Shown here one piece after another: positions 1-39,120 of a stretch of 39,120 bases of DNA. This stretch comes from Kiritimatiellia bacterium (GTDB lineage: Bacteria; Verrucomicrobiota; Kiritimatiellia; CAIQIC01; Lenti-01), in assembly GCA_017527155.1 (NCBI GenBank), contig JAFXQI010000015.1, positions 1-39,120 of the forward strand, given 5' to 3'. The position numbers and the translations under genes were made by a program. The first letter of the stretch is position 1. The number at the start of each line of letters is the position of its first letter. The notes under the pieces were generated by a model. The model saw only the letters and a program-made list of their open reading frames with translations. It did no database searches and was not told where the DNA came from.

Positions 1-155
1 TCCTTTGTTTTGATTCCACAAAGGAAGGCTACCACGGAGCCGCCATCCTTTCACCCGTTGAGTGAAGGGGGCGAGAAGGTTTTTCCCCCGTGTGCATGCG
101 CACCGGCGCTCGAATGAGTGGCTTGAACTGCTGTTTTTAGGTTAAAAAAGGCCGC

Positions 156-719
156 GTGTTTGCGGGGCCTGACCGCGAACATTGGGCACAAATCGCCTCC
201 ATCGCCGTTGCAGCGGGCAAGCGGCAGACTTCCGACATTGTCGCCGAATTCCACGGTGGACAATGTCTGGTCCACTTGGAACCCGTCGAGTACCATCGGT
301 TCGTTCGGGCATCCCATTACGAAGGGACGATTTCGGTCAATGACATCGAGCGCGGAGAATTCTACGCCGACCGTGAGGTGTCCAGAGCATTGCTCCATGC
401 CATCATCGGCAGCGAAAAACTGTCCGTGTGGAGGCGGTGGGACGAGAAGGAGGGGCGGGTGCGACCCGATTTCGTGATTGCCCTCCAGTCCCGGGGCGAA
501 CTCGCGAACATGTATGAAGACGGCCATTGGCCCGGTTGGAAAGAAGCCTGGCAGTCCGGTCTCGGATTCGGTCTTGTGAAAGTGGGAGAGTGGATTGGCG
601 CTTCGACCGAATCATTTCCCTCCGACATCTTTGCGGCGATTGCCATTGTCCTGTCATTCCCACAGACGCCGTTCGGCTGGATATTCCAGGACCCAAGGCA
701 GGATGGAACAACATCGTGA
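156..719 (+). CDS. Hypothetical protein, 187 aa
   Basis: I do not recognise this protein. It begins at a GTG, because an in-frame TAG lies at 138-140 and no ATG or TTG intervenes. The Shine-Dalgarno signal is weak (an A-rich run, then GGC). The protein is soluble-looking, rich in Trp and aromatic residues, with mixed charged segments such as YHRFVRASHYEGT and SVWRRWDEKEG, which looks like genuine coding rather than a shadow frame. Its C-terminal third has a hydrophobic stretch (FAAIAIVLSFPQ). No signal peptide or catalytic motif is evident. Base composition is less GC-biased than the operon that follows, so it may have a different history. It is isolated: the left side is cut by the window and the right side is repeat DNA. 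A competing minus-strand frame at 51-527 looks like the shadow. Confidence 0.55.
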   Translation: MFAGPDREHWAQIASIAVAAGKRQTSDIVAEFHGGQCLVHLEPVEYHRFVRASHYEGTISVNDIERGEFYADREVSRALLHAIIGSEKLSVWRRWDEKEGRVRPDFVIALQSRGELANMYEDGHWPGWKEAWQSGLGFGLVKVGEWIGASTESFPSDIFAAIAIVLSFPQTPFGWIFQDPRQDGTTS

Positions 720-1080
720 CCTCCCCCTAACCGCCCTTTCGCTTCTCCACCCGTTATCCAATCGCGGGGATTCTTCAACTTTTCAACCTTTTAACTTTTC
801 AACCTTTCAACCTTTCAACCGCGCCGCAGGCGCGGGCGCACCGTTTTCAACACAAAGAACACAAAGCGAACACAAAGAACACAAGGTCCTTCCATCTCGC
901 GTCTTTGTGTTCTTTGCGTCCACCCCTTTGCGTTCTTTGCGTTTTCCTCTTGCGATTCCCTTGCGCTCCCCTTGCGCCGAAAATTTTTTCCAATCATTGG
1001 AAAACTGCCGAAAAATTTTTCCAATCATTGGAAAAATCGGGGCGTTTTTTCCAACCATTGGAAAGTTTTTTTCCAATCAT
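720..1080. repeat. Intergenic simple repeats and palindrome cluster
   Basis: This stretch has no convincing gene. From about 774 to 822 there is a degenerate repeat of CTTTTCAAC/CTTTCAACC words. From about 848 to 945 there are repeats built of ACACAAAGAAC and their complement TTCTTTGCG. From 986 to 1083 there are four 15-19 bp palindromes of the form TTTTCCAATCATTGG, at 986-1004, 1017-1035, 1047-1064 and 1069-1083. Apparent reading frames here translate to repetitive peptides such as FPMIGK and FSNDWK and are artefacts of the palindromes. Confidence 0.8.
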
Positions 1081-1083
1081 TGG
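986..1083. repeat. Cluster of four CCAATCATTGG palindromes
   Basis: Three full copies and one half-truncated copy of TTTTCCAATCATTGGAAAA, one with CCAACCATTGG at its centre. Spacers are 10-14 bp and differ in sequence. The last copy runs directly into the terminal repeat of the 260-bp element at 1081. A second cluster of the same family lies at 32929-33082. Confidence 0.85.
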
Positions 1084-1340
1084 AGTTGTCAGGTGAAAAC
1101 CTTGCGATTTCCCATGTGCAAGGATGGGTAGGGCGGGCAGTCCCTGCCCGCCGGTGTCCGTCATACCGGAGGACGACGCCGGAAATGTGCGGACGCATGT
1201 TTCCCCAAGTCCCGGTTGAATTGCATCCGCATCACCCATGGCATTCGCTTGCACGTTCCGGTTTCCGGCGGCGAGGGGACTCGCCGCCCTACCCGGCTTT
1301 GCACGAACGAAAACACAAGTTCTTCGCCTGACAACTCCAT
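1081..1340. mobile_element. MITE-like 260-bp element, copy 1
   Basis: A non-coding element bounded by inverted repeats. The left end begins TGGAGTTGTCAGGTGAAAAC and the right end, read on the other strand, begins TGGAGTTGTCAGGCGAAGAA. The match continues imperfectly for about 55 bp to a shared GGGTAGGG. Inside are two perfect-looking hairpins, GGCGGGCAGTCCCTGCCCGCC-like and CGGCGGCGAGGGGACTCGCCGCC-like. A second full copy lies inverted at 26539-26797. Size, terminal repeats and lack of coding capacity fit a miniature inverted-repeat element. No transposase to mobilise it is recognised in the window, and no target duplication was established. Confidence 0.7.
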
Positions 1341-1445
1341 TGGAAAACTCCGGGTGGGGCGGGGAGGCAGCGGATTGTGCAAAATCCGGGCGGGGCGGGG
1401 CGATAAATCCTTGCATTGGATGCGCCAGGCGTGCATCATGCGGGC

Positions 1446-3434
1446 ATGAAGATTTTGATTCGGCCATTTTCCCCCATGCGCTCTTTCGCCGCGGCGGCGC
1501 TGCTCGGCCTCGCGGCGGCCTCCGCCGCGCGCGCGGAACCGGCGGACGCGGTCTGGCCGGACCTGCCGGTAACCCTCGCGCCCTCCTCGCTCTGCACGTC
1601 GAACGACGCGGCGGTATGGGGACTCTGGGCCGCCAGGCAGGTATCGACCAACGTCGCCACACCGCCCGCCGAACTCGGCGACAGCTGGGATGACCATACC
1701 TCCTCGCTGTCCCCCTTCCACGTCCTCCGCCTCGCCGCACCCGCACCCGCCACGGACGCCGGTGGCGCCCCGCCGCAAGGCCCCGTACGGGCCGTGTTCG
1801 AGGTCTTCCGCGTGGCAATCGGGGACTTGGACCACCCCCGCACCGATGGCGGCGCCATCAAAAACCCCGTACCCGCCGACTACCTCCCCGCCCCCGTACG
1901 CCCCCTCGGCGCGCCCGTGCTGACCGAAACGCGCGACCTGCCGGGGCCCCTTCCCTGCGACCTGCCGGTACCCCCGTCGGTGGCCCGGGCCGTGACGGAC
2001 CACCGCTGGGCCGGCTACTGTTGTTTCATCCGCCTCAACCTCGTCTCCGGCCCCCACGACTCGCAACAAATCTGCTCGGTGATGCTCCCTCCCTTCAGAG
2101 GCCGCCGCGGCGACACCCTGCTCGTCTCGCGCGACCTCGCGCTGGAGTCCTGGAAAAAACTGTCATCGAAAAAGTGCGCCGCGATACCCTTCGATGTCCT
2201 TCCGCCGCCGGACCTCCTCTCCGAAGTACCCGCGCTGACGCTCTCCTCGAACGCCCAGGCGGCCATCCTCTCCGATGAAGGTCTCCCCTCGCTCCGCCGC
2301 CTCCTGCTGGCCGCCGTGCCCATCGATCTGGAAGGCGCGACGAACCGCACCGTCGACATCCCCGGCGTCTCCCGCCACTCCCAGTTCCTGCGCACCCCCT
2401 GGCAAACTTCTGCGCGCCACGTCAACGTCTCCCTCTCCATGCTTCCCATGGAGGACCCCCTCAACGCGACCAACCGCCCGCCCGCCCTGCGCGTGCCGTC
2501 CCCCTTCGCGGCGGTATCCGTGCGCTGGTTCGCCTGGTCGCTGGCGGCCTTCCTCGCGTACCTGCTCGCGATCGTGCTCCTTCTCGTCCGCTGGTTCCGC
2601 CGCCCCCCGCAGGACCGCTCCGGACTCTGGCTCGCCGTGCCCGCGGCGTCGGTCCTGCTGGCCGTGCTGATCCAGCTGAGCGGGTACCTCCTCCTGCCCC
2701 GCGGCGCGCGCGCGGTCACCCGCAACCTGCGCATCGGCTGCGCCACGTTCCCGGAAGAGTTCTGCGTGTCCGCGACCCGCTTCCTCCACTTCCGCCCCGC
2801 CTGGACCGAGTTCCGCTACCCCTCCCCCGCCGCCGTCGTCCGCCACGGCGAACTCCCCGGCCCCTCCCGCTACATCCGCCAGGGCGCCGCCCCCGACGGC
2901 ACCGGCACCGTCGTCACCATCCCCCCCGCGACCGCCGGCCACCCGCAGCAGATCCAGGCCACCTGGTACGAACCCGCGAACTGCCCCCTCGCCCTGCACC
3001 CGCAACCGGCCGCGCTCGCGGCGTCCGCCCCCGCCCCCGCCGACGGCAACCCCTTCGGGAGCAACGCCTGGTACGCCGCCGCGTGCGCCTCCCGCGCCAT
3101 CGTGCCCGAACGCGACCTCGACGGCCTCTGGGTGCACATCGGCGGGCGCTGGTACGACCTCGGCCCCGTGCGCGCCGGCGTGCCCGTCGCTCCCGACCCC
3201 GCGGCCTGGGCCGACCTCGACATCGGCTTCGACCCGTATGCCACCTTCCCCTCCGGCGACTCCTGCAAATGCGGCAAGGACGACAGCCCGGAATTCCGCT
3301 ACGAATACCCGCCTGCCGACGCCCCGTGGGTCACCGTCGCCCTCGACACCCACACCCCGCCCGATGCCGGCCCCCTCGGCATCCCGCCCGAAAACCAAAT
3401 CACCCAAACCCTCTGGATCACCGAATGGCCATGA
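1446..3434 (+). CDS. Exported membrane-anchored protein of unknown function, 662 aa
   Basis: First gene of a six-gene ABC transport operon. The ATG at 1446 gives a typical N-terminus (MKILIRPF, then a hydrophobic run ending AAASAARA), consistent with a signal peptide cut before EPADAV; the ATG at 1476 is an alternative start. A large Pro/Ala-rich domain (about residues 30-355) follows, then two membrane segments (about 361-382 and 394-417), then a second extracytoplasmic domain of about 240 residues. The C-terminal part contains a CKC motif (GDSCKCGKDD). I recognise no family. Its TGA overlaps the start of the ATPase gene, so the products are probably made together and it may be an accessory subunit or client of that transporter. 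The role is inferred from context only. Confidence 0.75.
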   Translation: MKILIRPFSPMRSFAAAALLGLAAASAARAEPADAVWPDLPVTLAPSSLCTSNDAAVWGLWAARQVSTNVATPPAELGDSWDDHTSSLSPFHVLRLAAPAPATDAGGAPPQGPVRAVFEVFRVAIGDLDHPRTDGGAIKNPVPADYLPAPVRPLGAPVLTETRDLPGPLPCDLPVPPSVARAVTDHRWAGYCCFIRLNLVSGPHDSQQICSVMLPPFRGRRGDTLLVSRDLALESWKKLSSKKCAAIPFDVLPPPDLLSEVPALTLSSNAQAAILSDEGLPSLRRLLLAAVPIDLEGATNRTVDIPGVSRHSQFLRTPWQTSARHVNVSLSMLPMEDPLNATNRPPALRVPSPFAAVSVRWFAWSLAAFLAYLLAIVLLLVRWFRRPPQDRSGLWLAVPAASVLLAVLIQLSGYLLLPRGARAVTRNLRIGCATFPEEFCVSATRFLHFRPAWTEFRYPSPAAVVRHGELPGPSRYIRQGAAPDGTGTVVTIPPATAGHPQQIQATWYEPANCPLALHPQPAALAASAPAPADGNPFGSNAWYAAACASRAIVPERDLDGLWVHIGGRWYDLGPVRAGVPVAPDPAAWADLDIGFDPYATFPSGDSCKCGKDDSPEFRYEYPPADAPWVTVALDTHTPPDAGPLGIPPENQITQTLWITEWP

Positions 3435-4432
3435 CCCCTCCCGCCCCATCCCCCGCGCCCGCCTCCGCCGCGCCCCCCGCCCTGACCGTCATCGGCGTCA
3501 CCATGCGCTTCCCGCGCACCTCCGCGCCCGCCCTCGACGACCTCAGCCTCCAAGTCCCCGCCGGACAGATCTTCGGCCTGGTGGGCCCCAACGGCGCCGG
3601 CAAATCCACCCTACTGCGCGTCATCGCGGGGCTCCTGCCGCCGACCTCCGGCACCGTGCGCGTGCACGGAACCGACATCACCGGTGCCCCCGCGCGCGCC
3701 GCGCACCTCGCCGGCCTCATGCCCGACCCCCTGGGCGTCTACTCCGACCTCTCCGCCGCCGAATACCTCCGCTTCTTCGCCCGCCTCTTCCGGGCCCCCC
3801 GCGGGCGTACCGACGAAGTCATCGCCACCCTCGGCCTCGGCCCCTGGCTCGACCGCGAAGTCGAGACCCTGTCCGCCGGCTGGCAGCGCCGCCTCGCCCT
3901 CGGCCGAACCCTCCTCTCCGGCGCGCCCCTCCTCCTCCTCGACGAACCCGCCGCCGGCCTCGACGTCGCCGCCCGCGCCGACCTCCTCCAGACCATCCGC
4001 ACCCTCGCCGCCGCCGGACGCACCCTCGTCGTCTCCTCCCACATCCTCCCCGAACTGCGGAGCATCGCCGACCGCCTGGCCATCCTCGACCGCGGCCGCT
4101 GGCACCCCCTGCGCCCCGGCCTCGACTCCTTCAGCGAAGCCGACCTCGCCACCGCCGACTGGCACCTCCGCTTCCCCGCCCCCTCCGACGCCGACCGCGC
4201 CGCCCCGCTCCTCCCCGCCCCCGTCCACCGTGACGCCCCCGACCTGCTCCGCTTCACCCCCGCCGACCCCGCCCGCCCCTCCGACGCCCTATCCCCCCTC
4301 CTCGCCGCCTCCATCCCCATCCTCGAATTCCGCCGCGCCGAAACCGACATCGACCGCCTCGTCCTCTCCGTCTTCCGTGAAACCGCCCCCCCCCCCGCCG
4401 TCCCCCCGCCTCTCCCGAAAGGCCACCCATGA
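3431..4432 (+). CDS. ABC transporter ATP-binding protein (ABC-2 type)
   Basis: Cytoplasmic ATPase that should drive the ABC-2 permease encoded at 6114. Visible motifs are Walker A GPNGAGKST (about residues 52-60), signature LSAGWQRR (about 146), Walker B LLLLDEP with D-loop AAGLD (about 165), and the switch histidine in SSHI (about 200). The signature has Trp where LSGGQ usually has Gln, as in many export-type members. About 18 Pro/Ala-rich residues precede the fold and about 110 residues follow it, a length typical of drug or polymer exporters. ATG 3431 overlaps the upstream stop as ATGA; an in-frame ATG at 3425 is the alternative. The reading frame remains open far upstream, but that part is shadow of the previous gene. 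The substrate is unknown. Confidence 0.93.
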   Translation: MTPPAPSPAPASAAPPALTVIGVTMRFPRTSAPALDDLSLQVPAGQIFGLVGPNGAGKSTLLRVIAGLLPPTSGTVRVHGTDITGAPARAAHLAGLMPDPLGVYSDLSAAEYLRFFARLFRAPRGRTDEVIATLGLGPWLDREVETLSAGWQRRLALGRTLLSGAPLLLLDEPAAGLDVAARADLLQTIRTLAAAGRTLVVSSHILPELRSIADRLAILDRGRWHPLRPGLDSFSEADLATADWHLRFPAPSDADRAAPLLPAPVHRDAPDLLRFTPADPARPSDALSPLLAASIPILEFRRAETDIDRLVLSVFRETAPPPAVPPPLPKGHP

Positions 4433-4860
4433 AACACCTCTTTCCCCTCTTCCTCCCACTGGCCTTGCTCGCATCCGCAAGCGCCCAGATTCCGCAAAGC
4501 CCCGGGAACCCACCTGTCACGCGGCTGTATTATGGCACCAATGCCCATTCGCGGATTTCCTTCCATTCCTACATGGCATGCCGCCGTCCCCCGGACAACG
4601 AGTTCGGGCACGGGCATTTCCGCGTCGGGCCTGGCGACACGATTGTTTTCGAAAACGGCGCCTGCCTGGAAATCGGGGAAACATCGTTTTCGTACAACGG
4701 CGAAACAACCGACTACACGAAAAGCAATTATGTGATCGGTCCGACGAACATCCATCCCGGTTACTTCATCAATTTCGAAATCCCCTGCCGGGAAGCGTCC
4801 CAACACGCCGATCCTCCCCTCCCTCCCCAGGAGCAGCCCCTCCCCGCAAGCCACCCGTGA
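4429..4860 (+). CDS. Small exported protein, 143 aa
   Basis: The start overlaps the ATPase stop (ATGA). The first 20 residues (MKHLFPLFLPLALLASASA) form a clear signal peptide, probably cleaved before QIPQS. The mature part of about 120 residues contains three cysteines and short beta-like segments (FRVGPGDTIVFENGACLEIGE), then a Pro-rich tail. GC content is lower than in the flanking genes. I recognise no family. Its position between the ATPase and permease suggests a periplasmic or surface partner of the transporter. Confidence 0.72.
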   Translation: MKHLFPLFLPLALLASASAQIPQSPGNPPVTRLYYGTNAHSRISFHSYMACRRPPDNEFGHGHFRVGPGDTIVFENGACLEIGETSFSYNGETTDYTKSNYVIGPTNIHPGYFINFEIPCREASQHADPPLPPQEQPLPASHP

Positions 4861-5321
4861 ACCTGACCCTGCCAACCCCCAAGCCCACCGAGGCCGTCCT
4901 CCGAATCCTCCGCGCCAACACCTCCGCGCGGCCTCCCTCCCTCTGGTTTCCCTCGAATGTCAAAGAATGTTTCCACGGCACCATCACCGGCAACACATTC
5001 CGCCTCCAGCGGAACATCCACTACCGCAATTCCTTCCTCCCCGTCATCCGCGGACGCGTGGCCCCCACGGAATCCGGCTCGGAAATCCACCTGGAAATGG
5101 GCATCCATCCATTGGTCAAAGCCTTTCTGGCGGTTTGGTTCGCCTTCGTTGTCCTCGCCTGCCTGGCGACTCTCTTCGGCACCATCGCAGGCGCCCCCAT
5201 CCCCCTCCCGGTACTCTTCGGCACCTGGGGAATGCTCCTTTTCGGCATCCTCCTGGCCGTCGTCCCCTTCCGAATCGAAGCCAAAAAAGCCAAGGGAAAA
5301 CTGGAATCCCTCCTCCGATGA
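4857..5321 (+). CDS. Two-TM membrane protein of unknown function, 154 aa
   Basis: GTG at 4857 overlaps the preceding stop as GTGA and is the only start consistent with the operon's coupling pattern. Residues 1-80 form a soluble domain (CFHGTITGNTFRLQRNIHYRNSF), followed by two membrane helices (about 85-105 and 115-138) and a basic tail (RIEAKKAKGKLESLLR). The pattern of a short domain with an FxGxIxGxxFxLxRxIxYRNSFLP-like core followed by two helices resembles a family of small uncharacterised bacterial membrane proteins, from memory. The function is unknown. An in-frame upstream extension exists, but it runs through the ATPase gene and is not used. Confidence 0.75.
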   Translation: MNLTLPTPKPTEAVLRILRANTSARPPSLWFPSNVKECFHGTITGNTFRLQRNIHYRNSFLPVIRGRVAPTESGSEIHLEMGIHPLVKAFLAVWFAFVVLACLATLFGTIAGAPIPLPVLFGTWGMLLFGILLAVVPFRIEAKKAKGKLESLLR

Positions 5322-6103
5322 ACCTTCCTTTCCACACCCCTTTGCCTTTCTTTGTGTCCTTTGTGCCCTTTGCGGCCAACAAATCCCCCGTGCCCTCCCA
5401 CCCCCCAACATCCCCCTTCCCCCCTTTCAAATCTGAAATTTTGAATTTCAAATTCCTCCTCTCCCTCGCCCTCCTCGTTCTCCACCTCCCGCTCCCCGCA
5501 GCCGCCGAGGACGCCCCTGGCACCGCCACCTTCCGCGACCCCATCCTCGGCATCACCTTCGAACACTCCCCCGACTTCGACCCCATCCAATTCACTCCCC
5601 CCGAATTCTCCTACGACCTGGCCGCCTCCATGCGGTCGATGGGCATCGACTGGCACCTCGTCGGCCTGGTCGAAAAACGCTTTGCCCAAAACCTCGATCC
5701 TGAGACCGTCCGCTCCGGCCAAGTCCCCGCCATCCTCCTCGACCGCCAACCCGCCATCCCCCCCACCGACGACGACCCCGGCGGCCTGCTGGAAGCCTGC
5801 ATCTCCGGCCACTCCCCCCAGCGCATCGGTACCCTCGACGCCTACGAACTCCCCGCCTACCCCGGTCCCTACGGCGAAGAAGCCTTTTGCTGGGTCGTCC
5901 ACCTCCCCGCCACCCGGCGCGAACTCCCTCCCGAGGAAGGCATGACCGAGCCCCTCAGCGTCTCCATCCCCGAAGGCTGGCTGCTCATCTCGGCCCCGCG
6001 CTTCCACGAGCCGGACGACGACGCCCCCTCCGACGCTCCCCGCCGCCCCACCCACTACGACCGTGAAATCCGCCACATCCTCGAAACCCTCACCCCCCTG
6101 TGA
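5318..6103 (+). CDS. Exported protein of unknown function, 261 aa, with repeat-derived N-terminus
   Basis: ATG 5318 overlaps the previous stop (ATGA). The first ~45 residues are odd. They are encoded by TTTCTTTGTGTCCTTTGTG-like simple repeats and by an AT-rich stretch (about 5430-5455) unlike the rest of the operon. A good signal peptide (FKFLLSLALLVLHLPLPAAA) starts only after that, so translation may begin later, for example at the TTG near 5440. The mature domain (EDAPGTATFRDPILGITFEHSPDF) has about 200 residues, many Pro and acidic residues, one internal Cys pair and no recognised family. It is probably periplasmic or surface-exposed and linked to the transporter by context. It ends 10 bp before the permease start. 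Confidence 0.7.
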   Translation: MNLPFHTPLPFFVSFVPFAANKSPVPSHPPTSPFPPFKSEILNFKFLLSLALLVLHLPLPAAAEDAPGTATFRDPILGITFEHSPDFDPIQFTPPEFSYDLAASMRSMGIDWHLVGLVEKRFAQNLDPETVRSGQVPAILLDRQPAIPPTDDDPGGLLEACISGHSPQRIGTLDAYELPAYPGPYGEEAFCWVVHLPATRRELPPEEGMTEPLSVSIPEGWLLISAPRFHEPDDDAPSDAPRRPTHYDREIRHILETLTPL

Positions 6104-6113
6104 GACTTGCCCC

Positions 6114-6941
6114 ATGATCCACCTCGAAAACCTCCATCCCATCCTCTACCTCGACCTCCGCCAACGCCAGCGCCAGCGCTCCCTCCTCGTGCTGGCCCTC
6201 CTTGCGCTGGCCCTGCCGGCGCTCGTCATCCTGCTGGGGACCTTCATCGACTTCAGCTTCGCCGACCTCGCCCGCTGGTCCCCCGACACCCGCGGCGACG
6301 CCCTCTTCTACATCACCTTCGGCTTCCAGGCCGCGATTCTCCTCGTACTGGCGCCGCTGGGCGCCGCCGACCGCATCTCCCGCGAGCGCGAACAGCGCAC
6401 CCTGACCGCCCTGATGAACTCCCCGGCCACCGCCGGCTCCATCCTGTGGGGCAAACTCCTCGGCGCGTGGGCCTTCGACGCGTGGCTCTGGACCCTGACC
6501 CTCCCCATCCCGGCGATCGGCTCCATGTGGGGCGGGATCCCGTTCGCCCGCTGCCTCTTCCACTCCGCGACCCTCCTCCTGGCGGGGCTGCTGCTGTCGA
6601 CCGTCGCGATCGCGTGCTCCGCCTGTTCCGGCCGGACCCTGCACGCCTACCTCCGGCTGGGGGCGGTGTACCTCGTCTGGTTCCTCCTCTGCCCCGTCCT
6701 GATGGGGATCCTGAAGACCACCCCCGACTCCGCGAACCTCGGCGCCCGCGTGGTCTCCTTCCTGCTCCTCGCCCACAACCCCTTCGCCCCGGCGATCTAC
6801 CTCCTCCTCACCTGGAACCTCCCCACGTCCCTCCTCTTCCCCTACAACGCCGCTTTCCTCCCCCTCGCCGCCCTCCTCTGGCTCCTGATTCTCCTCCCCA
6901 TCCTCCGCCGCTCCCTCCGCGCGCTCCGGTCGCTGATCTGA
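6114..6941 (+). CDS. ABC-2 type transporter permease
   Basis: Integral membrane protein of 275 aa with about six hydrophobic helices, the first at residues 24-44. A cytoplasmic-loop segment ADRISREREQRTLTALMNSP, just after the second helix, is the hallmark of ABC-2 permeases (xxIaxExexgTlexLxxxP). It is the membrane partner of the ATPase at 3431 and closes the operon. ATG 6114 follows the upstream stop by 10 bp. A single permease gene suggests a homodimer. The substrate cannot be read from the sequence. A hairpin repeat begins 2 bp after the stop and could act as an end-of-operon signal. Confidence 0.9.
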   Translation: MIHLENLHPILYLDLRQRQRQRSLLVLALLALALPALVILLGTFIDFSFADLARWSPDTRGDALFYITFGFQAAILLVLAPLGAADRISREREQRTLTALMNSPATAGSILWGKLLGAWAFDAWLWTLTLPIPAIGSMWGGIPFARCLFHSATLLLAGLLLSTVAIACSACSGRTLHAYLRLGAVYLVWFLLCPVLMGILKTTPDSANLGARVVSFLLLAHNPFAPAIYLLLTWNLPTSLLFPYNAAFLPLAALLWLLILLPILRRSLRALRSLI

Positions 6942-6942
6942 C

Positions 6943-7104
6943 GGACGCGCGGAAGCGCGTCCCTCCCCCTGGGGCGGGGCGGTCGCGTTCCGGTCGCAAG
7001 CCGACGGCGAGGGCGTGGGTGGGGTCGTCCGGGGAATGCGCGAAGCGCCCGGGAGGGTCGCGCTTCTGCGCGACCTGTCGTCGAGGACGCGCGGAAGCGC
7101 GTCC
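6943..7104. repeat. Hairpin repeat unit (1.5 copies) after the ABC operon
   Basis: Two copies of GGACGCGCGGAAGCGCGTCC, at 6943-6962 and 7085-7104, flank a third hairpin of the GGTCGCGCTTCTGCGCGACC type. The order and the CGCGAAGCGCCCGGGAGGG link are the same as in the 122-bp tandem array at 10839. Each hairpin has an 8-bp GC-rich stem and a GGAA-type loop. It lacks a following T-run, so it is not a standard intrinsic terminator. Confidence 0.8.
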
Positions 7105-7196
7105 CTCCCCCTGGGGCGGGGAATCAGGGAGAAGGGTAGGGGAGGGGCGCCATGCGACGCGACCGGCGGCCCAGCCGCTGCCCCGGGAGAACCGGC

Positions 7197-7334
7197 TCAG
7201 AGCTTGATGGACCAGTGTTCGTGGAAGTGCGCGATGGCGCATGCCGCCGCGAAGCTCAGCGCCGCGAACCCATACGGATGCCAACGGGCGCCGGCCAGCA
7301 GCAACAGCAGCAGAAGGATGTACGCGACAGCCAT
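7197..7334 (-). CDS. Possible small membrane protein, 45 aa
   Basis: A short open frame starting MAVAYILLLLLLLAGA and ending HFHEHWSIKL. It has two hydrophobic segments (about residues 3-15 and 22-36) joined by RWHPYG, and a His-rich end (AHFHEH). GCGGAG lies a few bases before the ATG and could bind the ribosome. The hydrophobic pattern and sensible ends favour a real gene, but the leucine run is partly a CTG/TTG repeat and nothing flanks it on the same strand. I know no family for it. It lies opposite the intergenic DNA before parA. Confidence 0.4.
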   Translation of the reverse strand: MAVAYILLLLLLLAGARWHPYGFAALSFAAACAIAHFHEHWSIKL

Positions 7335-7466
7335 GGCTCCGCAAAAACCACCGTCCCGAGGATTCCCTCAGCCGCCGCTCCCGGTCCCCCTTTGTCCCCC
7401 TGACTGCGCCCACCCCAGTGGCATTTGCTTTGGCAAGCGGCGGCCTGGATTCCCGCCGTCCCGGGC

Positions 7467-7495
7467 TTGCCGACCCGCCGCTCCCGGCGTATAAC
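7467..7495 (+). promoter_or_regulatory. Sigma-70 type promoter for the parA operon
   Basis: A -35 TTGCCG (7467-7472) and a -10 TATAAC (7490-7495) are separated by exactly 17 bp. Transcription would start near 7502, about 35 bp before the parA start codon. It is followed by an AGGAG ribosome site just ahead of ATG 7537. Confidence 0.65.
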
Positions 7496-7536
7496 TCCCG
7501 CAACGTCAACAACCCTTTTCCGACAGGAGCCCATCC

Positions 7537-8364
7537 ATGCCAACCCCCGTCTTTTCGATTGCCAACCAGAAAGGCGGCGTGGGCAAGACCACGACCGCCG
7601 TCAACCTCGCCGCCTGCCTCGCCGAGCGGCGCAAGCGCGTCCTGCTGATCGATCTCGATCCGCAGGCCAACGCCACCAGCGGCCTCGGCGCCGAAAAGCG
7701 CGAAGGCGACAGCATCTACGACGTCCTCCTCTCCGACGCCCCCGACCTCGCCCCCATCATCCAGCACACCGCCGACAAGCGGCTCGACCTCATCGCGTCC
7801 GAGGTCAACCTCGCCGGCGCCGAAATCGACGTCGCCCGCTCCGAGAACTACCTCGGCCGCCTCGCCGCCGCCCTCGCCCCCCTCGCCTCCCGCGGCGACT
7901 ACGACTTCATCCTCCTCGACTGCCCGCCGACCCTCGGCATCCTGACGATGAACGCCCTCTGCGCCTCCGACGGCCTGGTCATCCCGATGCAGTGCGAATA
8001 CTACGCGCTCGAAGGCATCAGCGTGATCCTCGACCTCGTCGCGAAGCTGCGCGAGAGCGGCGCCGCGCCGAACCTGGACGTCGAAGGCATCGTCATGACC
8101 ATGTACGACATGCGCACCAACCTCTCCCAGCAGGTCGTCCGCGAAATCCGCACCCACTTCCCGGACAAGATCTACTCCTCGCTCATCCCCCGCTCCGTGC
8201 GCCTGGCGGAAGCCCCGAGCCACGGCCTGCCCATCATCGCCTACGACCCCAACTGCACCGGCGCCGCCGCCTACCGCCAGCTCGCCCGCGAATTCCTCAA
8301 GCGCCGCAAGGCCGCCGACGCCGCCCCCGACGCCCCCGCCCCCGAGGAGCCCCCCGCGGAATGA
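7537..8364 (+). CDS. parA: ParA/Soj-family ATPase
   Basis: A 275-aa ParA-type ATPase that in known systems forms gradients on the nucleoid to segregate DNA or position cargo. It has the deviant Walker A KGGVGKTTT (residues 12-20, signature Lys 12), the second motif VLLIDLDPQANATSGLG, and FILLDCPPTLGILTMNAL. The C-terminus adds an Ala/Pro/Asp-rich tail. There is no parB, no recognisable parS array and no other partitioning gene beside it. The usual chromosomal parAB pair is therefore broken here, or this is an orphan with another cargo. The next gene starts inside its stop codon (ATGA). The family call is very secure; the role is open. Confidence 0.95.
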   Translation: MPTPVFSIANQKGGVGKTTTAVNLAACLAERRKRVLLIDLDPQANATSGLGAEKREGDSIYDVLLSDAPDLAPIIQHTADKRLDLIASEVNLAGAEIDVARSENYLGRLAAALAPLASRGDYDFILLDCPPTLGILTMNALCASDGLVIPMQCEYYALEGISVILDLVAKLRESGAAPNLDVEGIVMTMYDMRTNLSQQVVREIRTHFPDKIYSSLIPRSVRLAEAPSHGLPIIAYDPNCTGAAAYRQLAREFLKRRKAADAAPDAPAPEEPPAE

Positions 8365-9608
8365 CCCTCCGCCCGCCCAGCCCCGGCCGACTGCAATCGA
8401 CGGCAATCGACGGCAATCGATTGCAATCGGCTTCCCCTGGGAGGTGCGGCTTCCAGCCGCGCCCGTTCCAAACATGTCCCGCCCGCAGGGCGCACCGCAA
8501 ACTTTTCACTTTTCACTTTTCGCTTTTCACTCTCCTTCTCGCCCTTCTCGCGCTTTCCCCCGCCCCCGCCCTGGCCGGCCACTTCGACATCACGGTCGAT
8601 CCCTTCTACAACGACACGCTCCTGCGCGGCTCCTTCGGCGGCTCCCCCGTCTACTTCTTCCTCGGGCCGTCGCCGACGATGGAGAAGGCGGTCATCTCCT
8701 TCATCGACGCCTCCGAAAAGACCCTCGACGCGTGCCTCTTCGACCTCGACATGCCGTCCTTCACCCAAGCCTTCATCGGCGCGCACAAGCGGGGCGTCAA
8801 GGTCCGCGTCCTCCTCGACAAGGACAACGCCGCCAAGGCCTACGCCGTCGCCGACGACCTCAAGCAGATGGAGCAGCTGGGCATCCTGCAGCTCGTGCAC
8901 AACCGCTCCGGGCTGATGCACAACAAATTCATGGTGGCGGACGGCGTGCGCGTCTGGACCGGCAGCTACAACCTCACCCGCAACGGCTCTGTCTACAACG
9001 ACAACCACGCCATCGTCCTCGAATCCCCGGACCTCGCCGAAAACTACACCAAGGAATGGGAAGAAATCGCCGACGGCCGCCACGGCAAGCGCTTCGCCTG
9101 GCCCACGCCGCATCCCGAAGTGCGCATCGGCAACACCGCCATCCAGAACTACTTCCCGCCCGAGGACGACGCCCGCGGCGCCATCAAGAACCTCATCGAC
9201 TCCGCGACCAACGAAGTCGTCGTCCTGGCCTTCTCCTTCACCGACGCCACCCTCGTCGAAGCCCTGGGGGCCGCCGTCAAGCGCGGCATCCGCGTCCTGA
9301 TGGTTCTCGACACCGGCATGTCCCGCCAGGCCGCCGCGCGCACCCGGCAGCTGCGCGAACTCGGCGTCAACGTCCGCCTCTCCCCGGGCATCCTCCTGCA
9401 CCACAAAGTCGTCGTCGCCGACCGCCAGACCGTCGTCCTCGGCTCCGCCAACTTCTCCTCCGGCGGCTTCGACCACAACGACGAGAACGTCCTGGTCATC
9501 CAGGCCCCCCACTTCGCACGCGCCATGATCCAGGAAGCCCTCCGCTGCTGGCGCGCCGAACCCTACTCCGTCACCAAATGGCGCACCCAAATCCCCAACT
9601 CCCCCTGA
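8361..9608 (+). CDS. Exported phospholipase D-like protein
   Basis: PLD-superfamily enzyme or nuclease of 415 aa with two HKD motifs: HNKFMVADG followed by GSYNLT (about residues 186-205), and HHKVVVADR followed by GSANFSSGG (about 347-366). Together the two halves form one active site. Members cut phosphodiester bonds in lipids or nucleic acids; here the substrate is unknown. Start ATG 8361 overlaps the parA stop. The first ~55 residues are encoded by tandem GACGGCAATC repeats, a dispersed 24-bp repeat and CTTTTCA repeats. The hydrophobic signal segment (LLLALLALSPAPALA) follows and the mature protein begins near GHFDITVDP. The true start may therefore be later than ATG 8361. The signal peptide places the enzyme outside the cytoplasm, unlike ParA. 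Confidence 0.88.
   Translation: MTLRPPSPGRLQSTAIDGNRLQSASPGRCGFQPRPFQTCPARRAHRKLFTFHFSLFTLLLALLALSPAPALAGHFDITVDPFYNDTLLRGSFGGSPVYFFLGPSPTMEKAVISFIDASEKTLDACLFDLDMPSFTQAFIGAHKRGVKVRVLLDKDNAAKAYAVADDLKQMEQLGILQLVHNRSGLMHNKFMVADGVRVWTGSYNLTRNGSVYNDNHAIVLESPDLAENYTKEWEEIADGRHGKRFAWPTPHPEVRIGNTAIQNYFPPEDDARGAIKNLIDSATNEVVVLAFSFTDATLVEALGAAVKRGIRVLMVLDTGMSRQAAARTRQLRELGVNVRLSPGILLHHKVVVADRQTVVLGSANFSSGGFDHNDENVLVIQAPHFARAMIQEALRCWRAEPYSVTKWRTQIPNSP
8383..8535 (+). repeat. Simple repeats and dispersed 24-bp repeat inside the PLD gene start
   Basis: Three repeat types lie in succession: GCAATCGACG tandem copies (about 8392-8430), a hairpin repeat with core GGTGCGGCTTCCAGCCGC (8440-8463) that recurs at 27829-27852 on the other strand, and CTTTTCACTTTTCA heptamers (about 8500-8530). 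All are in frame with the PLD protein. Confidence 0.75.
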
Positions 9609-9660
9609 CCCCCAACCATCCAACCATCAAACTATCCAACCATCAAACCATCCAACCGAA
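9609..9660 (+). repeat. AACCATC simple repeat
   Basis: About six degenerate copies of the 7-8 bp word AACCATCA/AACCATCC between the PLD and aminotransferase genes. The type resembles the CTTTTCAAC repeats at 774 and the CTTTTCA repeats at 8500. Confidence 0.75.
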
Positions 9661-9673
9661 AGGCCCCCCCAAC

Positions 9674-10822
9674 ATGAGCATCCGCCCCGACTTCCTCCCC
9701 TTCTCCGTCCCCGGCATCGACGAAGACGACATCGCGGCCGTCACCGCCGTCCTCCGCTCCGGATGGATCACCACCGGCGCGCGCGCGGCCGAATTCGAAG
9801 CCGCCGTCTGCGCCTGCACCGGCGCCGCGAACGCCTGCGTCCTGACCTCCGGCACCGCCGGCTGGCACTGCGTCGCGCAGGCCCTGCTCAAGCCCGGCGA
9901 CGAAGTCATCATGCCCGCCATGACGTGGATTTCCGACGCCAACGTCGTCGAACTCCTCGGCGCCACGCCCGTCTTCTGCGACGTCGATCCCGACACCCTC
10001 CTCATGACGCCCGAACTCGCCGAGCCCCTCATCACCGAAAAGACCCGCATCCTCCTCCCCGTCCACTACGCCGGCGCGCCCGTCGACCTCGACGGCTTCC
10101 GCGCCCTCGCCAAAAAGCACAACCTCATCCTCATCGAAGACGCCGCCCACGCCATCGGCACCGCCTACAAGGGCGCGCCGATCGGCAAGACCGGCACCGC
10201 CATCTTCTCCCTGCACCCCATCAAGAACATCACCACCGCCGAAGGCGGCATCGTGGCGACCGACGACCCCGACCTCTTCGCGGCCGTCAAGCGCTTCAAA
10301 TTCCACGGCATCGCGAAAGACGCCTGGGACCGCTACTCCAAGAAAGGCTCCGGCACCGTCTCCGGCGTCGTCGAACCCGGCCTCAAGTACAACCTTCCCG
10401 ACACCCTGGCCGCGCTGGGCACCTCCCAGCTCAAGAAACTCGACGCCTTCAACGCCCGCCGCACCGCCCTGGCCGACCAGTACGACGCCGCCTTCGCCGA
10501 CATCCCCGAAATCCTCCCCCTGAAGGCGCCCCCCTATCCGCACGTCCACGCCCACCACCTCTACGTCGTCCGCCTCGACAGCCCCAAATACACCCGCGAC
10601 GCCTTCCTGGCGGCCCTGCGCGAAAAGAACATCGGCACCGGCATCCACTTCAAGCCCGCCCACACCCACCCCTACTACGCCGACAAATACCCCGACGCGA
10701 CGAACCACCTTCCCAACACCAACTGGTCCGGCGACCGCCTCTTCTCCCTCCCCCTCTTCCCGGCCATGACCGACTCCGATATCCAGGACGTCGTCTCCGC
10801 CATCAAGGACACCCTCGCCTGA
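9674..10822 (+). CDS. DegT/DnrJ/EryC1 aminotransferase, ArnB-like
   Basis: PLP-dependent sugar aminotransferase of 382 aa, probably converting a UDP-4-keto sugar to a 4-amino sugar with glutamate as donor. Similarity to ArnB (UDP-4-amino-4-deoxy-L-arabinose aminotransferase) is strong by eye: SLHPIKNITTAEGG carries the Schiff-base lysine (about K184), and FKFHGIAKDAWDR, KYNLPD and GIGTGxHF segments match ArnB in order. In enterobacteria ArnB helps modify lipid A. Here there is no arnA, arnC or arnT nearby, so the product could also serve other surface glycans. ATG 9674 is preceded by GAAAGG. The 65-bp gap before it is a degenerate AACCATC repeat. The sugar specificity is inferred. Confidence 0.9.
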   Translation: MSIRPDFLPFSVPGIDEDDIAAVTAVLRSGWITTGARAAEFEAAVCACTGAANACVLTSGTAGWHCVAQALLKPGDEVIMPAMTWISDANVVELLGATPVFCDVDPDTLLMTPELAEPLITEKTRILLPVHYAGAPVDLDGFRALAKKHNLILIEDAAHAIGTAYKGAPIGKTGTAIFSLHPIKNITTAEGGIVATDDPDLFAAVKRFKFHGIAKDAWDRYSKKGSGTVSGVVEPGLKYNLPDTLAALGTSQLKKLDAFNARRTALADQYDAAFADIPEILPLKAPPYPHVHAHHLYVVRLDSPKYTRDAFLAALREKNIGTGIHFKPAHTHPYYADKYPDATNHLPNTNWSGDRLFSLPLFPAMTDSDIQDVVSAIKDTLA

Positions 10823-10838
10823 GGCGGTGCGGCGGTGA

Positions 10839-11480
10839 GGACGCGCGGAAGCGCGTCCCTCCCGGGGGGGCGTTCCGTTCGCCAACCGGCGGCGGGGTGG
10901 GTGCTTGAGGGAGACGCGAAGCGCCCGGGAGGGTCGCGCTTCCGCGCGACCGATTGTCCAGGACGCGCAGAAGCGCGTCCCTCCCCGGGGGACGGCCCAT
11001 TCGCCAGCCGACGGCGGGAGTGGGTGCTTGTGGGAGACGAGAAGCGCCCGGGAGGGTCGCGCTTCTGCGCGACCGGTTGTCCAGGACGCGCGGAAGCGCG
11101 TCCCTCCCCGGGGGGCGTTTCATTCACCAGCCGACGGCGGGGGGGGCTTGTGGGAGACGCGAAGCGCCCGGGAGGGTCGCGCTTCCGCGCGACCGTTCGT
11201 TGAGGACGCGCGGAAGCGCGTCCCTCCCCGGGGGGCGTCCCATTCACCATCCGACGGCGGGAGTGGGTGCTTGTGGGAGATGCGAAGCGCCCGGGAGGGT
11301 CGCGCTTCCGCGCGACCGGTTGTAGAGGACGCGCAGAAGCGCGTCCCTCCCCGGGGGCGTTCCATTCACCAGCCGACGGCGGGGGTGGGTGCTTGTGGGA
11401 GACGCGAAGCGCCCGGGAGGGTCGCGCTTCCGCGCGACCGGTTGTCCAGGACGCGCGGAAGCGCGTCCCTCCCCGGGGGG
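10839..11480 (+). repeat. 122-bp tandem array, five units plus a partial
   Basis: The word GGACGCGCGGAAGCGCGTCC or its AGAA-loop variant starts at 10839, 10961, 11084, 11204, 11327 and 11449, giving periods of 122, 123, 120, 123 and 122 bp. Each unit contains that hairpin, a variable ATTCACCAGCCGACGGCGG-like segment, GTGGGAGACGCGAAGCG, and a second hairpin GGTCGCGCTTCCGCGCGACC. Changes in the hairpins tend to fall in the loop. The frames through the array (repeating GRASARP and KRPGGSRFRAT) are artefacts. There are no unique spacers, so it is not a CRISPR. Confidence 0.92.
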
Positions 11481-11507
11481 GAGGTGGCTGCCGGGGTGCG
11501 ATGGGGC

Positions 11508-11536
11508 TTGCAACGGGGGGCGGGGGGATTTATGGT
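11508..11536 (+). promoter_or_regulatory. Promoter for tRNA-Leu
   Basis: A -35 TTGCAA (11508-11513) and -10 TATGGT (11531-11536) with a 17-bp G-rich spacer. The tRNA 5' end is 12 bp further on. A similar GGGCTTGCAA word followed by a G-run sits at 29446-29462, ahead of the microcompartment genes, but there the -10 is not clear. Confidence 0.55.
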
Positions 11537-11548
11537 GGCCGGCATGGC

Positions 11549-11629
11549 GGGCGAGTGGCGGAATGGCAGACGCGCCAGACTTAGGATCTGGTCCCGGAAG
11601 GGGTAGGGGTTCGACCCCCCTCTCGCCCA
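11549..11629 (+). tRNA. tRNA-Leu (anticodon UAG)
   Basis: The acceptor stem GGGCGAG pairs with CTCGCCC (11549-11555 with 11622-11628), with discriminator A 11629. The D-stem GCG/CGC, anticodon stem CCAGA/TCTGG and T-stem AGGGG/CCCCT (loop TTCGACC) all pair. The anticodon loop CTTAGGA gives UAG at 11582-11584, reading CUN leucine codons. The variable arm TCCCGGAAGGGGT forms a short stem, as expected for a class II leucine tRNA. CCA is not encoded. Confidence 0.97.
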
Positions 11630-11649
11630 CGTCTTCCAACGAGGAAATC

Positions 11650-13911
11650 ATGATGCACGGCTTGTTCAAGATGGTGTGGACGGGGGCGGGAATCGCGGCG
11701 CTGGGGTGCGTCCTGGCGACGGGGTGCGGGCGGGAGGCGGTCACGGTGGCCAGCGAGGCGGAGCGCCTGGCGGACCCGCTGTCGATCGCGCGGATGGACG
11801 GACGCGACACGCTGATGCATTCCTCGTACGACCGGACCGGCGGCAACGACGACTGGGGGACGTTCCTGCGCGATTCGGCGGAGCCCGGATGGAAGGTCGT
11901 CGCGGACCTGGAGGGGCCCGGCGTGCTGACGCGGTTCTGGTTCACGGGTGCGAAGGACGGGGCGCCGCACCGGTTCCGGTTCTTCTTCGACGGCGAGGCG
12001 GAAGCGCGCTTCGGCGGGGACGTCAAGGAATGGTGCGGGGGCGGGATGGAGCCGTTCGTGCCGCCGTTGGCGGAGTACGCGAACTACTGCTGGTACTCGT
12101 TCGTGCCGATGCCCTACGCGAAGAGCCTCCGCGTGGAGTGCGAGGAAGGGCCGCCCGGCGCCAAGGTCTATTACCAGCTTTCGGAAACGCGCCTGCCGCC
12201 GGGGACGGAGGTGGAGTCCTTCCGCTGGCCCCTCCCGGATCGGGACGCGGCGGCGCTGGAGCGGTTGCGCGCGGCGTGGGCGGGCGGCTTCGCGGCGGAC
12301 GGGACGGTGACGGAGGCGGTGCTGACGGCCGCCGCGCCGTCGCTGTCGCTCGCGGGGAGCGGCGTGGTGCGGCGGATCGGGTTCGAGCCGGACTGGGAGC
12401 GCGTGCCGGAGGCGGACCGCGATGCGCTGCTGCGGGAGGTGCGCGTCGGGGTGAAATACGGCCAGGCGGCGGCGGAGAGCGTGTGGGCGCCGCTGGGAGA
12501 CCTGTGCGGGATGCCGTGGCGGCGCGTGCGCGCGAAGTCGCTGTACTTCGGGATGGAGGGCCAAGAGCTGTTCTGCGCGTTCCCGATGCCGTATTCCGGC
12601 GGGATGGAGCTGCGCCTGGACTTCGGCCGCTTCAAGGACGTTCCCGTGCGCGTGCGGGCGGTGGTGGAGCCGATGCCGCGCGGCGGGGCGAAGTCGCTGG
12701 GACGCTTCCATGCGGCCTGGAAGCGGACGGGCCTCAAGGAGGTCGGTTGGCCGCATCCGATCCTGCACGTGCGGGGGGAGGGGAAGTACGTCGGGTGCCT
12801 GCTGTCGGTGTGCACCCTCGACGGCTCGTACTGGGCGCTCGAAGGCGACGAGTCCATCCGCAAGGACGCCGAGACGGTGCCGGGCTGGCTCGGGACGGGG
12901 CTGGAGGACTACTTCAACGGCGGCTGGTACTACCAGAATCCGATGGCCGCCCCCACCCACGGGCTGTTCGCCAAGGAGCCGTTCCGCACCGTGCAGTACC
13001 GGGTGCACGCGATGGACCCGTCCGCGTTCGCGCGGTCGTTCGACATGGAGTTCGAGCGCGGGCCCGACAATGCCTCGCACGCCTTCTTCGAGAGCGTGGC
13101 CTGGTACTACCTGCGCGCCCCGCAGGCCGCCGATTCCATGCGCCTCGCCCCCGCGTGGCGCCGCACGCCCGCCGATCCGCGGCTCGATCCGCTCGACGCC
13201 ATGACCGCCGTATGGAATGCCGAACGCTTCGGCGACATCCGGGGAGCCCGCGACGAGTGGGCGCTGCGGCTTGCCTCCGGCGCGGCGGACGGGCCTGCCG
13301 CCGCGCGCCGGATGGGCGGGTTCCGTCTCGCCCTCTACGACCGGCTCCTCGCCGGCGAGGCGGCGGACGGCGCGTTCCTGGCCCCCTGGCTGGCCGACGC
13401 CGATCCCGCCGTGCGCGAAGCCGCGGACATCCTCCGCCGCGAAGATGCCGGCGAAGGCGTCACCGCCGTCCTCTACGCGAACATGCCGGCGGAGCTGTTC
13501 ATCGACGGCAAGAGCGTCCTGCGCGCGGGCGACCCGGCGTCCGCGGCGGCGGTCTCCATCGACCCGCCGTCGCCCGGCCCGCACGCCGTCGCCATCCGCA
13601 CGGCCGTCCAGGCCTATCCCGACTGGGTGCTGCTTGCGATGCGGCAGGGCGACTGGTCCGCCGGCACGGCCCCGGACTGGAAATTCGCCTTCGATCCGCC
13701 GGAGGACGCCGTCGCCGCGGACTTCGACGACCGCACCTGGCCGGCCGTGGGAGGGACCGGAGTCAAGGGGCCGCCCGAGGAACCGTACGTGCAGGTCGCG
13801 CCCGACCCGTGGATCGGCATGCAGTCCCGCGCCCTCGGCATCCGTCCCGCCGGGGACAAGCCGCAGCGCGCGGAAAGCGTGGTGTACCGGGCCACCGTCT
13901 TCTTCCCCTGA
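11650..13911 (+). CDS. GH172 (DUF2961) lipoprotein
   Basis: Probable cell-envelope glycoside hydrolase of 753 aa. The N-terminus is a lipoprotein signal with lipobox LATGC (Cys 26). The SSYDRTGGNDDWG segment (about residue 57), the GPGVLTRFWFTG segment and GTGLEDYFNGGWYYQNP (about 415-431), followed by YRVHAMDP and GPDNASHAFFESVAWYY, are hallmarks of the DUF2961 family, now GH172, whose characterised members act on fructo- and arabinofuranosides. The glutamate in GLEDYF lies in the conserved acidic region. The last ~110 residues (FDDRTWPAVG ... VVYRATVFF) resemble a beta-sandwich sugar-binding module. GAGGA precedes the start; ATG 11653 is equally possible and better spaced. The gene follows the tRNA by 20 bp and stands alone. 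The substrate is unknown. Confidence 0.9.
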   Translation: MMHGLFKMVWTGAGIAALGCVLATGCGREAVTVASEAERLADPLSIARMDGRDTLMHSSYDRTGGNDDWGTFLRDSAEPGWKVVADLEGPGVLTRFWFTGAKDGAPHRFRFFFDGEAEARFGGDVKEWCGGGMEPFVPPLAEYANYCWYSFVPMPYAKSLRVECEEGPPGAKVYYQLSETRLPPGTEVESFRWPLPDRDAAALERLRAAWAGGFAADGTVTEAVLTAAAPSLSLAGSGVVRRIGFEPDWERVPEADRDALLREVRVGVKYGQAAAESVWAPLGDLCGMPWRRVRAKSLYFGMEGQELFCAFPMPYSGGMELRLDFGRFKDVPVRVRAVVEPMPRGGAKSLGRFHAAWKRTGLKEVGWPHPILHVRGEGKYVGCLLSVCTLDGSYWALEGDESIRKDAETVPGWLGTGLEDYFNGGWYYQNPMAAPTHGLFAKEPFRTVQYRVHAMDPSAFARSFDMEFERGPDNASHAFFESVAWYYLRAPQAADSMRLAPAWRRTPADPRLDPLDAMTAVWNAERFGDIRGARDEWALRLASGAADGPAAARRMGGFRLALYDRLLAGEAADGAFLAPWLADADPAVREAADILRREDAGEGVTAVLYANMPAELFIDGKSVLRAGDPASAAAVSIDPPSPGPHAVAIRTAVQAYPDWVLLAMRQGDWSAGTAPDWKFAFDPPEDAVAADFDDRTWPAVGGTGVKGPPEEPYVQVAPDPWIGMQSRALGIRPAGDKPQRAESVVYRATVFFP

Positions 13912-14109
13912 TTTCCCGCAGGCCCCGATCGGAAGGGCGGTTGGAACGGCTCGCACGGAGTGCTCGCCCCACCAAGCCCGCGGGCAGGTCGCGTTGGAGC
14001 GGGGGCGGTTTTTCTGCCGCGCTCCGGAATTTTTCCAACCACACGGTCGCGCGGAAGCGCGACCCTCCCGGGGGGCTCTCCATGGGGAGGGACGCGCTTC
14101 TGCGCGTCC
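13912..14109. repeat. Hairpin repeats between convergent genes
   Basis: This region holds a half copy (13944-13974) of the GCTCGCCCCACCA-type repeat found as a full hairpin at 32808-32883. Further on are GGTCGCGCGGAAGCGCGACC (14045-14064) and GGACGCGCTTCTGCGCGTCC (14090-14109), the two hairpins of the 122-bp array. The last hairpin abuts the hydrolase stop codon. No gene is seen. The hairpins lie between convergent genes and could limit read-through, but neither has a T-run. Confidence 0.75.
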
Positions 14110-14937
14110 TTATTTCGCGATCTGCCCCAGGAAATCGAGGAGTTCGGCGTTGCCGGCGCCACCGTCGGAGAACCAGGAACGGGCGTCGTGGGGGCCGGCG
14201 AGGAGGACGAAGGCCTTCGGCGCCGCGGCGGCGGCATGGAGGGTCCGCCCGCTCTGGAAGGGGACCACGGCGTCGTCGGGGCTGTGTCCGACGAGCTTGG
14301 GGAGGCCGGGGAGGGCGGCGGTGCAGGCGGCGGTGTCGTAGCGGGAGGCGAGGAAGGGGCCGACGGGCCAGTCGGGGTAGAGGCGGGCGGCCATGTCGCG
14401 GACGGACGCGAAGGCGCCGTCGAGGACAAGTCCCGCCGCAGGGCGGTCCTGCGCCAGGCGGGCGGCGACGGCGCCGCCGAGGGAGTGGCCGTAGAGGATC
14501 ACGGGCAGGCCGGGGGCGCTTTCGGTGGCGGCATCGAAGGCGGCCTGGGCGTCGCGGCGGAGACCGTCTTCGGACGGGACTCCTTCGCTGCCGCCGTAGC
14601 CGCGGTAGTCCCAGAGGAGGACGTTCATGCGCTGGCGGGCGAAGAAGGGGACCCAGCGGGCGTCGGCGGAACGGTTGCCGGCGTTGCCGTGGCAGACGAG
14701 GACGGTCGCGCGCGCATGGGGGACGGGAATCCACCATCCCTCGAGCCCGGTGCCGTCGGAGGCGCGGAACCGGACGGTCTGGTAGCGGAGGTGGTGGTCG
14801 GCCGGGGTGTCGGCCAGCGCCGCGGTCGGATGGTAGAGGATGGCTTTCTCGCGGTGGCGGAGGACCAGGAGGGCAGCCCCCGCCAGGATGGCCAGCAGGA
14901 GCAGCAGCAGGAGCAGGAGGGTCAGGATTTTCTTCAC
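14110..14937 (-). CDS. Membrane-anchored alpha/beta hydrolase
   Basis: A 275-aa serine hydrolase with one N-terminal membrane anchor (KKILTLLLLLLLLLAILAGA). The fold motifs are complete: oxyanion segment CHGNAGNRS, nucleophile elbow GHSLGG, a probable acid Asp in GHSPDDAVVPF and His in AGPHDARSWF. The RGYGGSEG motif places it with the YfhR/ABHD13 (BEM46-like) group. The substrate of that group is poorly known. GTG 14937 begins VKKIL and gives the proper anchor; the frame continues upstream only as shadow of acnA. It lies 32 bp downstream of acnA and is likely co-transcribed with it. Confidence 0.88.
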   Translation of the reverse strand: MKKILTLLLLLLLLLAILAGAALLVLRHREKAILYHPTAALADTPADHHLRYQTVRFRASDGTGLEGWWIPVPHARATVLVCHGNAGNRSADARWVPFFARQRMNVLLWDYRGYGGSEGVPSEDGLRRDAQAAFDAATESAPGLPVILYGHSLGGAVAARLAQDRPAAGLVLDGAFASVRDMAARLYPDWPVGPFLASRYDTAACTAALPGLPKLVGHSPDDAVVPFQSGRTLHAAAAAPKAFVLLAGPHDARSWFSDGGAGNAELLDFLGQIAK

Positions 14938-14969
14938 GGAAGAAACGGGGGAGGGGAACGGGCGGCGGC

Positions 14970-17651
14970 TCAGCGGGCGAGGAGCTGGCGGAGGACGTGG
15001 GGGAGGATGCCGCCGGAGAGCATGTAGGAAAGTTCGACGGGGGTGTCCACGCGGTTGCGGGCGGTGAACCGGATCTGCGTGCCGTCGGGTTTGGTCGCCG
15101 TCACGTCGTGGAGGGCGTGGGGGGCGAAGCCGCCGCGGGTGCGGATGGTGTAGGTTTCGGTGCCGTCGAGACCGAGGGTGGCCGCGGTCTGGCCTTCGGG
15201 GAATTCGAGCGGGAGGACGCCCATCTCGACGAGGTTGGAGCGGTGGATGCGCTCGAAGCTCTCGGCGATCACGGCGCGGACGCCGAGAAGGAGCGGGCCC
15301 TTCGCCGCCCAGTCGCGGGAGGAGCCGGCGCCGTACATCTTGCCGGCGAGGACGATGACGGGGACGTTCCCGGCGCGGTAGGCCATCGCGGCGTCGTAGA
15401 TGGGCTGTTCGGCGCCGTCGGGTTGGTGGCGGGTCCAGCCGCCTTCGCGCGAGACCATCCGGTTCTTCAGGCGGATGTTCGCGAAGGTGCCGCGCATCAT
15501 GACTTCGTGGTTGCCGCGCCGGGAGCCGTAGGAGTTGAAGTCGGCCGGCGCGACGCCGTGTTCGCGCAGGTAGCGGGCCGCCGGAGAGTCGGGGGCGATG
15601 GAGCCCGCCGGCGAGATGTGGTCGGTGGTGATGAAGTCGCCGAAGACCGCCAGCGCGCGCGCGCCGTCGAGGTCGGCCGACGCGGGCGCGGCGTCGAGGA
15701 ACGGCGCCTCGCGGATGTAGGTGGAGTCGGCGCGCCACGGGAAGACGGGCGTGGTTTCGGCCGGGATGGACGCCCAGTCGGGGGAATGGGCGTTGACGTC
15801 GCGGTAGGCCGCGGCGTAGAGGTCCGGATCGTTGGCGCGGGCGAGGAGGGGCGCGAGTTCGGCGTCGGTGGGCCAGAGGTCGCGGAGGTACACGGGCGCG
15901 CCGGAGGGGTCGGTGCCGACGGGGTCCTTTCCGGGGTCGATGTCGATGCGCCCGGCCAGGGCGTAGGCGACGACGAGCGGCGGGGAGCACAGGAAGTTCG
16001 CCTTGCAGCAGGCGTGGATGCGGCCTTCGAAGTTGCGGTTGCCCGAAAGGACGGCGGCGGCGGTCAGGTCGTTGGCCTTGATGGCGTCCACGATGTCGGG
16101 GCGCAGGGGGCCGCTGTTGCCGATGCACGTTCCGCAGCCGAACGCGGCGACGCCGAAGCCGAGCTTCTCTAGGGGTTCGAGGAGGCCGGTCGAGGCGAGG
16201 TAGTCGGCCACGACGCGGGAGCCCGGGACGAGGGACGTCTTGACGTGCGCGGGGACGGCCAGGCCGCGCGCGACGGCCTTCTTCGCGAGGATGCCCGCGG
16301 CGAGGAGGAGCGCCGGGTTGGAGGTGTTGGTGCAGGAGGTGATGGAGGCGACGACGACGGCGCCGTGCCGCAGGGTGCCGCCGCCCGCGGGCCCGACGAC
16401 GGTGCCGAGCTTGTCGGCGGGGACCCCGAAGCCGCCTTCGGCGGCGGGCTTGGGCAGGGCGTCGAGGAAGGCGCGCTTGAGGGCGGACAGGGGGTGGCCT
16501 TCGTGGGGGCGGCGGGGGCCGGCGACCAGCGGCTCGACGGTCGCGAGGTCGAGTTCGACGGTGCGGGAGTAGCGCGGCTCGGGGGCGTCGGGCGACGCGA
16601 AGAGCGACTGGGCGCGCAGGACCGCTTCGATGCGGTCGCAGACGGCGGCGGGGCGGCCCGTCATGCGGAGGTAGGCGATGGATTGGGCGTCCATCGGGAA
16701 GAAGCCCGTCGTCGCGCCGTACTCGGGCGCCATGTTCGCCACGACGGAGCGGTCGGCCAGCGTCAGCGCCGCGCAGCCGGGGCCGAAGTACTCGACGAAC
16801 TGGCCGACGACGTTGTGCGCGCGCAGGAGCTTCGTGACGGTCAGCGCCAGGTCCGTCGCCGTCACGCCCGGGCGCAGGCGCCCCGTCAGGCGCACGCCGG
16901 TCACGACGGGGGTGAGCATCGCGATGGGCTGGCCCAGCATCGCGGCTTCCGCCTCGATGCCGCCGACGCCCCAGCCGAGGACGCCCAGGCCGTTGACCAT
17001 CGTGGTGTGGGAGTCGGTGCCGACGAGGGTGTCCGGGAAGGCGATTTTCCGCCCGTCCGGCAGCTCCTCGACGCATACGCCGCGCGCCAGGAATTCGAGG
17101 TTCACCTGGTGGCAGATGCCCACGCCAGGCGGCACGATGCGGAGTTTCTTGAACGTGTTCTGGCCCCAGCGGAGGAATTCGTAGCGCTCGCGGTTGCGGG
17201 AGAACTCGATGCGCATGTTCTCGGCCAGGGCTTCCGGGCAGCCGGCGCGGTCGATCTGCACCGAGTGGTCGATGACCAGGTCCACCGGGATGCGCGGCTC
17301 GATCGCCCCCGGGTCGCCGCCGGCGCGGACCATCGCCGAGCGGAGGCTCGCCAGGTCCACGACGCACGCGACGCCGGTGAGGTCCTGGAAGAGGACGCGC
17401 GCGGGGAGGTAGGGGAACTCGCCGCCGCCGTCCGCGCCGCCGGGCTGCCACTTGGCGAGGGCTTCGGCGTGTTCGGGGCGGTAGCCGGGTTCGCCCTGGT
17501 GGCGGAGCGTGGATTCGAGGAGCACGCGCACGACGTAGGGGAGTTCGGCGATGGGCGCGCCGCGCACGGCCTCCATCGCGGAAAGGCGGTGGTAGGCGAG
17601 GGTTTCGCTGCCGGTCGTCAGGCGGTCGAGGGTCTGGAAGTGGTCGTTCAT
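14970..17651 (-). CDS. acnA: Aconitate hydratase A
   Basis: TCA-cycle aconitase of 893 aa, full length for the AcnA/IRP type, interconverting citrate and isocitrate with a [4Fe-4S] cluster. The cluster ligands are visible as C440 (SCTNTSNP), C506 and C509 (GCGTCIGNSG). Also present are GTDSHTTM, the GWGVGGIEAEAAMLGQP segment, and GSSRDWAAKGP with ERIHRSNLVEMGVLPLEF near the C-terminus. The start ATG has a strong AAAGGAG site. It sits between map (84 bp upstream) and the hydrolase (32 bp downstream). Some AcnA proteins also bind RNA when iron is low; nothing here tests that. Confidence 0.97.
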   Translation of the reverse strand: MNDHFQTLDRLTTGSETLAYHRLSAMEAVRGAPIAELPYVVRVLLESTLRHQGEPGYRPEHAEALAKWQPGGADGGGEFPYLPARVLFQDLTGVACVVDLASLRSAMVRAGGDPGAIEPRIPVDLVIDHSVQIDRAGCPEALAENMRIEFSRNRERYEFLRWGQNTFKKLRIVPPGVGICHQVNLEFLARGVCVEELPDGRKIAFPDTLVGTDSHTTMVNGLGVLGWGVGGIEAEAAMLGQPIAMLTPVVTGVRLTGRLRPGVTATDLALTVTKLLRAHNVVGQFVEYFGPGCAALTLADRSVVANMAPEYGATTGFFPMDAQSIAYLRMTGRPAAVCDRIEAVLRAQSLFASPDAPEPRYSRTVELDLATVEPLVAGPRRPHEGHPLSALKRAFLDALPKPAAEGGFGVPADKLGTVVGPAGGGTLRHGAVVVASITSCTNTSNPALLLAAGILAKKAVARGLAVPAHVKTSLVPGSRVVADYLASTGLLEPLEKLGFGVAAFGCGTCIGNSGPLRPDIVDAIKANDLTAAAVLSGNRNFEGRIHACCKANFLCSPPLVVAYALAGRIDIDPGKDPVGTDPSGAPVYLRDLWPTDAELAPLLARANDPDLYAAAYRDVNAHSPDWASIPAETTPVFPWRADSTYIREAPFLDAAPASADLDGARALAVFGDFITTDHISPAGSIAPDSPAARYLREHGVAPADFNSYGSRRGNHEVMMRGTFANIRLKNRMVSREGGWTRHQPDGAEQPIYDAAMAYRAGNVPVIVLAGKMYGAGSSRDWAAKGPLLLGVRAVIAESFERIHRSNLVEMGVLPLEFPEGQTAATLGLDGTETYTIRTRGGFAPHALHDVTATKPDGTQIRFTARNRVDTPVELSYMLSGGILPHVLRQLLAR

Positions 17652-17735
17652 GGGGCTCCTTTCGGGGTCGGTCGGGAGGAAGATAACCCAGGTGGGGCGG
17701 GTGGAAAAGAAGGAAAACGTCCCGCGGGGGACGGC

Positions 17736-18485
17736 TCAGGCCTGGGTGAGGATTTCGGGGGCGCCGGAGGCCTTGACGAGCACCGTCTTTTCGTAGTGGG
17801 CGGCGGGAAGGCGGTCGCGGGTGACCACGGTCCAGTCGTTGGAGAGGACGCGGACGCGGTAGGTGCCGAGGGTGATCATCGGCTCGATCGCCAGGCACAT
17901 GCCGGCCTTGAGCAGCGCACCGCGGCCGGGATGGCCGAAGTTCGGGATCTGCGGGTCCTCGTGGAGATGGCGGCCGACGCCGTGGCCGCAGTAGTCGCGG
18001 ACCACGCCGAAACCGGCCGCCTCGGCAACCTTCTGGACGGCGTGGCCGATGTCGCCCACGTGGCGTCCGGCACGCGCCTGGTCGATGCCCGCCCAGAGCG
18101 ATTCCTCGGTGACCTTGCAGAGGCGGTCGACCTCGGGGGTGACGCGGCCGACGCGGACCGTCGTGGCGTTGTCGCCGTTGAAGCCGCCGGTCCTGACACC
18201 GAGGTCGAGGCTCACGATGTCGCCTTCGTTGAGGATGCGCGGGCCGGGAATGCCGTGGACGACTTCCTCGTTGATGGAGATGCAGCAGCAGCCGGGGAAG
18301 CCGTTGTACTGGTAGAAGGCGCTCGCGACGCCCAGCGACGCCATGCGGTCGGCCGCGAAACGGTCGAGTTCGCCCGTGGTGACGCCGGGCGCGACGCGGT
18401 CGGCGACCTCGGCGAGGACTTGCGCGGAAAGACGGCAGGCCAGGCGCATGGCGTCCTGGTCCTGGTGGTTGAGGATGGGGATCAT
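17736..18485 (-). CDS. map: Methionine aminopeptidase, type I
   Basis: Cytosolic metalloprotease that removes the initiator Met. It has 249 aa, the normal size for a bacterial type I enzyme. All metal ligands and catalytic residues are in place: H77 (VVHGIP), D94 (SLDLG), D105 (GDNATT), H168 (CGHGVGRHLHE), H175, E201 (AIEPM) and E232 (AHYEKTVLV). The N-terminus lacks the zinc-finger extension seen in some actinobacterial and chlamydial forms. AAGGAG precedes the ATG. The CCC run (residues 66-68) in GFPGCCCISIN is a little unusual. It lies between the FAD-linked oxidase and acnA on the same strand. Confidence 0.97.
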   Translation of the reverse strand: MIPILNHQDQDAMRLACRLSAQVLAEVADRVAPGVTTGELDRFAADRMASLGVASAFYQYNGFPGCCCISINEEVVHGIPGPRILNEGDIVSLDLGVRTGGFNGDNATTVRVGRVTPEVDRLCKVTEESLWAGIDQARAGRHVGDIGHAVQKVAEAAGFGVVRDYCGHGVGRHLHEDPQIPNFGHPGRGALLKAGMCLAIEPMITLGTYRVRVLSNDWTVVTRDRLPAAHYEKTVLVKASGAPEILTQA

Positions 18486-18599
18486 GTTCGGAAACTCCTT
18501 GCGTCCTCTATACGCCGTTCGGGCCGGAGGGCAACCGAAAAGTCAGGGGAAGGGCGGAACGGGGCGCACCGCGCGTGCCGCGCAGGAGGCCCCGCGGCG

Positions 18600-20120
18600 T
18601 CAGATTCCGAGGTTGCCGGGATTGAGGAGGCGGAGCGGGGAGAGGAGATCGCGGATGCGGGACATGGCCGCGAGGGCGGGGGCGGAATACATCTGGCGGA
18701 GGAGGGCCGTCTTGGCCTTGCCGATGCCGTGTTCGGCGGAGAGGGAGCCGCCCCAGGCCGCGATCTGCCCGGCGAAGTCGCGGTAGAGGGCCGCGCCGGC
18801 CGCCATGTCCGCCTCGTCGCGGGGCAGGATGTTGATGTGCAGGTGGTTGTCGCCGACGTGGCCGAAGACGACGTGTTCGAGCCCCGAGGCGGCCAGACCG
18901 TCGCGGTAGAGGCGGAGGACGTCCCGGAGCCGGTCGTCGGGCACCGCCATGTCGGAGCCGAGCTTGACGATGCCCGGATGCGTGCGGCGGCGTTCGTCGA
19001 GCAGGGCGTTGACGTTCTCGGGGAGCGCGTGGCGGAAGGCCTTGAAGCGGGCGAGCTGGTCGGGCGTGTCCGCCGCCAGGGCGGTGGCCGGGTCGGTACC
19101 GGCGGCGGCCAGGACGTCGGAGGCGCGCAGGAGGGCGGCTTCCGTGGCGTCGGGCGAGGGCGCGTGGAATTCGGCGTAGAGGGCGGCGCGGCCGGACGGC
19201 GCGGAGCGGGCGACGGGGTCGTCGGTACGGGCGCGCAGGAAGTCCATGGCCCGCGCGTCGAAGGCTTCCAGGGCGGCCAGGCGGGCGGACGGAGCGCCGG
19301 GACCGGCGGCGCGGAAGGCGTCGCGCAGGGCCGCCACCGCGGCGGCGGTCGCGTCGGGGTCGGCGCCGTCGGGGAAGGCGAGCACCGCCCAGCGCACGGC
19401 GGGGGCGGGCCGCAGTTGCAGCGTGGCGTCGGCGAGGATGCCGAGGGTGCCCTCGGAGCCGATGAAGAGGTCCAGCGCGTCCATGTCCGGTTCGAGGTAG
19501 TAGCCCGCGGCGTTCTTGGTGCGCGGACGCGGGGGGAGGGCGGGCAGGACGACGGGCGCGGGGCGCCCGGGAAGGTCGAGGGCGAGGCCGTGCAGGCGGT
19601 CGCGCCCGCGGACGAGGTCGAGCGGCGTGCCGTCTTCGAGCAGGATGCGCGCCGCGGCGACGGAGGCGCGGACGGGGCCGTAGAGGTAGGACAGGGCACC
19701 GGAGGCGTTGCAGGCGAACATGCCGCCGACCGAGGCGGAGGGTTCGGTCGGGTCGGGGGAGAAGAACCATCCGGGCGGGCATGCGGCGCGGACCTCCGCG
19801 AGCGTGGCGCCGGGGCCGGCGAGCAGACGCGGGGCGCCGGTGGCGGGATCGGGAGGCGCGGGGGCGATGCGCTTCATGCGGGAGAAGTCCACCGCGATGC
19901 CGCCGTGGGGCACGGCGCCCGCGGTGATGCCGGTACGGGCGCCCTGCGGGGTCACGGGCAGGGCGTTGCCGCTGGCGAAGGCGAGGACGGCGGCGATGTC
20001 GGCTTCGGTGGCGGGGAACGCGACGCAGTCGGCGGTGCCGGAGCGGCGGGATTCGTCGCGGAAGCGTCCGGCGTCGTCGGACGTGGCCGCGCGCATGCAG
20101 GAGGGCAGATTGGCTTTCAT
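18600..20120 (-). CDS. FAD-linked oxidase, GlcD/D-lactate dehydrogenase family
   Basis: Flavoenzyme of 506 aa that oxidises a D-2-hydroxy acid such as glycolate or D-lactate. The N-terminal FAD-binding PCMH domain is seen in PVTPQGARTGITAGAVP, the PTEPSASVGGMFACNASG loop and LDLFIGSEGTLGILA. The C-terminal FAD-oxidase domain has FGHVGDNHLHINI and AEHGIGKAK near the end. No glcE or glcF is adjacent, so a single-subunit D-lactate dehydrogenase is as likely as GlcD. The substrate cannot be settled by reading. ATG 20120 (MKANLPSC) is preferred; ATG 20162 would add 14 non-conserved residues. Confidence 0.9.
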   Translation of the reverse strand: MKANLPSCMRAATSDDAGRFRDESRRSGTADCVAFPATEADIAAVLAFASGNALPVTPQGARTGITAGAVPHGGIAVDFSRMKRIAPAPPDPATGAPRLLAGPGATLAEVRAACPPGWFFSPDPTEPSASVGGMFACNASGALSYLYGPVRASVAAARILLEDGTPLDLVRGRDRLHGLALDLPGRPAPVVLPALPPRPRTKNAAGYYLEPDMDALDLFIGSEGTLGILADATLQLRPAPAVRWAVLAFPDGADPDATAAAVAALRDAFRAAGPGAPSARLAALEAFDARAMDFLRARTDDPVARSAPSGRAALYAEFHAPSPDATEAALLRASDVLAAAGTDPATALAADTPDQLARFKAFRHALPENVNALLDERRRTHPGIVKLGSDMAVPDDRLRDVLRLYRDGLAASGLEHVVFGHVGDNHLHINILPRDEADMAAGAALYRDFAGQIAAWGGSLSAEHGIGKAKTALLRQMYSAPALAAMSRIRDLLSPLRLLNPGNLGI

Positions 20121-20282
20121 GGCACGGGAGCTTGCTCCGGCCGCTCGCGTTTGTCCATCCAAACCGCCGGGGAAAGGGTAGGGGACGCCGGAGCAGCGCA
20201 GGATGGAAACAGCCGGATCCCGCAGGCCGGAGGTCCCCCCGGGAAATCAGCCGACGACGTCGGCCGGCTTGTCGAAACCACT

Positions 20283-20341
20283 CGCGATATCAAGGAAAAC
20301 TCCATGAAAATCACCTGTTTCAGCTTTGGTTGACCCCCATG
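20283..20341 (+). promoter_or_regulatory. Conserved GATATCAAGG leader, copy A
   Basis: CACTCGCGATATCAAGG followed by AAAA, with an ATG 56 bp from the start of CGCGATATC (ATG 20339, preceded by CCCCC and followed by codons for EKSP). A closer ATG at 20303 opens a nine-codon frame. The downstream frame runs into the 3' end of rpoN on the opposite strand, so no full gene follows. Related copies are at 22026, 29279 and 38676, with an inverted core at 22885. Confidence 0.6.
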
Positions 20342-20361
20342 GAAAAATCCCCTCCCCCGCC

Positions 20362-21618
20362 CTATTTCCGCAGGTGGGACGGCGCGATGCCGAGCTGCTC
20401 GCGGTATTTGGCGACGGTGCGGCGCGCGACGGGATACCCCTGCCCGCGGAGGGCGTCCGCCATGGCCTGGTCGGAGAGCGGATGCCGCGGGTTCTCTCCC
20501 CGTACCATCTGCTGGATGGCCGCGCGGATCGCCAGCGTGGACACTCCTGCGTCGTCGGCCCCATCGCCGCCCACGCTGGCGGAGGCCTCCCCGGACGCTT
20601 TCCGCACGCCGTGGGTGAAGAACAGCCGTAGCGGGCAGGTGCCCTGCGGGGTCAGGGCGCTCTTGCCGTCGATGGCACGGCCCACCGTCGTCTCGTGCAG
20701 GCCGACCCGCTCCCCCATCTCCGCCAGCGTCATCGGCTTGAGCCGCGACAGGCCGTGGTCGAAGAACGGGCCCTGCACGCGCGCGATTTCGCGGGCGATG
20801 GCCAGCAGGGTCTCGCTCCGGCGGGCAAGGCTCTTGATCCAGAACTCGCCCGAACGGATTTTGTCCGCCAGGTAGCGGCGTGTTTCGGCGTCGGTGGCCG
20901 GCGCGGCCGCGAGATCGAGGTAAAGCCGGCTCAAGCGGAGGTCCGGCAACGCCGCCGCCACCGGTTCGGCGGTGTAGGTGCCGTCCGGGGTGCGGAGGAT
21001 CGCCACTTCGGGCACCAGGAACGCGATCCCGGCATCGTCGGTACGGGCGGGACCGTAGTCGAGGGCGCGGACGATGCGGATGGCTTCCGCCGCTTCTGCT
21101 TCGGTGACGCCCGCTTCGCGCGCGAGGTCGCCGGGCGCCAGCTCGAACCCGCCGTCGGGATCCATGCTGCCCACGAGGTACTCGCCGGCCCGGCGGACCG
21201 CCTCGGAAAGGCCTTCGGCGTGCAGCTGCCCGATGAGGCGTCCCTCGAGCGTGGTGCGGTCGGCCAGGGAGTCGATGAGCCGCGCATGGCGGTCGGCGGC
21301 TTCGGCTCCCTCCGCGGGTGTGCCGTCGCGGGCGGCTTCGTAGCGGTCGATTTCGTCGGTGTAGTCGTCGCCGGTACGGTCGTCGGCCGTGTCCCCGGCG
21401 TCCTCGTCCGGAAGGGACGGCGCCCCGGGGACCGCCAGGGCGTCGGCCGCGGCGACTTCTTCGAGGACCGGATTCGATTCGAGTTCGGCGCGGATGTCTT
21501 CGCGCAGTTCCTGGAGCGGCTTCTGCATGATCTTCAGCGATTGCAGCTGCCGGGCGTCCAGGACCTGCTGCTGCTTCTGCTCCTGGGTCTGCGTGAATTG
21601 CAGGGAGGGCGGGGCCAT
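20362..21618 (-). CDS. rpoN: RNA polymerase sigma-54 factor, shortened
   Basis: Sigma factor that reads -24/-12 promoters with the help of AAA+ activators. The N-terminal activator-interacting region is Gln-rich (QTQEQKQQQVLDARQLQSLKIMQ) and ends LESNPVLEE. An acidic linker follows. The C-terminal DNA-binding part carries KPMTLAEMGERVGLHETTVGRA and the RpoN box ARRTVAKYREQ. At 418 aa it is about 60 residues shorter than E. coli RpoN. The missing piece is the part of the core-binding region between the LDPxGVGAxDLRxCLLxQL and LDPRPG motifs, leaving one fused ALDYGPAR. GAGGTGA precedes the start. It follows the zinc-ribbon gene by 11 bp. Confidence 0.95.
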   Translation of the reverse strand: MAPPSLQFTQTQEQKQQQVLDARQLQSLKIMQKPLQELREDIRAELESNPVLEEVAAADALAVPGAPSLPDEDAGDTADDRTGDDYTDEIDRYEAARDGTPAEGAEAADRHARLIDSLADRTTLEGRLIGQLHAEGLSEAVRRAGEYLVGSMDPDGGFELAPGDLAREAGVTEAEAAEAIRIVRALDYGPARTDDAGIAFLVPEVAILRTPDGTYTAEPVAAALPDLRLSRLYLDLAAAPATDAETRRYLADKIRSGEFWIKSLARRSETLLAIAREIARVQGPFFDHGLSRLKPMTLAEMGERVGLHETTVGRAIDGKSALTPQGTCPLRLFFTHGVRKASGEASASVGGDGADDAGVSTLAIRAAIQQMVRGENPRHPLSDQAMADALRGQGYPVARRTVAKYREQLGIAPSHLRK

Positions 21619-21629
21619 GGAGCGTCACC

Positions 21630-21833
21630 TCAGCGCGCGGCCAGCGACAGCAGCAGCGGCAGCAGCAGCAGTGCCAGCAGGCCCGCGACAATCCACGGCA
21701 GGCCGCGCTGGAGGCCGGCGCGGGCGGGAAAGGCATAGCCGCAGATGGGGCACCGGTTGGAATTGGCCGGTACCTCGCAGGCGCATCCCGGGCATTCCCG
21801 GGTGCCGAAGTCGTGCTGGGCGTCGATTTTCAT
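21630..21833 (-). CDS. Zinc-ribbon membrane protein, 67 aa
   Basis: A small protein with two CxxC pairs (CPGCACEV and CPICGYAF) forming a zinc-ribbon, followed by one membrane helix (WIVAGLLALLLLPLLLSLAA). The zinc-ribbon faces the cytoplasm if the Arg residues before the helix set the usual topology. It ends 11 bp before rpoN, so the two are probably co-transcribed. The function is unknown; similar ribbon-plus-helix proteins are common and poorly studied. Stop, start and domain order all look real. Confidence 0.82.
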   Translation of the reverse strand: MKIDAQHDFGTRECPGCACEVPANSNRCPICGYAFPARAGLQRGLPWIVAGLLALLLLPLLLSLAAR

Positions 21834-22025
21834 TGCTCGTCAACGATGTCCCGACTCTAGCAGGCCCCGCTCCCCCGCGGAAGCCGAAAGTCCGCTCCCC
21901 CGCCTTCCCCCCGGCGCATCTCCGTTCGGCAGGATTCTGGGCCGATGCAGGCGGGTGCCGACCCCACCGGAGTTTTCCCTCTTCCGTCCTGCCTGCCTCC
22001 GGGGGCTCGATCTGCACGGACAATT

Positions 22026-22082
22026 TGCGATAACAAGGAAATCCTTGCATTTTCTTCCGTTTTCTCCATCATCCACGCCATG
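22026..22082 (+). promoter_or_regulatory. Conserved GATATCAAGG leader, copy B, ahead of a full gene
   Basis: TGCGATAACAAGGAAATCCTTG starts at 22026, and ATG 22080 lies 54 bp on. This copy has two changes in the GATATC part. It keeps the CAAGGA-AA-TCCTTG inverted repeat, which could fold as a small hairpin. The T/C-rich remainder (TTTTCTTCCGTTTTCTCC) resembles copies D and E. It is the only copy with a long gene behind it. Confidence 0.6.
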
Positions 22083-23063
22083 AAAGAAGAACCCGTTTTT
22101 CCCCGCGGCTACCTCCATGCCCTTGCGGCCGACTGCTTCGGTCCCCATCCCCGCCCCATCGGCGGCGGCAGCTACGCCACCCTGGCGGATGCCTGCTTCG
22201 GTCTCGCCCTCTTCACCGGCTCGCTCGCCGTCCACCTCGCATGGTACGGTGGCAAGCGCATCCTCTCGCGCCTCCGCAACCGCGTCTCGCCGCCCGAGCC
22301 GCTGCCGCCCGCGGCGCCGCAGGAACCCGTCTCGTTGCGGGGTGTTCCAACGCCCGAAGACCTCGAAGAGGCCTGGGCGACCGACCCGCGCACGCTGTCC
22401 GGCCGGCTGCGCATCGGTTCCCGCCTGGCGGACCTGGAGCCGACGCTCGACAGCCGGTTCGTCTTCAAGAAATCCCGCAACGGCGCCCGCCGCATCTGTG
22501 CGCGCCAGCCGGGACTCAAGGGGTGGATGAAGAAGAACGTTCCGGAGATCAAATACTCCACCGCCATGCACTACAAGAAGCTGGCCACCCGCCTCCGGCA
22601 GCTCGTCGGCCTCGACGCGCGGATTCCGTTGGAGTGGCTGCTGCCCGACAACGGGGAAGAGCTGCCGCCGCTTTCCGGCGCCGACCGCCAGGCGGCGGCC
22701 CGGGCCCGATCGAAGCTCGTGCGGTTGCTGGAGGAGAATCCGAACGTGACGCGGCTGGTGCGGGCGGTGGAATCCAGGCTCGGGATCATGCGGATGGTGA
22801 CGACCCGGCGGATCCAGCCGCCGGAACCGGGGCGGGGACGGAGGAGGAAAACCGGGAAAAACCGCGAAAATCCCTTGATATCGCGAGTGTGCCGGGCGGG
22901 ATATTCGGTGGCGGCGGACGGGGAGCGGACGAAGGCGTTCTGGGATGCGATACGGCAGGTGCTGGGGGAGCGGAATCCGGATGAGGAGACGCGGAGGCTG
23001 CAATCGGACATCCGGGAGTGGCTGAACGCGCCGTTGCAGGCGCGGCGGAACCGGAGGCGGTAG
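22080..23063 (+). CDS. Orphan protein of unknown family, 327 aa
   Basis: I do not recognise this protein. The start ATG 22080 sits behind the conserved leader. Residues 1-35 (FPRGYLHALAADCFGPHPRP) precede a hydrophobic stretch (about 36-56, LADACFGLALFTGSLAVHLA), then a Pro-rich linker. The middle region contains IKYSTAMHYKKLATRLRQL (about 160-180) and a basic ARSKLVRLLEENPNVTRLVRAV segment, which look helical and could bind nucleic acid. The C-terminus (ERTKAFWDAIRQVL) ends in QARRNRRR. The DNA coding for ENPLISRVCRAG (22871-22887) is an inverted copy of the leader core. One membrane contact followed by a basic helical domain is my best description. A regulator or a repeat-associated protein are both open. 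Confidence 0.72.
   Translation: MKEEPVFPRGYLHALAADCFGPHPRPIGGGSYATLADACFGLALFTGSLAVHLAWYGGKRILSRLRNRVSPPEPLPPAAPQEPVSLRGVPTPEDLEEAWATDPRTLSGRLRIGSRLADLEPTLDSRFVFKKSRNGARRICARQPGLKGWMKKNVPEIKYSTAMHYKKLATRLRQLVGLDARIPLEWLLPDNGEELPPLSGADRQAAARARSKLVRLLEENPNVTRLVRAVESRLGIMRMVTTRRIQPPEPGRGRRRKTGKNRENPLISRVCRAGYSVAADGERTKAFWDAIRQVLGERNPDEETRRLQSDIREWLNAPLQARRNRRR
22871..22887 (-). repeat. Inverted copy of the leader core inside the orphan gene
   Basis: On the minus strand this reads CTCGCGATATCAAGGGA, sharing the exact 17-mer CACTCGCGATATCAAGG with copies A and E. There is no ATG 54-56 bp downstream on the minus strand. The T-rich DNA that follows still resembles the leader of copy B. Confidence 0.7.
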
Positions 23064-23105
23064 GGGGGAGGGGGAAGGGAGACGAGGAAGAATGCGGGGG
23101 AGGAA

Positions 23106-23138
23106 GGGGAAAAAGAGACCCCGCCGTTTCCGGCGGGG
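23106..23138 (-). terminator. Intrinsic terminator for the ABC-F gene
   Basis: On the minus strand CCCCGCCG-GAAA-CGGCGGGG (23119-23138) forms an 8-bp stem with a GAAA loop and is followed by TCTCTTTTT. It lies 27 bp beyond the stop of the ABC-F gene. Confidence 0.8.
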
Positions 23139-23165
23139 AGCGGGAGCTCGGGGCGGGCGGGAGGG

Positions 23166-25148
23166 TCAGGAGCGTCCGAGTTCGTCCTGGCGGCGGAGGG
23201 CGTCTTCCCAGAGGGCGGTCTGGGCGGCGAGGGCGGATTCGGCTTCCTTGAGGCGGGCGGCGGTGGCCTTGCGGTCGGCGGGGGTGAGGGAGGGGGTGCC
23301 GAGGGCAAGCTGGAGGGAGGCGATTTCCTCTTCCAAGGAGGCAATGGCGGTTTCGGCGTCGGCGATGGCTTTTTCGAGCTTCTTGAGTTCGTTGCGGGCG
23401 GCGCGGCGGTCGGCGAGGGCGGCGCGCCGGTCGGCCTTGGCGGCGGTGGCTTCGGCGGCGGCCGCGGTGGCCGGTAGCGGGGCGTCGCCGCAGAAGGCGC
23501 GCCAGAAGGCGGGGTCGAGGGGGGCTTTTTCGAGGAAGTAGCCGTATCCGCCGGGATAGCGGCGGACGCCGGCGCCGTCGGGGGCGATGGCGAGGATGCC
23601 CTGCGCGACGGCGCGGACGAAGGCGACGTCGTGGGAGACGAAGAGGACGGTGCCTTCGTAGGCGCGGAGGGCTTCCTGGAGGGCTTCGCGGCTTTCGACG
23701 TCGAGGTGGGTGGTGGGTTCGTCGAGGAGGAGGAGGTTCGGCGGGCGCAGGAGGAGGCGCGCGAAGGCGAGGCGGATGCGCTCGCCGCCGGAGAGGACGC
23801 CGACGCGCTTTTCGGCGGCTTCGCCGGTGAAGCCGAATCCGCCGAGGAGGGTTCGGATTTCGGATTCGGGGGCGTCGGGCCCGGCGGCCTTCATGATTTC
23901 GAGGCACGTCCGGGGGGCGGGCATGGTCTCGGCGGATTCCTGGCTCTGGTAGCCGGGGCGGACGAGGTGGCCGGGACGGCAGGCGCCTTCGGAGGGCGGC
24001 AGGATGCCGGCGACGACGCGCAGGAAGGTGGTCTTGCCGGCGCCGTTGGGCCCGACGACGGCGATCTTGTCGCCGCGGTGGAGTTCGCCGGAGATGGCGC
24101 GGAATATCCAGCGGGCGCCGCCGTCGTAGGTGTAGCCGAGGTCGGTCCAGCGGAGGACTTCGTCGCCGCAGCGCGGCGGGGCGGCGAGCCGGAAGGAGGG
24201 GCGTCCGCGGGCGAGCGGCTCGACGACGGTACGGACCTCGTCCATGCGCTCGAGCATCTTGATCTTGTTCTGGACGCGCGTGGACAGGGAGCTCTTGGCG
24301 CGGAAGCGGTCGACGAAGCGCTGGACCTGGGCGCGGCGGCGGTCTTCGTTGGCCTGCCGGGCGAGGAGGACGGCGCGGCGCTTTTCGCGTTCGGCGGCGT
24401 AGTAGGAGTAGGGACCGGGGTAGCGGGTCACGCGGCCGCCGGCGACTTCGAGGGTGAGGGCGGTGAGGGATTCGAGGAGGTAGCGGTCGTGGGAGACGAG
24501 CAGGAGGGTGCCGCGGAAGGCGTCGAGGCGGCGGCGGAGCCATTCGACGGCGGGCAGGTCGAGGTAGTTGCTCGGTTCGTCGAGGAGGAGGAGGTCGGGC
24601 TCGCCGAGCAGGACGCGCGCGAGTTCGGCGCGCATGCGCCAGCCGCCGGAGAAGTCGCGCAGGGGGCGGTCGAGGTCGCGTTCGCGGAAGCCGAGTCCGG
24701 CGAGGGCGGCGGCGGCGCGGGCGCGCTGGCCGTAGCCGCCGGCGGCTTCGAAGGCGGCCTGGAGCTCGCCGAGGCGGCGGAGAAGGCGGTCGGATTCGGC
24801 GGGGTCGGCGGCGCCGGAGGGGGATGCCGCCTCGGCTTCGAGGCGCGCGGTCTCGGCGCGGATTTCCTCGATGCCGGGCACGGCGGTCTCGGCGTGGCGG
24901 ACGAGCGGCGTGGAGAGGTCGGCGGGGGGGATCTGCTGGCGGAGCCAGCCGATGCGGAGCGCGGGGTGGACGTCGACGGCGCCGGCGTCGGGCGCCATGC
25001 CGCCGGCAATCAGCTCGAAGAGGGTGGACTTGCCCGCGCCGTTCGGTCCGACGATGCCGATGCGCTCCCCCGCCGACACGCGGAAGGACACCGCGTCGAA
25101 GACGATCTGCGCCCCGTGGCGCTTGGAGACCTGGCGGAACTCAAGCAT
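23166..25148 (-). CDS. ABC-F family ATPase (Uup/YheS-like)
   Basis: Soluble protein of 660 aa with two fused ABC domains and no membrane part, so it belongs to the ABC-F group that acts on ribosomes. Domain 1 has GPNGAGKST (34-42), FSGGWRMRAELARVLL and LLLLDEPSNYLD. Domain 2 has GPNGAGKTT, LSGGERIRLAFARLLL and LLLLDEPTTHLD. The linker between them contains the charged RRRAQVQRFVDRFRAKSS segment typical of the P-site tRNA interaction motif region. The C-terminal ~100 residues form a charged coiled coil, as in Uup. Translation quality control or ribosome rescue is more likely than antibiotic resistance. AGGAGG precedes the ATG. Confidence 0.94.
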   Translation of the reverse strand: MLEFRQVSKRHGAQIVFDAVSFRVSAGERIGIVGPNGAGKSTLFELIAGGMAPDAGAVDVHPALRIGWLRQQIPPADLSTPLVRHAETAVPGIEEIRAETARLEAEAASPSGAADPAESDRLLRRLGELQAAFEAAGGYGQRARAAAALAGLGFRERDLDRPLRDFSGGWRMRAELARVLLGEPDLLLLDEPSNYLDLPAVEWLRRRLDAFRGTLLLVSHDRYLLESLTALTLEVAGGRVTRYPGPYSYYAAEREKRRAVLLARQANEDRRRAQVQRFVDRFRAKSSLSTRVQNKIKMLERMDEVRTVVEPLARGRPSFRLAAPPRCGDEVLRWTDLGYTYDGGARWIFRAISGELHRGDKIAVVGPNGAGKTTFLRVVAGILPPSEGACRPGHLVRPGYQSQESAETMPAPRTCLEIMKAAGPDAPESEIRTLLGGFGFTGEAAEKRVGVLSGGERIRLAFARLLLRPPNLLLLDEPTTHLDVESREALQEALRAYEGTVLFVSHDVAFVRAVAQGILAIAPDGAGVRRYPGGYGYFLEKAPLDPAFWRAFCGDAPLPATAAAAEATAAKADRRAALADRRAARNELKKLEKAIADAETAIASLEEEIASLQLALGTPSLTPADRKATAARLKEAESALAAQTALWEDALRRQDELGRS

Positions 25149-25168
25149 GGGCGGGGGCCTCCTGACGC

Positions 25169-25234
25169 GACACCCGGGACATCCGGGGCCACCGGGACAC
25201 GGCGCTTCGTTTCCCGTCCCGGGTGTCCCGGTGG
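25169..25234. repeat. Intergenic inverted repeat between xerC and ABC-F genes
   Basis: GACACCCGGGAC (25169-25180) is matched by GTCCCGGGTGTC (25216-25227), and CCACCGGGACAC (25189-25200) by GTGTCCCGGTGG (25223-25234). These interleaved 12-bp perfect inverted repeats give two alternative hairpins in the leader of the ABC-F gene. They may be a repeat element; leader control of an ABC-F gene is possible but speculative. Confidence 0.6.
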
Positions 25235-25265
25235 TCTCGGTTGTCCCGTCTCGCCATCATCGTCC

Positions 25266-26354
25266 TCACCGCCTCGGGTGCGCCTTGCGGTATTCCTGCT
25301 TGAGGCGTTCCACGCTGACGTGCGTGTAGATTTGCGTGGTGGAGAGGCTGGCGTGCCCCAGCAGCTCCTGGACGCTGCGGAGGTCGGCGCCGGCGTCGAG
25401 CATGTGGGTGGCGAAGCTGTGCCGGAGGGCGTGGGGGGTGAGGCGCGAATCGAGCCCCGCCCACGCGAGCCAGCGCTTGAAGGAACGCTCGACCGACCGC
25501 GGGGTCAGCGCCCCGCCGAGCTTGTTGAGGAAGAGCGGCACCGGTCCGCCGCGCGCGCTGCCGCCCTTCGGCGGCGGCAGGTACGGACGGATTTCCGCCC
25601 GCGCGTCGAGCGCTTTGCGCATCGCGACGACCGCCGGGCCGCCGATGGGGCACATCCGCTCCTTGCGGCCCTTGCCTCGGACGAGCGCGACACCGCCCAC
25701 CAGGTCCAGCCGCTGTTCGCTGAGGCCGCAGAGTTCGGCGATGCGCATCCCGGTGCTGTACATCAGCTCCAGGATGGCCGTGTCGCGCACCGCCGCGTAT
25801 TCCGCGAAGGCCGCCCGCCGCGCCGCCGCGGCCTCGGCTTCCGGCGTGGATGCCGCCGCCACGCGGGAGGGGGCGGTGGGGCGCTTCGCGGCGGCGGACG
25901 CCGCGGCGTCGTGGAGCGCGCGCGGGGCTTCGAGGAGCGCCAGCATCTGCTCGACGGTCAGCACCTTGGGCAGGCGCCGCCCCATCTTGGGCATCGAGAG
26001 GCCCGTGAACGGATTGTTCTTCACCGTTCCCTCGCGGATGAGGAACCGGAAGAACGACCGCATCGCCGACATCCGCCGCCGGGCGGACGCCGCCGCCTGC
26101 CCCTTCTTCTGGAACGACGCCAGGAACCGCCGCGCCGCGAACCGGTCCGGCACCTTCCACGGATAAGGCGGAGCCTTCCCCGGCCACGTCAGCTTGCAGA
26201 ACTCCGCGATGTCCCCCAGATACGCCTCCACCGTGTGCTCCGACGCATTCCTCTCCGCCTCCAGGTACTCCATGAACCCCGCCACCGCCGGGTCCTTCGA
26301 TACCGCCTCTGCCGGAGCCGGTGTTTCGCGGGGCTTGGCCATCGCCTTGCTCAT
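25266..26354 (-). CDS. xerC: Tyrosine recombinase, XerC/XerD type
   Basis: Site-specific recombinase of 362 aa that should resolve chromosome dimers at dif. The N-terminal SAM-like core-binding domain covers about 20-125. The catalytic set is complete: R204 (STGMRIAEL), K228 (VRGKGRKER), H308 and R311 (TPHALRHSF), H334 (LGHAS) and Y343 (TQIYTHVS). An Ala-rich insertion of about 40 residues (about 148-187) lies between the domains and makes it longer than the usual ~300 aa. GGGAGG precedes the ATG. It does not flank an integrase-type element here, so a housekeeping Xer role is most likely. XerC versus XerD is not separable by eye. Confidence 0.9.
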
Positions 26355-26538
26355 GCCCGGACCCTCCCGGAAGAGAAAATGGAAACAAATGGAACAAAAT
26401 TTTGAAAATCAAACAAATCGGGCAAACAAATTGATTGTTCCATCCCCCCGCCCGCATCCCATTTGCACCCCTCTACTCCCGTCTGGTCATCGATAAAAGA
26501 AAGCGAAGAAAAGCGGCCGGATAGCCCGAAGGCCTCTT
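26355..26538. other. AT-rich intergenic stretch upstream of xerC
   Basis: About 180 bp without a gene. From 26378 to 26445 it is rich in AAACAAAT words. This is far more AT-rich than the neighbourhood and may hold the promoter for the minus-strand recombinase gene, but no clear -35/-10 pair was found. Confidence 0.5.
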
Positions 26539-26797
26539 TGGAGTTGTCAGCCAAAGGACTTGTGTTTTCATCCGTGCAAAGCCGGGTAGGGCGGCGAGTC
26601 CCCTCGCCGCCGGAAGACTGGAACGTACATGAGAAGGTCATTGGAGGTGCGGATGCAATTCGGCCTGGACCTGGGGAAACATGCGTCCGCACATTTCGGG
26701 CGCCGTCCTTCGAAATGACGGATTCCGGCGGGCAGGGACTGCCCGCCCTACCCATCCCCGTGCATGGAAAATCGCACGGGGCTTGCCTGGCAACCCC
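26539..26797. mobile_element. MITE-like 260-bp element, copy 2 (inverted)
   Basis: Reverse-complement counterpart of 1081-1340 with nearly the same length (259 against 260 bp). One end begins TGGAGTTGTCAG and the other, read inward on the other strand, begins GGGGTTGCCAGG. Shared internal blocks are GGTAGGGCGGCGAGTCCCC, AATGTGCGGACGCATGTTTC (read on the minus strand) and CAGGGACTGCCCGCCCTACC. The blocks agree in order, with substitutions between them, so both copies derive from one element. Confidence 0.72.
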
Positions 26798-26832
26798 TTT
26801 GTCCATCCCATTTGTCGTTTTTGTTTCCAAAT

Positions 26833-27876
26833 TCACTCCGCCCCCTCCACCGCCGGCAGCAACACATTCTCGATGAAATCGACCCGGTCGAACACCGTCG
26901 GCTTGAAATACGACGCCACGCCGACCGCGACATCCCGTTCCGGGTCCACGTAAATCACGTTCCCGCTGTTCCCGATGGCGGCATAAACGCCCTTCCCCGG
27001 ATGCGGAATCCACCACAAAAACCCGTAGTCCATCCCGCGGAACATCCCGCTTTCCACCTTGCGCGGTTCCGTCATCCGCCGGATCCATTCGAGCGAGACA
27101 ACCTGTTTCCCCTCCCAGCACCCCTCCCGCAGGCACAGCTCCCCGATCTTCGCCATGTCGGCTGCGCTCAGGCACAGCCCGTACCCGGGCGTGCCAAGCC
27201 CCTGCGGGTCGGCGAACCACACATTCCCCTTCGGCTCCCTGCCGATGGTGAACTGCCGGTGCTCCTCCGCCGTCCTGGCGCAATAATTCGCGTGCGCCGG
27301 AATCCCGAGCGGCCCGAACAGAAACCGGTTCGCGAAATCCACCGTCAACATCCCCGTCGCCCGGTGCAGGATCCCCGACAGCACATGCAGGCAAACCGTC
27401 CGGTACGCGAACTCCCCCGTGATGCCTCCCCGCCCGCCGAGGAAATCCAGCGACGCCTCCGTCCAATTCCCGCTCGAACACACCTTCGCCCACGGGTCCC
27501 CCTTCCCCTTGTACGGCGCCCGCATCGTCAGCAGATGCCGGATGGTCACCTCCTGGAGCGTCTTCTCGCCCCGCTTGATTTTGTAATCCGGGAAAAACGC
27601 CAGCACCTTGTCATCCACGCTTCCGATCATCCCCCGGTCCACCGCAATCCCGACCAGCAGCGCCACCACGCTTTTCGTCGCCGACATGACGTGCACGCAG
27701 TCCGCCCGCCCGTACCCGTTCCACTCCCGCGCCCAGACCTCCCGCCCGCCCCGCCGCACGCAAACCTGGCAGATGTTCGGCTCCCGCTCCGCAATCAAGC
27801 GGACAAGGTCGTCGCCACACGCGGATGCGGCGCGGCTGGAAGCCGCACCTCCGGAAGCCCCGCAACGCTTCTCCAT
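26833..27876 (-). CDS. Serine hydrolase, beta-lactamase/class C family
   Basis: Beta-lactamase-related enzyme of 347 aa. The SxxK motif is MSATKSV, giving the nucleophile Ser and general-base Lys. DYGFLWW, the IRHLLTMRAP segment and the late GNSGNVIYVDP segment fit the class C/esterase fold. No signal peptide is seen, which is unusual for a true beta-lactamase and favours an esterase or peptidase role. The N-terminal ~20 residues (MEKRCGASGGAASSRAA) are encoded by a dispersed repeat (27829-27852), so the natural start is uncertain. ATG 27963 would add 29 more repeat-like residues. It lies 109 bp downstream of apgM. Confidence 0.82.
   Translation of the reverse strand: MEKRCGASGGAASSRAASACGDDLVRLIAEREPNICQVCVRRGGREVWAREWNGYGRADCVHVMSATKSVVALLVGIAVDRGMIGSVDDKVLAFFPDYKIKRGEKTLQEVTIRHLLTMRAPYKGKGDPWAKVCSSGNWTEASLDFLGGRGGITGEFAYRTVCLHVLSGILHRATGMLTVDFANRFLFGPLGIPAHANYCARTAEEHRQFTIGREPKGNVWFADPQGLGTPGYGLCLSAADMAKIGELCLREGCWEGKQVVSLEWIRRMTEPRKVESGMFRGMDYGFLWWIPHPGKGVYAAIGNSGNVIYVDPERDVAVGVASYFKPTVFDRVDFIENVLLPAVEGAE
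27829..27852 (-). repeat. Dispersed 24-bp hairpin repeat, copy 2
   Basis: On the minus strand this contains GGTGCGGCTTCCAGCCGC and matches 8440-8463 over 24 bp. Both copies fall in frame at the N-terminal end of a gene. The flanking 27876-27950 DNA is also rich in short inverted repeats. Confidence 0.8.
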
Positions 27877-27985
27877 AAGGTGTTGCGTCCCTTCCGGGGG
27901 TGCGGCATCTTGCCGCGCCTTCGTGGAAGGGGAGCCCAAGGAACCACCCACGCCATCACCCATTGGCTTGCCGCCGCGCCCCCGC

Positions 27986-29200
27986 TCAGTGCCGCAGCAG
28001 CGAATCCACGATGTGGCACGCGAGCGGCGGCTTGATGGCGCCCGACACCGGCACCGACTCGTCGAACGCGGCCGCCGCCGACCCCGCGGCCGCCGCGCCG
28101 ACCGGCCCGTCCAGCCACGCGAACGGAACCGGGTCCGCCGTGTGGCCGCGCTTTGCGACGGGCGTGCGGTGGTCCGTGCAGACGAGCAGCCGGTACGGTT
28201 TGCCCGCCGCCTCCAACGCCGCCCAGACCGGCCCCACCACATGGCGCGAGAAATTCTCGATGGCCTCCACCTTCGCCTCCGGCATCCCCTTGTGGCCGCA
28301 CTCGTCCGGCGCCTCCACGTGCACGTACACGAAGTCCGACCGTCCCAGGCACTCGATCGCCGCCTGCCCCTTCCCCGCGTAGTTCGTGTCGATCCACCCC
28401 GTCGCGCCCGGAACCCGGATGACCTCCAGCCCGCACAGCTCCGCCAGCCCCCGCACCAAATCCACCGCCGTGATGACGCCCCCCTCCAGCCCGTAGCGCT
28501 CCCGGTACGGCTGGAGCCGCATCGCCTTCCCCGCCCCCCACGGCCAGATCTGCGTCGCCGGACGCTTTCCCGCCGCCCGCCGCGCCGCGTTGACCGGATG
28601 CCCCGCAAACACCTTCTTCGAGAGCTCCATCAGCTCCAGCAGCCGCTCCGCCCCCTCGCCGCGCGGAAGGTACTCCGCGACCGGCCGCCCCGAAATCTCG
28701 TGCGGCGGCGTCAAGACCAGCCCCGTCGGCCCGCCGCGCAGCACCAGCAGGTGGCGGTAGCTCACGCCGCCGTGGAACTTGAGCCCCTCGCGCGCGGCCG
28801 CTTCGTCCAGCGACGCGATGAGCGCCCGCCCGTCCTCCGTCGGCATGTCGCCGGCCGAGTAATCGACCATCGTCCCGTCGTCGCCGACCGTGACCAGGTT
28901 CGTCCGGTACGCCACATCGTCCGCCGCGAGCGGAATCCGCGCCCCGGCGGCCTCGATGGCGGCCCGCCCGGTGTAATTCTCCCCCGCGTGGTAGCCGAGC
29001 AGCCCCATGTTCGCGACGTCGCTCCCCGGCGCCATTCCGTCCGGGACCGTCTGCACCAGCTGCACGTGCCCGAGCGCGGCGACCCGCCGGATGTCCGGCA
29101 TCTTCGCGACCTGCAGCGGCGTCTTCCCGCCGAGCGCCGCGACCGGGTCGTCGCCCATTCCATCCCCCACCAACACCGCGATTTTCCGTTTCTCTTGCAT
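27986..29200 (-). CDS. apgM: 2,3-bisphosphoglycerate-independent phosphoglycerate mutase, archaeal type
   Basis: Glycolytic enzyme of 404 aa interconverting 3- and 2-phosphoglycerate. It belongs to the alkaline-phosphatase superfamily. Visible features are VGDGMGD (metal-binding Asp 13), the catalytic serine in APGSDVANMGLLGY (S60), GGVSYRHLLV, the YVHVEAPDECGHKG segment and CTDHRTPVAKRGHTADPVPF near the end (metal-binding Asp and His). Length and motifs fit the ~400-aa archaeal type, not the ~510-aa GpmI. ATG 29200 (MQEKRKIAVL) starts the conserved strand; ATG 29236 would add a poor extension. The ribosome site is weak. Confidence 0.94.
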   Translation of the reverse strand: MQEKRKIAVLVGDGMGDDPVAALGGKTPLQVAKMPDIRRVAALGHVQLVQTVPDGMAPGSDVANMGLLGYHAGENYTGRAAIEAAGARIPLAADDVAYRTNLVTVGDDGTMVDYSAGDMPTEDGRALIASLDEAAAREGLKFHGGVSYRHLLVLRGGPTGLVLTPPHEISGRPVAEYLPRGEGAERLLELMELSKKVFAGHPVNAARRAAGKRPATQIWPWGAGKAMRLQPYRERYGLEGGVITAVDLVRGLAELCGLEVIRVPGATGWIDTNYAGKGQAAIECLGRSDFVYVHVEAPDECGHKGMPEAKVEAIENFSRHVVGPVWAALEAAGKPYRLLVCTDHRTPVAKRGHTADPVPFAWLDGPVGAAAAGSAAAAFDESVPVSGAIKPPLACHIVDSLLRH

Positions 29201-29278
29201 GGACGCGCACTCTACCACCCCCCCCGCAAAATGCAACCCGCCCGTGGGGCACGCCGCGCCGGGGTGGACGCACGCAAA

Positions 29279-29337
29279 CGCGATATCAAGGAAAATCCTT
29301 GGAAAACACCCGGTTTCCGATCATTCCAGCCCCCATG
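29279..29337 (+). promoter_or_regulatory. Conserved GATATCAAGG leader, copy D
   Basis: CGCGATATCAAGGAAAA at 29279-29295 continues into TCCTTGG, so CAAGGA-AAA-TCCTTG can pair. ATG 29335 lies 56 bp from the start, preceded by CCCCC and followed by codons for NAKP. The frame behind it runs into the microcompartment gene in the wrong phase and is probably not a gene. Confidence 0.6.
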
Positions 29338-29512
29338 AACGCCAAGCCGCTCCGTCCTCCGGCGGACCCCATGGCCGCCCTGCCCGGGCCATGGGCGCCC
29401 CGCCGTCCGCGCCTTGGTGAAGCGTTTTCGCAAGGGAGGGGCGCGGGGCTTGCAATGGGGGGGCGGAGTGTGGGAAAGTGCGGGTCTGAAGCCAGAACGC
29501 GGAGTAGCGAAC
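29338..29512 (+). other. Intergenic DNA ahead of the microcompartment genes
   Basis: No gene is seen. A GGGCTTGCAATGGGGG word (29446-29461) matches the -35 region of the tRNA-Leu promoter and could be the -35 for this operon, but a convincing -10 at the expected distance (29473-29478) is missing. GGAG at 29501 is the ribosome site for the next gene. Confidence 0.45.
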
Positions 29513-30976
29513 ATGAGATTGACCGACCAGGACATCGAAGCCATCGCCCAACGGATCGCCGGCGACATGCGCGGCGGCGGCGGCGCAGCCCGCGCGTCCT
29601 CGTCCGGTGCGGCGGCTTCCGCGCCGTACAAGGGGACGATTCCCGCCGGCGCGATGGGGGTCTTCGACACGGTGGACGACGCGGTCGCGGCCGTGCGCAA
29701 GGCGTTCCCGGTCTTCACGAACCTGCCGCTGGACGTGCGGCGCCGCATCATCGCGAACATCCGCGCCGTCATGGCCGAGAACTCGGCGGCGCTGGCGAAG
29801 AAGGCGGTCGAGGAAACCCATTACGGCCGCTTCGAGGACAAGGTCGCCAAGAACGCGCTCGCCATCGAGAAGAGCGTCGGCACGGAGGGCCTCCTCACGC
29901 GCGCGTTCACCGGCGAACACGGCCTGACGCTGGTCGAGTACGCGCCGTACGGGGTCATCGGGGCCATCACGCCGACGACGAACCCCGTCGCGACGATCAT
30001 CTGCAACACCATCTGCATGCTCTCGGCGGGCAACGTCGTGGTCTTCAGCGTGCACCCGGCGGCGCGGTACGTCTCCATCGAGACGGTCGCGCTGCTGAAC
30101 AAGGCCATCACGGCCGCGGGAGGGCCGCCGAACACGGTGGTGTGCATCTCGAACCCGACCATCGAGTCGGCGGGGCAGATCATGCACCATCCGGGGATCC
30201 GCGTGCTCTCCGTGACGGGCGGCGAAGGCGTGGTCAAAGCCGCGATGAACGCCGGCAAGCGCGCGATCTGCGCGGGGCCGGGCAATCCGCCGGTGGTGGT
30301 GGACGAGACGGCGGACATCGACCACGCGGCGGAGTCCATCGTGATGGGCGCGTCCTTCGACAACAACATGATCTGCATCGAGGAGAAGGAGACGATCGTC
30401 GTCGATTCCGTCGCCGACCAGCTCATCCAGGCGATGCTGCACCACAACGCGGTGCTGATCCCGAAGAGCAAGATCCCCGCGATGGAGCAGGTGATTTTCA
30501 CGAAGATGGCCGGCCCGCGCGGCAAGGCCACCGTCAACAAGAAGTGCATCGGCCAGAACGCGGACGACCTGCTCGCGCAGATGGGCATCTCCGCCCCTTC
30601 CAGCACGCGCCTGGCAATCGTGGAAGTGCCGAACGACCACCCGCTGCTCTGGACGGAGCAGATGATGCCGGTGATGCCGATCACGCGCGCGAAGAACGCC
30701 GGGGCGGCGATCGACCTGGGCCTGGAGATGGAAGGGCAGTGCTACCACACCGCGATCATGCATTCGCGCAACATCGACAACCTCTCGCGGATGGCGAAGG
30801 AGTGCAACTGCTCCATCTTCGTCAAGAACGGTCCCTCGCTGAACGGACTCGGGTTCGGCGGCGAGGGGTACACCTCGTTCACCATCGCGTCGCCGACGGG
30901 CGAAGGGCTCACCACGTCGAGGAGCTTCTCGCGCATCCGGCGCTGCACGCTGGTGGACCGGTTCCGCATCGTGTGA
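29513..30976 (+). CDS. Microcompartment acylating aldehyde dehydrogenase (PduP/EutE-like)
   Basis: CoA-acylating aldehyde dehydrogenase of 487 aa, converting an aldehyde such as propionaldehyde or acetaldehyde to the acyl-CoA with NAD+. The N-terminus (MRLTDQDIEAIAQRIAGDM) is an amphipathic helix typical of encapsulation peptides, joined to the enzyme by a Gly/Ala/Ser linker (to about residue 38). Family motifs are PTTNPVATIICNTI, VTGGEGVVKAA, GPGNPPVVVD, and FDNNMICIEEKE with the catalytic Cys. ATG 29513 has GGAG upstream and gives exactly the targeting helix; an upstream frame from 29414 adds nonsense. It leads a set with BMC shell genes, so it should act inside the shell. Whether the aldehyde has two or three carbons is not readable. 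Confidence 0.93.
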   Translation: MRLTDQDIEAIAQRIAGDMRGGGGAARASSSGAAASAPYKGTIPAGAMGVFDTVDDAVAAVRKAFPVFTNLPLDVRRRIIANIRAVMAENSAALAKKAVEETHYGRFEDKVAKNALAIEKSVGTEGLLTRAFTGEHGLTLVEYAPYGVIGAITPTTNPVATIICNTICMLSAGNVVVFSVHPAARYVSIETVALLNKAITAAGGPPNTVVCISNPTIESAGQIMHHPGIRVLSVTGGEGVVKAAMNAGKRAICAGPGNPPVVVDETADIDHAAESIVMGASFDNNMICIEEKETIVVDSVADQLIQAMLHHNAVLIPKSKIPAMEQVIFTKMAGPRGKATVNKKCIGQNADDLLAQMGISAPSSTRLAIVEVPNDHPLLWTEQMMPVMPITRAKNAGAAIDLGLEMEGQCYHTAIMHSRNIDNLSRMAKECNCSIFVKNGPSLNGLGFGGEGYTSFTIASPTGEGLTTSRSFSRIRRCTLVDRFRIV

Positions 30977-31024
30977 GCATGAGACAAGATTTGGGATAGA
31001 CAAGAGTCCGAGGAGAAAACCGAC

Positions 31025-31648
31025 ATGAGCAAACCCTTCCCCGCCTTCGCCGCCATCGAGTTCGACAGCGTGCCCGCCGGCATCTTCGCCGCCGACGCCG
31101 CCCTCAAGCGCGCCCCCGTATCGCTGGTCCGCTCCGGCACCATCGGCCGCGGCCGCCAGCTGCTGGTCTTCGCCGGCACCACCGCCTCCGTCGAGGAAGC
31201 GCACGCCGAGGCGCTCTTCCAGGGCGGCCTGCAGGTGGCCGACAACGTCATCCTGCCCGACATCCATCCCGACCTCTACTCCGCCCTCCTCGACGGCACC
31301 CGCCGCGCGCCCGATTCCGAGCAGCCCGTGTGGGTCCTCGAAACCCCGACCGTCTCCTGCAACATCGAAGCCATCGAGAAGGCCCTCAAGGGCGTCCCCG
31401 TCTCCCTCCTCGAATTCCGCGCCGGCGACCCGCGCATGGACGGCCGCGGACTGGCGGTCATCCAGGGCGACCTCTACGACCTCGAAGCCGCGCAGGAGCT
31501 CGCCCTGGGCGTCCTCGAAGGGCGCGGCATCGCCGCCCAGCACCGCCTGCTGACCGCGCCCCACACCGCGCTGCTCGCGCTGCTCGGCGACTCCACCCGC
31601 TTCGACCTCTGCTCCGCGCTGCCCCTCGAAGGCGAAACCGCCAGCTGA
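31025..31648 (+). CDS. Tandem-BMC shell protein (BMC-T)
   Basis: Microcompartment shell protein of 207 aa with two BMC domains in tandem: about residues 7-90 (FAAIEFDSVPAGIFAADAALKRAPVSL) and 100-188 (WVLETPTVSCNIEAIEKALKGVPVSLLEF). It should form a trimer that looks like a hexamer in the facet, with a central pore that may be gated. GAGGAGAAAA lies before the ATG. The gene lies 48 bp after the aldehyde dehydrogenase and 20 bp before the first BMC-P gene. A metal-cluster role, as in some BMC-T proteins, would need a pore cysteine; Cys 111 (VSCN) is in domain 2, but its position in the pore is not known. Confidence 0.9.
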   Translation: MSKPFPAFAAIEFDSVPAGIFAADAALKRAPVSLVRSGTIGRGRQLLVFAGTTASVEEAHAEALFQGGLQVADNVILPDIHPDLYSALLDGTRRAPDSEQPVWVLETPTVSCNIEAIEKALKGVPVSLLEFRAGDPRMDGRGLAVIQGDLYDLEAAQELALGVLEGRGIAAQHRLLTAPHTALLALLGDSTRFDLCSALPLEGETAS

Positions 31649-31668
31649 TTCACGCGGAGAAGCGCGCC

Positions 31669-31962
31669 ATGCTGCTGGGCAAAGTCATCGGCACCCTCGT
31701 TTCCACGCAGGTCTACGAAGGCCTGCAGGGCGTCCCCATGCTCTGGGTCCAGCCCCTGGCCAAGGACGGCACCGAGACCGGCACCCCGATCGTCTGCGCC
31801 GATTCCACGCGCATGGCGGGGCCGGGCGAACTGGTCTACTACGAAGGCGGACGCGAAGCCGCGCTGGCGCTCGACCCGTGGTTCGTGCCCGTGGACCACG
31901 CCATCATCGGGCTGGTCGATTCCCTGAAGGCCCCCGACTGGAAAGGACCGGTGCCCCAATGA
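31669..31962 (+). CDS. BMC-P pentameric vertex protein (EutN/CcmL family), first
   Basis: A 97-aa shell protein whose pentamers cap the vertices of the microcompartment. It starts with the family signature MLLGKVIGTLVSTQVYEGLQG and has LWVQPL, the turn GTPIVCADST, then GPGELVYYEGG and the closing HAIIGLVDSL. The end is Pro-rich (APDWKGPVPQ). ATG 31669 follows the BMC-T gene by 20 bp; the longer upstream frame is shadow. Its stop overlaps the start of the second copy (ATGA). Confidence 0.93.
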   Translation: MLLGKVIGTLVSTQVYEGLQGVPMLWVQPLAKDGTETGTPIVCADSTRMAGPGELVYYEGGREAALALDPWFVPVDHAIIGLVDSLKAPDWKGPVPQ

Positions 31963-32228
31963 TCCTCGGACGCGTCGTCGGCGACATCACCTCCACCATC
32001 AACCACCCCTTCTACGACGGCAAGCGCCTGCTGCTGATCGAGAAAATCTCGATGGACGGCACCCCGCAGTCCGGCTACCTCGTCGCGGCCGACTCCGCCG
32101 GCACCGGCGCCGACGAAACCGTCCTGGTCCTCGACGAGGGCAACGGCGCCCGCCAGGTGTTCGAGAGCAAGGACGGCCCCGTCCGCTCCGTCGTCGTCGG
32201 GGTCGTCGATGCCATCGAACAGGCCTGA
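31959..32228 (+). CDS. BMC-P pentameric vertex protein (EutN/CcmL family), second
   Basis: An 89-aa paralogue of the preceding gene. It begins MILGRVVGDITSTINHPFYDGKRLLLIEK and ends VRSVVVGVVDAIEQA, both typical of the family. It differs from the first copy in the turn (GYLVAADSAGTGADETVLVLDEG). Two different vertex proteins in a row suggest mixed or size-specific vertices. The start overlaps the upstream stop (ATGA), and its last 20 bp overlap the start of the next gene. Confidence 0.93.
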   Translation: MILGRVVGDITSTINHPFYDGKRLLLIEKISMDGTPQSGYLVAADSAGTGADETVLVLDEGNGARQVFESKDGPVRSVVVGVVDAIEQA

Positions 32229-32748
32229 GCCCCGCTCCACCGAAGAATACCTGCGGGCACGCCGCCGGCAGCTCAAGCGCCGCATCGACGCCTCCCCCAA
32301 GGGTTGCATTCCCTCCCTCTGCCGCGCCATCACGCGGATGTGGATCATCTTTTTCCTCCTCATCCTCGCCTCCTGCAGCGCGACCACCCTCTGGGAGCGC
32401 TACAGCATGGTCCTCCCCCACGTCAAACACGTCGCCCCCGGCATGACCGAAACCGAAGTCCGCGCCCTCTTCCCCCGCCGCCTGCACCCCGAAGCGCGTG
32501 CAACGGAGCAAGTCATGCCCGGCACCCACCTCGTTCCCGATTCCCGACCCGCGGTCCGCGAACTGGAAGTCCGAAGTCTCCGTCCCCCCTCCTGGCTGGA
32601 TTTCCCGCTCTTCCTTCACGGCGCCGACTGGGACGGCGCCATCCTCTACTTCGACGCCTCCGGCCGCGTCGCCGGCCTCCACTACAACGCCTACCACAAC
32701 CGTTGGGAACCCGATTGGGCCGCCCCCGCGCCCGGCGGCGGGCCGTGA
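32209..32748 (+). CDS. Small lipoprotein or membrane protein, possibly BamE/SmpA-like
   Basis: A 179-aa frame. A basic N-terminal 43 residues (RARRRQLKRRIDASPKG) precede a hydrophobic segment IIFFLLILASC with a lipobox-like LASC. If translation starts at ATG 32338 (MWIIFFLLILASC), this is a lipoprotein of 136 aa; from ATG 32209 it is a single-pass protein. The later part has HVAPGMTETEVRALF and ILYFDASGRVAGLHYN, which follow the pattern of BamE/SmpA-type small outer-membrane lipoproteins (pGMT-xxEV, then strand FDxxGxV). It overlaps the second BMC-P gene by 20 bp, but a link to microcompartments is not obvious. The lower-confidence call is due to the start. Confidence 0.65.
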   Translation: MPSNRPEPRSTEEYLRARRRQLKRRIDASPKGCIPSLCRAITRMWIIFFLLILASCSATTLWERYSMVLPHVKHVAPGMTETEVRALFPRRLHPEARATEQVMPGTHLVPDSRPAVRELEVRSLRPPSWLDFPLFLHGADWDGAILYFDASGRVAGLHYNAYHNRWEPDWAAPAPGGGP

Positions 32749-32807
32749 ACAGTTTTGGTTCTTCGGGGAATTCAGGGCGCTTTGCGAAATGGTGTGGTGG
32801 GGATCAT

Positions 32808-32883
32808 GTGGTGGGGCGAGCACTCCGTGCGAGCCGTTCAAACGCTTGGAACGGCTCGCTCGGAGAGCTCGCCCCACCACCAC
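32808..32883. repeat. 76-bp perfect-like hairpin
   Basis: Arms 32808-32839 and 32849-32883 with a 9-bp loop (AAACGCTTG). The right arm has a few changes (CTCGCTCGGAGAGCTCG against CGAGCACTCCGTGCGAG). A half copy lies at 13944-13974. Confidence 0.85.
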
Positions 32884-32928
32884 GGCTTCCCACAAGCAAA
32901 ACCACACGGTTTGCGCCTGGCAACTCCG

Positions 32929-33082
32929 TTTTCCAATGGTTGGAAAAAAGTTTTCCAATGGTTGGAAAAATGGGCCCGGTTTTTCCAATGATTGGAAAAA
33001 AAGTTTCCAATGGTTGGAAAATTCTGCCTTGTTTTTCCAATGATTGGAAAAAAATTCCGGCCGTTTTCCAATGATTGGAAAA
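32929..33082. repeat. Cluster of six CCAATGATTGG palindromes
   Basis: Copies at 32929-32947, 32951-32969, 32981-32999, 33003-33021, 33033-33051 and 33064-33082. Three have the centre CCAATGGTTGG and three CCAATGATTGG. Flanks are T-runs and A-runs. Spacers are 2 to 12 bp. It lies between the convergent genes ending at 32748 and 33109. Confidence 0.9.
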
Positions 33083-33108
33083 AATTTTCCGCGTGGTTTC
33101 CGGCGGGT

Positions 33109-34833
33109 TCAGGCGGGGGCGGCGGGGAAGGAGACGGCGATGCGGGTGCCGGTGGCGGGGGAGGTCTCGAAGGAAAGGGTGCCGCCGAGGATGTCGGCGC
33201 GGTGGCGCATGATGCGAAGGCCGTTGCCGCCGACGGCGTCCGGGGCGTCGGCCGCCGCCATGCCGCGGCCGTCGTCTTCGATGGCCAGGAGGCCGCCTTC
33301 GGGGGGGAAGTCGAGGGTGAGGACGACACGGGTCCCGCCGGAATGCTTGGCGGCGTTGGTGACGGCTTCCTGCGCGATGAGGTAGAGATGCTCGGCGGCG
33401 GCGGCGTCGCGGGGACGGCCTTCGCGCTCGTAGTAGAAATCGACGTCGAGGGGATAGAGGGCCGAGGCTTCGGAGGCCAGGGCGCGGAGGGCGTCGGGCA
33501 GGCCGTCCTCGGTCAGCGCCACCGGAGCCAGTCCGCGGGCGATGCGGCGGACCTGCGTGACGGCGTCCTTGAGGGTGGAGGCGATCTGCGCGGCGTCGGG
33601 ATCGCCGGGCGGGGCGTGGCGGCGGCTCCAGGCGGTGAAGAGGTAGAGGGCGCCGGTGAGTTTCTGTCCGAGCGAGTCGTGGAGGTCGCGGCCGACCCGG
33701 GTCCGCTCTTCGCGGCCGATGCGCAGGACGCTCTCTTCGAGCTGGCAGCGCTCTTCCATGAGGTCGCCGAGACGGCGGTTGGCGTCCGCCAGCTGGGCGG
33801 TCCGGCGGCGGACGAGGCGCTCGACCTGCGCGGTCTGCCGGGAGGCCCCCCACAGCCAGAGGAAAAGTCCGAGGGAGAGGAGGACCCCGAGCGCGGCGGC
33901 CAGGAGGGGCGTGCGGGGAAGTTTCGGGAGCCAGAAGGACGGCGCGGACTCGGCGCAGAAGAGCCACTCCTGCTGGCCGATGGCGACGGGGAAGGCCGTG
34001 AGCCATCGCGTTCCGGCGGGGGCGGAGAGGCCGGCGGCGGCGCGGCGGGCCTCCGCGGCGGGGGAGGGGGGGAGGAGGGCGATGGCGGTCCGGCGGAGGT
34101 CGCCGGCCACGGGCGCAAGCAGGCGCGCGGGGGAGAAGAGGGCGACGGCGAAGCCGGAGGGAACGGGTGCGGGCGCCGCGGGATCGGCGAGATAGAGGGT
34201 GGGGGCGAAGAGAAGGAACGCGCCGGGGTCGGGCGTCGGCGCGACGGTGAAGATGGCATGGCGGAACATCTCGGAAAGCGCGCCGTGGGCGGCGGGATCG
34301 GAGCCGAAGTCGTAGCCGGTGGGGACGCCGAGGCCGCTTGGCGGGGTCTGGTAGGTGAGGAGGAAGTAGGCGGGACGGGACGGGGCGGGAACGTAGCCGC
34401 CGCGGCCGTCGTTTTCGACGATGGGCGAGCCCTGGCGCTCGGCGGCGGCACGGTCGGCCTCGGGGAGGATCTGCGCGAAGCCGTAGGCGCCGAGGACGCG
34501 CTGCTGGTGGAGCATGCCTTTCTGCGCGATTTCCGCGAACGCTTCCGGCGTGACCCGGTCGGAAAGGCCGTGGAGGCGGCGGATGGAGTCGAATACGTCG
34601 AGGTAGAGCTGGAGCTCGCGGGCCGCGCGGGCACGGGCGCCGTCGGCTTCGGCAAGGAAATCGCGGTAGGCGGCGCGGCGGGCGCGGTGGGCCAGGTCGA
34701 GCGCCAGCAGGAGAGTCAGCAGCAGGCCGGCGGCCAGCAGGATCACCGCGGCGGCGGCCTGGCGGCGGGCGCGGCGCGGGGCCGGAGCGGCCGGAACGGA
34801 AGGGGAAGGGGTAGGGGCGGCGGGGGCGGTCAT
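33109..34833 (-). CDS. CHASE-like sensor histidine kinase
   Basis: Membrane histidine kinase of 574 aa. TM1 (about residues 27-47) is followed by a ~270-residue extracytoplasmic sensor that resembles a CHASE domain (YGFAQILPEADR ... YVPAPSRPAYFLLTYQ), then TM2 (LLAAALGVLLSLGLFLWLWG). A short coiled coil (RRRTAQLADANRRLGDLMEER) leads to a HisKA_3 dimerisation domain with phospho-acceptor H385 (GRDLHDSLGQ). The HATPase domain follows (EAVTNAAKHSG, IEDDGRGM, GGNGLRIMRHRA). That is the NarX/DesK-type class, whose partners are usually NarL-type response regulators, and none is in the window. It starts 11 bp after the third ABC ATPase stop and is probably in that operon. ATG 34854 is an alternative. 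Confidence 0.9.
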   Translation of the reverse strand: MTAPAAPTPSPSVPAAPAPRRARRQAAAAVILLAAGLLLTLLLALDLAHRARRAAYRDFLAEADGARARAARELQLYLDVFDSIRRLHGLSDRVTPEAFAEIAQKGMLHQQRVLGAYGFAQILPEADRAAAERQGSPIVENDGRGGYVPAPSRPAYFLLTYQTPPSGLGVPTGYDFGSDPAAHGALSEMFRHAIFTVAPTPDPGAFLLFAPTLYLADPAAPAPVPSGFAVALFSPARLLAPVAGDLRRTAIALLPPSPAAEARRAAAGLSAPAGTRWLTAFPVAIGQQEWLFCAESAPSFWLPKLPRTPLLAAALGVLLSLGLFLWLWGASRQTAQVERLVRRRTAQLADANRRLGDLMEERCQLEESVLRIGREERTRVGRDLHDSLGQKLTGALYLFTAWSRRHAPPGDPDAAQIASTLKDAVTQVRRIARGLAPVALTEDGLPDALRALASEASALYPLDVDFYYEREGRPRDAAAAEHLYLIAQEAVTNAAKHSGGTRVVLTLDFPPEGGLLAIEDDGRGMAAADAPDAVGGNGLRIMRHRADILGGTLSFETSPATGTRIAVSFPAAPA

Positions 34834-34843
34834 GGATTCGCTT

Positions 34844-35665
34844 TCAGGTCGCAAACCGGCGGGAGAGGGAGGAGGGGACGTCGGGGACGGAGGAGAGAAG
34901 GGTGCGGGTGTAGGGGTGGCGGGGGGCGAAGAGGACCGCGGAGGCCGGGCCGGATTCGACGCATCCGCCGGATTGCATGACGAGAAGGTCGTCGGCCATC
35001 GCGCGCATCACCGCCAGGTCGTGGCCGATCAGGATCCACGTGATGCCGCGGGTTCGCTGGAGGTCTTTCATCAGGTTCAGGATGCGCGCCTGCACGCTGA
35101 CGTCGAGGGCGCTGACGGGTTCGTCGGCGATCAGGAAGGTCGCCCCCGTGCAGAGGGAGCGCGCGAGGTTGACGCGCTGGCGCTGGCCGCCGCTGAGTTC
35201 GTGGGGGTAGCGGGGGGCGTAGTCGGCGTCGAGGCCGACGACGGAGAGCCATTCGGAGGCCTGTTCGGCGGCTTCGCGGCGGGTCCTGGCGCGTCCGTGG
35301 ACGAGGAGGACTTCGGCAAGGGCGTCGCCGGCGCGCATGCGGGGGTTCAGGGAGCCGAGGGGATCCTGGAAGACCATCTGGGCTTCGCGGCGGAAGGCGG
35401 CGCGGGCGTCGCGGTCCATGGTCAGGACGTCGCGTCCGCGGAAGAGGACGCGGCCGGTGGCGGCGTCGGGTTCGAGTCCGAGGAGGGCGCGGGCGAGGGA
35501 GCTCTTGCCGGACCCGCTTTCGCCGACGATGCCGAGGCAGCGGCCTTCGCGGAGGTCGAAGGTGACGCCCTTGACGGCTTCGGTGCGGCGACCGGCGCGG
35601 CGGTAGACGACGCGGACGTCTTCGGCGCGGAGGAGGACGGGGGAGTCGGCGGCGGGGGCGGTCAT
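34844..35665 (-). CDS. Oligopeptide/dipeptide-type ABC ATPase, third of three
   Basis: Opp/Dpp F-type ATPase of 273 aa. Walker A is GESGSGKSS, the Q-loop is in MVFQDPLGSLNPRM, the signature LSGGQRQRVNLARSL, Walker B TFLIADEPVSALDVSVQ and the switch GHDLAVM. It lacks the Cys-containing C-terminal extension of its two neighbours and ends soon after HPYTRTLLSSVP. ATG 35665 overlaps the previous stop as ATGA. No permease or binding protein is found in the operon. Confidence 0.93.
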   Translation of the reverse strand: MTAPAADSPVLLRAEDVRVVYRRAGRRTEAVKGVTFDLREGRCLGIVGESGSGKSSLARALLGLEPDAATGRVLFRGRDVLTMDRDARAAFRREAQMVFQDPLGSLNPRMRAGDALAEVLLVHGRARTRREAAEQASEWLSVVGLDADYAPRYPHELSGGQRQRVNLARSLCTGATFLIADEPVSALDVSVQARILNLMKDLQRTRGITWILIGHDLAVMRAMADDLLVMQSGGCVESGPASAVLFAPRHPYTRTLLSSVPDVPSSLSRRFAT

Positions 35666-36624
35666 GGGGTGGACTCCGAAGGGGAGGGGAAGGCGCGGAC
35701 GTGGCAGGCGACGGTGTGTCCGGCGGGGCCGCGGGTAGGGTGGGGGACGGCGGTGGCGCATCCGGGGCGGGCGAGAGGACAGCGCGGATGGAAAGGACAC
35801 CCGGCGGGGCGTCGGCCGAGGGCGGGGACCTGGCCGGGGATGCCTTCGAGGGGCGGGGCGTCGGGAGCGAGGCGGGGAAGGGCGCGGAGAAGGCCTTCGA
35901 CGTAGGGGTGGCGGGGGGAGGAGAGGAGGGAGACGGGGCCGCTTTCGACGGCGCGCCCGGCGTACATGACGAGGAGGTCGTCGGCGACTTCGGCCACGAC
36001 GCCGAGGTTGTGGGTGATGAGCAGGACGGCGAGGTTCCCGCTGCGCTGGAGGTCGGCCAGGAGGCGCAGGAGGCGGGCCTGGACCGTGACGTCGAGGGCG
36101 GTGGTGGGTTCGTCGGCGACCAGGATGCGCGGGCGTCCGGCGAGCGCCATCGCGAGCATCGCGCGCTGCTGCATGCCGCCGGAAAGCTGGTGGGGGTAGG
36201 AGCGGGCGACGCGGTCGGGGTCGTGGAAGCCGACCTGCACGAGGAGCGCGCGGAGGCGGTCGGCGGAATGGCGGCGGTCGGCGGGCGGCATCGCTTCGAC
36301 GATCTGGCGGCCGACGCGGAATACGGGGTCGAGGCATTCGCCGGGGTCCTGGAAGACGTAGGCGAGTCCGCGGCCGGCGCGGAGGACGCCGGGGGCGGCG
36401 TCGATGCGCCCGGAGGCGAGTTCCATGCCGCGCGGGAGGAGTCCGCCGAGGGCGGCGGCGGTGACGCTTTTTCCGCAGCCGGATTCGCCGACGAGGGCGA
36501 GCATGCGGCCCGGATGCAGGTCGAAGGAGACGTCTTCGACGACGGGCACGGGCGCGGCGGCGCCGGGGGCGCGGTAGACGATGCGGAGATCGCGGGCGGA
36601 TAGGACGGGGGCGGGTGCGGTCAT
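35662..36624 (-). CDS. Oligopeptide/dipeptide-type ABC ATPase, second of three (D-type)
   Basis: D-type ATPase of 320 aa for import of peptides or nickel-like cargo. Motifs are GESGCGKSVTAAALGG (Walker A), YVFQDPGECLDPVFRVG, LSGGMQQRAMLAMALAG (signature of the D type), ILVADEPTTALDVTVQARLL and THNLGVV. The C-terminus carries the oligo_HPY extension with GCPFHPRCPLARPGC, whose cysteines are typical of this family and can hold an Fe-S cluster in some members. ATG 36624 overlaps the preceding stop. Confidence 0.94.
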   Translation of the reverse strand: MTAPAPVLSARDLRIVYRAPGAAAPVPVVEDVSFDLHPGRMLALVGESGCGKSVTAAALGGLLPRGMELASGRIDAAPGVLRAGRGLAYVFQDPGECLDPVFRVGRQIVEAMPPADRRHSADRLRALLVQVGFHDPDRVARSYPHQLSGGMQQRAMLAMALAGRPRILVADEPTTALDVTVQARLLRLLADLQRSGNLAVLLITHNLGVVAEVADDLLVMYAGRAVESGPVSLLSSPRHPYVEGLLRALPRLAPDAPPLEGIPGQVPALGRRPAGCPFHPRCPLARPGCATAVPHPTRGPAGHTVACHVRAFPSPSESTP

Positions 36625-37634
36625 GGCGCGTCTCCGGCGCGGTGGCAGGCGACAAGGTGGCCGGCGTCGCCGGCAAGCCCGGGCATGGCGCGGCGGCATT
36701 CTCCGCGGGCGAGGGGACAGCGCGGATGGAAGGGGCACCCGGGGGGCGGGTTGGCCGCGGAGGGCGGTTCCCCGCGCAGGACCTTGCGGGCGGTGCCGCG
36801 GGGACCGCCGGGCACGGGCACGGCGGCGAGGAGAGCCCGCGTGTAGGGGTGGAGGGGGCGGTCGACGACGGCGTCGGCGGGGCCGAGTTCGACGATGCGC
36901 CCGAGGTACATGACGGCCATGCGGTCGGAGACGTGGCGGAGGACGCCGAGGTCGTGGCCGATCATCAGGTAGGAGACGCCGTGGCGAGCCTTGAGGTCCG
37001 TCAGGAGGTTGATGACCTGCGCCTGCACGCTGACGTCGAGCGCGCTGGCCACTTCGTCGCAGACCACCCAGTCGGGACGCAGCGCCATCGCCCGCGCGAT
37101 GCAGATGCGCTGGCGCTGGCCGCCGGAAAACTCGAAGGGGTATTTCCAGAGGGCGTCTTGGCCGAGGCCGACTTCGGCGAGCAGGCGCGCCGCCGCTTCC
37201 TCGCGGGTTTCGCCGCCGAGGAGGCCGTGTTCGGCCAGGCCTTCGGTGACGAGGTCGCAGGCGGTCAGGCGCGGATTGAGCGCGGCGAGCGGGTCCTGGA
37301 ACACCATCTGGATGCGGCGGCGGTCCGCGCGGGTGCGGCGGAGGGGGCGTCCGGCTTCGGAAAGGGTTCGGTCGCCGATGGCGATGCGGCCGGCCGCGAG
37401 GGGTTCGAGGCCGGCGACGGCGCGGCCGAGGGTCGTCTTGCCGCATCCGGATTCGCCCGCGAGGCCGATGGTTTCGCCGGGGGCCAGGCGGAGGGTGACG
37501 TCCTCGACGGCGTGCACGGCGCCGCGGACGCGGGCGAACACGCCGCGGCGGATGGGGTAGCGGACGGAGACGCGCTCGATGGCGAGGGCGTCGGCGGGGG
37601 CGGCGGGGTAGGGGGATGGGGCCGCGGGGGCCAT
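36621..37634 (-). CDS. Oligopeptide/dipeptide-type ABC ATPase, first of three (F-type)
   Basis: F-type ATPase of 337 aa. It opens with a short Pro/Ala-rich tail, then the long N-terminal strand VSVRYPIRRGVFARVRGAVHAVEDV typical of OppF/DppF. Motifs are GESGCGKTT (60-68), MVFQDPLAALNPRLT, FSGGQRQRICIARAM (Phe for the usual Leu in LSGGQ), Walker B VVCDEVASALDVSVQ (Val for the usual Pro) and GHDLGV. The C-terminal oligo_HPY-like extension has GCPFHPRCPLARGEC. It lies 25 bp after the universal stress gene. Confidence 0.94.
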   Translation of the reverse strand: MAPAAPSPYPAAPADALAIERVSVRYPIRRGVFARVRGAVHAVEDVTLRLAPGETIGLAGESGCGKTTLGRAVAGLEPLAAGRIAIGDRTLSEAGRPLRRTRADRRRIQMVFQDPLAALNPRLTACDLVTEGLAEHGLLGGETREEAAARLLAEVGLGQDALWKYPFEFSGGQRQRICIARAMALRPDWVVCDEVASALDVSVQAQVINLLTDLKARHGVSYLMIGHDLGVLRHVSDRMAVMYLGRIVELGPADAVVDRPLHPYTRALLAAVPVPGGPRGTARKVLRGEPPSAANPPPGCPFHPRCPLARGECRRAMPGLAGDAGHLVACHRAGDAP

Positions 37635-37659
37635 GCGTCGGAACTCCGGGAGCCGCCCC

Positions 37660-38502
37660 CTACCGCACCAGCAGCACCGGGATTTCCGCGTGCGACACCA
37701 CGTGCGCGGCCACCGACCCGATCAGACGGTCGTAGATCCACCCGTGCCCGTGCATCCCCAGGACCACCAGATCGCACCCGGCCGAGGCCGCCGTCTCCAG
37801 GATCCGCAACGCCGGCGCGCCCACCGCCGTCATCGCCGCCGCCGCGCAGTCGTGCGCGCGGACCAGGCTGTGGGCGTTCTCCGCCGTCGTCGCCGCATCC
37901 GGCAAATCCGACTCCCGTTCGGATACCGTCAGGATCACCAGCGGCGCGCGCAGCGCGTTCGCCAGCTCCGCCGCGTCCTGGAGCGCCCGCGACGCGCAGA
38001 CCGAGCCGTCCACCGCCACCAGGATCTTCCCCACCGGCGCGAACTTGCCCGGCGTCACCAGGCAGCACCGCGAGGCACGCCGGATGAAGCGGTCCATCGT
38101 CGAACCCGAATAGTCGCCGCCCGATGCCGCGTGCTCGCCGCGCCGCCCCAGCACCACCAGTTCCGTGCGGGCCTGGATCTGCTCGAACACCAGCGGCGGA
38201 ACCCCGAACTCCAGCGAGGTTTGCACCGGAATGCCCCGGCGCTCCCCCTCCGCCGCGATGTCTGCCAGGATGGCCTTCCCCCGCTCCGCCAGCACCGTGC
38301 GCAGGTGGTCGCCGATGCCGGGCGGCATCCAGGTCAGGCACCCCGCCGCGTGGGGCATGGGCATCGGTTCCAGCCGCCGCGAATCCACCACGTGGACCGC
38401 CTCCAGCCGCGCATCCAGGCGGTCGGCCAGGTCGAATGCGTATTCCCCCGCCACCGCCCCGTAGGGCGATCCGTCGCTGCCAAACAGGATGTTCTTGATC
38501 AT
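37660..38502 (-). CDS. Tandem universal stress protein (UspA family)
   Basis: A 280-aa protein with two UspA domains. Domain 1 starts MIKNILFGSDGSPYG, and domain 2 starts near GKILVAVDGSVCASRAL. Domain 2 keeps the ATP-binding motif G-x2-G-x9-GS in GMHGHGWIYDRLIGS; domain 1 has the looser GRRGEHAASGGDYSGS. Such proteins bind ATP or AMP and help in stress survival, by uncertain means. AAGGAG precedes the ATG. The upstream in-frame extension to 38694 passes through the leader repeat and is rejected. It may be co-transcribed with the ABC ATPase genes, 25 bp away. Confidence 0.94.
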   Translation of the reverse strand: MIKNILFGSDGSPYGAVAGEYAFDLADRLDARLEAVHVVDSRRLEPMPMPHAAGCLTWMPPGIGDHLRTVLAERGKAILADIAAEGERRGIPVQTSLEFGVPPLVFEQIQARTELVVLGRRGEHAASGGDYSGSTMDRFIRRASRCCLVTPGKFAPVGKILVAVDGSVCASRALQDAAELANALRAPLVILTVSERESDLPDAATTAENAHSLVRAHDCAAAAMTAVGAPALRILETAASAGCDLVVLGMHGHGWIYDRLIGSVAAHVVSHAEIPVLLVR

Positions 38503-38836
38503 GGCCGTCTCCTTCGTCCTCGTCCTTCCATGCCCCCAGCATAGCCAAACTCCCTCCCCGCCGCAAGCCGGATGCGGCCCCCCCCGTCCTCCTCCGCACC
38601 ATCCCGCTGCCCTCTCCCCGCTCCCCCCTGTTCCCCCCATCCTCACACCAATCCCATCCCCTTTTCCGGACACTCGCGATATCAAGGAAAACACCGGATT
38701 TTCCCATTGAATCTCCCCATCATTCCCTCCATGAAAAAATCACCCATCCGCTCCTCCGGGTCCCTGCCTTCCCCCAGCCGAGGCTGTTCCCTCCACCCTT
38801 ATCCCGCTTTTTGCGGGGAAGCAGATGGCGGGAGAT
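38503..38836. other. Intergenic DNA with leader copy E
   Basis: No gene is supported. The section from 38590 to 38670 is a C-rich low-complexity run (CCCCATCC words). Then comes leader copy E (38676). A short frame 38731-38901 follows it and runs into the transposase on the other strand. Confidence 0.6.
38676..38733 (+). promoter_or_regulatory. Conserved GATATCAAGG leader, copy E
   Basis: The 17-mer CACTCGCGATATCAAGG continues into AAAACACCGG. ATG 38731 is 55 bp from the start of CGCGATATC, with CTCC before it and codons for KKSP after it. The TTTTCCCATTG, ATCTCCCCATCATTCC region resembles copies B and D. Confidence 0.6.
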
Positions 38837-39120
38837 TTACGAGAAGCCGGGGAGGAGGGGTGTCAGGCTTGGAGGCCTTCTTTTTTTGGGGCGGCCCGTG
38901 ATGCAACGGATGGCGGTCATCCGCAACAGCTCCCGCAAGTTGGCGACATAGGAGCGGAACGGGAGGTTGAGGGCCCCACAATTGTCTTTCATGGCCTTGG
39001 CCAGACGGATGGCCGCATCCCCGCACGTCGGCAGGTAATGGGCGAGCGCGGCATAGGCGAGGACACACAGGGCGACGAGGTTTTGCAAGCGCTTGAAGGT
39101 CCGGACTCGCGCCTTTTCCA
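38837..39120 (-). CDS. IS4-type transposase, C-terminal part (cut by window edge)
   Basis: Partial protein of at least 94 aa, open to the right edge. It begins in view with EKARVRTFKRLQNLVALCVLAYAALAHYLP and ends ITGRPKKRRPPSLTPLLPGFS. The RVRTFxRLQNLVALxxLAY segment is like the region just after the catalytic Glu helix of IS4-family transposases, where the E-x-x-R-V-R motif often occurs; this is from memory. The remainder, including the DDE Asp residues, would lie beyond the window. No inverted repeat end can be recognised in 38740-38836. A short TTG start at 39088 would give a false small gene. Confidence 0.62.
   Translation of the reverse strand, partial: EKARVRTFKRLQNLVALCVLAYAALAHYLPTCGDAAIRLAKAMKDNCGALNLPFRSYVANLRELLRMTAIRCITGRPKKRRPPSLTPLLPGFS

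Follow-up and report, generated by a model that had tools for sequence, protein, structure and literature searches.

A multicopy gene family of Kiritimatiellia with its leader box repeated in inverted orientation within the gene: candidate autoregulated, dispersed units

The window, a contiguous stretch of 39,120 nucleotides from the draft genome of a Kiritimatiellia bacterium (G000; 3.2 Mb in 114 contigs), contains a gene for a 327-amino-acid protein that is preceded by a short box and two promoter-like hexamers and that carries an inverted copy of the box within its coding sequence; three further leaders of the same type stand in the window as gene-less solos (Table 1). Scanning the window for the 17-mer CACTCGCGATATCAAGG located exact copies at 20279 and 38671 on the plus strand and at 22873-22889 on the minus strand, as well as a copy with two mismatches at 29275 (+), against a shuffle expectation of 0.12 matches at up to three mismatches. 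The leader core at 22027 (+) reads GCGATAACAAGG and differs from CACTCGCGATATCAAGG by one base; therefore, the exact 17-mer is absent from the leader of the gene at 22080. The initial annotation had placed an inverted exact 17-mer inside the open reading frame at 22871-22887, and the site is indeed there, on the minus strand, though 2 bp further to the right. The two cores face each other as it had described, with an inner distance of 835 bp and an outer distance of about 860 bp.

Table 1. Leader, gene and inner box at 22080 and the gene-less leaders of the window
Feature	Position	Strand	Remark
Gene-less solo leader (box to CCATGGA)	20279..20343	+	
Leader box GCGATAACAAGGAAAT	22027..22042	+	family-A type, one base changed
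-35-like hexamer TTGCAT	22045..22050	+	position conserved in family-A leaders
-10-like hexamer CATCAT	22067..22072	+	position conserved in family-A leaders
Family-A gene, 327 aa	22080..23063	+	
Inner inverted box copy, codons 265-270	22873..22889	-	DNA-level conservation in family-A copies covering it
Gene-less solo leader (box to CCATGAAC)	29275..29340	+	
Gene-less solo leader (box to CCATGAAA)	38671..38736	+	

Leaders of the family to which this gene belongs (family A) follow the order box, TTGCAT, about 17 nt, CATCAT, about 7 nt and ATG; at 22080, CATCAT lies 16 nt after the -35-like hexamer and 7 nt before the ATG. The spacing points to a sigma70-like promoter with an mRNA that would begin at or near the ATG, and the gene at 22080 apparently has a leaderless start. 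Family B leaders contain hexamers nearer to TTGACA and TACT behind other boxes, and distant homologues share the layout with quite different boxes, while genes of genome G003 have a longer leader with a Shine-Dalgarno-like stretch instead. Leaders in G175 and G207 (L315, L312, L317, L313) hold two direct box copies about 80-155 bp apart, and the same genes additionally contain an inverted inner copy. GC skew in family-A units, followed from 200 bp ahead of the gene as far as the stop codon, is strongly towards C upstream and towards G in the last third of the gene.

Genome searches found at least 39 family matches in G000, so that the label of orphan gene given initially has to be dropped, and at least 39 in the congener G001 (RUG11196); because both genomes are draft assemblies with copies frequently at contig ends, these numbers are lower bounds. 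Family-A copies show 68-90% protein identity to the query, and families B1 and B2 are about 33-38% identical to it. A search with a profile of 35 members recovered relatives in 53 of 288 sampled genomes of the class, several of which are multicopy, and dN/dS values of 0.08-0.38 in eleven pairs indicate purifying selection on the proteins. These genes make up a previously undescribed bacterial family that reaches dozens of members in a genome. G002 (L034) and G043 (L035) each have a single weak homologue that matches the core stretch only, with the hydrophobic helix region outside the alignment, and that may represent an older form of the domain. The motif GCGATATCAAGGNAA occurs 76 times genome-wide in G000 (reversed control, 0) and 20 times in G001, to which two genomes it is confined among 56 relatives searched.

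The 327-aa protein comprises a hydrophobic helix at about residues 31-69, an HTH-like helical core at about 81-235 predicted with high confidence, a disordered linker at 240-278 and C-terminal helices; the inner box is encoded within the linker. One strongly hydrophobic stretch per subfamily was found in every subfamily of the genus examined and in G003. The protein gave no informative match in Pfam, NCBIfam, PHROGs, PDB sequences or collections of phages, plasmids and viral contigs, and a Foldseek search against PDB and BFVD returned nothing below E 0.1. Sequence and fold searches matched no known DNA-binding family or fold. Likewise, no transposase or recombinase domain emerged by Pfam, NCBIfam, PHROG, PDB or fold match, no family match pointed to a RAYT-type (Y1) transposase, and a ParB-type sequence or fold appeared neither among Pfam matches nor among PDB fold matches.

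The inner box is present in all family-A copies that cover the stretch, with at most one change in its 12-base core. Three of its codons, L266 (TTG in 32/32), I267 (ATA in 32/32) and R269 (CGA in 26/29), are the top three codon-usage outliers among 180 conserved columns, as ranked by the departure of conserved codons from the family's own codon usage, which argues that the DNA is conserved here and not the peptide alone. Most B1 genes carry their own, different box inverted at the equivalent place. In distant genomes, the inverted own box is TTCCGCCACATAGTCT (G175, G207), ATTTCATACNNACCGTAATCTCAT (G196, G253) or TTTTTTCCGCACCGTA (G258), and in G233 and G124 it lies directly behind the stop codon. 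At a threshold of 13/14 positions, an inverted match to the own leader was detected in 48% of 98 genes, which include related copies within subfamilies and hence are not 98 independent events; controls gave 0% for leaders swapped between groups, 2% for direct and 1% for reversed matches. Among 30 distant genes, the values were 57% inverted, 0% direct and 3% reversed. No inner box was found in B2, where both strands and the flanks were searched, or in the G003 genes. Co-occurrence of leader and inner motif, which the initial annotation had wanted checked in homologues, is seen in family A and most B1 genes but breaks down in B2, which has the leader only. The B2 genes, and distant homologues with unrelated boxes in the same layout, tell in part against the original proposal.

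Among the G000 loci examined, about 60 type-A leaders are gene-less and intergenic. We considered whether such solos are starts of real genes and rejected this, as the frames behind the ATG are short or arbitrary. Solos retain the box and CCATGAA (near +55) as well as A/T tracts near +24, +35 and +44; they do not have a conserved -35 hexamer, and no inverted repeat spans the length of their consensus. According to a home-made gene caller and our own pattern rules, on which the other script-based counts rest as well, solos in tandem-gene gaps are oriented with the genes in 21 cases against 4 (the 21 being what remains of 23 once two misclassified sites are set aside, the leader of a gene in L067 and a site within coding sequence in L090), with another 18 in divergent and 9 in convergent gaps. 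Five aligned pairs, one of them the L090 coding site, were scored as orthologous through the site, and CCATGAA shows zero substitutions in these five, a sample too small for a rate test. Gene order relative to G001 breaks at the solo at 20279; the solo at 29275 is of type A, and in the congener each of its two flanks adjoins a B-type solo. Boxes resembling those of B1 number 35 in G000 and 31 in G001. G175 and G207 have few boxes outside gene copies, and solos may therefore be special to this genus.

Homology between family-A paralogues spans leader to stop codon and seldom extends further. Between L051 and L061, identity is 95.2% across 1030 bp, beginning at -59 and ending at the stop codon, with a dS of 0.13 and unrelated flanks, a divergence resembling that between G000 and G001; sharp ends and unrelated flanks around near-identical copies also characterize L009/L064 and L331/L332, and similar unit ends were found in G124, G196 and G253. 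In the orthologous pairs L031/L253, L057/L049, L060/L140 and L084/L242, the upstream flank is retained and homology ends at the stop codon, as it does in L039/L121, for which the upstream contig is short; in L001/L043, L069/L197 and L071/L233, homology ends at the leader. Homologous recombination between copies is accepted as the explanation for the breakpoint in L068, which resembles a recombinant of two B1 copies. As the sole cause of the breakpoints we rejected it, given full identity to the stop in L039/L121, L057/L049, L060/L140, L031/L253 and L084/L242. Our alignments support dispersal of the leader-to-stop stretch as a discrete unit and suggest that this unit is, or was, mobile. Comparison with G001 showed broken gene order at 15/15 junctions with an element and at 5/25 without one (Fisher P 8e-7), or at 2/7 when element-free gaps of at least 60 bp are taken (P 8e-4 against 15/15), an association rather than evidence of cause, since three of the four stretches compared were picked for holding several elements, block ends were entered by hand and intact solos are present outside these stretches.

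Two readings had been offered at the outset, a motif-binding autoregulator or a pair of boxes marking the ends of a mobile unit. The former fits best, because a box lies at the promoter, the inner copy is conserved as DNA, and box and protein subfamily change together while many genes keep their own box inverted; the binding itself is putative. The high copy number, the purifying selection, the HTH-like core predicted with high confidence and the mostly co-oriented solos between tandem genes also speak for it. The latter fails in its literal form, since homology between copies does not end at the inner box but continues as far as the stop codon, which excludes the boxes as cassette ends or terminal inverted repeats, while its looser form, dispersal of a leader-to-stop unit, gains support. 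We propose, with about an even chance of being right, that the family consists of autoregulated DNA-binding proteins that act via paired inverted sites and are dispersed as discrete units. Judged from sequence, a unit would comprise a subfamily-specific box, a sigma70-like promoter, an apparently leaderless start and an ORF whose putative DNA-binding product has a membrane-type helix; the same box would recur in most subfamilies, inverted and either within the 3' part of the ORF or closely following it. Leader and inverted box provide a promoter site and a second own site within looping distance, except in B2. The protein would most likely bind its own box and bridge the promoter site and the inner site, and by this presumed looping it would control its own transcription; the same proteins might also act at the gene-less solos between other genes. 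Promoter activity, anchoring in the membrane and a copying route for the unit are likewise what we infer.

Against autoregulation stand the lack of a match to any DNA-binding family or fold, the absence of an inner box from B2 and G003 genes, and the nine or so solos in convergent gaps, which have no gene to drive. Autoregulation alone also leaves the dozens of copies and their unrelated flanks unexplained. A rival account is a mobile element of a new kind, in which the protein, alone or helped by an enzyme of the host, would copy the segment bounded by box and stop codon, the box would serve as recognition site and solos would be short non-autonomous derivatives. The L051/L061 pair, the same ends in other genomes, the broken junctions and the difference in box number between the two species are all consistent with such an element, which we nevertheless consider somewhat unlikely: a catalytic domain was not recognised, the congener G001 yielded no clean empty site, and what solos have in common with the unit is confined to its left end. 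In addition, gene conversion between old copies could produce high identity without flank homology.

The predicted HTH-like core, the many dispersed sites and the hydrophobic helix, which G003 and all subfamilies of the genus possess, would also suit a Noc-like tethering of the chromosome to the membrane at many sites, with the boxes as anchors and regulation secondary. This is decidedly unlikely in our view, as anchoring has no need for dozens of paralogues with different boxes, the boxes stand in promoter context at a fixed distance to the ATG, and G175 and G207 have few sites outside gene copies. The shared box and A/T tracts near +24 and +35 of inner sites and solos might instead hint that the inner box is an antisense promoter for a regulatory RNA against the gene, but family-A inner sites do not retain the -35, -10 and ATG positions kept by leaders or solos, which renders this highly improbable. 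A more far-reaching version of the dispersed units, which we hold only tentatively and regard as rather doubtful, is that they are class-wide, self-dispersing promoter-regulator units, each type with its own paired inverted box, which copy themselves and give rise to promoter-only derivatives via a protein unrelated to known transposases, and which reshuffle host operons.

Each of several known systems shares part of this arrangement. REPIN-RAYT systems pair palindromic REPINs with RAYT, a gene that encodes a transposase-like protein and is present in single copy (PMC3116915). Both there and here, a gene whose product acts on DNA is accompanied by numerous short intergenic sequences related to its own flank; here, however, the gene is multicopy, its product has no relative among the families searched, and the short elements resemble promoters rather than palindromes. 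Noc, a relative of ParB, binds DNA at specific scattered chromosomal sites and reaches the membrane (PMC4331003). Our family likewise combines a putative DNA-binding protein carrying a membrane-type helix with scattered chromosomal sites, but without a match to Noc, with multicopy genes and with sites at promoters. Putative mobile promoters are similar short promoter-containing sequences before unrelated genes. The short promoter-like sequences described here also occur in front of unrelated genes; unlike mobile promoters, the promoter also serves a protein gene, within which lies a second, inverted box, and the box type changes with the protein. LacI-type repressors act through one operator at the promoter and another inside a gene, and a DNA loop can form. 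Facing or spaced sites that would allow a loop are common to both, whereas here the second site lies inside the regulator's own gene and both sites have changed together through complete sequence change.

The recurrence of the own-box pair with completely different boxes amounts to a natural experiment on how proteins recognise specific DNA. Units that move would be mobile elements of a new kind, and units that only regulate would constitute an autoregulated network of unusual size. In both cases, they coincide with gene-order breaks and thus bear on why these genomes are so rearranged.

Other repeats were noted in the window. Arrays of TTTTCCAATNATTGGAAAA lie in opposite orientations at 975-1084 and 32919-33115, the latter at a gene-order break relative to the congener from which box elements are absent; comparable arrays are located behind the stop codons in L001/L043 and L062. 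Repeats that are rich in GC, measure about 120 bp and contain GGACGCGCGGAAGCGCGTCCCTCCC occupy 6942-7147, 10838-11512 and 14043-14110, partly as a near-tandem array, and are also found behind some family-A copies. An inverted pair of 260 bp (1077-1342 and 26535-26800; 82-94% alike) matches more than 10 congener contigs, and the 35-nt repeat GTTTGAACGGCTCGCACGGAGTGCTCGCCCCACCA is present in several copies at 13940-13974 and 32808-32880, two of which form an inverted pair 3 nt apart.
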